Shown here in pieces: positions 1 to 57,213 of a stretch of DNA of 57,213 nt (position 1 is the stretch's first letter; each line of letters begins with the position of its first letter). A model generated the notes under the pieces. The model was not told where the DNA came from, ran no database searches, and worked only from the letters and a program-made list of their open reading frames with translations. Position numbers and translations under genes: made by a program. Source of the stretch: a virus; the IMG/VR virus record IMGVR_UViG_3300036828_000780, positions 1 through 57,213 of that record, one strand, 5' to 3'.

Positions 1-128
1 GCCCCCCAAGGACCCGCCGACGGGTCGCCTGATCCCCGACCTGGTCGGGCGCGTCCTCGGCTACATGGATCGCCCGTGGAAGGCCGTCGCGATCATCGTG
101 GCGGTGGTCCTCGGCGCGGCCGGCTGGG
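1..128. repeat. Terminal direct repeat, left copy
   Basis: These bases match 57086-57213 with a single difference (G at 118, A at 57203). The repeat falls inside a gene that starts just before the right copy, so joining the ends restores an intact frame. The simplest reading is a circular or terminally redundant genome whose assembly overlaps itself. True short terminal repeats cannot be excluded. Confidence 0.93.
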
Positions 129-622
129 GCGTCTGGCAAGAGCGCGAGCGGCTGGCCTCGCTGTTCCTGGCTCCCGAGAAGGTGACCCTAAAGCGCAGCG
201 CGTTGCCGGCCGCGCTGGCGGCGGCGCTCAACGAGACCAGCGCCGATATCGTCGCGGTGTGGAGCGTCGACCTCCCCGCCAATGCCGCTTATTTCGAGCA
301 GGGCCGCAAGCGGGGCGGCGGCGCCTGGACGTTTCAGCCGGGGCGCGTGCCGGCGATCGTCCCGGGCAGCAGCGCCCCGCTGTTCGCCGATCTGCTCGCC
401 GGGCATGCGGTATGCGACGGCTCTGGCAATGCCACCTCGTTGATGACGCGGGCGATGGCCGATGCCGGCGTGCGGCGGTTTTGCTACGTGCCGATCCGCG
501 ACATGGAGGGCGGGGTGTTCGGGGTGTTGCTGTTGGCCTGGTACCAGCCGCCCGACCCGCCGCTTGAGATCGCGGCGCTCGCCGCCGGCGCCGCGATCGC
601 CGCCTCGCTCGTCTCGCACTGA
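65..622 (+). CDS. Membrane-anchored GAF-like lysis-cassette protein
   Basis: The protein has a short cytoplasmic N-terminus, one transmembrane helix (about residues 8-23 from the ATG at 65), and a globular region whose end (FCYVPIRDMEGGVFGVLLLAW) looks like the last strands of a GAF-type fold, followed by a second hydrophobic stretch. Across the circular join the frame extends 25 codons upstream to a TTG at 57075 that overlaps the lysin stop, so the true start is probably there (about 210 residues). It lies between the lysin and a Rap1a-like gene, so a lysis role, perhaps holin-like, is plausible but inferred. No catalytic residues are recognised. Confidence 0.75.
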   Translation: MDRPWKAVAIIVAVVLGAAGWGVWQERERLASLFLAPEKVTLKRSALPAALAAALNETSADIVAVWSVDLPANAAYFEQGRKRGGGAWTFQPGRVPAIVPGSSAPLFADLLAGHAVCDGSGNATSLMTRAMADAGVRRFCYVPIRDMEGGVFGVLLLAWYQPPDPPLEIAALAAGAAIAASLVSH

Positions 623-627
623 GCGTC

Positions 628-1014
628 GTGCGCCGACTCGCCCGGGGCTGCGTCGCGGCGGCGCTGGCGGCCGCCCCGTTATTGGCCGGCGGCGCCGCGG
701 CGCAATTGACCGGGGACCTCAGCGCCGGCGATCTTTACCGGACCTGCGAGACCGGGCTGGCGGCGCCGCGCGATAACCCCGGCAGTGCCTTTGTATGTGT
801 CCGCCGGCTGCGCGTGTTGTGGCGCCGCGGCGTCGACGCCGGCGAGCTGTGCGGCGTCTGGCCCGCCGGCGACGAGCAGCTGGTGCAAGCGTTCCTGTCG
901 GCGATGCGCGGCTTGCCGCCCGATCACCTCCAATTGCATGCCGATGTGGCGCTCGCCGCGGCGTTTCCGTGCCCGTCGCGCCGGCTGCCCGCCAATCCGC
1001 CTGCCAACAAGTGA
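628..1014 (+). CDS. Exported Rap1a/Tai-like protein
   Basis: A GTG start five bases after the previous stop gives a 128-residue protein with a clear signal peptide (Ala/Leu-rich, cleavage near GGAAAQ). The mature part has the layout of Rap1a/Tai immunity proteins: a GDLYRTCE-like start, a central Cys pair (FVC, ELCGV), a helix ending in HADVALAAA and a terminal FPC. In type VI secretion, members of this family sit in the periplasm and neutralise cell-wall amidases. Here it is two genes from a putative peptidoglycan amidase, so it may restrain the lysin before lysis. That role is inferred. Confidence 0.65.
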   Translation: MRRLARGCVAAALAAAPLLAGGAAAQLTGDLSAGDLYRTCETGLAAPRDNPGSAFVCVRRLRVLWRRGVDAGELCGVWPAGDEQLVQAFLSAMRGLPPDHLQLHADVALAAAFPCPSRRLPANPPANK

Positions 1015-1379
1015 CCCTGCTCGAGGTGGTTGTCGCGGTGGTCATCGCGGCGTTGGCGCTGATCGGGCTGTTCCGCGGCGGCGTCGACGGCTTGCTCGCG
1101 GCCGACATCGCCGCGGCCGCCGAGGAGGCGGTGCAGCGCGCCGAGTCGCACCTCGCGGCGGTCGGCGGCCATCCCGAGCTGGTGGTCGGCGAATTCACCG
1201 ACGACGACGGCGGCGGCTACCGCTGGAGCCTGCGGGTCGCGCCGGCCGACCGGGCCGCCGATCGCGACCGGCCGACCCGGCTGTTCGCCGTCGAGGTCGT
1301 GATATCGTGGCGCGGCCGCCAGGGCCCCCGCCAGGTCGGGCTGCGGACCATGCGCCTCGGCCTGCGCCTGCCCGATTAA
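1011..1379 (+). CDS. GspI-like pseudopilin protein
   Basis: The GTG at 1011 overlaps the previous stop and gives 122 residues. The protein opens with TLLEVVVAVVIAALAL, the hydrophobic helix with Glu+5 typical of type IV prepilins and type II secretion minor pseudopilins. The C-terminal part (RYRW-like strand, VEVVISWRGR, LRTMRLG) resembles GspI. It lacks the usual short leader ending in Gly before the FTLLE core, so prepilin peptidase processing looks impossible from this start. In this lysis cassette it could serve as a one-helix spanin-like envelope protein. The function is not established. Confidence 0.6.
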   Translation: MTLLEVVVAVVIAALALIGLFRGGVDGLLAADIAAAAEEAVQRAESHLAAVGGHPELVVGEFTDDDGGGYRWSLRVAPADRAADRDRPTRLFAVEVVISWRGRQGPRQVGLRTMRLGLRLPD

Positions 1380-1561
1380 AACCGCTGGCGCGGCCCGTGG
1401 GCGCGCGTGCGGCGTTTGCCGCCCTACCCTACGTCGGCCCCGCGTCCCCTGCGCCAGGCGGCCGCCCGCTACGGTCCCGGCCGCGCTTATAAGGGGGGAG
1501 CTCGATTTTTTCGGGCCTCTCCTTCCGGGGCGGGTCTGTAGGGTTTCCGGTTGGTTGGTTC

Positions 1562-1608
1562 TTGACCCGAGCGTAGGCAAGAGTGTAGGCAAATGTAGGT
1601 ATGCCTAC
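1562..1608 (+). promoter_or_regulatory. Candidate promoter/operator with GTAGGCAA repeats
   Basis: In the 238-bp gap 1380-1617 there are a TTGACC box at 1563, two GTAGGCAA direct repeats (1573-1580, 1585-1592; 12-bp spacing) and a palindrome GTAGG-TATG-CCTAC (1595-1608), just before the ATG at 1618. This looks like a regulator-bound promoter. The rest of the gap is GC-rich with small hairpins and no gene. Confidence 0.5.
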
Positions 1609-1617
1609 GGGGCGACG

Positions 1618-2010
1618 ATGATGCTCAGGCTGTTTCCGCCGGGTACGCGCGGCAAGAAAAGTTGGCTCGCCTATGGGCGCCGCAATGGCGTTCTGATCGA
1701 GCGGGTGACCGGGTGCGCCACCGAGGAGGAGGCCAAGGTCTGGCTCGACGAATTTCTGACAAAACCGCCGCCGCGCAGGCGCGCTAGGGTCATCGCGCGC
1801 GGTTACCCGCTCGCCGGGCGGACGGCGGGTGAGTACCGCGAAGCCGAAAAGCTCAAGGAGTGTCTGTCGACGTTCATCGGCGAGCTCGCGGCGCTTAATC
1901 TGGAGCGCGCCCGCCGCGGGATCTCTAGTCTCAATACCGTGGCAAACCAAGTGACGAACGCGGAGCGTCGTTTGTCGCAATTGCGCGCGGCATTGGAGAT
2001 CGACCCATGA
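1618..2010 (+). CDS. Small basic protein resembling an integrase arm-binding domain
   Basis: 130 residues from the ATG at 1618 (ATG at 1621 also possible). The first part (MMLRLFPPGTRGKKSWLAYG, then IERVTG and an Ala/Glu-rich helix) resembles the N-terminal arm-binding fold of tyrosine integrases. No catalytic domain follows, and the rest is helical and charged. A free arm-type-site-binding protein, comparable in idea to an excisionase, is one possibility. The start is supported by operator-like repeats immediately upstream, and the gene is translationally coupled to the next one by an ATGA overlap. Confidence 0.55.
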   Translation: MMLRLFPPGTRGKKSWLAYGRRNGVLIERVTGCATEEEAKVWLDEFLTKPPPRRRARVIARGYPLAGRTAGEYREAEKLKECLSTFIGELAALNLERARRGISSLNTVANQVTNAERRLSQLRAALEIDP

Positions 2011-2486
2011 AGCGGCCCCCGCGCGACGTGCTCGAAGAGTATGGCCTGCCCTTGATGGAGCGCGCTTATGCCAAAGTCGAGGAAACCAGGGCGCGGCCAG
2101 ACCGGGAAAGCGTTGTCGCCGAATTCCTCAAGGAGCCGCCCGACAATTTCCCCGACCGCTACGACGACACCTATATCCGAGCGGTCTATTGGCGCGAGGT
2201 CGCGCTCTTGATCTGGCATCTTTTTACCGAGCGCCGCGGCTTTCTGACCGACAAGATCCCGCAATGGCGACAGCTGGATTTGTTTAAGGCGTTGCCGGCG
2301 CTGCGGCGCTGTTACGCGGTCCCGGAGGGCGGGACCGGACGGATCAGGGATCGCGATACTGAGAAGATGAATGCCGCTGAGGCTAAGGCGGCGCTCAGAC
2401 AGATCATCCGCGAGGCAATGCAGTTGCGGCGGTTATATCGGCGGTTACAGAAAGAGGAGGCGGAAAAGCAGCCTGCGAAAGTCTAA
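2007..2486 (+). CDS. Hypothetical helical protein
   Basis: 159 residues, coupled to the preceding gene (ATGA at 2007). It is rich in charged helices, with a basic, Arg/Lys/Glu-rich C-terminus of coiled-coil character (about residues 115-155). No family is recognised. It is the last rightward gene before the convergent integrase cluster, and the gap after it carries the repeats suggested as attP. Confidence 0.55.
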   Translation: MKRPPRDVLEEYGLPLMERAYAKVEETRARPDRESVVAEFLKEPPDNFPDRYDDTYIRAVYWREVALLIWHLFTERRGFLTDKIPQWRQLDLFKALPALRRCYAVPEGGTGRIRDRDTEKMNAAEAKAALRQIIREAMQLRRLYRRLQKEEAEKQPAKV

Positions 2487-2521
2487 GGGGAGGCGTCGCG
2501 GCGGTCGAGGGGTCCGGACCC

Positions 2522-2703
2522 GGTTTGTAACCGCGGCGCTAAGTTATTGATATTAGGTCGCGGCTTGCGGGCGGTTTGTAAGTCTAAGTCATTGATTATT
2601 CGAAAATGCAGCACTCCAAGCCGAACTCAACGATCCGACCGTGAGTGTAGGAAAACCGCGGGTTTCGCGGTGGGTTTGTAAGTCGATTTCAGGAGGTTTG
2701 TAA
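2522..2703. other. Candidate attP region with GGTTTGTAA repeats
   Basis: Four copies of GGTTTGTAA (2522-2530, 2573-2581, 2673-2681, 2695-2703) lie in the gap next to the integrase cluster. Two are followed by similar CTAAGTYATTGAT stretches. Repeated 9-mers beside a tyrosine recombinase gene fit arm-type binding sites. The AT-rich part around 2580-2610 would be the natural core. No tRNA fragment is visible, so the target site stays unknown. Confidence 0.5.
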
Positions 2704-2716
2704 AACCCGGGGTGGT

Positions 2717-3040
2717 TTACTGCTTGGTCGCGTCATCCGGCAGCAGATCGTCGAGGGCGCGTTTTTCGGCCCGGTCCTTAAACTCGGCAAACACCGCATC
2801 CTCGGTTTGGGCCGCATCGAACCCGTCCTCCCAGGCGGCGTCGTTGCCAGCCTCCAGTAGTCGGGCGACAACCGCCTGCAGGCACTCGATCCCAAAACCG
2901 CGCGGATAGGCCGCCTGCAAATGGTGGACGAGAGCCGCGGTCAGCAGATCGATCTGCTCATCCCAGTCGAGGCGATCCAGCGCCTTGCCGAGCTCGGCGG
3001 TGGCGAGATCCCGGCGGGCGCGTTTGCTCAAGCGCGGCAT
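2717..3040 (-). CDS. Hypothetical protein downstream of integrase
   Basis: 107 residues. The start at 3040 has a good AAGGAG box six to seven bases upstream and overlaps the integrase tail by 13 bases, indicating translational coupling. The sequence is helical, with an Arg/Lys-rich N-terminus (MPRLSKRARRDL) and an acidic middle (WEDGFDAAQTEDAVFAEF). No family is recognised. Its place directly after int is typical of small accessory proteins of the integration module. Confidence 0.6.
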   Translation of the reverse strand: MPRLSKRARRDLATAELGKALDRLDWDEQIDLLTAALVHHLQAAYPRGFGIECLQAVVARLLEAGNDAAWEDGFDAAQTEDAVFAEFKDRAEKRALDDLLPDDATKQ

Positions 3041-4200
3041 GAGGCAACTCCTTTCGCGATGGTGTTCTGCTGCTGTTCCGCGCGGGCGCCTTTGGCGGCC
3101 GCGGCGATCCCCTGGTGGGCGAGCATCTCGCGGTTGATCATCGCCAGGTAGCGGCGCAATTCCTTCGAGCTCTTGTGCCCGGTCACCGCCATCATCGCGT
3201 CCTCGCTGGCGCCGCCGCCGGCGGCCCGCCGGCACCACGCCTTGCGCAGCCCGTGCATCGTCGCTTCCGGCGGCAGGCCGGCGGCGTCGCACCAGGTGCC
3301 GAACGCCGCGCCGAGACCGCCGGGGTGAGAGTACCCTTTGCCGCGATTGCTGATGATGTAAGTCTTGAGCCCGCACACCGAGGCGGCAATGGTGTGCGCC
3401 AGCGCGGGCTCGACCGGGATATGCACGAGGGCCCCGGTCTTTTGTTGGCGCAGTGTCATGATGCCCGCTTTGACCATGCCCGGCCCCATGCGGAAGACGT
3501 CCGAGATGCGCTGCGCGGTGTATAGCGGCAAGGCCATTGCGAGCCGCGCCGTCGAGCCGATCGGGTGGTGCGCCTCGTATTGGGCGACCCAGGCTTCCGG
3601 CCAGGTCTGGTGCCCGTCCTCGCTGTCGTCGTCGGCCGCCTTGGCGGGCGGCTTGTAGCCTTTGAGGCCGGTGGTCGGATCCTCTTTGATCAGCTCGACG
3701 GCGACGGCGTATTGCATCAACCCGCGCAACGCGACGAGCGCGTTGCGCCGGGTCGACGGCAACAACAGATCGAGCCGGGCGATGATGTCGCCGCGCCGCA
3801 GGTCGCTCAGCAGGCGGTGGCCGTCCTGCGCCCGGAACCGTTCGAGGATGCCGCGGCGGGTGCGCTGGGTTCCGTCGGAGAGCGGTTCGAGAAAATATTG
3901 GTTGCTCTGGTAATAGGCGGCGATCGCCGCGCTGATCGTGCCGGCTTTCGAGCGCTTCGCCTCGCCGATCGCGACCGGCTCGACCTTGCGCATCTCGGCG
4001 AGGTAGGCGGTCAGGAACTCGACCGAGTCCGGTTCGCCGGGCAATGCCACCGCCGGGTGTCCGGGCCGGCGAAAGTACCGCCGCACCTTGCCGTGGCGGT
4101 CGGTGAAGCGGTTGACGTGCGGCAGTTCCTTGCCCGCTTGATGGCGGGGTTTATTGACCTTTTGGCTTTCGTTTCCAATAATCATCGGGTACGGGCTCAT
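3028..4200 (-). CDS. int: Tyrosine site-specific integrase
   Basis: 390 residues. The C-terminal catalytic domain carries the expected residues: Arg231 (YTAQRISDV), Lys254 (RQQKTGAL), His316-x-x-Arg319 (MHGLRKAW), His342 (TGHKS) and the nucleophile Tyr351 (ELRRYLA). The N-terminal half contains an arm-binding segment (about 25-60) and a SAM-like core-binding domain (about 85-175). It catalyses integration and excision between attP and a bacterial att site. The start overlaps the small upstream gene by about 50 bases; ATG at 4185 is an alternative. The length is normal for the family. Confidence 0.93.
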   Translation of the reverse strand: MSPYPMIIGNESQKVNKPRHQAGKELPHVNRFTDRHGKVRRYFRRPGHPAVALPGEPDSVEFLTAYLAEMRKVEPVAIGEAKRSKAGTISAAIAAYYQSNQYFLEPLSDGTQRTRRGILERFRAQDGHRLLSDLRRGDIIARLDLLLPSTRRNALVALRGLMQYAVAVELIKEDPTTGLKGYKPPAKAADDDSEDGHQTWPEAWVAQYEAHHPIGSTARLAMALPLYTAQRISDVFRMGPGMVKAGIMTLRQQKTGALVHIPVEPALAHTIAASVCGLKTYIISNRGKGYSHPGGLGAAFGTWCDAAGLPPEATMHGLRKAWCRRAAGGGASEDAMMAVTGHKSSKELRRYLAMINREMLAHQGIAAAAKGARAEQQQNTIAKGVASCRA

Positions 4201-4381
4201 CCCAGGAGTTCGTGACCGGAGCTGGCGTCGCGTCGTTTGCTGCGGGTGACGCCAGTTCCAACTTTATGCGACCATCCGATCCGATTTCCACTCGCGCAAC
4301 TTTGTTGCCGGTCTGCTCGACGGCGCGGATCGCGGCGGCGACGTCGCGTTGGCGGAAGGTTAGACGATCGCGCGCCATCAA
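4151..4381 (-). CDS. Small prophage protein upstream of integrase
   Basis: 76 residues with the pattern MMARDRLTFRQRDVAAAIRA, then VARVEIGSDGRIKLEL. This matches a small uncharacterised protein type that often precedes integrase genes in alphaproteobacterial prophages. It may be a DNA-binding or recombination-directionality protein, but that is a guess from context. It overlaps the integrase start, so the two are co-translated. A tandem TTGAC element lies just upstream. Confidence 0.65.
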   Translation of the reverse strand: MMARDRLTFRQRDVAAAIRAVEQTGNKVARVEIGSDGRIKLELASPAANDATPAPVTNSWDEPVPDDYWKRKPKGQ

Positions 4382-4397
4382 TTGGGCGATCGGCTAG

Positions 4398-4418
4398 TTG
4401 ACGTCAAGTGGCGTCAAT
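4398..4418 (-). promoter_or_regulatory. Tandem TTGAC element before integrase unit
   Basis: On the minus strand ATTGACGCC is followed ten bases later by a second TTGACG. The element overlaps the stop codon of the upstream gene and precedes the start at 4381 by about 17 bases. The same arrangement recurs at 51286 and 52105, always pointing at the downstream gene. Confidence 0.45.
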
Positions 4419-4631
4419 CGCGAAGTCGGGCAGGGCGGCCAGCCGCTGGCGCAGCTGGGAGTGCGCGACCCGCTTGCCATCGAGCAACGCATGGTGCGGG
4501 CCGGCGCGATAGATGCGATGCCCGGCGCGCCGCGCCGCGATGATCATCCGGTGTAATCCCGGGTCCTCGGGGTGCGCGAGGCGGCGTTGTGCCGGGATGA
4601 TCAGCGGGAGCTCAAAGTCGCGGCCTGTCAT
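4404..4631 (-). CDS. Hypothetical small protein after repeat array A
   Basis: 75 residues starting MTGRDFELPL, with a basic helix (HRMIIAARRAGHRIYRA) and a C-terminal LRQRLAALPDF helix. No family is recognised. The start at 4631 lies exactly where the pentamer array ends, and the upstream sequence offers an AGGCGAGG-like ribosome site made of array bases. The same frame stays open through the array, which is a property of the repeat and not evidence of a longer protein. Confidence 0.5.
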   Translation of the reverse strand: MTGRDFELPLIIPAQRRLAHPEDPGLHRMIIAARRAGHRIYRAGPHHALLDGKRVAHSQLRQRLAALPDFAIDAT

Positions 4632-5290
4632 CGGGCTCTGCCTCGCCTGCTTTGCCATGCCCTGCCTTGCCATGCCCTGCCTCGCCGTGCCGAGCCGCGC
4701 CGCGCCCAGCCTGGCCCGGCCAAGCCCGGGAAATTCGCTAAAACCAAATCCTCGCCTCGCCTCGCCTTGCCGCGCCGCGCCCAGCCTCGCCCGGCCAAGC
4801 CAAGCCTGGCGGGGCCTTGCCACGAAATCCGCTAAACCCAAATCCTCGCCTCGCCTCGCCTCGCCCAGCCCTGCCCTGCCCGGCCGCGCCAAGCGCGGCC
4901 CTGCCATGCCTTGCCGGGAAATCCGCAAAAACAAATCCTCGCCTCGCCTCGCCGTGCCTAGCCCCGCCGTGCCGCGCCTGGCCCGGCCACGCCGAGCCTG
5001 GCCGGGCCTGGCCACGCAATCCGCAAAAAACAAATCCTCGCCTTGCCGTGCCACGCCGCGCCGAGCCTTGCCTAGCGACGCCTCGCCCGGGAAAATCCGC
5101 AAAAACCAAATCCTCGCCTCGCCTCGCCTTGCCGCACCCGGCCGCGCCCAGCCCGACCTCGCCCAGCCACGCCCCGCCCCGCCACCAAAACAAATCCTCG
5201 CCTCGCCTCGCCATGCCAGGCCTGGCCGCGCCATTACATGCCGGGCCCCGCCACGCGCGGCCTCGCCGCGCCTCGCCGGGAAACTCCTGT
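4632..5290. repeat. GCCNN pentamer repeat array A
   Basis: 659 bp without a convincing gene. Long runs keep a strict 5-base period (GCC plus two variable bases). They are cut into units by A-rich spacers of the type AAATCCGCTAAAACCAAATCCT, each followed by CTCGCC-TCGCC-TCGCC. AAATCCT occurs at about 4745, 4840, 4933, 5032, 5108 and 5192, so units are 76-99 bp. On the minus strand each unit reads GGCGAGGCGAGGCGAGG, four GG tracts in register, a possible two-tier G-quadruplex. It is not CRISPR: unit length varies and the unit itself is a microsatellite. Confidence 0.85.
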
Positions 5291-5947
5291 TCACGCCGCC
5301 GCCGCGGGTTGCTGCGCGCGCCACAGCTCGACCAGCCGGTCCATTGCGTCGCGAAAATTGGCGTTGTCGTGCGGCCACATGTCCTGTTCGAGGAGCAGCG
5401 CCAGTTGCCGCGCGTAAAAAGTCGCCGGATTGCCGCCATAGTGGCGCATCGCCTCGATCTGGTTGGCCGACAGCCGCTGGCCCTTGAGATGCGCGAGCCC
5501 GCGCTTTAGGGCGATTGCTTGCCCTGTCGGTGCGTGGCCAAATCCGCGGGTGATGTCGTCGATCTTCGGCGGCGGTATGCGCACCAATTCGCTGAGCGAG
5601 ATGCGTTCGTAGCCCAATGCGGTGAGCCGGGCGATGGCGCTGCGCAAATCATACCCGCTGAGCGGCTGGCCGTGGGCTACGTTGAGCCGCACGGCGTCGG
5701 CGAACAGCTCGGCCTCGCTGGCGTAGGTCCGGGTTTCGACCTCGATTGTGTCGATGCTGAGCGTCTCATAGGCGGCGTTGCGGTGCCAGCCGTCGACCAG
5801 GCGCCGGGTGTGCGCCTCGACGACAAGCGGCGGGAAACGCGCGCCTGCATTGTAGGCGTCGATTAGCCGGCCCACTGTAATTGGGTCGAGGTGCGCGCGC
5901 GCCCGCAATGTCTCGTCGCACTGGATGCGATTACGCTTCATCTTCAT
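5291..5947 (-). CDS. ParB-like nuclease-domain protein
   Basis: 218 residues from the ATG at 5947, which has a GGAGG box nine bases upstream. The N-terminal region has the ParB/Srx layout: a short strand, a helix, FPPLVVEAHTRRLVDG and the DGWHR motif (52-56), then a possible HTH-rich middle (residues about 95-160). ParB-domain proteins bind specific DNA sites and use CTP, or act as regulators in phages. No ParA is present. The gene sits between two copies of the same pentamer array, which makes those arrays obvious candidate binding sites. The frame is also open 83 codons upstream through array B, but the SD favours 5947. Confidence 0.8.
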   Translation of the reverse strand: MKMKRNRIQCDETLRARAHLDPITVGRLIDAYNAGARFPPLVVEAHTRRLVDGWHRNAAYETLSIDTIEVETRTYASEAELFADAVRLNVAHGQPLSGYDLRSAIARLTALGYERISLSELVRIPPPKIDDITRGFGHAPTGQAIALKRGLAHLKGQRLSANQIEAMRHYGGNPATFYARQLALLLEQDMWPHDNANFRDAMDRLVELWRAQQPAAAA

Positions 5948-6334
5948 CGCCTGCCTCCAAATCCTCGCCTCGCCTCGCCTCGCCCAGCCTTGCCAGGCCG
6001 TGCCCCGCCGGGCCATGCCCGGCCAAGCCACGCCTGGAATTCCGCTAAACCCAAAGCCTCGCCTCGCCGTGCCTCGCCGGGCCCCGCCTCGGCCCGCCAG
6101 GCCATGCATCGCCACGCCTTGCCCGCGCCTGGCCCTGCCCCGGAAATTCAATAAACTCAAATCCTCGCCTCGCCTCGCCCAACCCAGCCATGCCACGCCT
6201 AACTCCGCCCCGCCGTGCCCTGCCCGGGATCAATAAACTCAAATCCCCGCCTCGCCTCGCCTGGCCTCGCCCCGCCGTGCCGAGCCACGCCCGGCCAGGC
6301 CTAGCCAAAACAAATCCCCGCCTCGCCTTGCGCG
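5948..6334. repeat. GCCNN pentamer repeat array B
   Basis: 387 bp without a gene. It has the same architecture as array A: GCCNN pentamers in runs, separated by A-rich spacers, with unit markers at about 5959, 6053, 6159, 6241 and 6312 (71-106 bp apart). Spacers here drift (AATTCAATAAACTCAAATCC). It lies between the 258-residue gene and the ParB-domain gene, whose SD (GGAGG) replaces part of the last spacer. Confidence 0.85.
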
Positions 6335-7111
6335 TCAGCTCTGCTCATCAGGCGGCGCGCCGTCCCAATCCAGAACGCCGGCGGGGTCGACCTCATCGAG
6401 CCGGGCGATCTCGCCGCCCGGCGTGTAGGCCTGCCACGGCCCGTCCCCGTAAGCGACGCCGATCAACGCGAACCTGCCGAACCATCCCTTGCTCTTGCCG
6501 GGGCGGTAATCGCCGACCCCTTTGCGCTGACCGGCGTCGGCCATGATGTCGGGCAGGATTGTCGGGTTGGGCACGAGCTGCTCGTCGAACAGCAGCGTCA
6601 TGTGGCCGATTGCCCAGACGTTGAACCGCGGCCGCGCCCGCAGGATGCGCTGGCGCTGCACGACCGCCGGGCGGCGGTCGATCTCGTAGCTGGACAATGG
6701 CGCGAGGTCGGCCGGATTGAGCAGCGCGAGGAATTCCTCCCTGACCTCGATATGCGCCAGCCATGGCGCAATCGAGCCGCGCGACCCTTTCGGCGCCTTG
6801 AAGATTGTCGCCGCCTCAAGCAAGGCCAGTCTGAAGGCCAGACCGAGGATCGCAAAGTGGCCTTCCGCGGTGCGATAGACGCCGGCCTCGGCCTCCACTT
6901 CGGGTTCGGGAATGTTCTTGCCGCCGCGGGCGGCGGCCGGGGTCAGCATTGCCTGCGCGTTGTGCGTCAAGAGCGGGCTGCGCCCCATCACCGAGAGCCG
7001 CAACCGGGCGCGCGCCTCGGCTTCCGGCGGCAAGACAAACGGGATCGTGCAGTCGAGATCTTCGGCGGGCGGCGCCAGTTGTGGGGCGTTGCGTCGTGAG
7101 GCGTTGCTCAT
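6335..7111 (-). CDS. Conserved phage protein, function unknown
   Basis: 258 residues; start at 7111 with AAAGGA upstream. The pattern is an early strand followed by MGRSPLLTHNAQAML, a central helix-strand region, and a C-terminal GVGDYRPGKSKGWFGRF box. This matches a widespread phage/prophage family with TPLLMHN-like and GxGDxRPxxGRF-like motifs, whose role is unknown (often near recombination or replication genes). It heads the part of the leftward operon that contains the arrays and the ParB-domain gene. Confidence 0.65.
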   Translation of the reverse strand: MSNASRRNAPQLAPPAEDLDCTIPFVLPPEAEARARLRLSVMGRSPLLTHNAQAMLTPAAARGGKNIPEPEVEAEAGVYRTAEGHFAILGLAFRLALLEAATIFKAPKGSRGSIAPWLAHIEVREEFLALLNPADLAPLSSYEIDRRPAVVQRQRILRARPRFNVWAIGHMTLLFDEQLVPNPTILPDIMADAGQRKGVGDYRPGKSKGWFGRFALIGVAYGDGPWQAYTPGGEIARLDEVDPAGVLDWDGAPPDEQS

Positions 7112-7175
7112 TTTGGCGATCCTTTCGTGAATTCAGCCGATCGACTGGTCGGGGAAGGCCTGTCATCGCCCGGCG

Positions 7176-7388
7176 TCAATAGTAATCGTCGTCGGGGTCC
7201 TTCCATTGGACCGCGGTCGGCGCGACGCCGCGCGCGGCGGCGATCGCCTGGAGCATACGTGTGAAGCCGATATCGGCTAAGACCGCCTGGATCTGGTGGC
7301 CGTCTCTGGTCATCAACGTGACGGTGCGGCCGTCGACTAGGTCGCGGAAGGCGGCCTCATCGATGACGAATTTGCGGGGCGACGGCAT
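7176..7388 (-). CDS. Small hypothetical protein
   Basis: 70 residues. The ATG at 7388 overlaps the preceding stop (TAATG), which decides the start over an ATG at 7400. It contains VTLMTRDGHQIQAVLADIGF and ends in an acidic tail (DPDDDYY). No family is recognised. It is part of the leftward operon. Its stop codon lies inside an ATTGACGCC element (7172-7180). Confidence 0.55.
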   Translation of the reverse strand: MPSPRKFVIDEAAFRDLVDGRTVTLMTRDGHQIQAVLADIGFTRMLQAIAAARGVAPTAVQWKDPDDDYY

Positions 7389-7864
7389 TAATCCGGCCAC
7401 TTTACGACAGCGTGATTGGCGCGCTGCCAGCGCTCGGCCGCGGCCAGCAGCGCGTTGACTTCATCCTGCTTGGCGTAGGGCAGGCCGTGCAGCAATGCGA
7501 TTTCCAGCCAGACCCGCACGATCGCCGGCATGCTCCGATCCTGGGCGCGCAGCACGAAGATCGGCTCGTCATCGGAGCACCGACCGAGGCAGCTCGACCG
7601 ATCGTCGAGGCTGGCGAGCTCTTGTGCTTTGGTTGCCATGCAGGCCTCCGTTGTCATTGGGGTTGGTGGATGGTACGGCAGAAACTCGCACGCCTGGGGT
7701 GGGTCGGGGACCGGGTCGGGCGGCCCTGCTTCCGGCGCTTGCCGGCCGGGCGGGTCCGGCGCGCAGCGCGGCGCCGCCGGCAGGAATTCCAGCTCGTCGA
7801 GCCGGCGCTCGAGGAACAGGACCCGGCGCTCGAGGCGCTGCAGCCGGCTGTTGGCGTCGCTCAT
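7388..7864 (-). CDS. Coiled-coil leader plus conserved prophage domain, two possible starts
   Basis: From 7864 (GGGAGG box) the protein has 158 residues: an N-terminal coiled coil (NSRLQRLERRVLFLERRL), a Pro-rich linker, then a compact domain (PIFVLRAQDRSMPAIVRVW). That domain resembles small prophage proteins that occur alone in other genomes. A second ATG at 7639 has its own strong GGAGG box and would give the 83-residue domain alone. Both products may be made. It is the first gene of the leftward operon, directly behind the operators at 7877-7913. Confidence 0.6.
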   Translation of the reverse strand: MSDANSRLQRLERRVLFLERRLDELEFLPAAPRCAPDPPGRQAPEAGPPDPVPDPPQACEFLPYHPPTPMTTEACMATKAQELASLDDRSSCLGRCSDDEPIFVLRAQDRSMPAIVRVWLEIALLHGLPYAKQDEVNALLAAAERWQRANHAVVKWPD

Positions 7865-7876
7865 CCGGCGAGCCTC

Positions 7877-7923
7877 CCGAAAGTTTGCGGTTAACGATTC
7901 CGAAAGTTTGCGACGGCTGTCAA
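7877..7923 (-). promoter_or_regulatory. Leftward repressor-controlled promoter (PL-like)
   Basis: Two operators of the type CCGAAAGTTTGCG (7877-7890 and 7900-7913) lie between a minus-strand TTGACA (7923-7918) and the start codon at 7864. One falls in the -35/-10 spacer and one behind it. The same operator occurs beside the repressor gene (8740-8753), so repression by that protein is the likely control. Confidence 0.7.
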
Positions 7924-8221
7924 CCCGGTTTTTGCCGGCCGGACGGCAAGGCATGCCGGAATTGCCGGCTCACCCTTGCCGGTTCACACTTTTTTCACGG
8001 TTTCTTGGCGAATTATTAACTATTGGGGCCCTTGCGGCCCGTGAATTGTTGTGTGAAGGTTTCGTGATTCGCGCCGGACGGCCGCAAAACTAAGAAAACA
8101 GGAAACGCTATCCAAATAACGGGGGAGGTCATCTCGAAATGACCAAGCTTTCGCCGCGGGTGAAACGAGAGATATGCCGATTGCGGCAAGAAGAAACGGC
8201 AGAGCGTGATTGCTGCGGTGT
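7924..8221. other. Intergenic region behind repressor gene
   Basis: About 300 bp with no convincing gene. It holds GCCGG-based hairpins (7933-7975) and AT-rich islands (7985-8035, 8085-8120) that may carry further promoters. A short rightward frame starting at 8139 has a GGGGGAGG box but runs antisense into the repressor gene. Confidence 0.5.
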
Positions 8222-8692
8222 TCAGCCTTTATTATCGGCATCCTCGCCGGCCGCCTCTGGCGGCTCATCCTCGCCCGCCCAAATCTCACCAATTGTGCGG
8301 CGGATCGTCGAGAGGACGTGCTCGTCGATCGGCGTCCCGTCGCTTTGGGCGGCCTGCAGGACGTTATACACCCGCGCTGTTGCTCGAATAACGCGGCGGG
8401 AATTGCCCGGGTCGCCGGGCGGCAAGTGAGCGCGCAGCGCCTCTTGCGCGGTGTTGTGTGCGATTTCGAGGAGGTCGGGCGAGACGCGGCCGAGCGCCGA
8501 GAAGCCCATGAGTTCGGGGAGCGTCCAGCGCAGCGCCAGCGCGATCTTTCGCAACGTGGTGAGGCGTCGGCTGGACGGCCGATCCATTGTGTCGTGCCCC
8601 AGGCCGACCCGGTCCAATAGCTTGCGCAACGGTTCTCCCAGCTCGGCGGCGCGTTGCTGGCACCGCCGCTGGAATTCTTCCTCCGACCACAT
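8222..8692 (-). CDS. XRE-family (CI-like) repressor
   Basis: 156 residues. An N-terminal helix-turn-helix of XRE type spans about residues 14-62 (QQRAAELGEPLRKLLDRVGL, then a recognition segment and LRKIALALRWTLPELMG). The C-terminal half is helical and acidic, without a LexA-type Ser-Lys protease dyad, so induction by self-cleavage is not evident. It is divergent from a Cro-like gene, and operator repeats lie on both sides, the layout of a lysogeny switch. It ends in a charged tail (EDEPPEAAGEDADNKG). Confidence 0.8.
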   Translation of the reverse strand: MWSEEEFQRRCQQRAAELGEPLRKLLDRVGLGHDTMDRPSSRRLTTLRKIALALRWTLPELMGFSALGRVSPDLLEIAHNTAQEALRAHLPPGDPGNSRRVIRATARVYNVLQAAQSDGTPIDEHVLSTIRRTIGEIWAGEDEPPEAAGEDADNKG

Positions 8693-8714
8693 CCCCCGGC
8701 CTTCCTTGTTTCTC

Positions 8715-8863
8715 TAGCCTCTTAGGCTAACACGTTTTTCCGAAAGTTTGCGATCACCAATCGGCTGATTTTCCTAAAATTTGCCGCAACGGCCGCCGGT
8801 TCGCGGGGCGCCTCTCGCCGGCAATCCGGCAATTTAACGATTGACGCCGCCGAAATCTTGCGA
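8715..8863. promoter_or_regulatory. Divergent repressor/Cro control region
   Basis: Operator-like sequences are CCGAAAGTTTGCGA (8740-8753), CCTAAAATTTGCCG (8773-8786) and CCGAAATCTTGCGA (8850-8863), plus a palindrome TAGCCT-CTT-AGGCTA (8715-8729). A rightward TTGACGCC at 8841 places the third operator in the promoter spacer, as at the leftward promoter. The start codon at 8877 follows so closely that the rightward message may be leaderless. Confidence 0.65.
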
Positions 8864-8876
8864 CCAGATTGCCGGC

Positions 8877-9152
8877 ATGTACTCGACCGCAGAGCTGGTG
8901 GTGTTGGCGCAGGCCTATATCGCCTGGGCCGATATCTCAATCTCCCGGATGGGCGAGCTTGCCGCGAACAACGATAAATTGTTCCACCGGCTGTTCGCTG
9001 GGCTCGATTGCTACGCCAGTAGCGCCGAGCGCGCGTCGCGGTGGTTTCACGAAAATTGGCCGGACCAACTGCCTTGGCCGCCGGGAATCCGGTCGAGGGC
9101 GTGCCGGCGGCGGGTGAGTAAGGCGGCGGCGGGGCGTGCCGTAAACGCCTAA
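8877..9152 (+). CDS. Cro-like small regulator
   Basis: 91 residues from the ATG at 8877. The sequence (AELVVLAQAYIAWADISISR, then KLFHRLFAGLD, ERASRWFHENWPDQLPWPPGI) matches a small alphaproteobacterial prophage family with a Cro/XRE-like helical core and the WF-x-x-NWP ending. Divergent orientation from the repressor and operators just upstream support a Cro role. DNA binding is inferred from the helical pattern. Confidence 0.65.
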   Translation: MYSTAELVVLAQAYIAWADISISRMGELAANNDKLFHRLFAGLDCYASSAERASRWFHENWPDQLPWPPGIRSRACRRRVSKAAAGRAVNA

Positions 9153-9180
9153 ACCCTTGGATTTGGGGAGCGGAGGTGCC

Positions 9181-9355
9181 GATGCTCCACCAGCCGACCA
9201 TTCGCGGCCTCGCCCGCGGCTTTTCGAGCCAGCCGCCGCGACCGGGGTTCTACGACAGCCGGCTGGCCTACTGCCGGGCCTTTGCTTTGGCGCTCGCCCT
9301 CTCGCTCGGCGCATGGGCGGTGATTGGGCTGATTGTCTGGCGGGCGCTGTCGTGA
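9181..9355 (+). CDS. Small single-span membrane protein
   Basis: 57 residues with a GGAGG box six bases before the ATG. The N-terminus is basic (MLHQPTIRGLARGF) and one transmembrane helix follows (ALALALSLGAWAVIGLIVW), consistent with a cytoplasmic N-terminus. The stop overlaps a GTG of the next frame (GTGA at 9352). No family is recognised. Confidence 0.6.
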
Positions 9356-9423
9356 GTGATGCTCGGCGGCGCTGGTCGGCGCTGGCTGACTGGATCGAAG
9401 AGCGGATCGAGGAGCCCTCGGCA

Positions 9424-9795
9424 ATGTCTGATGACGCCCCGCTTGGTATGCACCCGGGTCCCGGCGTCCGCGTGCGGCCGCTGAACCGGCGGGCCACGAT
9501 CACCGAGCTCGTCGAGGACGCGGCGACCGGCTGGTGGAACCTCTCGGCCAGCTTTGATGACGCCAGCGGTCAGTGTCAGGAGATCTTTCTGTCGACCGCG
9601 CACCGCGCCGGCTCCGAATTCGATGCGCTGGTGCACGACGGCTGCATCCTCATCAGCCGCGATTGTCTGCAGCGCGGGCTGTCGGCGGCCGATCTGGTGC
9701 GCGGTCTGTCGGATCGGCCGCCCTCGCTCTACGCCAAGGCGCTGGGGATTTGCGCCGCCGAAGAGGATCGATTGCGATTGGAGCTGACCCCGTGA
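9424..9795 (+). CDS. TSCPD-domain protein (RNR C-terminal-like)
   Basis: 123 residues from the ATG at 9424 (GAGGAG box). A GTG at 9352 coupled to the previous stop would add 24 residues. The core (ITELVEDAATGWWNLSASFD, EIFLSTAHRAGSEFDALVHD, CLQRGLSAADLVRGLSDRPP) is the stand-alone TSCPD fold related to the tail of vitamin B12-dependent ribonucleotide reductases, common in rhizobial prophages. There are no reductase active-site residues, so it is probably a structural or regulatory partner. The early position suggests nucleotide or replication support. Confidence 0.7.
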   Translation: MSDDAPLGMHPGPGVRVRPLNRRATITELVEDAATGWWNLSASFDDASGQCQEIFLSTAHRAGSEFDALVHDGCILISRDCLQRGLSAADLVRGLSDRPPSLYAKALGICAAEEDRLRLELTP

Positions 9796-10106
9796 AACGC
9801 AGCACCAGAGGCGGCGGCCGCCCGCAATTCCGTCGGCCGAGTTTGGGGCAGCTCGAGGCGGGGCTCGCCGTCGGGCACCCGCGGCCGTCGGGCCCATCGT
9901 CGGCGCCGGGGGTTGTCGAGAGCCTCGATTTGCGCCGGCTGGTCGCTGCCGCGGTCGAGGGGCAGCTCGGCCTTCTGCCGTCGGAGCTGACGATCGACCA
10001 GCTCGATTTCGCGGCGCTCGCCGGCCGCATCGGCGGTGAGGTCGTGCGGCAGCTCGCGCGCCGCGGCCTGGTCGCCGATATCCGGCCGGGCACTGACTTC
10101 GCATGA
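9792..10106 (+). CDS. Hypothetical protein with basic N-terminus
   Basis: 104 residues from a GTG overlapping the previous stop (GTGA). An Arg/Gly/Pro-rich, disordered, DNA-binding-like N-terminus (KRSTRGGGRPQFRRPS) is followed by a helical C-terminus (LDLRRLVAAAVEGQLG, IGGEVVRQLARRG). No family is recognised. It is tightly coupled to the genes on both sides. Confidence 0.55.
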   Translation: MKRSTRGGGRPQFRRPSLGQLEAGLAVGHPRPSGPSSAPGVVESLDLRRLVAAAVEGQLGLLPSELTIDQLDFAALAGRIGGEVVRQLARRGLVADIRPGTDFA

Positions 10107-10561
10107 AAACCTTATGGCTCGGCGCCGACGAGCGGTGCGCCATTGCCCGGTTGCGCGCCAAGGCCGAGGCCGCGCCGCTGGCGCCCGACGCGGTCGCCGT
10201 CGCCGCCGCCCGCCGGCGCCGCGGCCAGACCCCGCCCTTGCCGATCCCGTTTACCCTCGTTCTGCCCGACGGGTTTCGCGTCGCTTTTACGATCGAGCGG
10301 CACCCGTCGGGGCCCGAGCGGCACCTGGTCATTTGCGGCGCCGGGCATCCCGCCCAGGTCGCGATGCTGCTCGCCGAATTCGGCTTTCTCGGCGGCTGGC
10401 GCGAGTTGCCGGTGTGGATCGAGGCCTCCGGCGGCGGCCGCGGCCGCGCCGTCAATATCGCTGAGCCGCTGCCGCTGCCGGTGGAGCTCGAAATGCTGGT
10501 CGCGCCGCCCGAGGACGGCGAGGAGGTCGAGGACCTCGAGGTCGACGAGGAGGCCGCGTGA
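10103..10561 (+). CDS. Hypothetical early protein
   Basis: 152 residues, coupled by ATGA to the previous gene. It has a basic N-terminal third, a central beta-rich section (PFTLVLPDGFRVAFTIERHP, HLVICGAGHPAQVAML) and a strongly acidic tail (EDGEEVEDLEVDEEAA). No known family. The acidic tail is reminiscent of single-stranded-DNA-binding proteins, but no OB-fold can be shown here. Confidence 0.5.
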   Translation: MKTLWLGADERCAIARLRAKAEAAPLAPDAVAVAAARRRRGQTPPLPIPFTLVLPDGFRVAFTIERHPSGPERHLVICGAGHPAQVAMLLAEFGFLGGWRELPVWIEASGGGRGRAVNIAEPLPLPVELEMLVAPPEDGEEVEDLEVDEEAA

Positions 10562-10989
10562 AGCCGCTACCACCGCTCTGTTCCTTTCCGCCATGGACCA
10601 AGCCCATGACCGACATCCCACCGGCGCCGCTCGACAAGCCGATCCTGCTCAATGCGACGCAGGCGGTCTGTGATGTCGTGCGCGAGCTCGGCCGCCAGCA
10701 TGGCCGCCCGCTGGCGGCGGCCAAGGCGGGCCAGCTGTTGCAGGCGATGGTCTCGCGCCACGCGCGCGGCGGTCTCGCCTGGTCGCGCGACGATCTGGTG
10801 CAGGCGGCCGCCTTTCTGTTGGCCGCGGTCGAACTGCTCGACGAGGGCGGCAATCCCGATGCGGGCGCCGATCCGCACGATCCGTATCGCAACGACCGTT
10901 TCCCGGAGCGCGCCTGCGATTATTGCGGCAAGCCGTATCGCGGCCCGGCGGTCTATTGCTCGCACGATTGTGCGACGGCCGATGCCTGA
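10558..10989 (+). CDS. Hypothetical protein with C-terminal zinc knuckle
   Basis: 143 residues from a GTG with GAGGAGG upstream. An ATG at 10606 is the alternative. A helical core (ATQAVCDVVRELGRQHGRP to LLAAVELLDEG) precedes a Cys cluster CDYCGKPYRGPAVYCSHDC, a likely zinc ribbon. Nucleic-acid binding is a reasonable inference. It belongs to a run of overlapping genes leading to the primase. Confidence 0.55.
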   Translation: MKPLPPLCSFPPWTKPMTDIPPAPLDKPILLNATQAVCDVVRELGRQHGRPLAAAKAGQLLQAMVSRHARGGLAWSRDDLVQAAAFLLAAVELLDEGGNPDAGADPHDPYRNDRFPERACDYCGKPYRGPAVYCSHDCATADA

Positions 10990-11440
10990 GCGCGACCAGG
11001 TCCTGACGGTGCTCTGGCGCCGCTTGTCGGTTGCCAGCAAAACCACCGGCATTCCGCGCGGCGCTCTGCTGACCGGGCTGTTGGCCCGGCTGTTCGAGGG
11101 CGCGACCGAGATCGAGCGGGCGGAATTTATCGGGCTGTTGGCTGATCTGTTTGAGCCGCAGCCGGTGTCGGCGCCGGTGACGCTCGGCGACCAGCCGATC
11201 GAGGCGCGTTATATCGGCCGCATGCAGTGGATCGGCCGCATCCTCGACCAGCTGTTCAATGGCCAGATCGGCGGCCGCGAGCGGATGATCGGCTTCATTC
11301 TGCTGGTGTTCCCGTTTGGCGACCACGAGGGCCGCTGCAACTATCTGTCAAACGGCGCCGATCGGCGCGACGTCGTCGTGCTGCTTAAAGAACAGCTCGC
11401 GCGCTTTGAGGGCATGCCCGAGCTGCAGGGGCGCGCATGA
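10982..11440 (+). CDS. Conserved prophage early protein
   Basis: 152 residues, overlapping the previous stop by eight bases. The central region is helical, and the C-terminus reads GRCNYLSNGADRRDVVVLLKEQLARFEG, a pattern seen in small proteins encoded beside primase and helicase genes of alphaproteobacterial prophages. The function is unknown. Confidence 0.6.
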   Translation: MPERDQVLTVLWRRLSVASKTTGIPRGALLTGLLARLFEGATEIERAEFIGLLADLFEPQPVSAPVTLGDQPIEARYIGRMQWIGRILDQLFNGQIGGRERMIGFILLVFPFGDHEGRCNYLSNGADRRDVVVLLKEQLARFEGMPELQGRA

Positions 11441-12042
11441 GCGGCGAGCTCGCGACTGCGGCGAAGCGACCACGGGGTCGGCCTCGGCTCGACGGGCCGC
11501 CCAAGCCCGCCAAGCGACCACGGGGTCGGCCTCGGCTCGATGGGCCGCCCAGGTCCCTGATCACCGCCAGACTACCGGCGGCCCTTAAAGCGCAAATCGA
11601 GCGCGATGCGCGGCGCGCGCATCGATCTGTCACAAAAGAATTCGAGCGTCGCCTCAGTGAAAGCTACGCTTCCGAAGAAAATTACGGTGGCCCACAAATG
11701 GCCGCGCTCTTTCGTGAATTGGGCGCGGCGGCATGGGCAATCGAAACGCGGAAAAATCGCGGCCCATGTTTCGAAGACTTCAAAACTTTTCATTTGGTCA
11801 TGTATAGGTGGCAGGAAATTATGCGGAGCCGGACGCCGCAGCCCACATGGGCCGAATTCGACTGCGCCAATTGCGGCATGCACATTGTCAGTCTCGGCCT
11901 GGTGGAGCCGCCGGCGCATCGGCAGTGCGCGCATTGCCAGTGGTTCGCGGGCTGGATCGACGATCCGCAATTGTGCCGCATCCTCGATCCCGACAATCGA
12001 CGCAGGCCTCCGCGCAAGGGGGGCGATGGCAGCGCGTCGTGA
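11437..12042 (+). CDS. AT-hook / ribbon-helix-helix / zinc-ribbon DNA-binding protein
   Basis: 201 residues with three recognisable parts. First, two tandem AT-hook-like blocks (KRPRGRPRLDGPP, residues about 10-38) are encoded by a 48-bp direct repeat. Then comes an Arc-like ribbon-helix-helix (SLITARLPAALKAQIERDAR, followed by SVTKEFERRL). The C-terminal zinc ribbon has the CANCGMH and CAHCQW pairs. It probably binds DNA as a dimer and may regulate early genes or assist replication. The start overlaps the previous stop (ATGA). The stop lies 17 bases inside the primase gene. Confidence 0.6.
   Translation: MSGELATAAKRPRGRPRLDGPPKPAKRPRGRPRLDGPPRSLITARLPAALKAQIERDARRAHRSVTKEFERRLSESYASEENYGGPQMAALFRELGAAAWAIETRKNRGPCFEDFKTFHLVMYRWQEIMRSRTPQPTWAEFDCANCGMHIVSLGLVEPPAHRQCAHCQWFAGWIDDPQLCRILDPDNRRRPPRKGGDGSAS
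11464..11551. repeat. 48-bp tandem duplication encoding AT-hooks
   Basis: A 40-base block starting AAGCGACCACGGGGTCGG is repeated after 48 bases (11464 and 11512) with one substitution. The duplication doubled the AT-hook in the protein and looks recent. Confidence 0.85.
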
Positions 12043-13105
12043 GGCGGCCGAGCTCGGCTGGCGCCTCGGCGAGCGCATGCAGAGCCTCGCCGAGGAAATA
12101 CTGCCACGCGGCCGCCGCGAGGCGCGCTGGTGGCGGGTCGGCTCGTTGGCCGGGGAAGAGGGCCAGTCCTTGGCGATCGTGCTATGGGGCGCCCGGCAGG
12201 GGCATTGGCGCGATTACGCATCGGGCGATCGCGGCGACGCGCTCGACCTGGTCGCCGGCGTCGTGTGCGACGGTAATCTATTGCGGGCAATGGACTGGGC
12301 GCGCCAATGGCTGCGCCTGCCCGAGCAACAGCGGCCATTGCCCGAGCGGCGCGGCCCGCGGCGCACTGACGACGACGAATTCGCCGCCAAGCGCCGCACT
12401 GCGCTAAAAATCTGGCTCGCCGGCATGCCGCTGCAGCGCGGCGATGTGGTCTGGCGGTACCTGGAGGGGCGCGGCATCGATCTGGCGCGGTTGCCGCGCT
12501 TGCCCGGCGCGTTGCGTTGTCACCCCGGCCTGTGGCACTGGGAGCACAAATGCTACTGGCCGGCGATGGTCGCGGCGATCGCCGGCGCCGATGGCAAGCA
12601 TTGCGCCACGCACTGCACCTGGCTCGCCGAGCGCAACCTCGCTTGCGAGGACCGCCCGATGGTCGGCAAGGCGCCGATCGGCCAGGCCGCCAAGCGCACC
12701 CTGGGCGGTTATAGCGGCGGCTGCATTCGGTTGTGGCGCGGCGCTGGGCCGCGATCTTGGGACGAGCTCGACGGCGGCCAGACCCTAGTCATCAGCGAGG
12801 GCATTGAGGACGGGCTGTCCTATGTGACGCGGTTTGACCCGCGTTGCCGCCTCGCCGTCGCGGTGTCGCTGTCGGCGATGCTGGCGCTGGAATTGCCGCC
12901 GCAATTCGAGCGTGTGTGCATTCTCGCGCAATCCGATGCGCCGGGCTCCGCGGCGGCGCGCACGCTCGACCGCGTCATCGAGCGCTGGGAAGATCAGGGG
13001 CGGCGCGTCTTTACTGCAGCGCGCCACGCGATCGTCAAGGATCTCAATGAACTGATCACGCACCCGCTAATAAACACCGGGGGATTCGCAGGTGGCGGAA
13101 GATGA
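12026..13105 (+). CDS. Toprim-domain primase
   Basis: 359 residues from the ATG at 12026 (GGGGGG just upstream). The N-terminal part (WWRVGSLAGEEGQSLAIVLW, GHWRDYASGDRGDALDLVA) is the zinc-poor DUF7146/CHC2-like region of phage primases. The C-terminal Toprim part shows the Glu motif (TLVISEGIEDGLS, about residues 255-267) and the metal motif region (CILAQSDAPGSAAA). It would make primers for replication together with the helicase whose gene starts inside its last codons. Confidence 0.8.
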   Translation: MAARREAAELGWRLGERMQSLAEEILPRGRREARWWRVGSLAGEEGQSLAIVLWGARQGHWRDYASGDRGDALDLVAGVVCDGNLLRAMDWARQWLRLPEQQRPLPERRGPRRTDDDEFAAKRRTALKIWLAGMPLQRGDVVWRYLEGRGIDLARLPRLPGALRCHPGLWHWEHKCYWPAMVAAIAGADGKHCATHCTWLAERNLACEDRPMVGKAPIGQAAKRTLGGYSGGCIRLWRGAGPRSWDELDGGQTLVISEGIEDGLSYVTRFDPRCRLAVAVSLSAMLALELPPQFERVCILAQSDAPGSAAARTLDRVIERWEDQGRRVFTAARHAIVKDLNELITHPLINTGGFAGGGR

Positions 13106-14585
13106 CAAGAAGGTTGTTAACTTCGACTTCTTTCAAGAGCGCAAAGCTACTCGCGACCGCGACCGCTACGAGGACGACGATGGCGGTGGCGGCGGCCCGC
13201 CGATCGGGCCGCCCGGTGGTGATGGCGCGACGCCGCGCGCGCCGTTCGGCACCGAGCTCATGCTCTCTCACGAGCTCAGTAAGGAGCTCGGCGACGATTG
13301 GATATGCGCTTGGCCGTCGAAAACCTGGTACCGCTGGGATGGCCGGCGCTGGGATGGCGCCCGCGGTGATTACCTGATCCAACAGATCGCGCAGCAGGTC
13401 GCGCTGCGCCTTGCGGTGTGGATTGAGGAAAAGGATAAGCGCACGGCGCGGTCGCTCTGTCGCTCGGCGACGATCAGTGGCGCGATCACGTTGATTTCGT
13501 CGCAGCAGCGCCACGCGGTATATGATGGCGAGCTCGACCAGGAGGACGACTGGGAAATCAACACGCCCGACGGGCTGTTGTATCTCAAAACCGGGTTTCT
13601 GGCGCCGCATGTGCGCAGCCGCATGCTGACCCGGCTCACTGGCGCCTCGCCGCGCCCCGACGCCGAATGTCCGCGCTGGATGCAGTTTCTCGACGAGGTC
13701 ACCGGCGGCAATCGGGGCCTGCAGGAATATTTGCGGCGCATGGCTGGTTACTTTCTCACCGGGTCGATTACCGAGCATAAAATCTTTTTTCTCTACGGCA
13801 AATCGCGCACCGGCAAGACGGTGTTTCAAAACATCTTGGTCGAATTGTTGGGCGACTACGCCATTGCCGCGGCGATGGATATGTTCATCGTTGCCGAGGG
13901 CCAGCGGCACCTGACCGAGCAGATGGATTTATGCGGGCCGCGCCTGGTCATTGCCAGTGAGACGCAAGAGGGCAAACGCTGGAATGACGCACTGCTGAAA
14001 CAGATCGCCGGCGGCGATCCGATGCGGGCGCGCAAAATGCGCGAGAACACGGTGCAGTTCCGGACGCACTGTAAATTGCTATTGGGCGGCAATCACCGGC
14101 CGCGCATGCGCCCGGGCGACGACGCAATGCGGGCGCGGTTTATCGTGCCGCCGTTCGGCTTTCGCCAGCCGGTGCTCGACAAGGATCTCACCGACAAGCT
14201 CCGCGGCGAGCTGCCCGGGATTTTCAAATGGGCGATGACCGGCGCCCTCGAATTGCACAACGGGGCCAGTCTCGACCTGTCGGCCGCGCCGCTGGTGATC
14301 CGTGAGGCGACCGACGAATATTTCGAGTCGCAGGACACGATAAACCACTGGATCGACGCGTGTTGTGAAAGAGGCGGCCGCGAGTTTTTCGCGACGACCG
14401 AGGAGCTCTATAAAAGTTTCAAGGGCTGGTGCGAGCGCGCCGGTGATCGCTGGCCGCTGCCGATGTTCATCTTCGCGTCGCGGCTCGCCGATGTCGACGG
14501 CGTCGAGCATCATCGGCCGAGCGGTCGCAAGGCGCGCGGGTTTGTCGGGCTGCGGCTCAATGATCGGCAGGACGACTTTATGTGA
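13092..14585 (+). CDS. D5/P4-type superfamily 3 replicative helicase
   Basis: 497 residues from a GTG overlapping the primase end. A Gly/Asp-rich linker is followed by a D5_N-like domain (about 50-225), then the SF3 ATPase: Walker A LYGKSRTGKT (about 237-246), Walker B-like VIASETQEGKRW, and sensor motif LLLGGNHRPRM. The C-terminal domain (FFATTEELYKSFKGWCERAG) is the DNA-binding winged-helix type of poxvirus D5/P4 alpha proteins. It unwinds the origin. A strong terminator follows 12 bases after the stop. Confidence 0.88.
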   Translation: MAEDDKKVVNFDFFQERKATRDRDRYEDDDGGGGGPPIGPPGGDGATPRAPFGTELMLSHELSKELGDDWICAWPSKTWYRWDGRRWDGARGDYLIQQIAQQVALRLAVWIEEKDKRTARSLCRSATISGAITLISSQQRHAVYDGELDQEDDWEINTPDGLLYLKTGFLAPHVRSRMLTRLTGASPRPDAECPRWMQFLDEVTGGNRGLQEYLRRMAGYFLTGSITEHKIFFLYGKSRTGKTVFQNILVELLGDYAIAAAMDMFIVAEGQRHLTEQMDLCGPRLVIASETQEGKRWNDALLKQIAGGDPMRARKMRENTVQFRTHCKLLLGGNHRPRMRPGDDAMRARFIVPPFGFRQPVLDKDLTDKLRGELPGIFKWAMTGALELHNGASLDLSAAPLVIREATDEYFESQDTINHWIDACCERGGREFFATTEELYKSFKGWCERAGDRWPLPMFIFASRLADVDGVEHHRPSGRKARGFVGLRLNDRQDDFM

Positions 14586-14596
14586 CGGCGACATCG

Positions 14597-14633
14597 AGGG
14601 GTCGGCTCCCGGGCGGGGGCCGGCCCCTTTTTT
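14597..14633 (+). terminator. Rho-independent terminator after helicase
   Basis: GGGGTCGGC pairs with GCCGGCCCC (one G-U) around a GC-rich loop and is followed by TTTTTT. It ends the early replication operon, although a small gene with its own SD starts 16 bases later. Confidence 0.8.
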
Positions 14634-14648
14634 GTTGGAGGAGGGCGG

Positions 14649-14834
14649 ATGATCAGCGAAATACGCGTCGGCGATTACACGCTACGCCGGATCGAGGCGA
14701 GCCTGCAGGGCGGGCCGCCAGGATATCGACCGATCGCTCGCATTCAGATCGTACATAAAGGCGGCTTCGTCGACTATGACGAGGAGGTGGTCGCGGCCGC
14801 GCTGCACTGGCTCTTGCCCGAGCTGCCGATATGA
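14649..14834 (+). CDS. Small hypothetical protein
   Basis: 61 residues with a GGAGGAGGG box before the ATG. It is mostly beta (EIRVGDYTLRRIEA, ARIQIVHKGGFVDYDEEVV). No family is recognised. It is coupled to the next gene by ATGA. Confidence 0.55.
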   Translation: MISEIRVGDYTLRRIEASLQGGPPGYRPIARIQIVHKGGFVDYDEEVVAAALHWLLPELPI

Positions 14835-15193
14835 CCGAGGTCGCTCTATTCGAGGCGACCGATCGCGCGCTGATGAAACTGATCCAGGGGGAACATTTTT
14901 GCGAGATGACGGGCGCGCCGTGCCGTGATCCCGCCGCGTGCCAATGCTTCCGGGAAAAAATAGACCATGTCGCGAACGAGGAGGAGATGAGCGATCGACT
15001 CCCCGGCGGCGGGCAGCTGGTGATAACCGGCGTGCCATCTCTGCAGAGCCTGAGCGCCGGATTGACCCTAGAGGAGTTCCGCAACGCGGTGATTGGCCTG
15101 CTCTGGCAGAGTTTGCATGAGGGTAAGCCGGCGACCCTAGACGAGCTCCGCGACGCGCTGATCGGCCTGCTCCGGCAGGCGATCGATGGCTGA
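14831..15193 (+). CDS. Hypothetical protein with duplicated C-terminal helix
   Basis: 120 residues. A Cys-containing N-terminal half (HFCEMTGAPCRDPAACQCF) could bind metal. The C-terminal part contains two similar helical units (LTLEEFRNAVIGLLWQSL and ATLDELRDALIGLLRQAI), a short internal duplication. No family is recognised. Confidence 0.5.
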   Translation: MTEVALFEATDRALMKLIQGEHFCEMTGAPCRDPAACQCFREKIDHVANEEEMSDRLPGGGQLVITGVPSLQSLSAGLTLEEFRNAVIGLLWQSLHEGKPATLDELRDALIGLLRQAIDG

Positions 15194-15569
15194 CTCGCCG
15201 CCGGCCCCGGCGCCGGTGGAGGCGGCGCTCGCCGGCCACCGCGACAAGCCGCGCATGCAGCTGTTGCGGTGGCGGTCGATCAAGAAAGGGTTCGTTGTCG
15301 GGTTTGCCGACGTCGAGTTGCCGATCGGGTTGAAGATCGTCGACGTGATGGTCGTCGCCAAGGATGGCCGGCTATGGGCCAACTTGCCGAGCCGCCCGCG
15401 GTTGCGCGGCGGGCAGCTCGAGGTGGGCCACGATGGCCGGCCGGTTTATGAGGCGGTGCTCGGCTGGCGCTCGCGCGAGCTCGGCGACGAATTCTCTCGG
15501 CGGGTGATCGACCTGGTGCGCGAGGCGCACCCGGCCGATCTGCCGCGCGGGGCGGTGGCGGCCGACTAA
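15186..15569 (+). CDS. SpoVG-like phage protein
   Basis: 127 residues. The core (RSIKKGFVVGFADVELPIGL, VVAKDGRLWANLPSRP, YEAVLGWRSRELGDEFSRRV) follows the pattern of a common phage family distantly like SpoVG (nucleic-acid-binding beta fold). It is usually found in early or replication modules. It ends convergently with the PEP-CTERM gene (four-base overlap). Confidence 0.6.
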   Translation: MADSPPAPAPVEAALAGHRDKPRMQLLRWRSIKKGFVVGFADVELPIGLKIVDVMVVAKDGRLWANLPSRPRLRGGQLEVGHDGRPVYEAVLGWRSRELGDEFSRRVIDLVREAHPADLPRGAVAAD

Positions 15570-16225
15570 GCGCCACGCGGTGTGGCGATACCGGCGCGCC
15601 GATACTGCAAGAAGATCAGCCCTAAAAAGGCTCCGGCGAGCAGCAGCAATGTGCTCGGCTCGGCCACCGCGACGCCGATCAGCTCGATCGTCGCGTCGAC
15701 GCTCTGACCCGGCGCCGTGAACGTCGCGATGAATTCCGCCGCGTCATTGGTCGCCGGCCCCACCGGGATCACGCCGGAGGTCGCGCTATCGGTCCCAAGA
15801 AAGGTTTCGGTGAATTCCGTTGCGCCGCCCGGTCCCAGCGCCGAGAGCGTCACCGGCCCGGCGCCGCCGATCAGCGCGTTGACGGTCAGCGCCGCAAAGA
15901 CATTGCCGCCGGGGAAGCTCAGCCCGGCCTGGCTGATATCGACGGTCAGCGTATCGGGGCCGGTGATCGCCCCGCTGGTCACCGTCAATTCGGTCGCGCT
16001 CAAATCGGGCTGCGGCAACAGCGGATCGCCGGACGCGGCCATCGAGATCGCCGAGAAGCCGGCGGACGAGCAGGTATGTGCCAGGCTCCCGGTGCCGCCA
16101 TCGGTGGCGGCGCAGGCGCCGAGCGGGCCGCTGAGCGTATCGCTGGCGGTTTCGATCAAGGTTGCCCCGGCGGGGCCGGCGGCCAATACGGACAGCGCCA
16201 GTGATGCGAGTAGTTTACGCAACAT
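15566..16225 (-). CDS. Secreted PEP-CTERM-type protein
   Basis: 219 residues from the ATG at 16225 (AAAGGGG box). It has a signal peptide (MLRKLLASLALSVLAAGPAG), a Ser/Thr/Gly-rich beta extracellular part with two Cys residues, and at the C-terminus AEPSTLLLLAGAFLGLIFLQ followed by YRRA. That is the classic PEP-CTERM sorting signal: Pro-Glu-Pro-like motif, one helix, Arg cluster. Such proteins are processed by exosortase in hosts making extracellular polysaccharide. It is opposite in strand to its neighbours and looks like a cargo (moron) gene that alters the lysogen surface. Confidence 0.75.
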   Translation of the reverse strand: MLRKLLASLALSVLAAGPAGATLIETASDTLSGPLGACAATDGGTGSLAHTCSSAGFSAISMAASGDPLLPQPDLSATELTVTSGAITGPDTLTVDISQAGLSFPGGNVFAALTVNALIGGAGPVTLSALGPGGATEFTETFLGTDSATSGVIPVGPATNDAAEFIATFTAPGQSVDATIELIGVAVAEPSTLLLLAGAFLGLIFLQYRRAGIATPRGA

Positions 16226-16318
16226 TTGCTTAACCCCTTTAAGGCTGATTCGGACCGATCCTTGGGCCGGCGCAGAGCGTAGCCTTGCCTTGGGTCTGCC
16301 GCAATCGATAACCGCCGG

Positions 16319-16343
16319 TAATCGCTGCACCGTGCAGCGATTA
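16319..16343. repeat. 25-bp near-perfect palindrome
   Basis: TAATCGCTGCAC, one central C, then GTGCAGCGATTA: 12-bp perfect arms. It lies about 95 bp upstream of the PEP-CTERM gene and 390 bp before the next rightward gene. It could be an operator or a hairpin. The short frame at 16366 (nine codons, GGGAGGTGATA before ATG) starts right after it. Confidence 0.7.
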
Positions 16344-16411
16344 TTCTCGGTTGTGGGAGGTGATAATGGCGACGGGGGTTAGGATCGACGGTTGATCGCC
16401 GCCGGTCCCGT

Positions 16412-16661
16412 TGGCGTTCTCATCCCGTTCTGGTGCCTGGCCGCCCGGCCCGTGAGCTGGCGTTCTCATTTGCCCCCTTTATGCCGCATTCCGTTCTCAT
16501 GCCTGGCCCGCCTGGCCCGTGACCCCTGGAGGTTTTGCTGCGATGCCAACGGGTTAGCTAGTGGTGCCAGAGGTGCCAGGCAAAATACATTAGATACGCT
16601 AACCCGCGCGCGCGCACGCAGGTGAGTCGCCTGATAAGGAAGCCTGGCACCTCTGGCACCA
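16412..16661. repeat. Iteron-like and inverted repeats (candidate origin or packaging site)
   Basis: The 483-bp gap 16226-16708 has no convincing gene. It contains TGGCGTTCTCAT at 16412-16423 and 16458-16469, CCGTTCTCAT at 16491, two imperfect copies of GCCTGGCC-GCCYGGCCCGTGA (16435, 16501), and a perfect 20-bp inverted repeat (TGGTGCCAGAGGTGCCAGGC at 16562-16581, its complement at 16642-16661). The IR encloses 60 bp with an AT-rich half. Each arm holds two GGTGCCAG units. P4/D5-type primases use such iterons, and the terminase genes follow, so origin and packaging site are both candidates. Confidence 0.7.
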
Positions 16662-16708
16662 ATTTACAGTTCGCGTCCGTGCGATGATTAAAAATAGGGG
16701 TAAAATTC

Positions 16709-17233
16709 ATGGACCTGCGTGGTTCGAAGACGGCGCTCGACGAGGCGGTCGCCGCCTACCGCGACCGCGAGCTCGCCGAGCTGCCCGCCCAGCTGAGCCT
16801 GTTCGACGCCTCGGCCTCGGCCGGCGGCGAGGCCTCGGCCGAGGCCTCGGCGCCGGGCGGCGCGGTTGTGCCGCGTGGGCCCGGCCGGCCGCCTGGTGCG
16901 CGCAACCGGCGCACCGACGAGGCGGCGCGGATTTATATGTCCGAGTTTGGCGATCCGCTCCGGCGCGGTGTCCAATTGGCCGCGCTGCCGCTCCTTGCAC
17001 CCGGTGTTGTGGAAGGTTTGAGCCAGCGGCTAAACTGCTCGCGATTGGAGGCCGCGCGCTGGTGGGCCTCGATTTACTCGGCAACTCTGCCGTTCCTCCA
17101 TCAGCGCCTGGCAACGCTCGAAGTAAAGCCAGCCGGAAGTCCCGACGGCAACGATCCGGTATCGTGGGCCTTTTCCGACGGCGAATTGATCGACGCCAGC
17201 GCCGACCCGCAAAATGGGCCGGACAACGGCTGA
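16709..17233 (+). CDS. Phage DNA-binding-like protein (possible small terminase)
   Basis: 174 residues. An Ala/Ser-rich linker leads to a basic GPGRPPGARNRRTDEA block, then a helical domain (IYMSEFGDPLRRGVQLA, LSQRLNCSRLEAARWWASIY, LPFLHQRLA). This layout is common in a phage family found just upstream of terminase genes. A role as small terminase subunit or packaging-site binder is inferred from place and basic motif only. A terminator-like hairpin follows. Confidence 0.55.
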   Translation: MDLRGSKTALDEAVAAYRDRELAELPAQLSLFDASASAGGEASAEASAPGGAVVPRGPGRPPGARNRRTDEAARIYMSEFGDPLRRGVQLAALPLLAPGVVEGLSQRLNCSRLEAARWWASIYSATLPFLHQRLATLEVKPAGSPDGNDPVSWAFSDGELIDASADPQNGPDNG

Positions 17234-17248
17234 TTTCTGCGCTCGCGC

Positions 17249-17274
17249 GGTCACACCGCTACTGCACTGTGACC
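17249..17274. other. Serine-recombinase-type dyad, site A
   Basis: Two 12-bp inverted half-sites, GGTCACACCGCT and (complement of the other arm) GGTCACAGTGCA, flank a central AC. It is the mirror image of site B at 18527-18552, so the recombinase cassette lies between two inverted copies. Confidence 0.65.
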
Positions 17275-17310
17275 AACTGCGGTTTTCTACCAGCGCGCGC
17301 AAAAAGAAGA

Positions 17311-17329
17311 ACCCGGCGATTTGCCGGGT
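17311..17329 (+). terminator. Putative terminator
   Basis: ACCCGGC, loop GATTT, then GCCGGGT, followed by CTGTTCTT. The flanking AAGAA and TTCTT extend the stem. It separates the rightward gene ending at 17233 from the leftward recombinase cassette and could work in both directions. Confidence 0.6.
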
Positions 17330-17396
17330 CTGTTCTTGAGGTTTCAGCCAACCGTAAATCATTTACAGTTGGCGAGCGGCGCAAAAAGTTCGCCGC

Positions 17397-17615
17397 TCAG
17401 TCCCAGGCCTGGAGGTCGCCGAACGGGTCGCGAAGGTAAATCCGCAGGCGCAGGCCGCCGCGGCTGCTCCGCGCTTCCGTGGCGAGGCAGGCGGCTTCTT
17501 TCCGGTCCTCGCACGGCGTCGCGAACACCAGGCGCTGGCCGTCGGGGCTCAACACGGTGAGGTGCCAGGTCGGGCGCTGGCCGCGGGGGTAATGGCGGCC
17601 GCACGGGGCGCTCAC
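17397..17615 (-). CDS. Small hypothetical protein of recombinase cassette
   Basis: 72 residues from a GTG overlapping the recombinase stop (GTGA). It is beta-rich (TWHLTVLSPDGQRLVFATP) and ends in RIYLRDPFGDLQAWD. No family is recognised. It is co-translated with the recombinase. Confidence 0.5.
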   Translation of the reverse strand: MSAPCGRHYPRGQRPTWHLTVLSPDGQRLVFATPCEDRKEAACLATEARSSRGGLRLRIYLRDPFGDLQAWD

Positions 17616-18283
17616 GGCGCGCTGTCCCGGTCGAGGATGCGCTTTACCTGCTGGCGGTGCAGGGTGCGCCCGTGGGCCTCGGCAACGGTTTCGGCGATCT
17701 TCCGGTAGCCGAGGCCGGCGGCGCGCAGCTGCCGCATCGTCGCGAGCATCGCTTGCTCGGCCGGGTCCTCGGCTAGGTCGCCGTCCGCGGTTATGGTGAA
17801 ACCGAACGGCGCCCGGGTCCCGCCGCGGAACCGGCCGCGCTTGGCCTGGTCGCGCTTGACGTCGCAGATCCGCTCGCGGATGCGGTGGCGCTCGGCCTCG
17901 GCGACCGCCGAGAGGATCGTAAAGACCAGCTTGCTGACGCCGTTGCCGGTGACGTCGCCGCCCAGGTCGATCATGTGCAGGCTGACCCCGCGGTCCTGCA
18001 GGGTCTGAAGGACGTCGAGGGCGTTTAGCGCGCTTCTAAACATCCGGTCGAGTTTCGGGGTGATCACCGTGTCGCCGGGCTGCAGCCGGGCCAGCAGCCG
18101 CCGGCCTTCCGGCCGGTCGGCGAGCGGCGTCGAGCCGCTGACGCCGCGCTCGACGTGGATTTCGGCCAGGTCCCAACCGTGCTGCAGGGCGTAGCCTTGG
18201 ATTTGCCGCTCTTGCGTCCCGAGGCTTTCGCCCTCATCAGCTTGGCGATCCGTGCTTACTCTTATGTAACCATAGGTAGCCAT
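17612..18283 (-). CDS. Serine recombinase (resolvase/invertase family)
   Basis: 223 residues from the ATG at 18283. The N-terminal catalytic domain opens MATYGYIRVSTDRQ with nucleophile Ser10 and Arg8, followed by KLDRMFRSALNALD and the long dimer helix (FTILSAVAEAERHRIRERI). A short C-terminal helix-turn-helix (GYRKIAETVAEAHGRTLHRQ) makes it resolvase-sized. It cuts and rejoins DNA at dyad sites. 12-bp half-sites of one consensus lie on both sides of the cassette. Possible jobs are resolution of genome multimers, inversion of the cassette, or autoregulation. Confidence 0.88.
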   Translation of the reverse strand: MATYGYIRVSTDRQADEGESLGTQERQIQGYALQHGWDLAEIHVERGVSGSTPLADRPEGRRLLARLQPGDTVITPKLDRMFRSALNALDVLQTLQDRGVSLHMIDLGGDVTGNGVSKLVFTILSAVAEAERHRIRERICDVKRDQAKRGRFRGGTRAPFGFTITADGDLAEDPAEQAMLATMRQLRAAGLGYRKIAETVAEAHGRTLHRQQVKRILDRDSAP

Positions 18284-18288
18284 CGCGC

Positions 18289-18513
18289 CTAGGCCGTCCG
18301 CCGGCTTGGCCGCTGGCGCAGCAGCACCAGGCAGGCCTGCAACCGCAGCCAATCCTCGGGGGTGTTGTGCCAGGTGTGCAGCGAGAGCGCGACCGCCTGG
18401 TTGCGGGTGATCTGGCGGCTTTGGCCGCGCGAGACGAAGCGGCCGGCTTCGTCGGGGGTCATGTCGCGGATGTGAGTGATGTCCTCTACGTCGCGCAGCT
18501 TCATCGGGGTCAT
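18289..18513 (-). CDS. Small hypothetical protein before recombinase
   Basis: 74 residues from the ATG at 18513 (AAGGACC box). A start at 18558 would cross the recombinase site. It is helical and ends in a basic tail (LLRQRPSRRTA). It includes ITRNQAVALSLHTWHNTPEDW. No family is recognised. It lies five bases upstream of the recombinase gene, so it is part of the same message. Confidence 0.5.
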   Translation of the reverse strand: MTPMKLRDVEDITHIRDMTPDEAGRFVSRGQSRQITRNQAVALSLHTWHNTPEDWLRLQACLVLLRQRPSRRTA

Positions 18514-18526
18514 CGGAAGGTCCTTT

Positions 18527-18592
18527 GTCCACAGTGCTAAAGCGGTGTGACCACACATGGGGCGCGCCTGTCACATCGCAAGCGGTGTGGAC
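18527..18592. promoter_or_regulatory. res-like sites B and C with promoter
   Basis: Site B (18527-18552): GTCCACAGTGCT-AA-AGCGGTGTGACC, 26 bp. Site C (18569-18592): TGTCACATCGCA-AGCGGTGTGGAC, 24 bp without central bases. Both use 12-bp half-sites of consensus GGTCACANNGCW in inverted order. Several dyads with different spacing next to a serine recombinase gene is the layout of resolvase res sites. They lie between the leftward recombinase unit and the rightward GcrA-like gene and may control both. Confidence 0.65.
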
Positions 18593-18643
18593 GTGGGAAT
18601 CTGTCGGAAACGTCTGAATTCTCGGTAAACTGGAGGGAGATCA

Positions 18644-19258
18644 ATGGGTCGGCAAACGACATGGACGCCGGCGAGCGTCAGGCGGGCGGTGGAGCTCGGC
18701 TTGGAGGGGTTGGGCCCGGCCGCGGTCGCGCGGCGCCTCGGTGTCCCGCCCGGCCGGGTCAGCGCGCTGTTCTCGCGGTTGCGCGCCGAGGACGAACCGG
18801 CGCCCGCCCCGGCTCGCGCGCCGCGGGGGCGCAAGCCCAGCCCGTGGGATGCGCCGCCGGAGCGCCGTGAGCGGGTGCTCGACCTGGTCGCGCAGGGCGT
18901 CACCTTTGCGGTGATCGCCGAGCAGCTCGGCACGACCAAGAGCGCGATTGCCGGCCTGGTAGGGCGAGCGCGCGCCCAAGGCGAGGCCCGCGCGCATATC
19001 AAGGACGTGCGGGCCGAGTTGGCGGCCGCCGAGCGCGGCGAGGCGGTGCCGGGCTTGGTGGAGCGGTTGCGCTGGGATGTCGTGATGGCCGGCGGCTGCC
19101 GCTGGATTTACGGGCACCCGCGGCCCGATCCCGGCGAGGTGGCCGATTGGCATTGGTGCGGCGCGCCGCGGGTCACCGGCTTGTCCTATTGCCCGGCGCA
19201 TGCGCTTGCCGCCTACCAGCGGACCCCGCGGGAGACGCCGCCGGAGACCGGGGTATGA
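18644..19258 (+). CDS. GcrA-like cell-cycle regulator
   Basis: 204 residues with GGAGGG before the ATG. It carries two helix-turn-helix units: residues about 8-46 (SVRRAVELGLEGLGPAAVAR, then RLGVPPGRVSALFSRL) and 73-112 (RERVLDLVAQGVTFAVIAEQ, then LGTTKSAIAGLVGRAR). The second resembles the GcrA DNA-binding helices. The C-terminus has the GcrA-type cluster GCRWIYGHP (Cys152), HWCGAP (Cys172) and SYCPAHALAAY (Cys183, His186). Host GcrA binds sigma70 and methylated GANTC promoters. A phage form could redirect RNA polymerase to its own promoters. The N-terminal extra HTH is unusual. Confidence 0.75.
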   Translation: MGRQTTWTPASVRRAVELGLEGLGPAAVARRLGVPPGRVSALFSRLRAEDEPAPAPARAPRGRKPSPWDAPPERRERVLDLVAQGVTFAVIAEQLGTTKSAIAGLVGRARAQGEARAHIKDVRAELAAAERGEAVPGLVERLRWDVVMAGGCRWIYGHPRPDPGEVADWHWCGAPRVTGLSYCPAHALAAYQRTPRETPPETGV

Positions 19259-19821
19259 AGGCGCGGCGGCACCGCTCGCCGGCGGCGGGTGCGCCGGACG
19301 AGGTCCGACCGACCGCGGAGCGCCGGCGGCACGGCAAGATCGAGCGCTCGACCGGCGCGGTGCTTGACGTCAACGAGGAGCCGGGGCGGCCCTTTAGGGC
19401 GTTGGGAACGCTGGACATAATGTTCCGCGCCGGCAGTATCACCCGGGAAATGCGCCGTGCCGGGGATCGGTTTCATGGCGAATTCGTTCGCGCTGGACTT
19501 GATCCTTTGGCGGCCAGCGATCCGACCCGGTTGCCCGTGCTCGTCACCGGCGGGGCGGCCCGGCGGGGCGGGCCGGCCGGCGGCAGCGAGCATGCCCGGG
19601 CGCTGGTCGGGCGGGCGTTGGCGGTGCTCGGCGGCTCCGACTCGACGCTCGGCTCTTGTGCCTATCACGTCCTCGGCCGGGAGCTGTCGCTCCGCGAATG
19701 GCAGATTTATCGAATGCCGAATCGCCACCAGCCGGTGAATTTCGCGAGCGGGATCCTGGTCGGGGCCTTGGACCTGCTCAGAATCCATTACGATAGCGGG
19801 GGGCGCCGACGGCTGAGTTGA
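19255..19821 (+). CDS. DUF6456-like phage protein
   Basis: 188 residues, ATGA-coupled to the GcrA-like gene. After a basic N-terminus (KARRHRSPAAGAPDEVRPTA) comes a conserved core: TLDIMFRAGSITREMRRAGD, FHGEFVRAGLDPL, SDSTLGSCAYHVLGRELSLR and ASGILVGALDLLRIHYDS, typical of DUF6456 proteins of Rhizobiales and their phages. The function is unknown, and coupling suggests a partner of the regulator. A stretch of its DNA (about 19315-19395) recurs in another frame at 33430-33511. Confidence 0.7.
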   Translation: MKARRHRSPAAGAPDEVRPTAERRRHGKIERSTGAVLDVNEEPGRPFRALGTLDIMFRAGSITREMRRAGDRFHGEFVRAGLDPLAASDPTRLPVLVTGGAARRGGPAGGSEHARALVGRALAVLGGSDSTLGSCAYHVLGRELSLREWQIYRMPNRHQPVNFASGILVGALDLLRIHYDSGGRRRLS

Positions 19822-19898
19822 CAGCTTCAAATTTCGCTCCGCATCATAAAAACGTAATGGTCGAGGGGTGCACCCCGCGGCCGGACTAAACCGAGAAC

Positions 19899-19930
19899 AG
19901 GCCGCCCCGGACCCGGGAGCGGCCGTTTTT
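19899..19930 (+). terminator. Rho-independent terminator before terminase
   Basis: AGGCCGC-CCCGGACCCGGGA-GCGGCC followed by GTTTTT. The stem is perfect (GGCCGC/GCGGCC plus an inner CCCGG/CCGGG). It closes the GcrA-like/DUF6456 unit, 22 bases before the terminase start. Confidence 0.85.
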
Positions 19931-19952
19931 GTGGGCGTTTTCCGGTGGAGCG

Positions 19953-22175
19953 ATGGCGGGCCCCGCGGAATATCAACCCGACGGCGTGCAGCTGCGGGCC
20001 TTTCTCGCATCAGACGCTTTTGCGCGGGCGTTGATCGGGCCGGTCTATGCCGGTCGCAAATCGTGTTGCGTGCAGGACATCCTGCGGCGCGCGACGATGC
20101 AGCGGTATGGCCGGCAGCGGCACTGGCGCTGGCTCGTCGTGCGGCCGACGCGCGCCGAGATCGAGCGTTATGCGATCCCGGCGGTCAAGCGGTGGGTCCG
20201 CGAGGGCTGGTGGCGGCAGGAGCGCGGCTGGCGCTTTGCGATCGAGTACACGCTCGGCAGCGACGGCGTGAAGCGGCTGCTCGAGCTCGACTTCCTCGGC
20301 ATGGACGACGCCGGCGACCGCCGGCGCCTGGCCGCCGGCGGGGCGACCGGCGTCTGGCTCGACGAGGCGCGCAACCTATCCGAGACGGTGTTCGAGGACG
20401 CGGTGCGCGCCGCCGGGACCTATCCGTCGCCGATCGATGGCGGCATCGCCTGGTCGGGTGTGATCTGCTCGTCGCGCATGCCGGCGCCGGGCCATTGGCT
20501 GGTCATCCGTCCCGGCGAGCCGGGTGATCTGGCGCTGTTCCGCCAGCCGGGCGGCCGCACCGAGAAGGCGGAAAATCTGCCGGCGCTAAACCGCCGCAAG
20601 TTTTCTTATGCGGAGTTTGCCCGCGAGCGGCACCCGGATTGGGTGCGGGTCAACATCGACGCCGAGCTCGGCGCCTCGGCCTCGGAGACCGCCGCCGAGG
20701 AGGTGCGCGCCGGGTCGCGCGCGTCGCTCAAACGGTTTGTCGGGACGATCTCGCCGGATTTGCGGCCGGCGGCGCACCACGAGCTGCTGATCGGCAAGCT
20801 GGAGGACCTCGCCGCCGGCCGGATCAAGCGGCTGATGTTCTTTCTGCCGCCGGGCGCCGCCAAATCGACTTATGGGTCGATCCTGTTCCCGCCGTGGTAT
20901 CTCGGCAACAACCCGGCGGCCTCGGTGATCGGCGCCTCGCACGCGACGGAGCTCGCCATGCGATTTGGCCGGCGGGTGCGCAACATCGTCGGCTCGCCGC
21001 CGTTCCGCGACATCTTCGGATTTGGTCTCAGCGGCGATTCCGGCGCCGCCGGGCGCTGGGAAACCAGTCGCGGCGGCGAATATTACGCGGTCGGCGTCGA
21101 CGCTTCGGTCACCGGCCGCCGCGCCGATCTCGCCATCATCGACGACCCGGTCAAAGGCTTCGCCGAGGCCCAGAGCCTACCGATCCGCCAACACGCGTGG
21201 GATTGGTACAAGGCGGACCTGTGGCCAAGACTCAAGCCAAACGCGGCGCTGCTCTACATCGGCACCCGCTGGCATGACGACGATCTGGCCGGCCGGTTGC
21301 TCGAGGACGCCAAAACCGGCGGCGAGCAATGGGAGGTGGTTTCGCTCCCGGCGATCGCGGTCGCTGGCCGCGAGGATCCGCTGGGCCGCGTCCCGGGCGA
21401 AAGGTTGTGGCCGGAGTGGTTCACCGAGGCAATGCTGGAGACCGCCCAACGCGAGCCGCGGACCTGGTCGGCGCTCTACCAGCAGGAGCCGATGCCGGAA
21501 TCCGGCGATTTCTTCAAATCGGATTGGTTTCGTTGGTACGACAGCGCGCCGCCGCGCGACGAGCTGCGGACCTATGGCGCGTCGGATTGCGCGGTCAGCA
21601 AGGACGAGGGCGACTTTACGGTGCACCTGGTCGCCGGCGTCGACCCGGCCGACGACCTTTATCTGCTCGATTTGTGGCGCGACCGGGTGTCGAGTGATGT
21701 TTGGGTCGACGCGCAGCTCGACCTGATCCAGTTGTGGAAACCGCTCGATTGGGCCGAGGAAAAAGGGCAGATCGCCAAGGGTGTCGGGCCGTTCCTCACA
21801 AAGCGTGCGCTGGAGCGGCGGGTTTATGTGCACCGCCGCCAATTCCCGACGGTTGGCGACAAGGCGGTGCGCGCGCAGGCGATCCGCGGCCGCACGGCGC
21901 AGGGCAAGGTGTATCTGCCGCGCCGCGCGCCGTGGGCCGCTGGTTTCGTGCAGGAATTGCTGCGCTTCCCGGCCGGCACGCATGACGACCAACTCGACGC
22001 GTTTGCGCTTATTGGCGTCATGCTCGACCGGCTGGTGCCGGGCAGCAAGCCTAAACCAAAGGAGCCGATCCGTTGCGCGGACCAGATGACAATGGACGAG
22101 CTCCTATCGCTCGCCGGCCCCGGCGGCCGGTTCGGCCGCAGCCTCGGCGGGGGCCTGCAGCAGCGAATTCAGTAA
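19953..22175 (+). CDS. Chimeric terminase large subunit with extra decayed ATPase domain
   Basis: 740 residues from the ATG at 19953 (GGTGGAG box). Residues here are numbered from the longer frame at 19929. Residues about 15-250 are one terminase ATPase half with a degenerate Walker A (GPVYAGRKS, 37-45), a Walker B-like GVWLDEARNL (141-150) and the FRQPGG/AENL/WVRVNIDAELG ending of that family. Residues about 262-748 are a second, complete terminase: Walker A LPPGAAKST (306-314), Walker B LAIIDDP (401-407), motif TRWHDDD, and RNase H-like nuclease acids D553, D562 and HDDQLD (685-690). The first family's own nuclease domain is missing. It pumps DNA into the prohead. Confidence 0.85.
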   Translation: MAGPAEYQPDGVQLRAFLASDAFARALIGPVYAGRKSCCVQDILRRATMQRYGRQRHWRWLVVRPTRAEIERYAIPAVKRWVREGWWRQERGWRFAIEYTLGSDGVKRLLELDFLGMDDAGDRRRLAAGGATGVWLDEARNLSETVFEDAVRAAGTYPSPIDGGIAWSGVICSSRMPAPGHWLVIRPGEPGDLALFRQPGGRTEKAENLPALNRRKFSYAEFARERHPDWVRVNIDAELGASASETAAEEVRAGSRASLKRFVGTISPDLRPAAHHELLIGKLEDLAAGRIKRLMFFLPPGAAKSTYGSILFPPWYLGNNPAASVIGASHATELAMRFGRRVRNIVGSPPFRDIFGFGLSGDSGAAGRWETSRGGEYYAVGVDASVTGRRADLAIIDDPVKGFAEAQSLPIRQHAWDWYKADLWPRLKPNAALLYIGTRWHDDDLAGRLLEDAKTGGEQWEVVSLPAIAVAGREDPLGRVPGERLWPEWFTEAMLETAQREPRTWSALYQQEPMPESGDFFKSDWFRWYDSAPPRDELRTYGASDCAVSKDEGDFTVHLVAGVDPADDLYLLDLWRDRVSSDVWVDAQLDLIQLWKPLDWAEEKGQIAKGVGPFLTKRALERRVYVHRRQFPTVGDKAVRAQAIRGRTAQGKVYLPRRAPWAAGFVQELLRFPAGTHDDQLDAFALIGVMLDRLVPGSKPKPKEPIRCADQMTMDELLSLAGPGGRFGRSLGGGLQQRIQ

Positions 22176-22210
22176 CCGTTCAGCGGGCTGACGGGACGGT
22201 AGTTGCCAAT

Positions 22211-22468
22211 GTGCGCCCGGAGGTCGTCCGCGCGCGCGGCGGCGAGCCGGGCTGCTTGCATTGCGTGATTTATTTGCTGGTCAGCGATCTGGTCGACGAG
22301 GGCCACCTCGCGGCGATCGACGGGGTGTTGCGGGTCGCCGAGGCGCTCGCGGCGCTGATCGCCAATTTCAGCGACGAGGTGCAGGCGATTGTTCTGGAAG
22401 GGGTGCTCGATCTGATCGAGCAGAAGGTGCGCGAGGCGCCGCCGCCCCCGGTGGTCGGGCACGCCTAA
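22211..22468 (+). CDS. Hypothetical protein after terminase
   Basis: 85 residues if it starts at the GTG at 22211. A longer frame opens at 22073 inside the terminase gene. It has CLHCVIYLLVSDLVDEGHL followed by two amphipathic helices and a Pro-rich end. It resembles small helical proteins placed after terminase in related phages. No function is assigned. Confidence 0.5.
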   Translation: MRPEVVRARGGEPGCLHCVIYLLVSDLVDEGHLAAIDGVLRVAEALAALIANFSDEVQAIVLEGVLDLIEQKVREAPPPPVVGHA

Positions 22469-22489
22469 ACGGCAAGGGGTGCGGGTGAA

Positions 22490-22651
22490 GTGCTGTATTA
22501 CGTCCTGATCATTCTCCTGATCCTGGTGCTGGTCGGCGCGTTGCCGCACTGGCCCTACAGCGCCGGCTGGGGCTGGGGGTATTACCCATCGGGCGGCGTC
22601 GGGCTCATCGTTCTGATCTTGATCGTCCTGTTGCTGGCGGGGCGGCTATAG
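22490..22651 (+). CDS. DUF3309-type small membrane protein
   Basis: 53 residues from the GTG at 22490. Two transmembrane segments (YVLIILLILVLVGALP and GLIVLILIVLLLAGRL) flank a conserved middle, WPYSAGWGWGYYPSGG. This is the signature of DUF3309, a tiny inner-membrane protein common in alphaproteobacterial chromosomes. It was probably acquired from a host. The function is unknown. Confidence 0.75.
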   Translation: MLYYVLIILLILVLVGALPHWPYSAGWGWGYYPSGGVGLIVLILIVLLLAGRL

Positions 22652-22658
22652 GCCAGCG

Positions 22659-23246
22659 ATGATAATCTCGGCGCCGCTCGCGGATCCCGGTGTATGGGTC
22701 GCCGATCGCGAGCGCGTCGAGACGGTCACCAAGCAAATTCTACTGCAGACGATCATGCCGAGCATGATGCGGGACGATATCCACGTCACGCTCAATGCGC
22801 TGGCGGTTGGCCTGGCCTGCGTCTACGTCACCGCCGGCGCCCGCCGCGACCGGCGCCGGGCCTGGGCGTATTTCACCAAGGCGCTTGAGCACAGCTGCAC
22901 GGCGCTGGTCGATCAGCTGCGGGCGCCGCCGCGGCATCGCTATGTCGGCGAGGTGTTCTGTGTCGGCGACGAGCAGCCGTGGTTCAATTGGTGGGTCGGC
23001 GCCGCCTACGACAGCGCCGCGCCGTGCCTGCCCAATGGGGGCGCCAAGGGAACCGGCCAGAGCCTAAAGGATCGTTTTCTGTTCGCTGGCATAACGCCCG
23101 GCAGCTACAGCCGGCGCCGTGAGGAGGCGCGCCTCGAGGCGCTGCTCGCGCGCCTTAACTGGCGCGCGACTGGTGACGTCCCGGAGCAAAAGCGTGACCC
23201 GAATATTCTGGACGGCGATCATGCGGCAGCGGCTGGAGGAGTATGA
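22659..23246 (+). CDS. Hypothetical protein
   Basis: 195 residues. The N-terminal half is helical (ETVTKQILLQTIMPSMMRDD; LALGLACVYV-like stretch), the middle is Trp-rich (VGDEQPWFNWWVGAAYD), and the end is basic and helical (YSRRREEARLEALLARL). No family is recognised. It overlaps the next gene, which starts inside it. Confidence 0.5.
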   Translation: MIISAPLADPGVWVADRERVETVTKQILLQTIMPSMMRDDIHVTLNALAVGLACVYVTAGARRDRRRAWAYFTKALEHSCTALVDQLRAPPRHRYVGEVFCVGDEQPWFNWWVGAAYDSAAPCLPNGGAKGTGQSLKDRFLFAGITPGSYSRRREEARLEALLARLNWRATGDVPEQKRDPNILDGDHAAAAGGV

Positions 23247-23775
23247 CCGGGCCGGGCTGACGCCGCGCGCGATCGCGGCGAAATTGGGGGTGCCCCAGGG
23301 CCTGGTGCGCAGCCAATTGACGCGGTTGCGGCGCAAGCGGCAGGCCGCCGCCGTGTTCGAGGAAGCCGTCATCCTCGGCGTGGCGCTGGCGGCGTTGGCG
23401 TTCGCGCTCGCGCTCGCGCTCTCGACCGGCTTGGCGCAGGCGCCGCTGCACGGCTACGACCGGCTGAAAGGGCTACTCAACCGGGGGCCGGCGCCGCCGC
23501 CGGTGCCCCATATCCTCGCCACTGCCGTGACGCCGTCGGCGCCGGTGGTTTCCGACGAGGCGCCGGTCGGCGCGCCGCTCGCGCAGCTCAGTGCGCAGAT
23601 GAGCGACGGCTCCGCATTTGGCGGTTATTTCGGCTTTGGCCCGCCCCACTACGACGCCGGCGGCTGCGTCGCGGTTTCCGGTCACGCGCTGATCCTGGCT
23701 TGCGGTCTCGACCCGTCGATCGACCGGTTACGCGCGACGGTTGTCGCCGTGGCGCCGCGCCCATCCACGCGATAG
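23194..23775 (+). CDS. HTH-transmembrane protein with exported C-terminal domain
   Basis: 193 residues from a GTG at 23194, or 184 from the ATG at 23221. The cytoplasmic part has a short HTH (LEEYDRAGLTPRAIAAKLGV, then PQGLVRSQLTRLRRKR), then one transmembrane helix (VILGVALAALAFALALALS). The outside domain reads GSAFGGYFGFGPPHYDAGGC and ALILACGL. That domain is paralogous to the exported protein at 42316 (GFGPPDYNAGGC, AVVLACHL). The architecture resembles a membrane-bound one-component regulator. Sensor and target are unknown. Confidence 0.6.
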   Translation: MTRIFWTAIMRQRLEEYDRAGLTPRAIAAKLGVPQGLVRSQLTRLRRKRQAAAVFEEAVILGVALAALAFALALALSTGLAQAPLHGYDRLKGLLNRGPAPPPVPHILATAVTPSAPVVSDEAPVGAPLAQLSAQMSDGSAFGGYFGFGPPHYDAGGCVAVSGHALILACGLDPSIDRLRATVVAVAPRPSTR

Positions 23776-23806
23776 CGGCTCCCCACAAGCAACGGAGGGT
23801 TTGCCC

Positions 23807-24772
23807 ATGCTGCGCCACTTGGCTCGCGGCGCCCTGGTGCTCGGCTTACTGGCGCCGCTCGCCGCGGCGGATAATCCGCATCGGCCGCATATTCTGCCGC
23901 CGCCGGCGCCCGGCAGCACTGATCGGCCGGCGCCCGCGCAGGCCGCGAGCGCCGGCTTTGACGCGCTGATCTTCGAGACCAATTTCAGCACGGTCAAAAA
24001 CTTGACCGACGTGTTTTCGTGCCTCGGCGGCGACCAGTCGAAACCGTGGAAGCAGGGCCTCTGGTACGAGGCCAATGAGGCCACCGGCATGGCGCCGTGT
24101 TCGCAGATCACGCTCGCCCAGGACGCGGCGCTCGGCGGCCAGGCGCTCGACCTGGCTTGGCTGGCGGCCGGCAACAAGGACTCGGTCGACAATACCGCGA
24201 TCACGACGTTCCCGATCGACACGGTCAGCCCGCATTTCGCGTTCCATCGCGGCTATGTCGAGGTGGTCGCGCGCGCCACCAACCCGACCAATGCGGGGAT
24301 TTGGGCGTCGAGTTGGATGCTCGGCGACGGCGCGGTCATCAGCGACAATATTCCGCCCTTTGTGTTCACCGTGCCATTGGTCGAGCTCGACATCGCTGAA
24401 TTGCACGGGGTGTCGCAGCTCGACTCGGCGATTTACGAATCGCCGCAAGGCGGCACCAATCAATACATTGGGCCCAATAACAACCCGACGACGGGTTTCG
24501 ATTTCTCGGCGCCGCATGTCTACGGGTTTTTGTGGGAGACGTTGGGCCAGGGCAAGGGCGGCCAGGTCTGCAGCTATCTCGACAACGCGTTGCGCGGTTG
24601 CGCGCCGACGACGGCGTCGACCGAGGGGCAGCCGTTCTTTCTGATCCTCAGTGTCGGGTCGGGCTGCAATTTCACACCCGGCGACCGGACCTGCATGGCG
24701 GGTCTGGCGCGCTCCGATCTGTTTGTCTCGCGCGTCTCGGTATGGGGCGCCGCCAAGGGCAATATCGAGTGA
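23807..24772 (+). CDS. Secreted glycoside hydrolase family 16-like enzyme
   Basis: 321 residues with ACGGAGGG before the ATG and a signal peptide (MLRHLARGALVLGLLAPLAA). The GH16 hallmark ELDIAE (Glu193, Asp195, Glu198) is present: nucleophile, assisting Asp and acid/base. The flanks also fit GH16 (GYVEVVARATNP, HVYGFLWE, SYLDNAL). GH16 enzymes cut beta-1,3/1,4-glucans and galactans. The signal peptide implies release from the host rather than virion assembly, so it may loosen capsule or biofilm or be a lysogenic cargo. It lies between terminase and portal, where no enzyme is needed for packaging. Confidence 0.8.
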   Translation: MLRHLARGALVLGLLAPLAAADNPHRPHILPPPAPGSTDRPAPAQAASAGFDALIFETNFSTVKNLTDVFSCLGGDQSKPWKQGLWYEANEATGMAPCSQITLAQDAALGGQALDLAWLAAGNKDSVDNTAITTFPIDTVSPHFAFHRGYVEVVARATNPTNAGIWASSWMLGDGAVISDNIPPFVFTVPLVELDIAELHGVSQLDSAIYESPQGGTNQYIGPNNNPTTGFDFSAPHVYGFLWETLGQGKGGQVCSYLDNALRGCAPTTASTEGQPFFLILSVGSGCNFTPGDRTCMAGLARSDLFVSRVSVWGAAKGNIE

Positions 24773-24804
24773 CGACTGGGGCCGAATAAAAAACGGGGGG
24801 TTTA

Positions 24805-25203
24805 ATGGCCGATCGCAAGCCGATCCTCTGCCTCGATTTCGACGGGGTGTTGCACTCCTACACGAGCGGCTGGCAGGGCGCGGCGGTGATCCCGGACCCG
24901 CCGGTCGAGGGCGCCGTCGCCTTTCTGCAGCGCGCGGTCGAGGCCTTCGACGTCGCGGTGCACAGCTCGCGTTCCGCCGAGGGAAACGGTCCCGCGGCGA
25001 TGCGCTTTTGGTTGTGGAACGTGTTGCGTGACGGCGGGTTGCGGCCGGACGAAGCGACCCTGATGGTCGAGCGGCGGATCGGTTTCCCGCGCGACAAGCC
25101 GCCGGCCTTTGTGACACTGGACGACCGGGCGCTGACCTTTACCGGCCAATGGCCGGCGGTCGAGGAATTGCTGGCGTTCGAGCCCTGGTGGAAACGGAGC
25201 TAG
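24805..25203 (+). CDS. HAD-like phosphatase
   Basis: 132 residues. The first motif, ILCLDFDGVLHSY, contains the two catalytic Asp residues of the haloacid dehalogenase fold. Motif II is the AVHSSR Ser. The Lys and acidic motifs fall in FPRDKPPAFVTLDDRALTF. It is short, without a large cap, like many phage HAD proteins acting on nucleotides or polynucleotide 5' ends. The substrate cannot be told from sequence. Confidence 0.8.
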   Translation: MADRKPILCLDFDGVLHSYTSGWQGAAVIPDPPVEGAVAFLQRAVEAFDVAVHSSRSAEGNGPAAMRFWLWNVLRDGGLRPDEATLMVERRIGFPRDKPPAFVTLDDRALTFTGQWPAVEELLAFEPWWKRS

Positions 25204-25367
25204 ACGACGATCTGCCGGACGATTGGCAGGCGCAGGATTCGTGGCGCTCGTATCTGGAATGGTGCGCCGAGATGCGCCGGCGCCTCGGCCGGGGCCGCGA
25301 CGACGAGGGCCAGCATGACGGAAGTGACACTCGGCAGTTGCCGGCTGATCCTCGGCGACTGCCGTGA
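25188..25367 (+). CDS. Small acidic hypothetical protein
   Basis: 59 residues from a GTG inside the HAD gene end. It overlaps the methyltransferase start by about 50 bases. It has an acidic, Trp-containing helix (TELDDDLPDDWQAQDSWRSY). No family is recognised. Overlap with both neighbours makes it tentative. Confidence 0.35.
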   Translation: METELDDDLPDDWQAQDSWRSYLEWCAEMRRRLGRGRDDEGQHDGSDTRQLPADPRRLP

Positions 25368-26307
25368 AGTGTTGCCGGCGTTGCGCTCGGAATCGGTCGA
25401 TTTCATCTTTACCGACCCGCCCTACGGCAACAACAACCAGGCGGGCGATCTGCAGAGCGCGCTCGGCAAATTGCGCGGCGCCGGCGGCCCCAATGGCTCC
25501 GAGGCCGGCAATCGGCCGATCGCCAACGATGACGCCGCGAGCGCCAATGCGCTGGTCCGCTATCTGTTCGGAGAGGCCGGCCGGCTGTTGCCGCCGGGCG
25601 GGTGCTGTGCGGTGTGCTGTGCGGGCGGTGGCGGCGAGCTGATCCAGTTTGCGCACTGGTCGCTGTGGCTCGCCGAGGCGATCGGTTTCAAGCAAATGGT
25701 CATTTGGGATAAGGGGCCGATGGGGCTGGGTTGGCATTACCGGCGGTCTTACGAGGTCGTGCTGGTCGGCGAGAAGGGCGGCGCCGCGTGCCGCTGGTTC
25801 GACGAGAGCGACACGGTCGAGAACGTCATCCGGCCGGGCGATTATGGGGTCGCCAAGATCATCCCGGCCGCCGGCGAGCATCCGACGGCCAAGAGCCCGG
25901 CGCTGGCCGGTCTGTTCATCCGGTTGCACACTGCCGCCGACCACCTGGTGCTCGACCCGTTTATGGGCGGCGGCTCGACGGCGCTAGCGGCGTTGCGCTC
26001 GGGGCGCCGGTTCATCGGCATCGAGCTCGACCCGCAATGGTTCGAGCTCACATGCCGCCGCCTCGAGGAGGTATTGGCGCAAGGCGATCTATTCGCTGAC
26101 GCCTCGCCGCACCGCAAGGCCCAGCAATTGACGCTCGCGGAGCAGGATCCCGGTGATGGGCCGCGACCGGGGTTGCCGCCGCTGCCGGAGGCCTGGTGGC
26201 GGCGGCCGCCCGCGCAATTGCGGCTCGACTGGCGGCGGGCCGGATCCTCGGCGCCGCCGCCGCCCTCGGCGCCGTGGGCCGGGCCGCGGCAGCGGGGGCT
26301 GTTCTAA
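25315..26307 (+). CDS. Beta-class DNA methyltransferase (N6-adenine or N4-cytosine)
   Basis: 330 residues. Catalytic motif IV DPPY is at 34-37, and the SAM-binding motif I/X region LDPFMGGGSTALAA is at 213-226 with FIGIELDP after it. DPPY before FxGxG is the beta order, the class of CcrM. The recognition region lies between (WDKGPMGLGWHYRRSYEVVL, then HPTAKSPALAGL). It lacks the extra C-terminal domain of CcrM; instead there is a Pro-rich tail. There is no partner restriction enzyme, so it is an orphan modifier, protecting phage DNA or altering promoter methylation. The stop shares bases with the portal start (TAATG). Confidence 0.88.
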   Translation: MTEVTLGSCRLILGDCREVLPALRSESVDFIFTDPPYGNNNQAGDLQSALGKLRGAGGPNGSEAGNRPIANDDAASANALVRYLFGEAGRLLPPGGCCAVCCAGGGGELIQFAHWSLWLAEAIGFKQMVIWDKGPMGLGWHYRRSYEVVLVGEKGGAACRWFDESDTVENVIRPGDYGVAKIIPAAGEHPTAKSPALAGLFIRLHTAADHLVLDPFMGGGSTALAALRSGRRFIGIELDPQWFELTCRRLEEVLAQGDLFADASPHRKAQQLTLAEQDPGDGPRPGLPPLPEAWWRRPPAQLRLDWRRAGSSAPPPPSAPWAGPRQRGLF

Positions 26308-28208
26308 TGCCCGACGTCTCGCCGATCGCCGCCGGCGGCACGATCGAGGAGCGCTCGGATCTCGGTTCGGGGCCCGATGCGGTCGTGCAATTCTGGAAAA
26401 CCGAGCTGCGGCTCGCCGAGGACGAAAACGAGACGTTTGTCCGGCGCGGCCGCCAGATCGTCAACCGCTACCGCGACGAGCGCGAGGCCAATGAGGGCCG
26501 GATCGCAAAGTACAACATTTTATGGTCGAATATCGAGACCCTGAAGCCCGTGCTGTACGGCAGAACGCCAAAACCCGAGGTCAAACGGCGCTTTACCGAC
26601 AACGCCGATGAGCAGTTGACGCACCTCGGCGCCGAAATCCTGCAGCGCGCACTCAGCTACGAGGACGACATTGAGGAATTTGACGACGTGATGCAGCAGG
26701 TTGTCGAGGACCGCTTGCTGCCCGGGCGCGGCGTCGCGCGGGTGTTTTACGAGTACGAGCTCGGCGACGAGGAGGTCGACCCGACGGCGCCGGTCGACCC
26801 GATCGGGAGTGAAGCCGAAGACGACGCGGCTGGCCGCCCGGCTCGCCGGCGGCGAGCCAGGCGGGGGGATGCCGAAACCGCGCCGGCTGCGGCCGCCGAT
26901 AATCTAGCGCCGCCCCCTGGGCCTGCCAATGGGTCCGCCAATGGGGAGCCCGCCAATGCTGGGGGGCTCGCCGGGATGCCGGGGGCGGCCCCGGCGACGT
27001 TTCGCGCGGTGGTCGATGAGCGGGCGCCGGTGCGTTACGTGTTTTGGGAAGACTATCGCGAGACGCCGGCGCGCTTTGAGCGCGAGATCTGGTGGAAAGC
27101 CTATCGGTCATTCATGACGCGCAAAGAATTGACCGATCGGTTCGGCAGTAGTATCGGCAAAGACGTCTCGCTCGATTACTCGCCCAAGGGCATCGGCGCC
27201 AGCGATCTGGAGGGGCCGCTCGGCGACGCCTTCAAAAAGGCCAGTATTTGGGAGATTTGGGACGGCAAAAAAAAATCGGTCGTGTGGATTGCCGAGGCGC
27301 ACAACAAGCCGCTCGACGAAAAGCCGGATCCGCTCGACCTCCCCGGGTTTTTCCCGTCGCCGCCGTGTCTGCGGGCGACCGCGACCAATGACCGGCGGGT
27401 CGCCGTCGCCGATTATTACGAATATCAGGACCAGGCGGCCGAGCTCGACACCTTGACGGCGCGCATCGACCGGCTGACCCGGGCCTTGAAGGTCGCCGGC
27501 GTCTATGCCGGCTCGGAAAAGGCGACGTTGCAGCAGCTGGTTTCCGACAGCAGCGAAAACAAGCTGATCCCGGTCGAGGACTGGGCCGGTTTCGCCGGCG
27601 ATCGGGGCGGCCTGCAGAACCTCATCCAGTGGTTGCCGGTTGAGCAGATCGCGAAGGTGCTGATCCAGCTTTATGACGCCCGCGAGCGGGTGTTGCGGAT
27701 CATCTATCAGACGACCGGCATCGCCGACATTCTGCGCGGCGAGACCAATGCGCAGGAAACCCTCGGCGCGCAGCAGCTCAAAACGCAATTCGCGACCCGC
27801 CGGATCACCCGCGCGCAAAAGGACGTCGCGCGCTTTGCGCGCGATCTGTTGCGGTTGCGCGGCGCGGTCCTAGCGCGCCATTTCAGCCCCGATACCTTGT
27901 CGCGGATGGCCGGGTTGCCGGAACCGCTCCCGACCTTGCCGCCGCCGCCGCCGATGCTGGTACCGGCGCCGCCGCCGGCTTTGCCGGGGGCGGCGCCAGG
28001 GCCGGGCGCGTTCATGGCGTCCGCGCCCGGCCCGGGGCCCGCCGGTCTGCCCATTGGGCCGTCCGGCGGGCCTTCCGGCGGGCCGCCTGGGGGGCCGCCT
28101 GGTGCCCCACCCATGGCGCCGCCGGTCCCGGGCGCGCGGCTGGCGCCCGATGGAAGGCACTACGTGCCCGACCCGCGGCGGCCGGGTAAATACCTGATGG
28201 TCGCTTGA
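26307..28208 (+). CDS. Portal protein, main part
   Basis: 633 residues. Typical portal features of the podovirus family are FWKTELRLAEDENETFVRRG, YNILWSNIETLKPVLYGRTP, a stem/crown part, and the TTGIADILRGETNAQETLGA, QQLKTQFATRRI and ARFARDLLRLRG helices. The protein then ends in a Pro/Gly-rich tail closing with PDPRRPGKYLMV. The domain that normally follows in this family (FKIDIQADST and the helices after it) is absent here but present in the gene at 30346. The portal forms the dodecameric DNA channel at the capsid vertex. Confidence 0.85.
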   Translation: MPDVSPIAAGGTIEERSDLGSGPDAVVQFWKTELRLAEDENETFVRRGRQIVNRYRDEREANEGRIAKYNILWSNIETLKPVLYGRTPKPEVKRRFTDNADEQLTHLGAEILQRALSYEDDIEEFDDVMQQVVEDRLLPGRGVARVFYEYELGDEEVDPTAPVDPIGSEAEDDAAGRPARRRRARRGDAETAPAAAADNLAPPPGPANGSANGEPANAGGLAGMPGAAPATFRAVVDERAPVRYVFWEDYRETPARFEREIWWKAYRSFMTRKELTDRFGSSIGKDVSLDYSPKGIGASDLEGPLGDAFKKASIWEIWDGKKKSVVWIAEAHNKPLDEKPDPLDLPGFFPSPPCLRATATNDRRVAVADYYEYQDQAAELDTLTARIDRLTRALKVAGVYAGSEKATLQQLVSDSSENKLIPVEDWAGFAGDRGGLQNLIQWLPVEQIAKVLIQLYDARERVLRIIYQTTGIADILRGETNAQETLGAQQLKTQFATRRITRAQKDVARFARDLLRLRGAVLARHFSPDTLSRMAGLPEPLPTLPPPPPMLVPAPPPALPGAAPGPGAFMASAPGPGPAGLPIGPSGGPSGGPPGGPPGAPPMAPPVPGARLAPDGRHYVPDPRRPGKYLMVA

Positions 28209-28209
28209 A

Positions 28210-30342
28210 TTGCCCCAGTTGATCCCGGTCGATCACGACCCGTTCGGCGAGGGGGCCGACCCGCTGCTCGCGCCGGGGGCGGCGCCCAACCCGCCGGACC
28301 CCGGCTGGGGCAGCATGCTCAGCCAGGCACTCGGTCTCGACACGCTCGCCGATGTCTCGCGCGGCTATGTGCGCGGCCAGGCCGAGCTCGCCGGTCGCGA
28401 TTGGTCGCAAGAGCCGCTGATCGGGGTCGGCCAGGGCGGCGAGCTGACCGGCCGCATCCCGGCCTTTGCGGGGCAGTTCACATCGGGGCTCGCCGGGCCG
28501 GTGCCGGCCGGCGCCTTGGGGGCGGGGCCCGCCATCTTGCGGCGCGCCGGGGCGCTGGAGACGCCGTTCGAGGACGCGGCGGCGCAGGGCGAGTTCGTCG
28601 GGCGATTGCGCGATGCGCATCTGGCGCGCGACGACGCGCTGCCGCTGGTCGGCAAGCAGGCGGTCATCGAGCCGCCGCCGCACATCCAGACCGACGCGGA
28701 CATGACGGGCCTGGTCAACCGTTACGCCGATCTGGCGCAACAGGGGGCGCCGTGGCGCGACTGGTACACGCGCAGCGGCCAGGCGATCCTCGCCGCCGCC
28801 GGCGGCGATCCGAGCGCCGCCGATAAGGTCGCCGCAGCCGCGGCGCGAACCTCGACCGGCACCGACGTCGATTCGAACATGCTGGCGGCGATCACGATGC
28901 ACAACCAGGCGATGGCCGGGGATCCGTTACGGGCCGGGCGCTTCCCCAACCAGATGGGGCCGGCGGTCGAGCGCTATTACTACGGCGGCGAGCCGATCAG
29001 CGGCGAGAAGATCAAGCCGTTCATGGGCGCCGTCGCCGAGGAGTGGAACCCCGATTTCGCGCACACTTTTGTCAACGACGTGTGGAACATGCGCTCGCTC
29101 GAATACCCGCCCAAGGGCGATTATCAGGCGACCGAGGGCGGCCTCTATGCCGGCTCGCCGACCAACGGCCAGCACAATTTCTCGCGCATTGTCGCCGACC
29201 AGGCGGGCGACGAGCTGGCGCGCCGCACCGGGGTCGACTGGAGCCCTAAACAGACGATGGCCGCCACCTGGGTCGCGCAGAAGGCCAAAACCGAGGGGAT
29301 CCCGCTGCAACAGGCCGCCGGCGATTTTGCCGACGGGCTGCGCAACAATTACGCGCAGCTGTCTTGGGAATCGGCGCCGGGGATGACGACCAACCACCTC
29401 CCGGAATTCCACACCGCCGCCCCCGAGGATCGTCAGGCGTTCCATGACGCGATCCGCGGCGCGCTGACCGACGACCAGGGCCGCGATTTGATCGCGCAGC
29501 ATTTGGGGCTGCTGACCGGGCCCAGCTTCGATGCGCCGGGGGTCTATGCCGGCCGGGTCAACCCGGGGACCCAGGGGCAGGTCGCGCTCGGCCAGGCGCC
29601 GGGCGGCTGGCGCGCCGGGGTCGACCCGGCCTCGCGCGATCTAGCTGATACCGGCGAGCTCGTCCGCGGGTTATTGCTGCGGCAGGACGCCGTCGGCTGG
29701 CACAAGCCGGCCTATGCCGCCGGGATGGGGTTGAAGGACGCCAACATGGCCGATATCCGGCTCGCCGACGGCCGGCCCCTCTCGCTCGACGAGGCGGGCC
29801 GGGTCACCCAGGGTATGGCCGATCGTACCGGCAGCGACTTTTTCAGCCCGATCGGCACGCCGCAAGGGTATCGGCTGTTGAACGTCCCGGAGGCTTCCGG
29901 GCTCAATAACCAACAATTTCAACGGCATGTGCGCGATCTCGTCGCGGATGACTTGCATCCCGATGCCGATATCGTACATGCTCGAGCGGACAGCAATTAC
30001 ATTGCCAATGATTGGAAGGCGAACCCCAATGGGCAAGATTTTGTCCGAGCGCTTGGCGGGACCGGACGACCCGATCTACAAAGAGCCGGCGCGCAGCTAC
30101 TCGCCACACTGGGGCCGCGCGTTTCTCAGATCGAGGAAGACTTCCACGACCGCCTCGGCTGGACCCCCGACCGTGCATCCCGTATCTGGGAAACCAGTCC
30201 CGTCATCCAGCGATACCAAGGATCGGTAGTCCCTTCACCCCCCAAGCCGTGGCTGCAGAGGCCGGCGCCGCAAGGTAGCCGGCCTCCGCTTTTGGTGCCG
30301 GTCGATCACGACCCGTTCAACCCGCTCGCGGGCGGGGCGTAA
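28210..30342 (+). CDS. Large virion-associated protein inserted between portal parts
   Basis: 710 residues from a TTG two bases after the portal stop. It starts LIPVDHDPFGEGADPLL and ends LLVPVDHDPFNPLAGG; the two ends are encoded by identical 21-bp stretches. The middle contains a conserved helical block (DWYTRSGQAILAAAGG, TDVDSNMLAAITMHNQAM, YYGGEPISGEKIKPFMGAV, PTNGQHNFSRIVADQAG) reminiscent of DUF7178-like phage proteins of unknown role. No TM helix or enzyme motif is clear. It is probably an internal or ejected virion protein. Confidence 0.6.
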   Translation: MPQLIPVDHDPFGEGADPLLAPGAAPNPPDPGWGSMLSQALGLDTLADVSRGYVRGQAELAGRDWSQEPLIGVGQGGELTGRIPAFAGQFTSGLAGPVPAGALGAGPAILRRAGALETPFEDAAAQGEFVGRLRDAHLARDDALPLVGKQAVIEPPPHIQTDADMTGLVNRYADLAQQGAPWRDWYTRSGQAILAAAGGDPSAADKVAAAAARTSTGTDVDSNMLAAITMHNQAMAGDPLRAGRFPNQMGPAVERYYYGGEPISGEKIKPFMGAVAEEWNPDFAHTFVNDVWNMRSLEYPPKGDYQATEGGLYAGSPTNGQHNFSRIVADQAGDELARRTGVDWSPKQTMAATWVAQKAKTEGIPLQQAAGDFADGLRNNYAQLSWESAPGMTTNHLPEFHTAAPEDRQAFHDAIRGALTDDQGRDLIAQHLGLLTGPSFDAPGVYAGRVNPGTQGQVALGQAPGGWRAGVDPASRDLADTGELVRGLLLRQDAVGWHKPAYAAGMGLKDANMADIRLADGRPLSLDEAGRVTQGMADRTGSDFFSPIGTPQGYRLLNVPEASGLNNQQFQRHVRDLVADDLHPDADIVHARADSNYIANDWKANPNGQDFVRALGGTGRPDLQRAGAQLLATLGPRVSQIEEDFHDRLGWTPDRASRIWETSPVIQRYQGSVVPSPPKPWLQRPAPQGSRPPLLVPVDHDPFNPLAGGA
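28225..28245. repeat. 21-bp direct repeat, left copy
   Basis: CCGGTCGATCACGACCCGTT plus one further C, identical to 30298-30318. The copies bracket the coding region of the 710-residue gene, 2,073 bp apart. Confidence 0.9.
30298..30318. repeat. 21-bp direct repeat, right copy
   Basis: Identical to 28225-28245. It encodes the same PVDHDPF peptide near the C-terminus. It may be a recombination scar or a functional peptide signal. Confidence 0.9.
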
Positions 30343-30345
30343 CCC

Positions 30346-31263
30346 ATGTCTGAGATGCGCGGGCCGGGCGGGGCGCCGGGCGGGGTTTTGGCGCAGGCGA
30401 TGGCCGGAGGGCCGGCGCCGCCGATGATGGGGCCGGGGATTGGGCCGGGGATGGGGCCGGGCGGCCCGCCGCGGCCGCTCCCGCCGCCCCAAGCGCCGCC
30501 GCCGGGACCAATGGCGCCGGTGCCCGGCGGGCCGCCCGGCGGGCCGCCCGGTGGGCCGCTGGGCATGCCGCCGGGGGTGCCGCCGGGGATGATGCTCAAC
30601 CCGGCCTTTGTGCAGTGGCGCCAGATGGCGCAGGCCTGGCAGGCGGCCAACCAGCAGCGCCGCCAGCAGTTTCTCGGCGCGTGCCGACTCATCCGCGACG
30701 ACGCGTGCAACGGTTTCAAGATCGATATCCAGGCGGATTCGACGGTGGCCGCCGACGAGCAGGCCGAAAAGGCCTCGCGCACCGAGTTTCTGCAGTCCTT
30801 GTTGCCGATGATGCAGCTCCTGTTGCCGCAAGTGCAGCAAAACCCGGCGATCGCGCCGCTCATCAAATCGCTGGTCATGTTTGGCATGCACGCCTTTCCG
30901 GCGGCGCGCGATCTGGAGGACGATTTCGAGCAGGCGTTCCGCGTGCTCGCGCAATCGCCGCCGCCGCCGCCGCAGCCGAAGGGCAACACAAAATCGCCGC
31001 AGGAGATCGCCGCCGAGGCGGCGACCGCCAAGGGCGACCAGCAGGTCGACGCCGCCAAGGTCCAGGTTGATCAGCAAAAAAACGCCGTCGACATGATGAA
31101 GGCCTACACCGACGCGCAGCAGCAGGCGGCGAAGATGCAGCAGGAGGCGCAATTCCGCACCGCCGAGCTCGCCTTGCAGGGGCAAACCATGCAGAACCGG
31201 CAGCAGCTCGAGGCGGCGCGTCTGGCGCACCTGACGATGCGCGACACGGCCGGCATCGTCTAA
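30346..31263 (+). CDS. Portal C-terminal part (detached)
   Basis: 305 residues. After a Pro/Gly-rich start (80 residues, resembling the tail of the main portal gene) comes CRLIRDDACNGFKIDIQADS, then TVAADEQAEKASRTEFLQSL, LLPQVQQNPAIAPLIKSLVM and FPAARDLEDDFEQAF. In one-piece portals of this family the same motifs follow the FARDLLRLRG region. The rest is a Gln/Ala/Lys coiled coil. It probably assembles with the main portal protein. Start at ATG 30346, three bases after the previous stop. Confidence 0.7.
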   Translation: MSEMRGPGGAPGGVLAQAMAGGPAPPMMGPGIGPGMGPGGPPRPLPPPQAPPPGPMAPVPGGPPGGPPGGPLGMPPGVPPGMMLNPAFVQWRQMAQAWQAANQQRRQQFLGACRLIRDDACNGFKIDIQADSTVAADEQAEKASRTEFLQSLLPMMQLLLPQVQQNPAIAPLIKSLVMFGMHAFPAARDLEDDFEQAFRVLAQSPPPPPQPKGNTKSPQEIAAEAATAKGDQQVDAAKVQVDQQKNAVDMMKAYTDAQQQAAKMQQEAQFRTAELALQGQTMQNRQQLEAARLAHLTMRDTAGIV

Positions 31264-31291
31264 CCCCGTCATCCGCGGATTGGCCGCGGGT

Positions 31292-31380
31292 CTCTCCGGC
31301 GCCGGTTAGTTGCCCCCTTTGCCGGCCTGCTGTCCTCGCCGGCCGAGGGGCCCGCCTCGGCGGGTGCCGGCGCTGGGGAG
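31292..31380. other. Three-way-junction-like RNA fold
   Basis: Within the 274-bp gap 31264-31537, CTCTCCGGCGCCGG (31292-31305) can pair with CCGGCGCTGGGGAG (31367-31380; 14 pairs, two G-U). The enclosed 61 bases form two hairpins (GCCGGC/GCCGGC and CGAGG/CCTCG). It could be a leader, a processed RNA or chance pairing in GC-rich DNA. Confidence 0.35.
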
Positions 31381-31488
31381 CGATCCCACGTCAAATTTTG
31401 TTCGCACAGCTATGCGCATCGGGGCCCAGGTGCGCAGAGGGTAGGGTGGCGCCTGTGGCCCCATGGGCGCCGGGTTGGGCCGTCATTC

Positions 31489-31513
31489 GGCGCGAGGGGC
31501 CTCGCGCCTTTAT
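31489..31513 (+). terminator. Rho-independent terminator before Pro-rich gene
   Basis: GGCGCGAG, loop GGGC, CTCGCGCC, followed by TTTATT. It ends the portal transcript 25 bases before the next start. Confidence 0.75.
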
Positions 31514-31537
31514 TCCCATCCAAATCAGGAGACTGGA

Positions 31538-32221
31538 ATGCCGTTTGTCGAAGGCTATCTCGACGAGAAAATCAGCGTTGGGCCAGGACGCCCGTCACAC
31601 CCGATCGCGCCGGGCGGTCCGGTCGATCCCGGTTATGGCGTGCCGGGGCCGGTCGATCCCGGTTATGGCGTGCCGCTGCCGCCGGTGACGATCTGGCCGA
31701 GCCCAGGGACGCCAACGCACCCGATCGTGCTGCCGCCGACCTATCCGGTCGCTCCGGACCAGGGGCTGCCGCAGCCGCCGACCGTCTGGCCGCTGCCGCC
31801 GCATCCGGTCGATCCCGGCTATGGCGTGCCGGTGCCGATCGGGCCTGATCACCCGATCTACTATCCGCCGGTCGGCCCCAATAATGATCTGCCGTTGCCG
31901 CCCGGCGCCGTCTGGCCGCCGTTGCCGCCGTACGTCTCGACCGGCCCGGTCGGTCAGCTGATGTGCTTTGTGTGGATCCCCGGCATCGGCTACCGCTGGA
32001 CAACGATCGACGTCAACCTCAAGCCGGAGCACCCGATCGTGCCAGGACCGCCGGTTTACCCCGCGCATCCGATCGCGCCGGGTGGAACGCCGCCGACGAC
32101 GCCGCCGCCAGGGACACCGACGCATCCGATCGCGCCCGGCGGCACGCCGCCGACCCAGCCGGGCACGCCCCCGGCGCCGACGCATCCGATTGCGCCGACG
32201 CCGGAGCCCAAGCGCAGTTAA
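31538..32221 (+). CDS. Proline-rich repetitive virion-type protein
   Basis: 227 residues with AGGAGA before the ATG. It is dominated by repeats HPIAPGG and PVDPGYGVP and related PxxP blocks on both sides of one folded-looking segment (GQLMCFVWIPGIGYRWTTID). Such Pro-rich proteins are common in the structural region of alphaproteobacterial podophages; they may line or decorate virion parts. No enzyme motif. Confidence 0.6.
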   Translation: MPFVEGYLDEKISVGPGRPSHPIAPGGPVDPGYGVPGPVDPGYGVPLPPVTIWPSPGTPTHPIVLPPTYPVAPDQGLPQPPTVWPLPPHPVDPGYGVPVPIGPDHPIYYPPVGPNNDLPLPPGAVWPPLPPYVSTGPVGQLMCFVWIPGIGYRWTTIDVNLKPEHPIVPGPPVYPAHPIAPGGTPPTTPPPGTPTHPIAPGGTPPTQPGTPPAPTHPIAPTPEPKRS

Positions 32222-32342
32222 CAGGCGGCGGCTCGCGGTGGAGTGCCGGGATTGCGGTGGCGCGGCGCGCTTTGGCGTGCCATGCGACTGCTGCATCGGC
32301 GGCACCGCGAGCTGCTGCGACGGCATGGTAGGAGGAGCGGCG

Positions 32343-32729
32343 ATGCGGCGGCGGTTTGTGTTGCGGCTGGACGAGGCCGGGCAATACCGGCTTGTCGAGC
32401 TCGACCTAGCGGCGCCGCGTCGCGCGCCGGGGCCGGTCGCGGCGCCGACGGTGGTGCGCGATATCGCGCCTTATCGGTCGATGCGGACCGGCGAGATTAT
32501 CGGCGGCCGCGCGCAGCACCGGGCGCATTTGCAGCAATACGGCCTCACTGAAGTCGGCAACGAATGGGCCGAGCCCAAGCGCGAGCTCGGCCCGGCGCCC
32601 GGCGAGATCGCCGCCGACATCAAGCGCGAGCTCGCGCGCGATCCCGGCGAGCGCCGCGCGATCGCCGAGCAGGCGCTGCACGAGGCCGGCTATGCCGGCC
32701 CGCGCGTCGACCGGGTGTTAAAGCCGTGA
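32343..32729 (+). CDS. Conserved phage protein (TGEIIGGRAQHR type)
   Basis: 128 residues from the ATG at 32343, which has a strong AGGAGGAG box. It contains RDIAPYRSMRTGEIIGGRAQ, HLQQYGLTEVGNEW and helical C-terminal IKRELARDPGERRAIAEQAL. This small protein type recurs in podophage structural clusters; function unknown. The frame continues upstream to a GTG at 32237 that would add a Cys-rich segment (CRDCGG, CDCCIGG, SCC), a possible zinc domain. Confidence 0.6.
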   Translation: MRRRFVLRLDEAGQYRLVELDLAAPRRAPGPVAAPTVVRDIAPYRSMRTGEIIGGRAQHRAHLQQYGLTEVGNEWAEPKRELGPAPGEIAADIKRELARDPGERRAIAEQALHEAGYAGPRVDRVLKP

Positions 32730-33142
32730 CGGCGCCGCAGGGTGATTGGGTCAGCTTGGCGCCGACCGGCGGGTTGCTGCGGGCGGCGAAGACGGAAATC
32801 GTCGTTTGGGTGCACGCCAACGGCGAGGTCAACATCGCGCCCGGTTCGGCGCTGGTGCGCGCGCTCGGCTGGCAGCCGCGCGACCGGATCGCGATCGATT
32901 GGCGAGCCAGCGACGGCTGTTTGCGGCTGCGCCGTTCCGCGACGGGTTTTCTATTGCAACGGCCGGCGCGGACCAAGGCCACGGCGGCGTTGCGCTTGCG
33001 GGTGCGCAGCCTACCGGGCACGCCGCGGCGCCCGGTGCGGCCCGTCGCGGTCGGCGCGACCGTCCTGCCCGGCGAGATCATCCAATTCGTCCCGCCGTGG
33101 ACCGAAATCGCGGGCTTGGGGTATCAGCAGAACCGCCGCTAG
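32726..33142 (+). CDS. Hypothetical beta-rich protein
   Basis: 138 residues from a GTG overlapping the previous stop. It is strand-rich (TEIVVWVHANGEVNIAPGSA, DRIAIDWRASDGCLRLRR). No family is recognised. It ends convergently with the leftward CtrA-like cassette, and its last 130 bases overlap a small leftward frame. Confidence 0.5.
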   Translation: MTAPQGDWVSLAPTGGLLRAAKTEIVVWVHANGEVNIAPGSALVRALGWQPRDRIAIDWRASDGCLRLRRSATGFLLQRPARTKATAALRLRVRSLPGTPRRPVRPVAVGATVLPGEIIQFVPPWTEIAGLGYQQNRR

Positions 33143-33184
33143 GGCGATCGGCATGACGATGCAAAATGCGGTGAGCCAGGTCAT
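33011..33184 (-). CDS. Small membrane protein at end of CtrA-like cassette
   Basis: 57 residues; the ATG overlaps the J-domain gene stop (ATGA). One transmembrane helix (FCIVMPIALAAVLLIP), then a charged tail. The tail is antisense to the end of the rightward gene, which weakens the call. The coupled start favours a real gene. Confidence 0.45.
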   Translation of the reverse strand: MTWLTAFCIVMPIALAAVLLIPQARDFGPRRDELDDLAGQDGRADRDGPHRAPRRAR

Positions 33185-33369
33185 TTGGGGGGTTCCTTCA
33201 AGGCGGCGCGCGCGGCGTTGATCTGCGCCATCAGCTCGGCGCCGCGCGGGTTGCGGTCGGGGTGAAAGCGCTTGACCAGCGCGCAATAGACGGCGCGGTC
33301 GCCGGCGGTGATCGCCGCCGGGTCGACCCCGAGCCGGCGGAACAGCTGCGCCGCCTCGGCCGGGGTCAC
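33181..33369 (-). CDS. Minimal J-domain protein
   Basis: 62 residues from a GTG overlapping the previous stop (GTGA). TPAEAAQLFRRLGVD is followed by YCALVKRFHPDRNP and AELMAQINAARAALK: helix II, the invariant His-Pro-Asp and helix III of a DnaJ J-domain, and little else. J-domains stimulate DnaK ATPase, so this could draw host DnaK to a phage target, as lambda and T-antigen J proteins do. It is co-translated with the CtrA-like regulator through the small membrane protein. Confidence 0.75.
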   Translation of the reverse strand: MTPAEAAQLFRRLGVDPAAITAGDRAVYCALVKRFHPDRNPRGAELMAQINAARAALKEPPK

Positions 33370-33596
33370 CACGGCCACCACCAAAAGATCGCGGCCCAGG
33401 TGGTTCCGATCGCGACGACGATCGCGACCGAGAACCACTGGTACGCCCCGGCTCCTTGTTGATGTCGAGCACCGCGGCGGTAGGGCGCCGCCGGCGCTCC
33501 GCGGTCGGCATAACCCGGCCGAGGCGCCGCCCGTCGGTTAAGGCGGTTGAGTGCCCGGCGCCAAGGGTCGGGATTGCCGTGCGGGGAAGGCATCAT
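33366..33596 (-). CDS. Small C-tail-anchored membrane protein
   Basis: 76 residues. The start overlaps the CtrA-like stop (ATGATG) and the stop overlaps the J-domain start. A basic cytoplasmic part (NPDPWRRALNRLNRRAAPRP) leads to one C-terminal helix (FSVAIVVAIGTTWAAIFWWW). Part of its DNA (33430-33511) matches the start region of the DUF6456 gene but is read in a different frame. Confidence 0.6.
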   Translation of the reverse strand: MMPSPHGNPDPWRRALNRLNRRAAPRPGYADRGAPAAPYRRGARHQQGAGAYQWFSVAIVVAIGTTWAAIFWWWPW

Positions 33597-34339
33597 GGCG
33601 GCGAGGCAGCGAATTCCGGGTGACGGACCGGATTGCGCGGCGGCGGCAACGGAGTTGGCGGGGCGGCCGGTGCGGTCAGGCGGTACCCGCTGCCCCATTC
33701 GGTGACGATGCAGTCGGGGGCGCCGGCGTCGCGCAATTTCTTGCGCAGCTTGCAGACCATGACGTCGAGGATCTTGCCGGCGGGCTCATCGTCGTTGGGG
33801 GCATAAGCGTGCGTTAGATAGTCGTCCTTGCTGACCGGCCGGCCGCGCAGGCGCATCGCCAGCAATTCGAGCAGCTTGTACTCGTTGGGGGCGAGGTGTA
33901 CCGGCCGGCCCGCGACCAAGACGGCGCGCCGCGTCAGGCTGATGACCAGCGGGCCGATGCGGACGACCGATTGCGCGTAGCCGACGCTGCGCCGGATCAC
34001 CGCGTGCAGCCGCGCGACGAGCTCGCCCGGGTCGCACGGCAAGGCCAGGAAATCATCGGCGCCGGTGTTGAGGCTGGCGATTTTCCAGGCGATGTCCTGG
34101 TGCGTCGAGAGGACGATCACCGGGGTCTTGATCTTCGAATTACGCACCCGCCGCAGCCAGGCCAGCGCGTCGCGCGGGACCTGGTCGAGGAGGATGGCGT
34201 CAAACGGCGGCGGCCCTTTGGCGAGCTCGAAGGCGTCATCGGCGTCGGCGGTGGTTTCGCAGGCGAATTCCGCCTCGGCCAGGGGGGTCGTGATCGCGGT
34301 CACGTGCCGCGCGGCGGGGGTGACATACAAAACGCGCAT
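33593..34339 (-). CDS. CtrA-like response regulator with degenerate receiver
   Basis: 248 residues. The C-terminal winged helix follows CtrA closely: LHAVIRRSVGYAQSVVRIG, VHLAPNEYKLLELLAM, DEPAGKILDVMVCKLRKKLR, WGSGYRL. The receiver keeps the phosphoacceptor position (ILLD, Asp52) and GADDF. However, the acidic pocket is lost (YVTPAAR at residues 5-11) and the conserved Lys is replaced (FLALPCD, Leu100). It therefore probably acts without the host phosphorelay. CtrA is the alphaproteobacterial master regulator of replication and division genes. It is the first gene of a leftward four-gene cassette with its own upstream elements. Confidence 0.85.
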   Translation of the reverse strand: MRVLYVTPAARHVTAITTPLAEAEFACETTADADDAFELAKGPPPFDAILLDQVPRDALAWLRRVRNSKIKTPVIVLSTHQDIAWKIASLNTGADDFLALPCDPGELVARLHAVIRRSVGYAQSVVRIGPLVISLTRRAVLVAGRPVHLAPNEYKLLELLAMRLRGRPVSKDDYLTHAYAPNDDEPAGKILDVMVCKLRKKLRDAGAPDCIVTEWGSGYRLTAPAAPPTPLPPPRNPVRHPEFAASPP

Positions 34340-34364
34340 GGGGGTGTGTCCTCGGCACTTTGGT

Positions 34365-34447
34365 TAAGCGCCGACGCAACTGGTCGTTAATCTGCGTCAA
34401 CGCAAGCCTAACAACGCCAAATAGCGCCGACTGCGTCAATTGACACC
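34365..34447 (-). promoter_or_regulatory. Divergent control region of CtrA-like gene
   Basis: Between the regulator (start 34339) and the rightward gene at 34469 lie leftward TTGACGCA at 34402-34395 and at 34440-34433 (the second as GTCAATTGACGC), GCGCCGAC repeats, and TTAA half-sites at 34364 and 34387. No full TTAA-N7-TTAA CtrA box is seen. Confidence 0.45.
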
Positions 34448-34468
34448 AGGCGGCAACCGGAGAGCCCA

Positions 34469-34873
34469 ATGAAAACCGTCGTCATGCGGCGCAGCGACCG
34501 CGAGAAAAAGGACGCGGCCGAGCATTTCGGCGTGCCGGTTACGCCGGAGCCCGAGGATTACCCCTACGGTCTGCGGATCACGCTCGACGACGGTTCGCTC
34601 AAAAAACTCGGCATCAAGCAGATACCCAAGCCGGGCGACAAATTCCGCCTGGAGGCGGTCGCGCACGTCCTGGAGAGCGCCCAGCGCACGACCGAAAAGG
34701 ACAGCGATCGCCGCGTCGAATTGATCCTGCACGAGCTCGGCGCCGAGCCGGCCGGCGGGTTGGGCGACGACGAGGAGAAGGGCAAGACGCTCCGCGAGGA
34801 GCTCGAGGACGCCCGCCACCAGGCGCGCGGCACGACGGCGCCCTCGATTGGCCGCCGCGCGCGCTCTGCCTAA
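34469..34873 (+). CDS. Conserved virion-cluster protein before scaffold
   Basis: 134 residues with GGAGAG before the ATG. The core (YPYGLRITLDDGSLKKLGIK, PGDKFRLEAVAHVLESAQ, DRRVELILHELG) resembles a phage family encoded just upstream of scaffold and capsid genes, related to capsid-stabilising proteins of BPP-1-like podophages. Its exact role is unproven. Confidence 0.6.
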   Translation: MKTVVMRRSDREKKDAAEHFGVPVTPEPEDYPYGLRITLDDGSLKKLGIKQIPKPGDKFRLEAVAHVLESAQRTTEKDSDRRVELILHELGAEPAGGLGDDEEKGKTLREELEDARHQARGTTAPSIGRRARSA

Positions 34874-34891
34874 ACCGAAGGAGGTTCCCCT

Positions 34892-36223
34892 ATGTCGGAA
34901 AACCGCAATTCCGGCGCCGCGGCGCCCAATGGCGCGGCTACTGGCGGCGATGATCTGCGCGCGACGATCACCGGCGCGCTCGCCGATAGTCTGGCGCCCG
35001 ATCCCGGTGGCGCCGCCGGTGGCGCTGCCGGCGGCGACGCCGGCGACGAACCGCAGCGGCGGCCGTTCCGGCGTGGCGGCGCGGCGCGCGCGGCCGCGAC
35101 GCCGGGTCCCGCGGAGCCGCCGGCGGTGCAGCCCACCGAGCCGCCCGCCGGCGGCGAGCCGGGTGGCGATCGGCCGGCGGCCGAGACCCCGCCGGGTCCC
35201 GCGGCACCGCCGCCGGTGCAGCCTACCGAACCGCCCCCGGGGCCGCCCCAGGAGCCGCCGGCGGCCGCGGGCCGCGAGGGCGAGGCGCCGCAGCATTGGG
35301 CGGCGACCGATCGGGAGGAATTCAACGCGTTGCCGGAGGCGGCGCGGGCGCCGTTTCTGCGCATGTACAAGCGCATGGAGGGCGGGTTTCAACCGCGCCT
35401 GCAGCGCGGGGCGCAGCTGGAGCGCGATTATGGCGAGCTCGACCGCACCGTCTTTACCGCGCCGCAGCGCGAGCTGATTAGCCGCAACGGCCAGACGACG
35501 ACCGCCATCATCACCAGCTGGGCCAATATCGAGCGGGCGCTCGACCGCGGCACCAACCCGAACAACCCGGCGCTACGCAACCAGATCCTCGCGCGGATGA
35601 TCCACAATTACGGCGCCGACCCGGTCGAGATCGCGCAGGCGCTCCACCAGCTGCGCGGCTTTCCGGCGCAGCACGGCGGCGACCAGCCGCCCGGCAATGG
35701 CGCCGGCAATGGCGCTGGGGCGCCGCCGTCCGCCGCCGGCAATGGGGCGCTCCCGACCGGGCTGGAGCAGCGCCTGGTGGCGCTCGAAACCGGCCACACC
35801 CAGCGCGAGGAGCTGGAGCGGCAGGCCCGGCACGGCGCGATCGAGCGCCAGATCGCGGAATTCGCCAACGCCAAGGACGCCGATGGCGGCCTGGTGCACC
35901 CGTTTTTTGCGGAAGTGGAGCAGGACATGGCCGGTTTGGCCCAGCTCGACCGAGCTCAGGGGCAAACCCCGGTCATGCAGGACCTCTACGACCGCGCAGT
36001 ATGGGCACGACCCTCAACCCGCGAGAAGCTTCTCGCCTCGCAGCATGACGCCGAGGCAAAGCGTGCGGCAGACGAGCGGAAGGCCAAGGCCGAGGCGGCA
36101 AAACGAGCCGCGGTCAGCGTCAGCGGGGCCCCCGGTCCCGGGCAGGCGCCGCAATCGACCCCGGATCGCTCGCTGCGTGATGAAATCAGGGCCCAGGTCG
36201 GCGCCGGTTCCGGCACCCGCTAG
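34892..36223 (+). CDS. Capsid scaffolding protein
   Basis: 443 residues with GGAGG before the ATG. A disordered Pro/Gly/Ala-rich first third is followed by a helical core (HWAATDREEFNALPEAARAP, NILARMIHNYG-like stretch) and a coiled coil. The end is characteristic: IAEFANAKDADGGLVHPFFA, EVEQDMAGLAQLDR, AVWARPSTREKLLASQ, then a Lys/Arg/Ala helix. This is the scaffold family preceding capsid genes in podophages. It guides prohead assembly and leaves before DNA entry. Confidence 0.75.
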   Translation: MSENRNSGAAAPNGAATGGDDLRATITGALADSLAPDPGGAAGGAAGGDAGDEPQRRPFRRGGAARAAATPGPAEPPAVQPTEPPAGGEPGGDRPAAETPPGPAAPPPVQPTEPPPGPPQEPPAAAGREGEAPQHWAATDREEFNALPEAARAPFLRMYKRMEGGFQPRLQRGAQLERDYGELDRTVFTAPQRELISRNGQTTTAIITSWANIERALDRGTNPNNPALRNQILARMIHNYGADPVEIAQALHQLRGFPAQHGGDQPPGNGAGNGAGAPPSAAGNGALPTGLEQRLVALETGHTQREELERQARHGAIERQIAEFANAKDADGGLVHPFFAEVEQDMAGLAQLDRAQGQTPVMQDLYDRAVWARPSTREKLLASQHDAEAKRAADERKAKAEAAKRAAVSVSGAPGPGQAPQSTPDRSLRDEIRAQVGAGSGTR

Positions 36224-36253
36224 GCCCTTCCCGCATGCCTTTGAGGAGCGAAG

Positions 36254-37288
36254 ATGGCCAGTCCAAATCCCAATTGGGGTGAGATCACCACCACAACCTT
36301 GTACAATCGGTCGCGCAAGCTCGCCGACAACGTCACCAAAAACAACGCCTTGCTCGCCCGCCTGTCGACCCGCGGCAAAGTCAAGCCGGTCGATGGCGGT
36401 CAAGCAATCGTGCAAGAGCTCGAATACAGCGAGAACGGCACTTACAAGCGTTATACTGGCTACGACATCCTGAATATTTCGCCGAGCGATGTCTTTACTG
36501 CGGCGCAATACCCGTGGGCGCAGGTCGCGGTCGCGGTGTCGATTTCCGGCTTGGAGGAGATCCAAAATGCCGGCGAAGAGCGGATGATCGATCTGCTCGA
36601 AAGCCGGATCGGCAATGCCGAGCGGACAATGACAAACGGGCTGTCGGGCGACTGCTATTCCGACGGCACGGCCGACGGCGGTAAGCAGATCGCCGGCCTG
36701 CAATTGCTGGTCCCGGATTCAGGCCTCGGCGTGGTCGGCGGCATCGACCGAAGTGCCTGGCCGTTTTGGCGCCCGGCGGTCGGCTCGTTTACTGCGGCTA
36801 CTCTGACGCCAGGCCCGACCACTATTCAAACGATGATGAATAGGCAATGGTTAGCTCAAGCACGCGGCTCGGATCGACCTGACCTAATACTTGCCGACAA
36901 CACTTACTATCGGTTTTATTGGGAAGGCTTGCAGGCGATACAGCGCATCACCGAGAACAACCAGGGCGTCGCCGGCTTTCAGAGCCTTAAATTCATGGAC
37001 GCCGACGTCGTCTATGATGGCGGTTTCCAAGGTGTCCCGGCCGGAACACTGGTCGGCGGTCCGCTCGGCTCCGGAATTACTTGGATGACCCCGGGAGGCG
37101 CGCCGGCATCTCATATGTATTTCTTGAACACCGATTATCTGTTCTTGCGACCACATCGACAACGCAACATGGAGCCGATCGCGCCCGACCGTTTCGCGGT
37201 CAATCAGGACGCGATGGTCAAGCTGATCGCCTGGGCCGGCAACATGACGATGTCGAACGCCTTCCTGCAGGGCGTCCTCATCAACTGA
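36254..37288 (+). CDS. Major capsid protein
   Basis: 344 residues with GAGGAG upstream. Features of an HK97-fold capsid of the podophage type: NWGEITTTTLYNRSRKLADN, KPVDGGQAIVQELEYSENG, YPWAQVAVAVSISGLEEIQN, AERTMTNGLSGDCYSDG, DLILADNTYYRFYWEGLQ and PIAPDRFAVNQDAMVKLIAW. Codon use is less G+C-extreme than in its neighbours, as expected of a highly expressed gene. It is followed immediately by a strong terminator. Confidence 0.88.
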   Translation: MASPNPNWGEITTTTLYNRSRKLADNVTKNNALLARLSTRGKVKPVDGGQAIVQELEYSENGTYKRYTGYDILNISPSDVFTAAQYPWAQVAVAVSISGLEEIQNAGEERMIDLLESRIGNAERTMTNGLSGDCYSDGTADGGKQIAGLQLLVPDSGLGVVGGIDRSAWPFWRPAVGSFTAATLTPGPTTIQTMMNRQWLAQARGSDRPDLILADNTYYRFYWEGLQAIQRITENNQGVAGFQSLKFMDADVVYDGGFQGVPAGTLVGGPLGSGITWMTPGGAPASHMYFLNTDYLFLRPHRQRNMEPIAPDRFAVNQDAMVKLIAWAGNMTMSNAFLQGVLIN

Positions 37289-37317
37289 CGAGGCAACAGA
37301 TTTGGTCACATCCGGGA

Positions 37318-37339
37318 CCCCGCCGCTGGCGGGGTTTTT
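37318..37339 (+). terminator. Rho-independent terminator after capsid gene
   Basis: CCCCGCC, loop GCT, GGCGGGG, then TTTTT. A textbook hairpin 30 bases after the capsid stop. Confidence 0.92.
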
Positions 37340-37358
37340 CGTGAGAGGGGTTTTGTAA

Positions 37359-37856
37359 ATGTACACTTTCACCGACGACATCATGGGGCTGCAGCCCGTC
37401 GCGGTCACCGATACGGTGCAGCGCCATCCGACCGGCATGATCGGGCACGCGGCCGATCCGGTCCTCGGCGGCGCCGAGTTCGTCTATCTCAAAGGCGCCG
37501 CCAATACCGTTGCGGGCTCGCTTGTTACCTACAACCCGGCGCTCGGCACGACGCTGAGTCCAGCGGGCGCGCTCACTGGCGTTATTGGCGCGCCGGTCGC
37601 CGTGGCGATGGCGGCCAACGTCGCGAACCAATGGGGCTGGTACCAGATTTACGGCCAGGCGATCGTCGCCAAGGACGCCTCGGTGCCGGTGGCCGGCGCG
37701 CCGGTGTATCTGGCCGCCGCGGCCGGCCAGGTCACCGCGACGCAGGCGGCCGGGCGGCAGCTCGAGAGCGCCCAATTTGCCGCCGGCGCCGCCACCGGCG
37801 TCGCCACCGTCGCGGTGACGATGAGCCGCCCGGCCATCGAAGGGCAGATCACCTAA
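37359..37856 (+). CDS. Capsid decoration-like protein
   Basis: 165 residues. Beta-rich with GAEFVYLKGAANTVAGSLVT, VAVAMAANVANQWGWYQIYG and GAPVYLAAAAGQVTATQAAG. This is the pattern of small capsid-surface (DUF2190-like) proteins. It lies directly after the capsid gene and its terminator. It probably stabilises the filled head. The stop overlaps the next start (TAATG). Confidence 0.65.
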   Translation: MYTFTDDIMGLQPVAVTDTVQRHPTGMIGHAADPVLGGAEFVYLKGAANTVAGSLVTYNPALGTTLSPAGALTGVIGAPVAVAMAANVANQWGWYQIYGQAIVAKDASVPVAGAPVYLAAAAGQVTATQAAGRQLESAQFAAGAATGVATVAVTMSRPAIEGQIT

Positions 37857-38272
37857 TGGCCGCCGCGAACGAGCTGGCCTGGGCCGGGTTGCCGGCCCCG
37901 CTGGCGCAGCTGCTCGGCACCAGCCCACCGCGCCAGGTGGCGCCGGGCGCCGGTCTCAATCTCGCCGGCGCGCTGCCGATCATCGGCAATTTCGTGTTCC
38001 TGTTTCCGGTCCCGGCGGGCGGCGGTTCGGTCTATCTGCCGCGCGTTTCCGGGTCGGCGATGACGGTGCTCTACAACGCCGACGCCGCCAACGCCTGCAA
38101 TGTCTATCCGTACCCCGGCAGCCAGGACGTCCTGAATAGCTGGCCGGTTGGGGAGGGCGTGCAATTGCCGCCCGGGCAACCGTTGCTGCTGATCCCCGGC
38201 ACCGGCGGGATGGAAGTGTCGGGGGCCTGGATCTGCCTGCTCGGCCCGGCAATGACGCAAGTGTCGCCATAG
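37856..38272 (+). CDS. Hypothetical structural protein
   Basis: 138 residues. Beta-rich (GGSVYLPRVSGSAMTVLYNA, NVYPYPGSQDVLNSWPVGEG, QPLLLIPGTGGMEVSGAWIC). It looks like a small structural protein repeating the decoration-protein style. TAATG coupling to the gene before it supports joint expression. Confidence 0.55.
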   Translation: MAAANELAWAGLPAPLAQLLGTSPPRQVAPGAGLNLAGALPIIGNFVFLFPVPAGGGSVYLPRVSGSAMTVLYNADAANACNVYPYPGSQDVLNSWPVGEGVQLPPGQPLLLIPGTGGMEVSGAWICLLGPAMTQVSP

Positions 38273-38281
38273 GAGGGCGCG

Positions 38282-39091
38282 ATGCAAAGCATGAACGTTC
38301 TGCCGTTCGAGGACCGGGCGGCCGAGATGCGGCCGGCCGGGGTGCGGCCCGAATTCTATAGCGACGCGGTGCTCGACCAGGGGGCCACCGCGGCCGCCGG
38401 GCGGCCGATTTATCGCGACGTCGAATTCGTCAAGATCATCGTGCCCGGGGTTGTGACGAATGTGCACGTCAAGATCGTCGGGCCGGCCGAGAAGGCGCGC
38501 TGGCCGCGCGAATACGAGGCGTTCCGGGTTGGCTTGGAGCAGCCGGTCGAGGGCACGCCGATCGAGGAATGGCCGATCCTGACGCGCGCGATGGTCAAGG
38601 AGCTCAAACACTTCGAGATCCGCACCGTCGAGGAGCTCAGCGTTATCTCCGATGTCGCGGTGCAGAATATCGGCATGGGCGGCCGCGACCTGCGGGCCCA
38701 GGCCAAGGCTTATCTGTCGGAGGCCGAGCGGCTCAAACTCAACACGCAGCTCACCCGCGACAACGAGCTGTTGACGTCGCGCATCGCGTCGCTTGAGGCG
38801 CAGGTCGGCCAGCTCGGCGAGCTGCTGACCCGGATCGACGCCGAGCGCCGGGTGCTGGCCGATCGGCCCAACCCGTTGGCGGTCGCGGTGCCGGCGCACT
38901 TCGACCCGATGGCGATGGCCGTGCCGGTGCAGGGCGCGCCGCCGACGAGCGCGCTCGACGCGATGGCGAACCGGCGCCGGTCGCGGCGGGCGCCGGAAGC
39001 TGACGAGGCGCCGCTTCGGTCCGATGACGGCGAGCTGCCGCGCGGGCCGGATGGGCGATTTCTGCCGCCGGCGCCGCCGGCGGCGGCGTGA
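38282..39091 (+). CDS. Conserved phage structural-cluster protein
   Basis: 269 residues. Conserved blocks are VEFVKIIVPGVVTNVHVKIV, WPREYEAFRVGLEQPVEGTP and IEEWPILTRAMVKELKHFEI, followed by RTVEELSVISDVAVQNIGMG and a coiled coil (KAYLSEAERLKLNTQLTRDN to LGELLTRIDAERR). The family recurs between capsid and tail genes of many phages without a defined role. The C-terminus is basic and disordered. Confidence 0.65.
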   Translation: MQSMNVLPFEDRAAEMRPAGVRPEFYSDAVLDQGATAAAGRPIYRDVEFVKIIVPGVVTNVHVKIVGPAEKARWPREYEAFRVGLEQPVEGTPIEEWPILTRAMVKELKHFEIRTVEELSVISDVAVQNIGMGGRDLRAQAKAYLSEAERLKLNTQLTRDNELLTSRIASLEAQVGQLGELLTRIDAERRVLADRPNPLAVAVPAHFDPMAMAVPVQGAPPTSALDAMANRRRSRRAPEADEAPLRSDDGELPRGPDGRFLPPAPPAAA

Positions 39092-39116
39092 CCCCCCAAC
39101 CCAAAGGAGGAATGTG

Positions 39117-39527
39117 ATGGCGACGACGCGGTTTTTTGACGAGGAATTTCCACCGGGCAGCGGGGCGACGGAGCTGATGATCGGCATCGCCCATGATGAC
39201 GCGGGTGGCGATCGCGGCCAGATGCGCGAGTCGGTGCGCCCGGCGACGGCCGAGGATGTCACGCTCTATGGCGCGGCGTATGAGGCCTATACCGAGGCCG
39301 GCGGGGAATTGGCGCCGCGGGCGTCGCCGGAGGACCCCGCCGCGGCGTCGACTGGCCGGCCGCCGGTGCCGCCGCCATGGCCGCCCGGCCAGCCCTACAG
39401 CCCGCCGGACATGGCGCCGGCGACCTCCCCCGCGCCGCCCCCGCCGCCGCCGCTGCCGCAGCCGCAGCCGGATGTCGCGCCGCCGCCGGTCTATCCGCCC
39501 GGCGATCCGCCGCCGGGTGGAGCGTAA
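39117..39527 (+). CDS. Hypothetical protein with Pro-rich tail
   Basis: 136 residues with AAAGGAGG upstream. ATG at 39117 fits the frame (the nearer ATG at 39112 is followed at once by TGA). The first 65 residues look folded (TRFFDEEFPPGSGATELMIG, VRPATAEDVTLYGAAYEAYT); the rest is Pro-rich. No family is recognised. Confidence 0.55.
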   Translation: MATTRFFDEEFPPGSGATELMIGIAHDDAGGDRGQMRESVRPATAEDVTLYGAAYEAYTEAGGELAPRASPEDPAAASTGRPPVPPPWPPGQPYSPPDMAPATSPAPPPPPPLPQPQPDVAPPPVYPPGDPPPGGA

Positions 39528-39530
39528 TCC

Positions 39531-39821
39531 GTGGCCGCGGTGCCGCGCACCAAGGCGGGCAAGGCGCGCAAGGTCGCCCGGACGATGGGCGAATTCAAAT
39601 CGGGCGACCTCAAAAGTTCGTCCGGCGAGAAGGTGACCAACCCGAAACAGGCAGTGGCGATCGCGCTCAATCAGAGCGGCCAGTCGAAACCGCCGTCGGA
39701 GCGTAAAGAGGGGCGGCCGCGGCCGCCCGCGGGTCCGATGGCGGCCGGGGCGCAAAATGCGCGCCTCGCCGACGCGGTCTCGCGGCGCGTCGACCAGGGC
39801 CAGACCCGGGGCCGCCGATGA
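39531..39821 (+). CDS. DUF6496-like small basic protein
   Basis: 96 residues from a GTG three bases after the preceding stop. KVARTMGEFKSGDLKSSSGE plus KVTNPKQAVAIALNQSGQSK is the DUF6496 signature, a short basic protein found in phage structural clusters and bacterial genomes. Nucleic-acid binding is likely from its charge. ATGA overlap with the next gene. Confidence 0.7.
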   Translation: MAAVPRTKAGKARKVARTMGEFKSGDLKSSSGEKVTNPKQAVAIALNQSGQSKPPSERKEGRPRPPAGPMAAGAQNARLADAVSRRVDQGQTRGRR

Positions 39822-40573
39822 GCCTGGTTACGATCTGCACAAATGTCGCGCTCGATTGCGGCATCGATCTGCCGCCGGGTCCGATCTTTGGCAGTCGTGC
39901 GCCGGCCTCGCAGCGGCTGTTGATGCAGGCCAAACGGGCCGCCAAGAGCCTGTTCAACGAGGTCGCGTGGACGTTCCTGACGGTCGAGCACGTCTTTACC
40001 GCCGCCGGCAGCAACAGCTCGGATTTCATGTTGCCGCCGGATTTCGACCGCCTGGTGCACGATACCCTATGGGAGCGCACCCGCTACTGGTCGCTCCGGG
40101 GCGCCATGAGTCCGCAGCAATGGCAGGCCTATCGGTCCTCGATTTACGGTCGCGCGACGATCGAACGGCGCTGGCGGATCCGCATCCCGTCGGGGCAGGG
40201 CGCCGGCGCGCCGGTCGCGTTTTCGGTCGACCCGCAGCTCGGCGGCACCGATACGACGACAACCTTTGTGTTCGAGTACGTCTCGGCCAATTGGTGCCAG
40301 GCCGCCAACGGCATGATGCAGCCGGATTGGGGGGCCGATACCGACAGCGCGCTGCTCGACGAATACCTGGTGGAGCTCGGCACCCGCTGGCGCGTGCTGC
40401 GCCGGCTGGGGCTGGCTTACGACGAGGAGCAGGACGAGTACAATCGCCAGCTCGACCAGGCGATCGCGCGCGACGGCGGCACCGCCACATTGAGCTTGGT
40501 GCCGAGCTCGAGGACCGTGTTCATCGGCCCCTACAACGTGCCCGATACCGGCTTCGGGCCGGTCCCGCCCTAA
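39818..40573 (+). CDS. Tail tubular protein A-like / head-completion adaptor
   Basis: 251 residues. The gp4/gp11-type helical adaptor pattern is SLVTICTNVALDCGI, SQRLLMQAKRAAKSLFNEVA, FMLPPDFDRLVHDTLWER, then RATIERRWRIRIP and LGTRWRVLRRLGLAYDEEQD. It would sit below the portal and begin the tail tube. Its place just before the stabilisation protein is as in other podophages. Confidence 0.75.
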   Translation: MSLVTICTNVALDCGIDLPPGPIFGSRAPASQRLLMQAKRAAKSLFNEVAWTFLTVEHVFTAAGSNSSDFMLPPDFDRLVHDTLWERTRYWSLRGAMSPQQWQAYRSSIYGRATIERRWRIRIPSGQGAGAPVAFSVDPQLGGTDTTTTFVFEYVSANWCQAANGMMQPDWGADTDSALLDEYLVELGTRWRVLRRLGLAYDEEQDEYNRQLDQAIARDGGTATLSLVPSSRTVFIGPYNVPDTGFGPVPP

Positions 40574-40576
40574 GCC

Positions 40577-42220
40577 ATGGCGCTCGGTGGTGCCGCGCTG
40601 CAGCAATTGCTGCGCCAGGGGCCGGGCTCGCGCGGTCAGCAGCCGTTGACCGCGCCGGCCTCGCTGCCGCCGCCGCTGGGCGGCTGGAACACGCGCGACG
40701 CGTTCGAGGCGATGGATCAGCAGGACGCGATCACGCTCGACAACTGGTACCCCGATTTTGGCGGCATCATGATCCGGCCGGGCGCCAGCCCCTGGCTCAA
40801 CCTGTTTACCGGCGCCGATATATCGACCTTGGCGACCTGGCAGGCGCTGGGCAGCCCGCAGCGGCTGATCGCCGCCTCGGCGGGCGCGCTCTACGATGCC
40901 ACCGGCGGCGGACAGGTCGTGCCGCCGGCGGCGCTCGCGACCGGCTTTACTTCCGATTGGTGGCAGACCGCGCAGTTCGGCGGCCGGCTGTTTCTGGTCA
41001 ACGGCCGCGACCCGCCGCAGGTCTATGACGGCACGACGGTGGCAGCCGCCGGGTTTGCCGCCGCCACCGGCCAGCCGGCGCTCGACGTGACGACCCTGAT
41101 CGGCGTGCAGGTCATCCACAACCGCCTCTATTTTTGGGACGGCAAGGCGACCGGCTTCTGGTACGGCGACTTGCTCGCGATCACCGGCAACCTTTCGTGG
41201 TTCCCGTTCGATATGGTCGTGCCGGATGGCGGCGGGCTCGTTTCGGTGCAGGTCCTCAGCTATGACGGCGGCACCGGGATAGCGTCCTACACGGTGTTCA
41301 CTCTCGACACCGGCACGATGCTGACCTATGGCGGCACCGACCCGTCGGACCCCAGCAATTGGGCGCTGGTCGGGCTCTATCCGGTCGGGCCGCCGATGGG
41401 GCTGCGCAGCGCGGCGCGCTATGGCGGCGATATCTATCAATCGACGTCGAGTGATCACCTCAAGCTGTCGCAGCTGCTGATCGCGCTCAAATTGGGGCAG
41501 ATGCCGCCGCGCTCGAAGGCGTCGGGCGCGCAAAAGGCGGCCTCGCAATTGGGGCGCCCGTTGCCCGGCTGGCAGGCGGTATATTGGCCGTTCGGGCGGC
41601 GCCTTTTGTTCAATGTGCCGCTACCGTCGGGCGGCTTCGAGCAGCACGTCTATAATCCGCCGCTCGACGCGTGGTGCCGGTGGCAAGGCTTGCCGTCGGT
41701 TTGCTGGGTGGTATGGGGCGACCGGCTGATGTTCGGGGCGCCCAACGGGCAGGTATGCGTCGCCGACAGCGCGCAGGGCGATCAATTTCTGCAGATCCAA
41801 AACCCGTGGAACACGACGCCGTGGAACCAGAAGCCGTGGCTCATCGGCCGCGACCAGCCGATCATCGCGATGGGGCAGCAGGCCTGGAACCTGTTTGGCA
41901 CGCCGCTCACCAAGCGGCTCGCGGCGGTGCGCCCGGTCGTCGCGAGCGATGGGGATATCACTTACGATTTCGCGATCGGCTTCGACTATCAAGACCCCCA
42001 GGTGTTTGTCCCGGTCGGGCAAGCGGCGATCATCGAAAGTCTGTGGGATGTCAGCCCGTGGGATACCAGCCCATGGTCGGTCGAGCGTACGGTTGAGGCG
42101 CAATGGCAGATCGCGTCCGGCGACGGCAGCGCGATCTCGTTTGCGATCGCGGTGCAAGCGCTGCACCCGCTGACCTGGGTGCGCACCGATTTCCGCATCG
42201 AGCCGGGCCGGGCGCTATGA
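40577..42220 (+). CDS. Tail tubular protein B-like / DNA stabilisation protein
   Basis: 547 residues. It opens with GGWNTRDAFEAMDQQDAITL and DNWYPDFGGIMIRPGA, the standard start of podophage tail nozzle/stabilisation proteins. Repeated beta-propeller-like blades follow (GRLFLVNGRDPPQVYDG, NRLYFWDGKATGFWYG, GDRLMFGAPNGQVCVAD). It forms the distal tail tube and plugs the packaged DNA. Confidence 0.78.
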   Translation: MALGGAALQQLLRQGPGSRGQQPLTAPASLPPPLGGWNTRDAFEAMDQQDAITLDNWYPDFGGIMIRPGASPWLNLFTGADISTLATWQALGSPQRLIAASAGALYDATGGGQVVPPAALATGFTSDWWQTAQFGGRLFLVNGRDPPQVYDGTTVAAAGFAAATGQPALDVTTLIGVQVIHNRLYFWDGKATGFWYGDLLAITGNLSWFPFDMVVPDGGGLVSVQVLSYDGGTGIASYTVFTLDTGTMLTYGGTDPSDPSNWALVGLYPVGPPMGLRSAARYGGDIYQSTSSDHLKLSQLLIALKLGQMPPRSKASGAQKAASQLGRPLPGWQAVYWPFGRRLLFNVPLPSGGFEQHVYNPPLDAWCRWQGLPSVCWVVWGDRLMFGAPNGQVCVADSAQGDQFLQIQNPWNTTPWNQKPWLIGRDQPIIAMGQQAWNLFGTPLTKRLAAVRPVVASDGDITYDFAIGFDYQDPQVFVPVGQAAIIESLWDVSPWDTSPWSVERTVEAQWQIASGDGSAISFAIAVQALHPLTWVRTDFRIEPGRAL

Positions 42221-42315
42221 CTTTGCGGTGCCGAATGGCGGATCGTTTCGGTTAAACGGCTTCCGGTTGACGCCCAGAGCGACGGCCGCAACTACCCGGT
42301 AAAAGAGGGATCCCG

Positions 42316-42762
42316 ATGCGATGCGACCGGCTTTTCGCGGCGGCCGGCCTGGCCGCATTGTGCGCGACCGCCCCGCCGGCGGCCGCGCAGCATGTGCTGC
42401 AGCAGCTCGACCAATCCCAAAAGGCTACGGTCGACCGGCTGACGGCGCCGCTGTCCGGCCACAAGCGGCGCGGGCAGCCGCCGCCGCCTGTGGTTTCGGT
42501 CGTCGCGATCAAATTCGCCAACGTCGTGAAGGGCATCCCGGACAACGCGGCGCTCGGCGCCAAGCTCGCCGATGTCCTCGTGTTCAATAACGACGGCTCG
42601 CCGTTCACCGGGACCATCGGTTTCGGGCCGCCCGACTACAATGCCGGCGGCTGTTACGGGGTTTCGGGCAGCGCGGTCGTGCTCGCCTGCCATCTCACCG
42701 CGGCTGACGACGGCCGCACGCTGCTCGGGACGATCGTCGCGCACGACCCGACCGCGCCGTAA
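42316..42762 (+). CDS. Exported protein paralogous to the HTH-TM protein
   Basis: 148 residues with AGAGGG upstream. A signal peptide (MRCDRLFAAAGLAALCATAP, cleavage near AAAQ), a linker, then a beta domain with SPFTGTIGFGPPDYNAGGC and AVVLACHLTAADDG. The same domain closes the membrane protein at 23194, so the phage carries a soluble exported and a membrane-tethered version. A rightward GTTGACGCC lies 40-50 bases upstream. Confidence 0.65.
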   Translation: MRCDRLFAAAGLAALCATAPPAAAQHVLQQLDQSQKATVDRLTAPLSGHKRRGQPPPPVVSVVAIKFANVVKGIPDNAALGAKLADVLVFNNDGSPFTGTIGFGPPDYNAGGCYGVSGSAVVLACHLTAADDGRTLLGTIVAHDPTAP

Positions 42763-42871
42763 ATCGATTTTAAGGGCCGCTGGCGCGCGATCTCGCGCGC
42801 CGCTGCCTTACCCCGGCCGACCCCGTTCCCGCGCTCACACGCTTACGACTGTCTGCCTAGCGGGGCTGCAA

Positions 42872-43312
42872 ATGCATTCCGAGGCGACCCGGGTCATCGT
42901 CGGCCGCGATGCGGCGGTCGCCGAATGGGTCCGCCGGCGATTGCGCGTCGACCACTGGGGGCCGTGCACCGCGATCGGCATCGCCCGCGGCGACGAGCTC
43001 GTCGCCGGCGTCGTCTACAACAATTTGCGCTGGCCCTCGATCGAGGCCTCGATTGCTTCGACCGAGCCCGGCTGGTGCTCGCGCCGCAACCTCGCGGCGA
43101 TCTTCGCCTATCCGTTCCGGCAGCTCGAATGCCGGCGGCTGGGCGCGCTCACCGAGGCCACGAATCAGCCCGTCCGGGCATTCCTCTGCCGCCTCGGCTT
43201 TCGCGAAGAAGGCCTGTGCAGACAGGCGCTCCCGACGGGAGATGCCGTGATCTTCGGCATGACCCCGCAGGAGTGCCGATGGCTCCCGTCAGCGGCGGGG
43301 GCGGGGGAATAA
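42872..43312 (+). CDS. GNAT-family acetyltransferase
   Basis: 146 residues from the ATG at 42872. The acetyl-CoA fold is visible: GIARGDELVAGVVYNN, ASIASTEPGWCSRRNLAAIF, FAYPFRQLECRRLGALTEAT, NQPVRAFLCRLGFREEG. This subtype is frequent in tail-gene regions of podophages. The target is unknown; it may modify host or virion proteins. Confidence 0.75.
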   Translation: MHSEATRVIVGRDAAVAEWVRRRLRVDHWGPCTAIGIARGDELVAGVVYNNLRWPSIEASIASTEPGWCSRRNLAAIFAYPFRQLECRRLGALTEATNQPVRAFLCRLGFREEGLCRQALPTGDAVIFGMTPQECRWLPSAAGAGE

Positions 43313-43318
43313 GCGGCC

Positions 43319-44815
43319 ATGTCGAAGGGCGGTAAGGGCGGCAGTTCGGGCGGGCAATCGGTCAACCCGATGCAATTGGCGCAGGCGCAGACGCAATCGA
43401 ACGTTGCGACTGCCGGGACCCAGGCGTCGCTCAACAACATCAACACGTACTCGCCCTACGGGTCGAGCACTTATCAACCGTTTGTCGATCCGACGACGGG
43501 GCAGACGCGGTACTCGCTGACCCAGGCGCTCGACCCGGCCTCGCAGAACCTGTTCCAATCGCAAACCGGGCTGGCGCAAAACCTGGTCAATCAGGCGGGC
43601 GGGGTCGCCGGGCAAGGCATTGGGCTGCAAGGCGAGGGCGCCAACGTCATCGGCGCGGGCGTTGGGGCGCTCGGCCAGATCAACCCGTCCTTGGCGCCCT
43701 ATCTGGCGGGCGCGGCCTCGCCGGTGTCGCTGACCCCGGGCTCGTTTCAGACCAACGTCACCGGCGGCGCCGGCGGCCAGCCGATCCCGCAGGTGCAAAC
43801 CGGCGTCACCGGCGCCGGGCAGGGCGTGCAGGGCGCGGTCGGGCCCGCCGGCCCGATCCAGACGAGTTTGAGCCCCGAGGATTTCGGGACCCAGATCAAA
43901 CAGGCGCAAGACGCCGCCTACCAGTCGCAGACGCAGTATCTCGACCCGCAGTTCAACCAGCAGGAAGAAACCCTCAAACAGAACCTCGCCGACCAGGGTA
44001 TCTCGGAAGGGTCCGACGCCTACACCCGCGCGACGGGCGATTTCAATCGCCAAAAGCAGATGGCGTACCAATCGGCGCAAAACAGCGCGGTCGCCGCCGG
44101 CAACCAGCAGCAGCAGGCGCTGTTTTCGCAGCAACTTCAGTCGGGGCAATTCGCCAATACGGCGCAAGCCCAAAACTACGTGCAGCAACTGCAGGACGCC
44201 GGCTTCATCAATGCGGCGCAAGCGCAAACCTTTGGCCAGCAGATCCAGTCCGGGCAATTCGCCAACCAGGCGCAGCAACAGGTGTTCGGGCAGGGCACCA
44301 GCCTCGCCGATCTCTACAACCAGGCGGTCCTCGGCGCCGCCGGCACGACCAACCAGGCGGCGCAGCTCGGGTTGCAGCGCGCCCAGGCCGAGCAACAGAC
44401 GCCGGTCAATACCTTGGCGCAGCTACTGCAGTCGGGCGGCAACGTCTACGGCCAAGGCCTCACCGGCATGCAATCGGTGCTGCCGTTCGTCAATGCGGCG
44501 TCGACCTGGCCGATTTCGATCCCGACGATGGGCGGCACGCCGGCGACGGTGGCGCCGACCAACTATGCCGGGGTCACCCAGGCGGCGACCGGGCAGAACC
44601 AGCTGGCCAATACGATGGGGTACCAGAGCCTCAACAGCATGCTGGGCGGCGCCAATACGCTGGCGAATATGTTCACCGGCGGCAGCAGCGGGATCGGCGG
44701 CCTGTTTGGTGCGGGCGGCCTCGGCAGCCTGTTCAGCGGCGGCGCGGCGGCGTCGGCGGTTCCGGATTTAGCGACGCTGCCGGGCGCCCTCACCGGCCTG
44801 ATGGCGGCGTTCTAG
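43319..44815 (+). CDS. Gln-rich internal virion (DNA ejection) protein
   Basis: 498 residues. Low-complexity Gln/Ala/Gly-rich, with long coiled-coil sections (YLDPQFNQQEETLKQNLADQ, then NRQKQMAYQSAQNSAVAAGN) and near-repeats QLQSGQFANTAQAQ and QIQSGQFANQAQQQ. The C-terminus is Gly-rich and hydrophobic (GGLFGAGGLGSLFSGG), as in proteins that leave the virion and insert into membranes. It is the first of four consecutive ejection-type genes. Confidence 0.65.
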   Translation: MSKGGKGGSSGGQSVNPMQLAQAQTQSNVATAGTQASLNNINTYSPYGSSTYQPFVDPTTGQTRYSLTQALDPASQNLFQSQTGLAQNLVNQAGGVAGQGIGLQGEGANVIGAGVGALGQINPSLAPYLAGAASPVSLTPGSFQTNVTGGAGGQPIPQVQTGVTGAGQGVQGAVGPAGPIQTSLSPEDFGTQIKQAQDAAYQSQTQYLDPQFNQQEETLKQNLADQGISEGSDAYTRATGDFNRQKQMAYQSAQNSAVAAGNQQQQALFSQQLQSGQFANTAQAQNYVQQLQDAGFINAAQAQTFGQQIQSGQFANQAQQQVFGQGTSLADLYNQAVLGAAGTTNQAAQLGLQRAQAEQQTPVNTLAQLLQSGGNVYGQGLTGMQSVLPFVNAASTWPISIPTMGGTPATVAPTNYAGVTQAATGQNQLANTMGYQSLNSMLGGANTLANMFTGGSSGIGGLFGAGGLGSLFSGGAAASAVPDLATLPGALTGLMAAF

Positions 44816-44825
44816 GGGGGCGCAA

Positions 44826-45599
44826 ATGGCACTCGACGACATCCTCGGCGGCCTCAACCCCTACGCCGGGCAGCAGCTCGCGGCGGCGCTGGCGGCCGGG
44901 GTCGGCGCCGACCCGTCGCGGCTGGGCACCTCGGATCTCTATAATCCGATGGGCCAGGTGTTCGGGCAGATCAACGCCGGCATTGCGCGTAATCAGGCGG
45001 CCGGTCTGGCACAGCAGCTCGCCGGCGAGCGCATGACCGCGCTTCCCGATCTGGCGTCCGCCTACAGCGCCGACGATCCGTTCAAATGGGCCGCGGCCAA
45101 CCCCAACGCCTCGCCGTTGGCGCGCGCGATGATCCTCGGCGGCAGCCCGGGCGAGGTCGCCAAGGCCAAGGAGGCCGGCGCCGCGGCGGCGCTCGCCAAC
45201 CTCAATGTGCGCGGCTTTCCGCAGCCCGGCACGCCGTTGTCGACCGGAGGCCTCGGCGCCGGGGCGGTCGCGCCGATCGGCGCGCCGGCCAATCGCCGGG
45301 TTGCGGTGCAGCAGCCGGGGGCGGGCCCGGCGCCATTGCGCGACCCCGGCGGCGGTGCGGTCAACCCCTACTATCCCGGCGGCGGGGCTAGTGGTGCCGC
45401 GGGCGGGGCTGGCGCCGATGCCGGCGCCGGGGCTGGTCTCGACGCGATGAGCGGGGCGCAGCTGCAGCAATACGCCAAGGGGCAGCTTACCCCGGCGCAG
45501 CGCTACCAGCTCGCCCGCGCGTATATGCGCCGCCAGGCGGCCGGCGGGCCGGGGATCCCCGGAGCGGCTGCGGCCACCGCGGCGCCGGGGGCATCCTAG
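44826..45599 (+). CDS. Internal virion-type protein
   Basis: 257 residues. The N-terminal helices (LNPYAGQQLAAALAAGVGAD, NQAAGLAQQLAGERMTALPD) are followed by a Gly/Ala/Pro-rich centre and a helical end (GAQLQQYAKGQLTPAQRYQL, ARAYMRRQAA). No enzyme motif. Its place between ejection-type genes suggests a virion core component. The stop abuts the next start (TAGATG). Confidence 0.6.
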   Translation: MALDDILGGLNPYAGQQLAAALAAGVGADPSRLGTSDLYNPMGQVFGQINAGIARNQAAGLAQQLAGERMTALPDLASAYSADDPFKWAAANPNASPLARAMILGGSPGEVAKAKEAGAAAALANLNVRGFPQPGTPLSTGGLGAGAVAPIGAPANRRVAVQQPGAGPAPLRDPGGGAVNPYYPGGGASGAAGGAGADAGAGAGLDAMSGAQLQQYAKGQLTPAQRYQLARAYMRRQAAGGPGIPGAAAATAAPGAS

Positions 45600-47534
45600 A
45601 TGGCAGATCCGTTCAATTTCGACGCGGCGGCCGAGGCGGCCGGCCGCGAATTCAACGTCAACCCGATGCTGATCAAATCGATCGGCATGCAGGAATCGGG
45701 GCTCAACCCGGATGCGCCGACCGGCGCCGCGGGCGAGCTCGGCATGATGCAGATCAAGCCGTCGACGGCGGCCGATCTCGGCGTCGACCCGCGCGACCCG
45801 GCCGATGCGGTGCGCGGCACCGCCAAGTATCTGGCGCAAGGCCTAGCGCAGGCCGAGCAGATGCGCGCGCAGGGTGTCGACGTCGATCCGGCGACGCATG
45901 CGGTCATGTATTACAACGGCGGCCCCAGGGGCTGGCATAACGCCGACGCCTATGCGCAATCGGTCGGCGGGCATTACCAGCAGCTCGCCGGCGGGCCGGC
46001 GGCGCCGCCCGCGGTGGACCCGGGGCTGGCGCAATTGGCGGCCGCCGGAGGTGGTTCCGCACCCGGGGCCGGGGGGCCGGGCGCGTTCTTGATCCCCGGC
46101 ACCGATACGCCGGTCGCGGCGCCGCCGGGGCGGCCGCTCGGCGCGACGATGGCGATGATGCCGCCGGATCTCGCGGCGCTGCAGCGCTCCGGCGGGTCTG
46201 CCGCGCCGGGCGGCGCGGTGCCGCCAAGCGGCGCCGGCGGCAACGAGCCGCCGATCGACGTCGACGGCATCGTCGAGGGGTTGGCCAGCGGCCGCCTTAC
46301 CATGCCGCCTTTGCCCGCCGGACCCGGCGCGGCGCCGGCTGCTCGAGGAGCTCCGGCCGGGCCGGCGGCGCCCCCGGGGCCATCAGCGGGGCCGCAGGCG
46401 GCGATCGATGTTCCCGGCCTGGTGCAGACTTTTAACCAATATTCGCGGTTCCCGGCCGGGATCCCGGTCGCTACCCAGGCCCTTGGCATGCTGCAGAAGA
46501 TGGCGCCCGAGGGGTTCCAGGTGAACACGGACGGCTCGCTGTCGCCGCGCGCCGGCTTTGCCCAAGGCGAGGCCGCCGTGGCCGGCGCCAAATCGGCCGC
46601 CGAGGAGGAGCAAAAGCGGATCACCGCCGCGGTCGCGCCGCAGCGGGTGCGCGCCGGCGAGGGAGTGGTCTATCCGCCGGGCTCGCCGATGGCAGGAGCG
46701 GCGCCGCCGGGCGGGGCTCCCGGCGGCGCGCCCGCGACCGCGGGGCCTCCCGGAGCTCCCGGAGCCGGCGGCGAGGCCGCGGGGGTATTGACGCCGACGC
46801 CGGGCGGCGGGGCGATGATCGCCGGCACCGCGCCGCCGCAGGCCACCGAAACCTTCTATAAGCGGTTTGACGATCTGGCCAAAGAGGCCGATGCGGCGCG
46901 CACCGGGCAATACCAGGCCAATCTGCTAAGGGCGCAATTGCACCAGCTGCCGGCCACCGGGCCGGCGACCGAATTTCTCGGCCATATGTCGGCATGGGCG
47001 CAGCAAATGGGTGTCCCGCCCGACAAATTGCCCAAATCTCTGCCCGCGGCCGGCGACGTCGAGACCGCTAACAAGCTGTCGACCGATCTGTTGGGCGAGG
47101 TCCTGCGGGCGCAGTTTCCCGGCCGCATCACGAACAGCGACATTCAGACGATGGCGCCGACGATCGCGCGGGCGACGACGCCGATGGCGGCCAATGATTT
47201 CCTGATCGACCGGGTCCTCGGCCCGAAATTTCAGCGCGATATCGACCGCTATGGTCACGTCGCCGGGTTGCCGAAAGCCGACCCGACATTATCGAGTCTG
47301 TCGGATCGTCTCTACCAATGGGACCAGGACCCGGCGAATTCCTATGGGGCCTATGCCAAGCGCGCCCAGGACGCCGCCGCGGCGGCCGTGCCGCCGTCGG
47401 GGCCGGCGCCACCGATCGCTGCGCCCTCCGTCAGTCCGCCACTTTCGGCGCCGCCGGGAGGTGGCGCCGCGGGTCCGCGCCGCAGCCGTTTCGACCCGGC
47501 GACCGGGACGATCGTCCCGGTCGGCCCTCGCTGA
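45600..47534 (+). CDS. Virion-associated lytic transglycosylase
   Basis: 644 residues. The N-terminal SLT/lysozyme-like domain (about 1-130) has IKSIGMQESGLNPDAPTGAA with the catalytic Glu (QES), GELGMMQIKPSTAADLG and YYNGGP. A long Pro/Gly-rich linker leads to a helical C-terminal region (FYKRFDDLAKEADAARTGQY to YQWDQDPANSYGAYAKRAQD). Like T7 gp16, such proteins cut peptidoglycan during DNA entry and extend the ejection channel. Confidence 0.82.
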   Translation: MADPFNFDAAAEAAGREFNVNPMLIKSIGMQESGLNPDAPTGAAGELGMMQIKPSTAADLGVDPRDPADAVRGTAKYLAQGLAQAEQMRAQGVDVDPATHAVMYYNGGPRGWHNADAYAQSVGGHYQQLAGGPAAPPAVDPGLAQLAAAGGGSAPGAGGPGAFLIPGTDTPVAAPPGRPLGATMAMMPPDLAALQRSGGSAAPGGAVPPSGAGGNEPPIDVDGIVEGLASGRLTMPPLPAGPGAAPAARGAPAGPAAPPGPSAGPQAAIDVPGLVQTFNQYSRFPAGIPVATQALGMLQKMAPEGFQVNTDGSLSPRAGFAQGEAAVAGAKSAAEEEQKRITAAVAPQRVRAGEGVVYPPGSPMAGAAPPGGAPGGAPATAGPPGAPGAGGEAAGVLTPTPGGGAMIAGTAPPQATETFYKRFDDLAKEADAARTGQYQANLLRAQLHQLPATGPATEFLGHMSAWAQQMGVPPDKLPKSLPAAGDVETANKLSTDLLGEVLRAQFPGRITNSDIQTMAPTIARATTPMAANDFLIDRVLGPKFQRDIDRYGHVAGLPKADPTLSSLSDRLYQWDQDPANSYGAYAKRAQDAAAAAVPPSGPAPPIAAPSVSPPLSAPPGGGAAGPRRSRFDPATGTIVPVGPR

Positions 47535-47543
47535 GCCGCCCCG

Positions 47544-49634
47544 ATGGCGCACGAAGTGACCTTGCCGAGCGGCGAAGTCGTCGAGTTCCCGGACGAGATG
47601 CCGGACGACGCAATCGCTCAGGCGCTCAAGGGCTATTCGACCGCCCCGGCCGGCGCTGCCGCGGCGGCTCAACCTCAACCCGCACCTGATCCCAACATCC
47701 CCGGTTATCTGCCGCCCGGCGGCGCGGCCCCGGGGGCGGTCATTCCGCCGCCGGAATTGCCCGGCGGCCGGCTGGGGCCGGTTGGCGGATCGGCGGCGAT
47801 CAAGGGGCTCGCCGAGGGGGTTGGGTTGCCGGGTGATCTCGCGGCGCTGGCGCTGCCGGCGCCGATTGCCGAGCGGTTGCCGACCAGCACCGCGATCGAG
47901 GCGCCATTGCGCCGCTGGGGCCTCATCGACACGCCGGCCTCGCAACCACGCGACTTTGGCGAGCGCATCCTCGCCGGTGCCGGCGAGAGCATCGGCTCGG
48001 CGCTGCCTTATGCGTTGGCCGGCCCGGCCGGAGAGCTCGCGGCTGGCGCCGGCGGCGCGCGCGCGGCCGGCAGTCTCGCCAAGACTTTGGCGCAGACGGC
48101 GACGGAGGCTGGCGGGGCCGGCGCTGGGAGCGCGGTCGGGCAGGAATATTGGCCCGGCGCCGGCGGCCCGGTCGGCGCCTTAGCGGGGCTGATCGCCGGT
48201 GGCGGCGTGCGCGGCGTTTTGGGGCGCGGGGTCAGCGCGGCGGCCGGCGCCGAGGCGGCCGTGCCGGCGGCGATGGGGCGCCTCGGGATGACCCCGCGGT
48301 TGGCCGGCGACGTTACCGGCAGCGACATCCTCAAGGGGGTGCAGTCGACCGCGCTGCGCGCGCCGGGCGGCGGTCTGGCGCAGGAGGCCTTACAGAAGAC
48401 GTTGACCGAGTTTGGCAACGCCGCCGACAGCGCCGCCGGGCGCATGGGGGCGCCAGTCTCGCTCGAAGACGCCGGGACGGCGCTGCAGGACCGCGCTCGG
48501 CAATGGTATGGGCAATGGAAGGGCGACCAGGCGGCGGCGTGGAACGCGCTCGATCAGAAGGTGCCGGACACGACGCCGGTGTCGATGACCGGCGTCAATC
48601 AGACCTTGGGCCGCCTCGGCGGCCGCGGCGGTGGCGCGACGCCGCAGATCTCGGCGATCATGGGCGACCCGGTGGCGCAGAACCTGCAGACCGCGCTGAG
48701 CGCCGATCTGCCGTCGACCGTGCCGGGGTTTGACAATCTGCCGTGGCAGAGCGTCAAGAACTGGCGCAGCCAGGTCGGCGAGCGGCTTGAGCAGTCGCTG
48801 CTCGCCAACAGCGCCGATCAGACCGACTGGCGGGCGCTTTATGGCGGGTTGTCCGATGCGATGAAGGGTGCGGCGCAGAACCAGGGCGCCGCGGACGAAT
48901 TCGCCAACGCCGCGGGCGTAACCGCAAGGGGGCACCTGTTCCACGACAATGTCGTCAGCGGGGTCATCGATCATCCCGACCCCGCGCGGAACACGATCCC
49001 GGCGGCCGGGGCGGCCAATTTTGCGTTGAGCGGCAGCAACATCGGCGGTGCTCAGGGCGGCCAGCGGCTGCAGGCGATCCGCGACACGATGGGCGATGCG
49101 GCGGCCGACGAGCTCGCCGCCTTCAAATTGCGCAGCATGGCTTCGGCCAAGCCGTTCGGCCAATCGGCGGCCGGCGACGCGGCGTCGCCGACCAGCTTTC
49201 TGACCGCCTGGAACACGCTGTCGCCGGGCGCCAAGGACGCGCTCTACGGCGACCCGGCGCGGCGGGGCGAGATCAATGATCTGCTGACGGTTGCGGGGTC
49301 GATGAAAGATACCGCGACGCGGTTCGGCAACCCGTCGGGGACCGCCGGTGCCGGATTGCACGCCGGGACCTTGGCGTCGATCCTGGCAGCGCCGGAAGCG
49401 ATCGGGGCCGGCTATTACGCTGGCGGGATACCGGGTGCGGCGGCGGGTGCGGCGACGGCCTCGATCCCGATGCTGATCGGGCCGACGGCCGCCAATCTGA
49501 CGGCGCGACCGGCGCTGACGCGGGCGCTGGCGCAGCCGAGCCTGGCTCCCAGCGTCATTCCGCGCTGGCTGACCAGGCTTGGGGCGGCCGCGCCGCAGCT
49601 CAGCAATGTGCTGGCTGGCGAAACGCCGCGCTAA
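47544..49634 (+). CDS. Large internal virion / ejection protein
   Basis: 696 residues. A small N-terminal domain (HEVTLPSGEVVEFPDEMPDD) is followed by a Pro-rich stretch, several glycine/alanine-rich hydrophobic segments (SALPYALAGPAGELAAGAGG, GPVGALAGLIAGGGVRGVLG) that could enter membranes, and a long helical body (AARGHLFHDNVVSGVI-like region). The length and place after the transglycosylase fit the large ejection protein of podophages. No catalytic motif seen. Confidence 0.65.
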   Translation: MAHEVTLPSGEVVEFPDEMPDDAIAQALKGYSTAPAGAAAAAQPQPAPDPNIPGYLPPGGAAPGAVIPPPELPGGRLGPVGGSAAIKGLAEGVGLPGDLAALALPAPIAERLPTSTAIEAPLRRWGLIDTPASQPRDFGERILAGAGESIGSALPYALAGPAGELAAGAGGARAAGSLAKTLAQTATEAGGAGAGSAVGQEYWPGAGGPVGALAGLIAGGGVRGVLGRGVSAAAGAEAAVPAAMGRLGMTPRLAGDVTGSDILKGVQSTALRAPGGGLAQEALQKTLTEFGNAADSAAGRMGAPVSLEDAGTALQDRARQWYGQWKGDQAAAWNALDQKVPDTTPVSMTGVNQTLGRLGGRGGGATPQISAIMGDPVAQNLQTALSADLPSTVPGFDNLPWQSVKNWRSQVGERLEQSLLANSADQTDWRALYGGLSDAMKGAAQNQGAADEFANAAGVTARGHLFHDNVVSGVIDHPDPARNTIPAAGAANFALSGSNIGGAQGGQRLQAIRDTMGDAAADELAAFKLRSMASAKPFGQSAAGDAASPTSFLTAWNTLSPGAKDALYGDPARRGEINDLLTVAGSMKDTATRFGNPSGTAGAGLHAGTLASILAAPEAIGAGYYAGGIPGAAAGAATASIPMLIGPTAANLTARPALTRALAQPSLAPSVIPRWLTRLGAAAPQLSNVLAGETPR

Positions 49635-49652
49635 CCGAAATTACTCAGGGTT

Positions 49653-49724
49653 TTACTTAGAATAGTGAACGAGACAGACCAGCGTCATGAAGAGCGGCAG
49701 CATCACGCAAAACACAAAGAACAT
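49653..49724 (-). CDS. 23-residue membrane peptide
   Basis: MFFVFCVMLPLFMTLVCLVH plus YSK. A single hydrophobic helix, with AGGGAG five to ten bases before the ATG at 49724. It starts two bases after the lipoprotein stop, so it is likely co-translated. Small phage peptides of this kind may act in lysis or superinfection exclusion. Confidence 0.45.
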   Translation of the reverse strand: MFFVFCVMLPLFMTLVCLVHYSK

Positions 49725-49726
49725 TT

Positions 49727-50158
49727 TCAGCTCCCTTTGCACCAGTTCGGATATTGAGCCTGCGCCTGGGTGGTCGCCGGGCCGTGACTGCCGTCGAAGG
49801 GATTTACCCATGCGCCGCAGAATTTCACTTCGTTGCCGGCGATGTAGGCGGCGCGACCGAGCCAGTCGCGCGGGCGATAGCAGTAGGGAATCGTGGCGTC
49901 GCTCGACGACAGCAGGGAGACGGTGCAGCGGTCGTCTGCCACGGACCATTCATAGCCGCCGGCCTCCATGCATGTCCTTAAAAACGCGCCGCGCCGGCCA
50001 TCCCATGTCGTGTTGAATCCGTTCCGGGTGTCGCTGGCGGTGATCGGGTAAGTGCGCTCCGCGTCTAGCTGGCAGGCGAGCAGCTTTTGTTTCTGATCGT
50101 CAAAGCAGCCTGCGAGTCCTACGGTCAGCGCGACGGCGGCGAAGAAGGCGGTTTTCAT
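49727..50158 (-). CDS. Cys-rich lipoprotein
   Basis: 143 residues from the ATG at 50158 (AAAGGGA box). A lipoprotein signal ends in VGLAGC (Cys18 for lipidation). The mature part has several Cys residues (LLACQ, FLRTCMEAGGYEW, DRCTV, IPYCYRPRDW, KFCGAW, NWCKGS), probably disulphide-bonded in the periplasm. Phage lipoproteins often block superinfection or serve as spanins; here it is outside the lysis cassette, so a lysogen function is preferred. Confidence 0.7.
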   Translation of the reverse strand: MKTAFFAAVALTVGLAGCFDDQKQKLLACQLDAERTYPITASDTRNGFNTTWDGRRGAFLRTCMEAGGYEWSVADDRCTVSLLSSSDATIPYCYRPRDWLGRAAYIAGNEVKFCGAWVNPFDGSHGPATTQAQAQYPNWCKGS

Positions 50159-50193
50159 CGGTTTCCCTTTGGGGTTGCGGGTTGTGGTAGGGT

Positions 50194-50363
50194 GCGCGGC
50201 ACCGCCGATCCGGCCTCTTCCGTTGGCGTCGCGGTCGGGCTCAAACCGACGCGGGCGACGACGCGAAGGGGACCGAGCCTGGCTCCCCGGTCGCTCGGGG
50301 AGGCCGTCCTGGCTCGCTCCGGAGGGTCCTCGGATCATCGGGACCGGATCGGCGGTGCCGCGC
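50194..50363. ncRNA. Candidate structured RNA closed by a 20-bp stem
   Basis: In the 211-bp gap 50159-50369, GCGCGGCACCGCCGATCCGG (50194-50213) is perfectly complementary to 50344-50363. The 130 bases between fold into a long hairpin (CCTCTTC/GAAGGGG, inner GTCGG/CCGAC), a second (GAGCC/GGCTC with inner CTCCCCG/CGGGGAG) and a weaker third (GGTCC/GGACC). A closed multibranch of about 170 nt fits an RNA gene or a leader. A DNA-level role (inverted site) is also possible. Strand is undecided. Confidence 0.45.
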
Positions 50364-50369
50364 CTCGGC

Positions 50370-50576
50370 CTAGTGCTTGGCCGAATTGGGGATGCGGATC
50401 GATACCTCGACCTCATCCCACGTCGAGTCGGCCAGCCGTAGGAAATCCGCCTTGGCGTGGCCGCTCGCCTTTAGAACCGTGATCAAGTCGACCAGCATGC
50501 CCTCGACGTCGACGGTGACGCCGCCGTCGGGGGTCGCCGTCGTGTAGGCGTTGAGCCGTTCCATGCCTTTTGCCAT
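50370..50576 (-). CDS. Small hypothetical protein
   Basis: 68 residues; the ATG overlaps the previous stop. Contains NAYTTATPDGGVTVDVEGML, a helix (VDLITVLKASGHAKADFLRL) and a beta end. No family is recognised. Confidence 0.55.
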   Translation of the reverse strand: MAKGMERLNAYTTATPDGGVTVDVEGMLVDLITVLKASGHAKADFLRLADSTWDEVEVSIRIPNSAKH

Positions 50577-51229
50577 CACGCCGCCTCCGTCGCGCGGTGT
50601 GCGGTCAAAAGGCGGTCGCGATACTGGCGGACCATCTTGGCGTAGGTATTGACGCCGTTGCACTGGTAGTCCGCGACGCCGTTCCAATCGCCCGCCGCGG
50701 CCAGCTCGGCCAGCCGGTCGAAACGCTTCTGATAATGCGCGTTGGCGTGGCTGGTGACGTCTGGCTTGGCCGGCGCCTCGCCGCGGGCGGCCGCCTCATC
50801 GGCTTCGCGCGCCTTGCCGCGGCGCGGCTCGCTGGCCGGGGTCGGCCGGGTGGCGCGCCGGCGCGGCGCGGTGAGGCCGACCGCCTCGGCGACCTGGTCT
50901 AAGGTCAGGCTGCCCGCGGCGATCAATTGCTGCAGCCGGGTTATCACGGCCGCCAGCTCGACGTCGGCGGCCGGCGCTGGCAGGCCGGCGAAGTGAGTTC
51001 CGATCGTGCCGGGGAACCAGGTGGCCGGGCTGGCCGGCGCCTCGGCCTCGGCCGGGGCGGGCTCGACCGGCGCTTCGACCGGCGCGGCCTCGGTGTGCCA
51101 GGCGATCGCGAAGCGGCCGCCGTCGGCGGGCTCGATTGTATAGGCGGCGGCCGGGGCGTTGCCGCTGGCGAGCCGTTTCTCGGCCGCCCGGCGGGCGTTG
51201 TGGCGTAGCGAAAAAGCGAATTCGGTCAT
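50576..51229 (-). CDS. Hypothetical protein with helical C-terminal domain
   Basis: 217 residues from the ATG at 51229 (GGAGA box). The N-terminal strip (FAFSLRHNARRAAEKRLASG, then YTIEPADGGRFAIAWHT) is followed by an Ala/Pro-rich linker, a helix (LQQLIAAGSLTLDQVAEAVG), a basic Pro-rich segment and a C-terminal domain (HYQKRFDRLAELAAAGDWNG, VNTYAKMVRQYRDRLL) seen in DNA- or chromatin-associated prophage proteins. The function is unknown. A tandem TTGAC element lies upstream. Confidence 0.55.
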   Translation of the reverse strand: MTEFAFSLRHNARRAAEKRLASGNAPAAAYTIEPADGGRFAIAWHTEAAPVEAPVEPAPAEAEAPASPATWFPGTIGTHFAGLPAPAADVELAAVITRLQQLIAAGSLTLDQVAEAVGLTAPRRRATRPTPASEPRRGKAREADEAAARGEAPAKPDVTSHANAHYQKRFDRLAELAAAGDWNGVADYQCNGVNTYAKMVRQYRDRLLTAHRATEAA

Positions 51230-51285
51230 TGGGTTATCTCCGGTTGGTACGACGGACAACATGGTCCGCGACCGGCGACAACCAA

Positions 51286-51306
51286 GGCGTCAATTGACGT
51301 CAATCC
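51286..51306 (-). promoter_or_regulatory. Tandem TTGAC element
   Basis: On the minus strand ATTGACGTCA-ATTGACGCC: two TTGACG boxes ten bases apart. It overlaps the stop of the upstream gene and points at the gene starting at 51229. Confidence 0.45.
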
Positions 51307-51599
51307 GGGGGTGCGACGATCGATCCAGCGCGGTTCTCATCGGTCCGACGGGGCGGGGTCATCGAAGACGGTGAGCCGCCGATCCGTTCGGCGACGTGCA
51401 GGAGCAGCGCCAGCATGTGGGTCATGCGTGCTTCCTGCACGGCGAACCGGGCCTCCAGCGCGGTGAACCGGGCCTCGATTGCGCCGATACGGGTTTCGAG
51501 CCCGCCAAGCCGCAATTCCATTGCCGTGAAAAGTTGCTGCAAATCGCGCACTACGGCGGTCAATGCGAGCACCCGCGTCCCGAGCGTTTCGAGGGTCAT
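51300..51599 (-). CDS. Coiled-coil protein
   Basis: 99 residues; the ATG overlaps the previous stop. Heptad repeats run through LQQLFTAMELRLGGLETRIG, AIEARFTALEARFAVQEARM, ending in a Pro/Arg-rich tail. Likely trimeric or dimeric. No family is recognised. Confidence 0.6.
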   Translation of the reverse strand: MTLETLGTRVLALTAVVRDLQQLFTAMELRLGGLETRIGAIEARFTALEARFAVQEARMTHMLALLLHVAERIGGSPSSMTPPRRTDENRAGSIVAPPD

Positions 51600-51814
51600 C
51601 CGAGCGCCCCGACTTTGGCGGCTACTCGCAGCAGTAGCCACAGGCTGGGCGCGCCGAAGATCGTCAGGAGCGCATAGACGCCGCCGAGCATCCATTTCAC
51701 CAGTCGCAGATCGGTGTCATGGACCGCGAGTTCTTCCGCGGCGGCTTGTGCCTCCGCGTCCGAGACCCCGGCGGCTTTCAGCGCCGCATAGGTCTTGCCC
51801 ATCATTATCGCCAT
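51596..51814 (-). CDS. Small membrane protein (DUF1640/Bdr-like)
   Basis: 72 residues. An amphipathic helix (GKTYAALKAAGVSDAEAQAA) and an acidic segment lead to one or two transmembrane helices (WMLGGVYALLTIFGAPSLWL). The arrangement resembles Bdr/DUF1640 proteins and pairs naturally with the coiled-coil gene translated from the overlapping start. The function is unknown. Confidence 0.55.
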   Translation of the reverse strand: MAIMMGKTYAALKAAGVSDAEAQAAAEELAVHDTDLRLVKWMLGGVYALLTIFGAPSLWLLLRVAAKVGALG

Positions 51815-51830
51815 CCCGTTTGGTCCTCGC

Positions 51831-52076
51831 TCATTTGGCGCCCCGCCTCCCGGCCGCCTTGAGGCGATCGAGTACACGCTCGGCAGTGACGGCCTTGAGG
51901 CCTAGATCGAGCAGGTAATTGATCGCCGCGGTTTTGGTCGGCTTGGGGCCTGGTGTCTCGTCGATCCAGGCGTCGATGCGCGCCGCCAGCTCGGGGGTGA
52001 TCCGGCTGGGGATGCGCGTGCTCGGCGCCGGCTGTTTGGTGATATGCGCGAGGCCGCGCCCGACGGGTTTCGCCAT
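51831..52076 (-). CDS. Ribbon-helix-helix regulator
   Basis: 81 residues with AAGGAT before the ATG. A basic N-terminus precedes STRIPSRITPELAARIDAWI, then KPTKTAAINYLLDLGLKAVT: the strand-helix-helix of MetJ/Arc-type dimers. It probably represses its own promoter; a palindrome CCAGA-AAAC-TCTGG lies in its leader. It is the first gene of the leftward accessory operon. Confidence 0.7.
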   Translation of the reverse strand: MAKPVGRGLAHITKQPAPSTRIPSRITPELAARIDAWIDETPGPKPTKTAAINYLLDLGLKAVTAERVLDRLKAAGRRGAK

Positions 52077-52093
52077 AAGGGACTAATCCTTAT

Positions 52094-52131
52094 CCAGAGT
52101 TTTCTGGCGTCAATATAGGTCAACTGGCGCC
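52094..52131 (-). promoter_or_regulatory. Promoter/operator of the RHH operon
   Basis: Minus strand: TTGACC-TATA-TTGACGCC (boxes ten bases apart), then CCAGA-AAAC-TCTGG (52094-52107), then AAGGAT before the start at 52076. The palindrome is a likely RHH-protein operator. The reverse direction leads into the fibre gene. Confidence 0.5.
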
Positions 52132-52155
52132 GGCTTGCCAAGGGGGGTTTTGCCT

Positions 52156-53808
52156 ATGCCGTGGAACGGGTCGGGGGTGTTCACCCGCCTCTACAACTGG
52201 GTTGCCGACCGCGACAATGGCGTCGACATCATGGCCTCGCGCGTCGACGGCGACGCCGACGACATTGTGCAGGGCCTGATGAACTGCCTGACGCGCGACG
52301 GGCAGACCGTGCCGGTCGCTAATCTGCCGATGCGCGGCTATCGCTTCACCGGCGCCGGCGCCGGGGTCAACAGCGGCGATTTCGCGACGATCGGCCAGCT
52401 CGGCAACGGCAGTTTTGCGGCGAATTTCCAATCGCTCACGCTGGCCGGGACGTTGACCGTGTCGGGCGCGTCGACCCTCTCCGCGGTCACCGCCAGCAGC
52501 CTCACGGTCGGCGGGCAATTGACGACCACCGAGCTGACGGTCACCGACCGGGCGGCGATCTATCAGCTCGATTTCGGCAGGTCGCTGGCAACCCGCACCG
52601 GCTATATCGACGGCAACACCGGGAACATTGGGACGACCGGCGCGCTGATTGCCCAGGGCGTGATCCAAGGCAACGGCAGCCGGGTCATTGTCGAGGGCGG
52701 CTCCGCGCCGTCCTTTGCCATGTTCAACACGGCTGGCGGCGGCCCTTACGCGGTGTTCAACGCGGCCGGGTATCTGGGTTTCGGCCCGTGCGACGGGTCG
52801 GGCAACCCGACGGCGTTTTTCCAATGGATTGACGGGTCGGGCAATGTCAGCATGGGGTACAATCTAACCGTCAACGGCATCGGCACCTTTGCCGGAGCGC
52901 TGAACAGCGCGGATGCTATTGTGTCGCGCGGCGCCAATGCCGCGTTTGCGTTCGAGGATCGCGCCGCGCCCGGCCAGAATTGGTTGTTGTACGCTAACGC
53001 GGGGTTGGCCCGCCTGTGGTTCGGCGGCGACCGGCTCACCGTCAGTAGCGCCGGCGATCTGAGCGTGCGCGAGGACGTCACGGTCGGGCGCAATTTGCAG
53101 GTCCTCGGGTCGGCGGCCATCTCCGGTCCGCTGCACGTCGTCGGTTATGCGACGTTCGACAACGGCGCCAACATCTCGAATGTGTCGCTGAGCGGTCCGG
53201 TCTATGCCAGCGGCGATATCACCAGCGGCGGCGCGTTTCATGCGGCGGCCGGCTCTAATTCGACCTTTGCCACAATCACCGCCGGCACGATCAATTTCAA
53301 CGGGGGCTATGTCAACGGCGATCTTACCACCGCTGGCGCGCTGCACGCGTCGACCGGCACTTCGACCTTTGCCACACTCCACGCTAACGATGTCGAGGGC
53401 GACGTCGTGCGCGCCGGGTCGGGCGGCATGTATTGCGCCGGCGATATGGGGATCACCGGCAATCTGACGGTCGACGGCCTCATCAACGGCACGACGGTTT
53501 CCGACCGCCTGGTCAAGCGCAACATCGAGCGCTGGCGCCCGGGCCTCGCCGAGGTGCTGCGGCTGGAGCCGGTGCGCTTCGAATATAACGGCCGCGGCGG
53601 CACGACCGACGACGGGCGCGCCCGTTATGGGCTGGTCGCCAACGACGTCGTCGAGGTGTTGCCCGAGCTGGTCGGCGAAAAGCGCGTGCTGCTGCGACCC
53701 GGCGACGACCCCACCGTCATCAGGACGCTCGACCCGGCGCCGCTCGTCTATGTGCTGGTCAATGCCGTGCAGCAGCTCGCGGCGCGGCTCGACGGCCGGG
53801 GCCTCTAA
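52156..53808 (+). CDS. Tail fibre with S74 chaperone domain, first copy
   Basis: 550 residues from the ATG at 52156 (AGGGGGG box). The N-terminal domain (MPWNGSGVFTRLYNWVADRD to DDIVQGLMNCL) is paralogous to the second fibre. The shaft is made of short beta repeats (TLAGTLTVSGASTLSAVTAS and similar). The C-terminal intramolecular chaperone has TTVSDRLVKRNIERWRPGLA, with the Ser and Lys of the S74 self-cleaving dyad, then YGLVANDVVEVLPELVGEKR. It forms a trimeric host-recognition fibre and cleaves off its chaperone. Confidence 0.82.
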   Translation: MPWNGSGVFTRLYNWVADRDNGVDIMASRVDGDADDIVQGLMNCLTRDGQTVPVANLPMRGYRFTGAGAGVNSGDFATIGQLGNGSFAANFQSLTLAGTLTVSGASTLSAVTASSLTVGGQLTTTELTVTDRAAIYQLDFGRSLATRTGYIDGNTGNIGTTGALIAQGVIQGNGSRVIVEGGSAPSFAMFNTAGGGPYAVFNAAGYLGFGPCDGSGNPTAFFQWIDGSGNVSMGYNLTVNGIGTFAGALNSADAIVSRGANAAFAFEDRAAPGQNWLLYANAGLARLWFGGDRLTVSSAGDLSVREDVTVGRNLQVLGSAAISGPLHVVGYATFDNGANISNVSLSGPVYASGDITSGGAFHAAAGSNSTFATITAGTINFNGGYVNGDLTTAGALHASTGTSTFATLHANDVEGDVVRAGSGGMYCAGDMGITGNLTVDGLINGTTVSDRLVKRNIERWRPGLAEVLRLEPVRFEYNGRGGTTDDGRARYGLVANDVVEVLPELVGEKRVLLRPGDDPTVIRTLDPAPLVYVLVNAVQQLAARLDGRGL

Positions 53809-53840
53809 AACCTTTTCTGTCAACCGAAAGGAGAAATGCT

Positions 53841-54257
53841 GTGGCACGCAGGCTGGAATTGCGCGCGGTCGAGTTGGCCGACGTCGGGGGCAACCCGCAG
53901 ATCCTCGATTACGGGGTCATGATGATGCTGATCTTGCGGCAAGCGCCGCGCGGCGGCCTGACGCTCGACGACATGGTGAAATCGGTCGACGCGCTAAAAC
54001 CGATCCGCGCCGCGGCCGAGGCTGGGGCCGATCATGTCGTGTTGCCCGACGAGCACTGGCGCACCCTAGTCGACAAGCTCGCGGCCTTCCCGTTTGCGGT
54101 GGCCGATCCGGTGCTGGTCGAGTTTGGCCTGATGATCCGCGACGCGCCGGAAATCGGCGCCGGCGCCGGCAATGGCCTCGCCGAGGCGGCGGTTCAGCAA
54201 AGTCTGGCGCCGCCGGGCGGTACGACCGGGGCGATCGCCGCCGGCGGGCGCGCCTAA
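53841..54257 (+). CDS. Small protein between the fibre genes
   Basis: 138 residues from a GTG with AAAGGAG upstream. Helical (LDYGVMMMLILRQAPRGGLT, LDDMVKSVDALKPIRAAAEA, WRTLVDKLAAFPFAVADPVL) with a Gly/Ala-rich end. It may be a fibre chaperone or adaptor, by position only. Confidence 0.55.
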   Translation: MARRLELRAVELADVGGNPQILDYGVMMMLILRQAPRGGLTLDDMVKSVDALKPIRAAAEAGADHVVLPDEHWRTLVDKLAAFPFAVADPVLVEFGLMIRDAPEIGAGAGNGLAEAAVQQSLAPPGGTTGAIAAGGRA

Positions 54258-54269
54258 AGGAGCCCGTCG

Positions 54270-56699
54270 ATGCCTTGGGAGACCGATGGGTTTGACCGGC
54301 TGCGCAGCTGGGTTGCCGACGCCAACAACGGGCTGCTCATCGATGCCGGGCTGATGGACGACGACACCAATGACATTGCGTCGGGCCTCACCCAATTGCG
54401 CCAGCAAGGCCAGTCGGGCAGCGCCAATTGGGGCGGCGCGGCGCTCGGCACGGCCAATGCGCTGACGATTACGGTGGCGCCGGTGCTGTCGGCGCTCGCC
54501 GCCGGCAATCGGTTTGCGTTCATCCCCGGCGCCGCCAATACCGGGCCGGCCACCTTGCAGGTCGGCGCGCTGGCGGCGGCGCCGCTGCTCAATGGCGCCG
54601 CGCTCGCCGGCGGCGAACTGCAGTCCGGTGTCGCGGTCAGTGTCGTTTATGACGGCACGGCCTTTCAGATCCAGGGCGGCGTCGCGCATCTGACCGGGGT
54701 CACCGCCGGCACCGGCCTGGCCGGCGGCGGTATGGCGGGCAACGTGCCGGTGTCGCTGGTGGTCCCGGTGACGGTGCCCCATGGCGGCCTCGGCGTCGCG
54801 ACCGTGCCGCCCTATGGCCTGCTGATCGGCCGCGGCGCCGCGCCGGTTGGCGCGATCATGCCGAGCAACAACCCCAATGATGTTTTGTTGTGTCAGGGGG
54901 CGGCGGCCGATCCCGCCTTTGGGCCGTTCTCCGGCTTGCTCGACTCGCTGTTTGGCAGTGCGCAGGGCTCGATCCTGATGCGCGGCGCCGCCGGCTGGGC
55001 CGGGTTGCCGCCGGGGGCCGCCGGGGCGGTGCTCAGCACGCAGGGCGCCGGCGCCGACGCGGTGTGGTTGCTGGCGACCGGCACCGGGACGATCACCGGC
55101 GTCACCGCCGGCACCGGCATGTCTGGCGGCGGCCTTGCCGGCAACGTCACCTTGTCGATGGTCACGCCGGTTGCGATCTCGATCGGCGGCACGGGCGCCA
55201 ATGCGCCGGCGGCGGCGCTCGCCAACCTCGGCGCGGCGCCGCTCGCCTCACCGGCGTTCACGGGCACGGTGACCGCGCCAACCGTCATTCTCAACCAGAA
55301 CACGGCAGCGCCACAAGTGCCGCCCTCGGGCATGGCTGCGCTGCTGCATGTGAACGGGGCGGATGCCACCCAGCCCGGTTTGCTGCTCGACAGCTATGGC
55401 ACACAGTCGGCGCTGCTGACCTTCCGCGCAGCGCGGGGCACCGGGGCCAGCCCGAGCGCGATGCAGCAGGGCGATATAATTGGCGGCGCTCAATTCTGGG
55501 GCTACGGCACGGCTTATGCGGTTGGCGCATCGTTCTACGCCACAGCTTCCGGAACTTGGACCGGCGCGTCGCACGGAACTTTGCTGGGGTTTACAACGAC
55601 CTCGCCCGGTGCGGTTACGCCGCACACCGTCATGCAGTTGTATCAAGGGCTGGTCATCGGCAATCCGGCTGGTGGCGATCTTGGACCGGGAACAGTCAAC
55701 GCCCAGACCCTACTAAGAGCTTCGGGAAATTTTTGTAGCTTACAGCTAAATGACAATGTGGTGGGCCCTACCAGTGGAGGATTGGTTCGGTTCACCAGCC
55801 TAGGCACCGGAGTTTATGCGTTCCAAATAAACACCGCGTCGGCCGGCGATTTCACCGCGGTCGTATCGCCGCTTGTCATCTCATCGAGCGGTGTGATGAC
55901 GATCGCGCCGGGTGCCAGCAACCCCCTCAACGTCCAAGCCTCCGCAGGCGGCTCGGCTTGTATACTTGCTACGATCGCCGGACTGCAGCAATGGGCGGTC
56001 GGCGCCTACAACGGCAGCGGCCTCAACATCTTCACGATTTCCGACCAGACCGCGAACGCGCCGCGCCTCGAAATCGACACCAGCGGCGTCGTTACGATCC
56101 CCAGGGCGCTCGCAATTGGTTCGTCGACCGGCCCTACTGATCCGCTGACAGTGGAGGGTGGCTCGGGAAACGATGCCCACATCATTTATACGACATACGG
56201 TGGCGCCAAAACCTATGCGGCCGGCGTCCGTAACGACGGCGTTTTCGAATGGAAAGATCAAACGGCCGGCGGCGTATTACATATGTATATCTTGGCCAAC
56301 GGGACCGTCGTCATGCCGACCTTGACGGTAATCAATACATTTACTCCACCTAGTGATAGGCGTCTTAAAGACGACATCACGCCGTGGCAAAAAGGACTTG
56401 CTGAAGTCTTAGAACTCAACCCCGTTTCGTTCAAATGGAACGGCAAGGCCGGCACCGTCGCCGACAAGAAGCCGCGCTTCGGCTTTGTCGGCGACGAGGT
56501 TGCCAAGGTGTTGCCGGAGTTCGTCGGTAAGCTCGCCGGCCTTGAAGATGCCCCGGACGGCGCGGATGTGGACACTATCGACATCCTGGCAATGGCTCCG
56601 CTGCTCGTCAACGCGGTCAAGGAGTTGGCCGCCGAAAACGAAGATCTGAAGAAGCGCCTCGAACTTTTAGAAGTCGCGGCGCTGAAGACCGCCGCTTGA
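54270..56699 (+). CDS. Tail fibre with S74 chaperone domain, second copy
   Basis: 809 residues with AAAGGAG upstream. The N-terminus (MPWETDGFDRLRSWVADANN) repeats that of the first fibre. Gly-rich shaft repeats (GVTAGTGLAGGGMAGNVPVS and GVTAGTGMSGGGLAGNVTLS) follow. Residues about 480-700 are encoded by visibly less G+C-rich DNA (roughly 55,720-56,440). The end is a canonical S74 domain (PPSDRRLKDDITPWQKGLAE, FGFVGDEVAKVLPEFVG) with a terminal coiled coil (ELAAENEDLKKRLELLEV). A mosaic receptor-binding fibre. Confidence 0.85.
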   Translation: MPWETDGFDRLRSWVADANNGLLIDAGLMDDDTNDIASGLTQLRQQGQSGSANWGGAALGTANALTITVAPVLSALAAGNRFAFIPGAANTGPATLQVGALAAAPLLNGAALAGGELQSGVAVSVVYDGTAFQIQGGVAHLTGVTAGTGLAGGGMAGNVPVSLVVPVTVPHGGLGVATVPPYGLLIGRGAAPVGAIMPSNNPNDVLLCQGAAADPAFGPFSGLLDSLFGSAQGSILMRGAAGWAGLPPGAAGAVLSTQGAGADAVWLLATGTGTITGVTAGTGMSGGGLAGNVTLSMVTPVAISIGGTGANAPAAALANLGAAPLASPAFTGTVTAPTVILNQNTAAPQVPPSGMAALLHVNGADATQPGLLLDSYGTQSALLTFRAARGTGASPSAMQQGDIIGGAQFWGYGTAYAVGASFYATASGTWTGASHGTLLGFTTTSPGAVTPHTVMQLYQGLVIGNPAGGDLGPGTVNAQTLLRASGNFCSLQLNDNVVGPTSGGLVRFTSLGTGVYAFQINTASAGDFTAVVSPLVISSSGVMTIAPGASNPLNVQASAGGSACILATIAGLQQWAVGAYNGSGLNIFTISDQTANAPRLEIDTSGVVTIPRALAIGSSTGPTDPLTVEGGSGNDAHIIYTTYGGAKTYAAGVRNDGVFEWKDQTAGGVLHMYILANGTVVMPTLTVINTFTPPSDRRLKDDITPWQKGLAEVLELNPVSFKWNGKAGTVADKKPRFGFVGDEVAKVLPEFVGKLAGLEDAPDGADVDTIDILAMAPLLVNAVKELAAENEDLKKRLELLEVAALKTAA

Positions 56700-56712
56700 G
56701 GGGGCGCGGGCG

Positions 56713-57078
56713 ATGTGGCGATGCGAGGATCCCGAGCGGCACGCCGGCCGGGTTGTGGCGAATGGCCATTGCGTGCGGTTCTGCCAGGCGGCGGTCCCGG
56801 GGTTGCCGCATACCGGGCAATGGTCGCGTGGGCCCCGGGTGCGCGGCGCCGGCGTGGCCCCGGGCACCGTGATCGCGACGTTCGACCCCGACGGCACCTA
56901 TGGCAACCACACCGACGGGCGCTCGCACGCCGCGATCCTGATCGCCGAGGAGGCGGGCGGGCTGCGGGTGTGGGATCAATGGGTTGGGCACCCGGTCGCC
57001 GAGCGGCTGATCCGCTTCCGCGGCGGCCGCGGCAAGCGGGTCAATGACGGCGACGCCTTTCACATTGTCGAGAGTTGA
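56713..57078 (+). CDS. BPSL0067-like peptidoglycan hydrolase (lysin)
   Basis: 121 residues. NGHCVRFCQAAVPGLPHTGQ with a candidate catalytic Cys, GTVIATFDPDGTYGNHTDGR, SHAAILI with the candidate His, VWDQWVGHPVAERLIRFRGG and NDGDAFHIVE follow the BPSL0067/NlpC-like amidase family, which occurs in phage lysis modules. No signal peptide, so a holin is needed. It starts 14 bases after the fibre gene, and its stop overlaps the TTG start of the membrane protein that continues at position 1. Confidence 0.72.
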   Translation: MWRCEDPERHAGRVVANGHCVRFCQAAVPGLPHTGQWSRGPRVRGAGVAPGTVIATFDPDGTYGNHTDGRSHAAILIAEEAGGLRVWDQWVGHPVAERLIRFRGGRGKRVNDGDAFHIVES

Positions 57079-57213
57079 CCGACCCGCCCCCCAAGGACCC
57101 GCCGACGGGTCGCCTGATCCCCGACCTGGTCGGGCGCGTCCTCGGCTACATGGATCGCCCGTGGAAGGCCGTCGCGATCATCGTGGCGGTGGTCCTCGGC
57201 GCAGCCGGCTGGG
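57075..57213 (+). CDS. 5' part of the membrane protein gene (partial, continues at window start)
   Basis: A TTG at 57075 overlaps the lysin stop (TTGA). The frame (TDPPPKDPPTGRLIPDLVGR, then VLGYMDRPWKAV) runs to the window end and continues as the gene at 65-622 once the duplicate ends are joined. Confidence 0.6.
   Translation, partial: MTDPPPKDPPTGRLIPDLVGRVLGYMDRPWKAVAIIVAVVLGAAGW
57086..57213. repeat. Terminal direct repeat, right copy
   Basis: Matches 1-128 except for A at 57203 in place of G at 118. In the reading frame the change is silent or nearly so (third position of an Ala codon). Confidence 0.93.

Follow-up and report, generated by a model that had tools for sequence, protein, structure and literature searches.

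A soil phage encodes a full-length homolog of CtrA, the alphaproteobacterial cell-cycle master regulator, in which the phosphorylation pocket of the receiver has been lost while the dimer face and the DNA recognition helix have been retained. The window analyzed here is the whole of IMG/VR virus record IMGVR_UViG_3300036828_000780, 57,213 nt in length, and its features are collected in Table 1. On balance, we consider it probable that the phage captured a host ctrA as a moron and that the product is a CtrA mimic blind to the host phosphorelay, which most likely dimerizes without phosphate and occupies CtrA sites.

Table 1. Features of the 57,213-nt window, in window coordinates.
Feature	Coordinates	Strand	Detail
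Tyrosine integrase	3028..4200	-	Pfam, 3e-9
Conserved late gene, left border of slot	32343..32729	+	
Small J-domain-like ORF, HPD motif (HPDRNP)	33181..33381	-	Pfam DnaJ 6e-5, 23.5 bits, below the curated cut-off of 27.8
Short ORF, 76 aa, one hydrophobic segment at its end, reading frame uncertain	33366..33596	-	Overlaps the stop of the ctrA-like gene (ATGATG)
CtrA-derived regulator, CDS, 248 aa	33593..34339	-	ATG start
Proline-rich C-terminal tail ending in -SPP	33596..33667	-	
OmpR/PhoB-type winged-helix DNA-binding domain, residues 124-224	33668..33970	-	
Recognition helix KILDVMVCKLRKKL	33734..33775	-	11/14 identical to bacterial consensus
Pseudo-receiver domain, residues 1-118, full (beta-alpha)5 fold predicted	33986..34339	-	AlphaFold
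Alpha4-beta5-alpha5 dimer face, residues 84-118	33986..34090	-	6/6 salt-bridge residues kept
Leu100 replacing the conserved Lys (K101)	34040..34042	-	
Asp52 kept (CtrA D51, the phosphoacceptor)	34184..34186	-	
T7-P8-A9 where CtrA has acidic E7-D8-D9	34313..34321	-	Alignment
Intergenic region upstream of the ctrA-like gene	34340..34468	.	
Conserved late gene (phrog_825), right border of slot	34469..34873	+	
Major capsid protein (phrog_9953)	36254..37288	+	Query for finding sister phages

Descent of the phage regulator from CtrA

The sequence-only reading took this ORF for a CtrA homolog carried by a phage, and profile, genome and tree comparisons all bear this out. Both halves of the protein match Pfam domains above the cut-off (Trans_reg_C, 6e-16; Response_reg, 5e-10), giving the receiver and winged helix of the OmpR/PhoB subfamily. 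The top NCBIfam model is CtrA (NF045991; 2e-53, 181 bits, with the runner-up model at 112 bits), a score far below the 350-bit equivalog cut-off of this model, which is named for Rhodobacterales. In all six alphaproteobacterial whole genomes compared, each with 15-38 matching OmpR-family regions, the chromosomal CtrA came first, at 152-172 bits against 80-120 for the next regulator. As CtrA is both the best NCBIfam model and the best match in the six genomes, chance resemblance is excluded. A 64-row tree likewise places the protein within the CtrA clade (100/99 against other OmpR regulators); grouping with another OmpR/PhoB subfamily, which the sequence-only reading had named as the result that would speak against it, did not occur. 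By these comparisons, the phage regulator is a full-length homolog descended from CtrA. Its branch is long (1.96 changes per site), and its neighbors in the tree (L101 and L106) are distrusted as nearest kin, given the long branches; a single-sequence scan of viral contigs found no close relatives of this exact protein.

Loss of the phosphorylation pocket and retention of the dimer face

The receiver has indeed lost the acidic pair and the conserved Lys and kept Asp52, as had been noticed from the letters alone. CtrA residue numbers follow the Caulobacter CtrA sequence; the conservation counts were all computed on retrieved sequences. Two of the six pocket positions (acidic residues, D51, T/S and K) are kept, Ser78 (CtrA S79) being retained along with Asp52, as compared with 479 of 480 in 80 bacterial CtrAs, in all of which D8, D51 and K101 are invariant. 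The domain does not have the residues of a phospho-competent receiver, and with Asp52 present it is not an Aspartate-less receiver (ALR) either; lacking the acidic pair and Lys under a predicted receiver fold, it is a pseudo-receiver. Judged from these replacements, the pocket should neither bind Mg2+ nor take phosphate. Past the Asp52 loop there is a two-residue deletion, and no segment is less conserved than the alpha1 helix beside the pocket (17% identity to the bacterial consensus, against a bacterial mean of 70%).

The face used for dimerization has fared differently. Identity to the bacterial consensus is 38% in the beta1 loop but 80% in beta5 and 71% in alpha5, and the six salt-bridge residues of the dimer face (K87, D96, D97, E107, R111 and R118 in CtrA numbering) are all in place, as they are in the 80 bacterial CtrAs (480 of 480). 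This set of positions is the one usual for the family, as defined in E. coli PhoP numbering. Overall, identity to the bacterial consensus is 47 of 116 positions in the receiver and, slightly higher, 44 of 91 in the DNA-binding domain.

Modeling of the receiver, which the sequence-only reading had suggested as a check, predicts an intact fold. AlphaFold with 35 sequences returned a two-domain model with a mean pLDDT of 88, the receiver of which fits that of CtrA in the phosphotransferase-receiver crystal structure 4qpj at 2.0 A (TM 0.90, target-normalized). The full-length model superposes best on DNA-bound PmrA and CosR (TM 0.75-0.76), a domain pose that comes from a single chain and is weak evidence.

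The DNA-binding domain

The claim that the recognition region is nearly that of CtrA also stands. The phage recognition helix differs from KIIDVFICKLRKKL of CtrA at three of 14 positions, all of them hydrophobic swaps, and every charged or polar position is kept, as expected of a conserved recognition helix. Around it the domain has changed: in the wing an R is replaced by S (GSGY vs GRGY), the loop preceding the recognition helix carries an insertion with its DEP kept, and helices 1-2 together with this loop have diverged to 44% identity, against a bacterial mean of 93%. From the sequence, the altered wing and the insertion may change DNA affinity or the contact with RNA polymerase.

Such changes raise the possibility of a dominant-negative competitor, which would occupy CtrA boxes or form mixed dimers with host CtrA and, by failing to engage RNA polymerase, silence the CtrA regulon. 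The complete dimer face would permit mixed dimers and the diverged helices and loop would fit, but the DEP is retained, and the loop is conserved in most of the other phage CtrAs; we regard this as a possible but less likely reading. We slightly favor a constitutive occupant, one that locks a part of the CtrA regulon, over a protein that only competes.

At the C-terminus, the tail differs from the Ala found at the end of 59 of 80 bacterial CtrAs. An argument from an Ala-Ala degradation signal was abandoned, as bacterial tails are too variable, just 6 of the 80 having AA at the end.

CtrA boxes and candidate targets

No exact TTAA-N7-TTAA box exists within the window; a single box with one mismatch is present where about one is expected, and TTAA occurs 27 times in total against 40 expected. 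Own-genome CtrA boxes were thus rejected as targets, nothing exceeding chance. Exact boxes were found in 3 of 32 viral records searched, while a phage known to be under host CtrA control carries 12 boxes in one region (PMC9437464). Because the phage genome is without a CtrA box, the main targets of its regulator are probably host promoters.

The protein might alternatively serve the phage itself, acting on its own promoters, for instance to switch lysogeny or to regulate its own expression, by way of half-sites or an altered specificity. Upstream of the gene there are two TTAA half-sites (34364 and 34387), reading TTAAC on the minus strand and 23 bp apart, by which self-control is possible, if weakly indicated, and in roseophages a receiver-less CtrA gene lies between gafA-like and rcc01866-like regulator genes (PMC6363796). 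The lack of a canonical box, the shortage of TTAA and the position of the gene inside the late region all argue against an internal role, which we judge unlikely.

Genomic context and host

A 128-bp terminal direct repeat (1-128 vs 57086-57213, one mismatch) suggests that the record is probably a complete genome, and the tyrosine integrase that the phage is probably temperate. In addition to the integrase and capsid genes, the gene set includes a resolvase, a D5_N-type primase/helicase and a T4-type large terminase. Dense, degenerate GCC-rich short repeats at 4640-6310, around a ParB-like gene (5291-5947), are possibly a partition or binding array. The nearest named-phage matches of the capsid protein are a Bradyrhizobium phage (56%), Stenotrophomonas phage BUCT555 (49%) and Myxococcus phage Mx8 (47%). 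A 75% match lies inside a bacterial genome of the Bradyrhizobium family, as compared with at most 62% in a class-wide sample of genomes, which makes a host near this family likely, though not proven.

The ctrA-like gene runs opposite to the surrounding late operon. In two sister phages (L012 and L017) the slot that it occupies is empty, the flanking late genes being 12-31 bp apart, in other capsid relatives it is filled by different genes, and the ctrA-like gene is absent from the compared DNA of all 80 capsid relatives. Given its orientation and the empty slot in sisters, the gene looks like cargo in a variable late-region slot and is a candidate moron. A consensus search of the upstream intergenic region found no sigma70-like promoter. 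A phage with a 92% identical capsid (L008) has another minus-strand gene in the slot (4312-4749), the 145-aa product of which appears by eye to be a small DNA-binding regulator. Two further capsid relatives (L015 and L016) carry a receiver-less CtrA DNA-binding domain of 112 aa at another genome position (L120:3956-4294 and L121:3956-4294), on the strand opposite to the terminase; since this form sits elsewhere in the genome, CtrA domains seem to have been gained on more than one occasion among related phages.

The short ORF and the J-domain-like ORF trail the ctrA-like gene with overlapping stop and start codons, and the latter may belong to the same cassette. Its position invites the idea that the receiver has been re-tooled for another input, such as a ligand, a redox signal or a protein partner, for example the small J-domain protein next door. 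The retention of Asp52 and Ser78 would suit a re-tooled receiver, and ligand-binding or redox-responsive pseudo-receivers are known (PMC12632262), but the J-domain ORF scores under the Pfam cut-off and no convincing J-domain counterpart was seen beside ctrA among the neighbors inspected in other phages. A J-domain link to ctrA across phages was discarded on the latter ground, and we consider re-tooling distinctly unlikely.

Other phage-borne CtrA homologs

Viral contigs were scanned with patterns from the DNA-binding domain only, so that the conservation of the recognition helix among viral relatives is partly imposed by the scan, and the best 80 of 154 relatives, ranked by similarity to the window protein, were compared. 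Among these 80 there are 28 distinct full-length homologs, 21 of which have a pocket that is no longer intact: five carry E at D51 and five N, others show A, G, I or F there, and further homologs have lost the acidic pair or the Lys. Across the 28, pocket positions are kept in 89 of 168 cases and dimer-face positions in 149 of 168. The five D51E proteins, which carry the phosphomimetic change used in Rhodobacter capsulatus (PMC6363796), fall on two separate branches (L088; L093/L095/L099/L102), and no fewer than four transitions between intact and degenerate pockets are needed on the tree. In four loci (L099, L102, L107 and L108, with E, E, A and N, respectively, at D51), the ctrA-like gene follows VRR-NUC-type nuclease and DNA polymerase genes in a side-by-side replication module spanning around 3400-4850; Pfam matched the neighbors of L107 only (the nuclease just under the cut-off), and those of the other three were judged by eye. 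About 40 more viral loci hold the DNA-binding domain alone or short pieces. Three homologs (L090, L103 and L106) bear a C-terminal extension of 86-102 residues that resembles a further winged helix. Terminase profiles covered only part of the CtrA-bearing contigs and neighbors were inspected for a subset, such that some intact copies could be host genes.

In cultured phages, whole-protein searches yielded for the most part generic OmpR regulators, in records that are metagenomic or seem contaminated, and the DNA-binding domain as query recovered roseophage and Paracoccus phage genes. Two Methylobacterium plasmid CtrAs (L271, NZ_CP099612.1; L272, NZ_CP090584.1) have fully intact pockets, which rules out pocket loss as a trait of every mobile CtrA copy. 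In three prophage records (L159, IMGVR_UViG_2889174819_000001; L160, 3300011699_000034; L161, 3300048631_000675) the host ctrA is cut at residue about 171-173 and its C-terminal part alone remains, with ligA next in L160; the cut is at the same place in all three, which suggests that prophages attach at the 3' part of ctrA.

Pocket loss is, on these alignments, the common state among the full-length phage CtrA homologs found, and the window protein is no lone oddity. This bears on whether it is simply a captured gene decaying without function, for which its long branch, its many receiver substitutions and its absence from sister phages could be taken to speak. The gene, however, retains 248 codons without a stop and codon-position GC (0.69/0.49/0.88) like that of the remaining phage genes, its pocket went while the dimer face and recognition helix stayed, this pattern recurs in many phages, and other phages keep their CtrA homolog at a constant place beside the VRR-NUC-type gene; decay is therefore very unlikely. 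More broadly, alphaproteobacterial phages may have repeatedly captured CtrA and uncoupled it from the phosphorelay by several routes (D51E phosphomimetics, D51N/A, pocket loss and receiver deletion) with pairing and DNA reading kept, forming a common class that overrides the host CtrA regulon, a generalization that we advance tentatively, as nearly an even call.

Proposed role in the host cell

We propose that the phage took up a host ctrA and held it as a moron with its own upstream region. Phosphorylation by CckA-ChpT has probably been lost, since the protein lacks the acidic residues that bind Mg2+, the Lys and much of the alpha1 face. As the dimer face and the recognition helix are kept, the protein, presumably expressed from the prophage, most likely pairs without phosphate and sits on CtrA sites; its targets would be host promoters for motility, pili and the cell cycle, and perhaps its own promoter through the two half-sites. 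The sequence-only reading had CtrA control replication start, division and DNA methylation in hosts; this is the Caulobacter picture, whereas for Alphaproteobacteria as a whole motility and chemotaxis are regarded as the ancestral role (PMC9437464).

Alphaproteobacterial phages under the control of host CtrA are known (PMC9437464), and phage Jorvik depends on it for infection (PMC10589892). With a phage-borne, phosphate-blind CtrA this direction would be turned around: the phage would set the CtrA regulon, to which belong the flagella and pili that serve phages as receptors. When overexpressed in R. capsulatus, D51A CtrA raised gene-transfer-agent activity 2-fold and the wild-type and D51E forms lowered it slightly (PMC6363796), and because of the D51A effect we take it that unphosphorylatable CtrA can have effects of its own. 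The natural D51E, D51N and pocket-less variants are ready-made alleles with which to study roles of CtrA phosphorylation beyond dimerization and DNA binding.

Comparison with known systems

The phage protein shares its domain order, best match, recognition helix and dimer face with chromosomal CtrA (NF045991), but it lacks the pocket, has an eroded alpha1 and a proline-rich tail, and reaches 181 of 350 bits. It also resembles the phosphorylation-free OmpR/PhoB regulators ChxR, HP1043, CosR and GlnR, several of which pair through alpha4-beta5-alpha5, with ChxR, HP1043 and GlnR described as atypical regulators that dimerize independently of phosphate (PMC12632262); those are cellular genes, whereas the window protein derives from a cell-cycle master regulator and is encoded by a phage. 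Like the laboratory D51E and D51A forms of CtrA, it is apparently uncoupled from the phosphorelay, and natural E, A and N replacements at D51 are seen in other phage CtrA homologs; the laboratory forms change the Asp, whereas the window protein keeps it and loses most of the remaining pocket. The GcrA homolog of phage phiCbK (PMC3556154) is another case of a phage with a host cell-cycle regulator, of a different protein family and mechanism. Roseophages RDJL Phi 1, 2 and 6 (PMC6363796) similarly encode a CtrA DNA-binding domain deaf to the CckA-ChpT relay. We found no description of full-length phage CtrAs with pseudo-receivers in a literature search confined to open-licence papers. The roseophage proteins have no receiver, while in the window protein the pseudo-receiver is complete in length and its dimer face intact; the receiver-less form of phage CtrA being already published, we rate the full-length pseudo-receiver form as a new variant.
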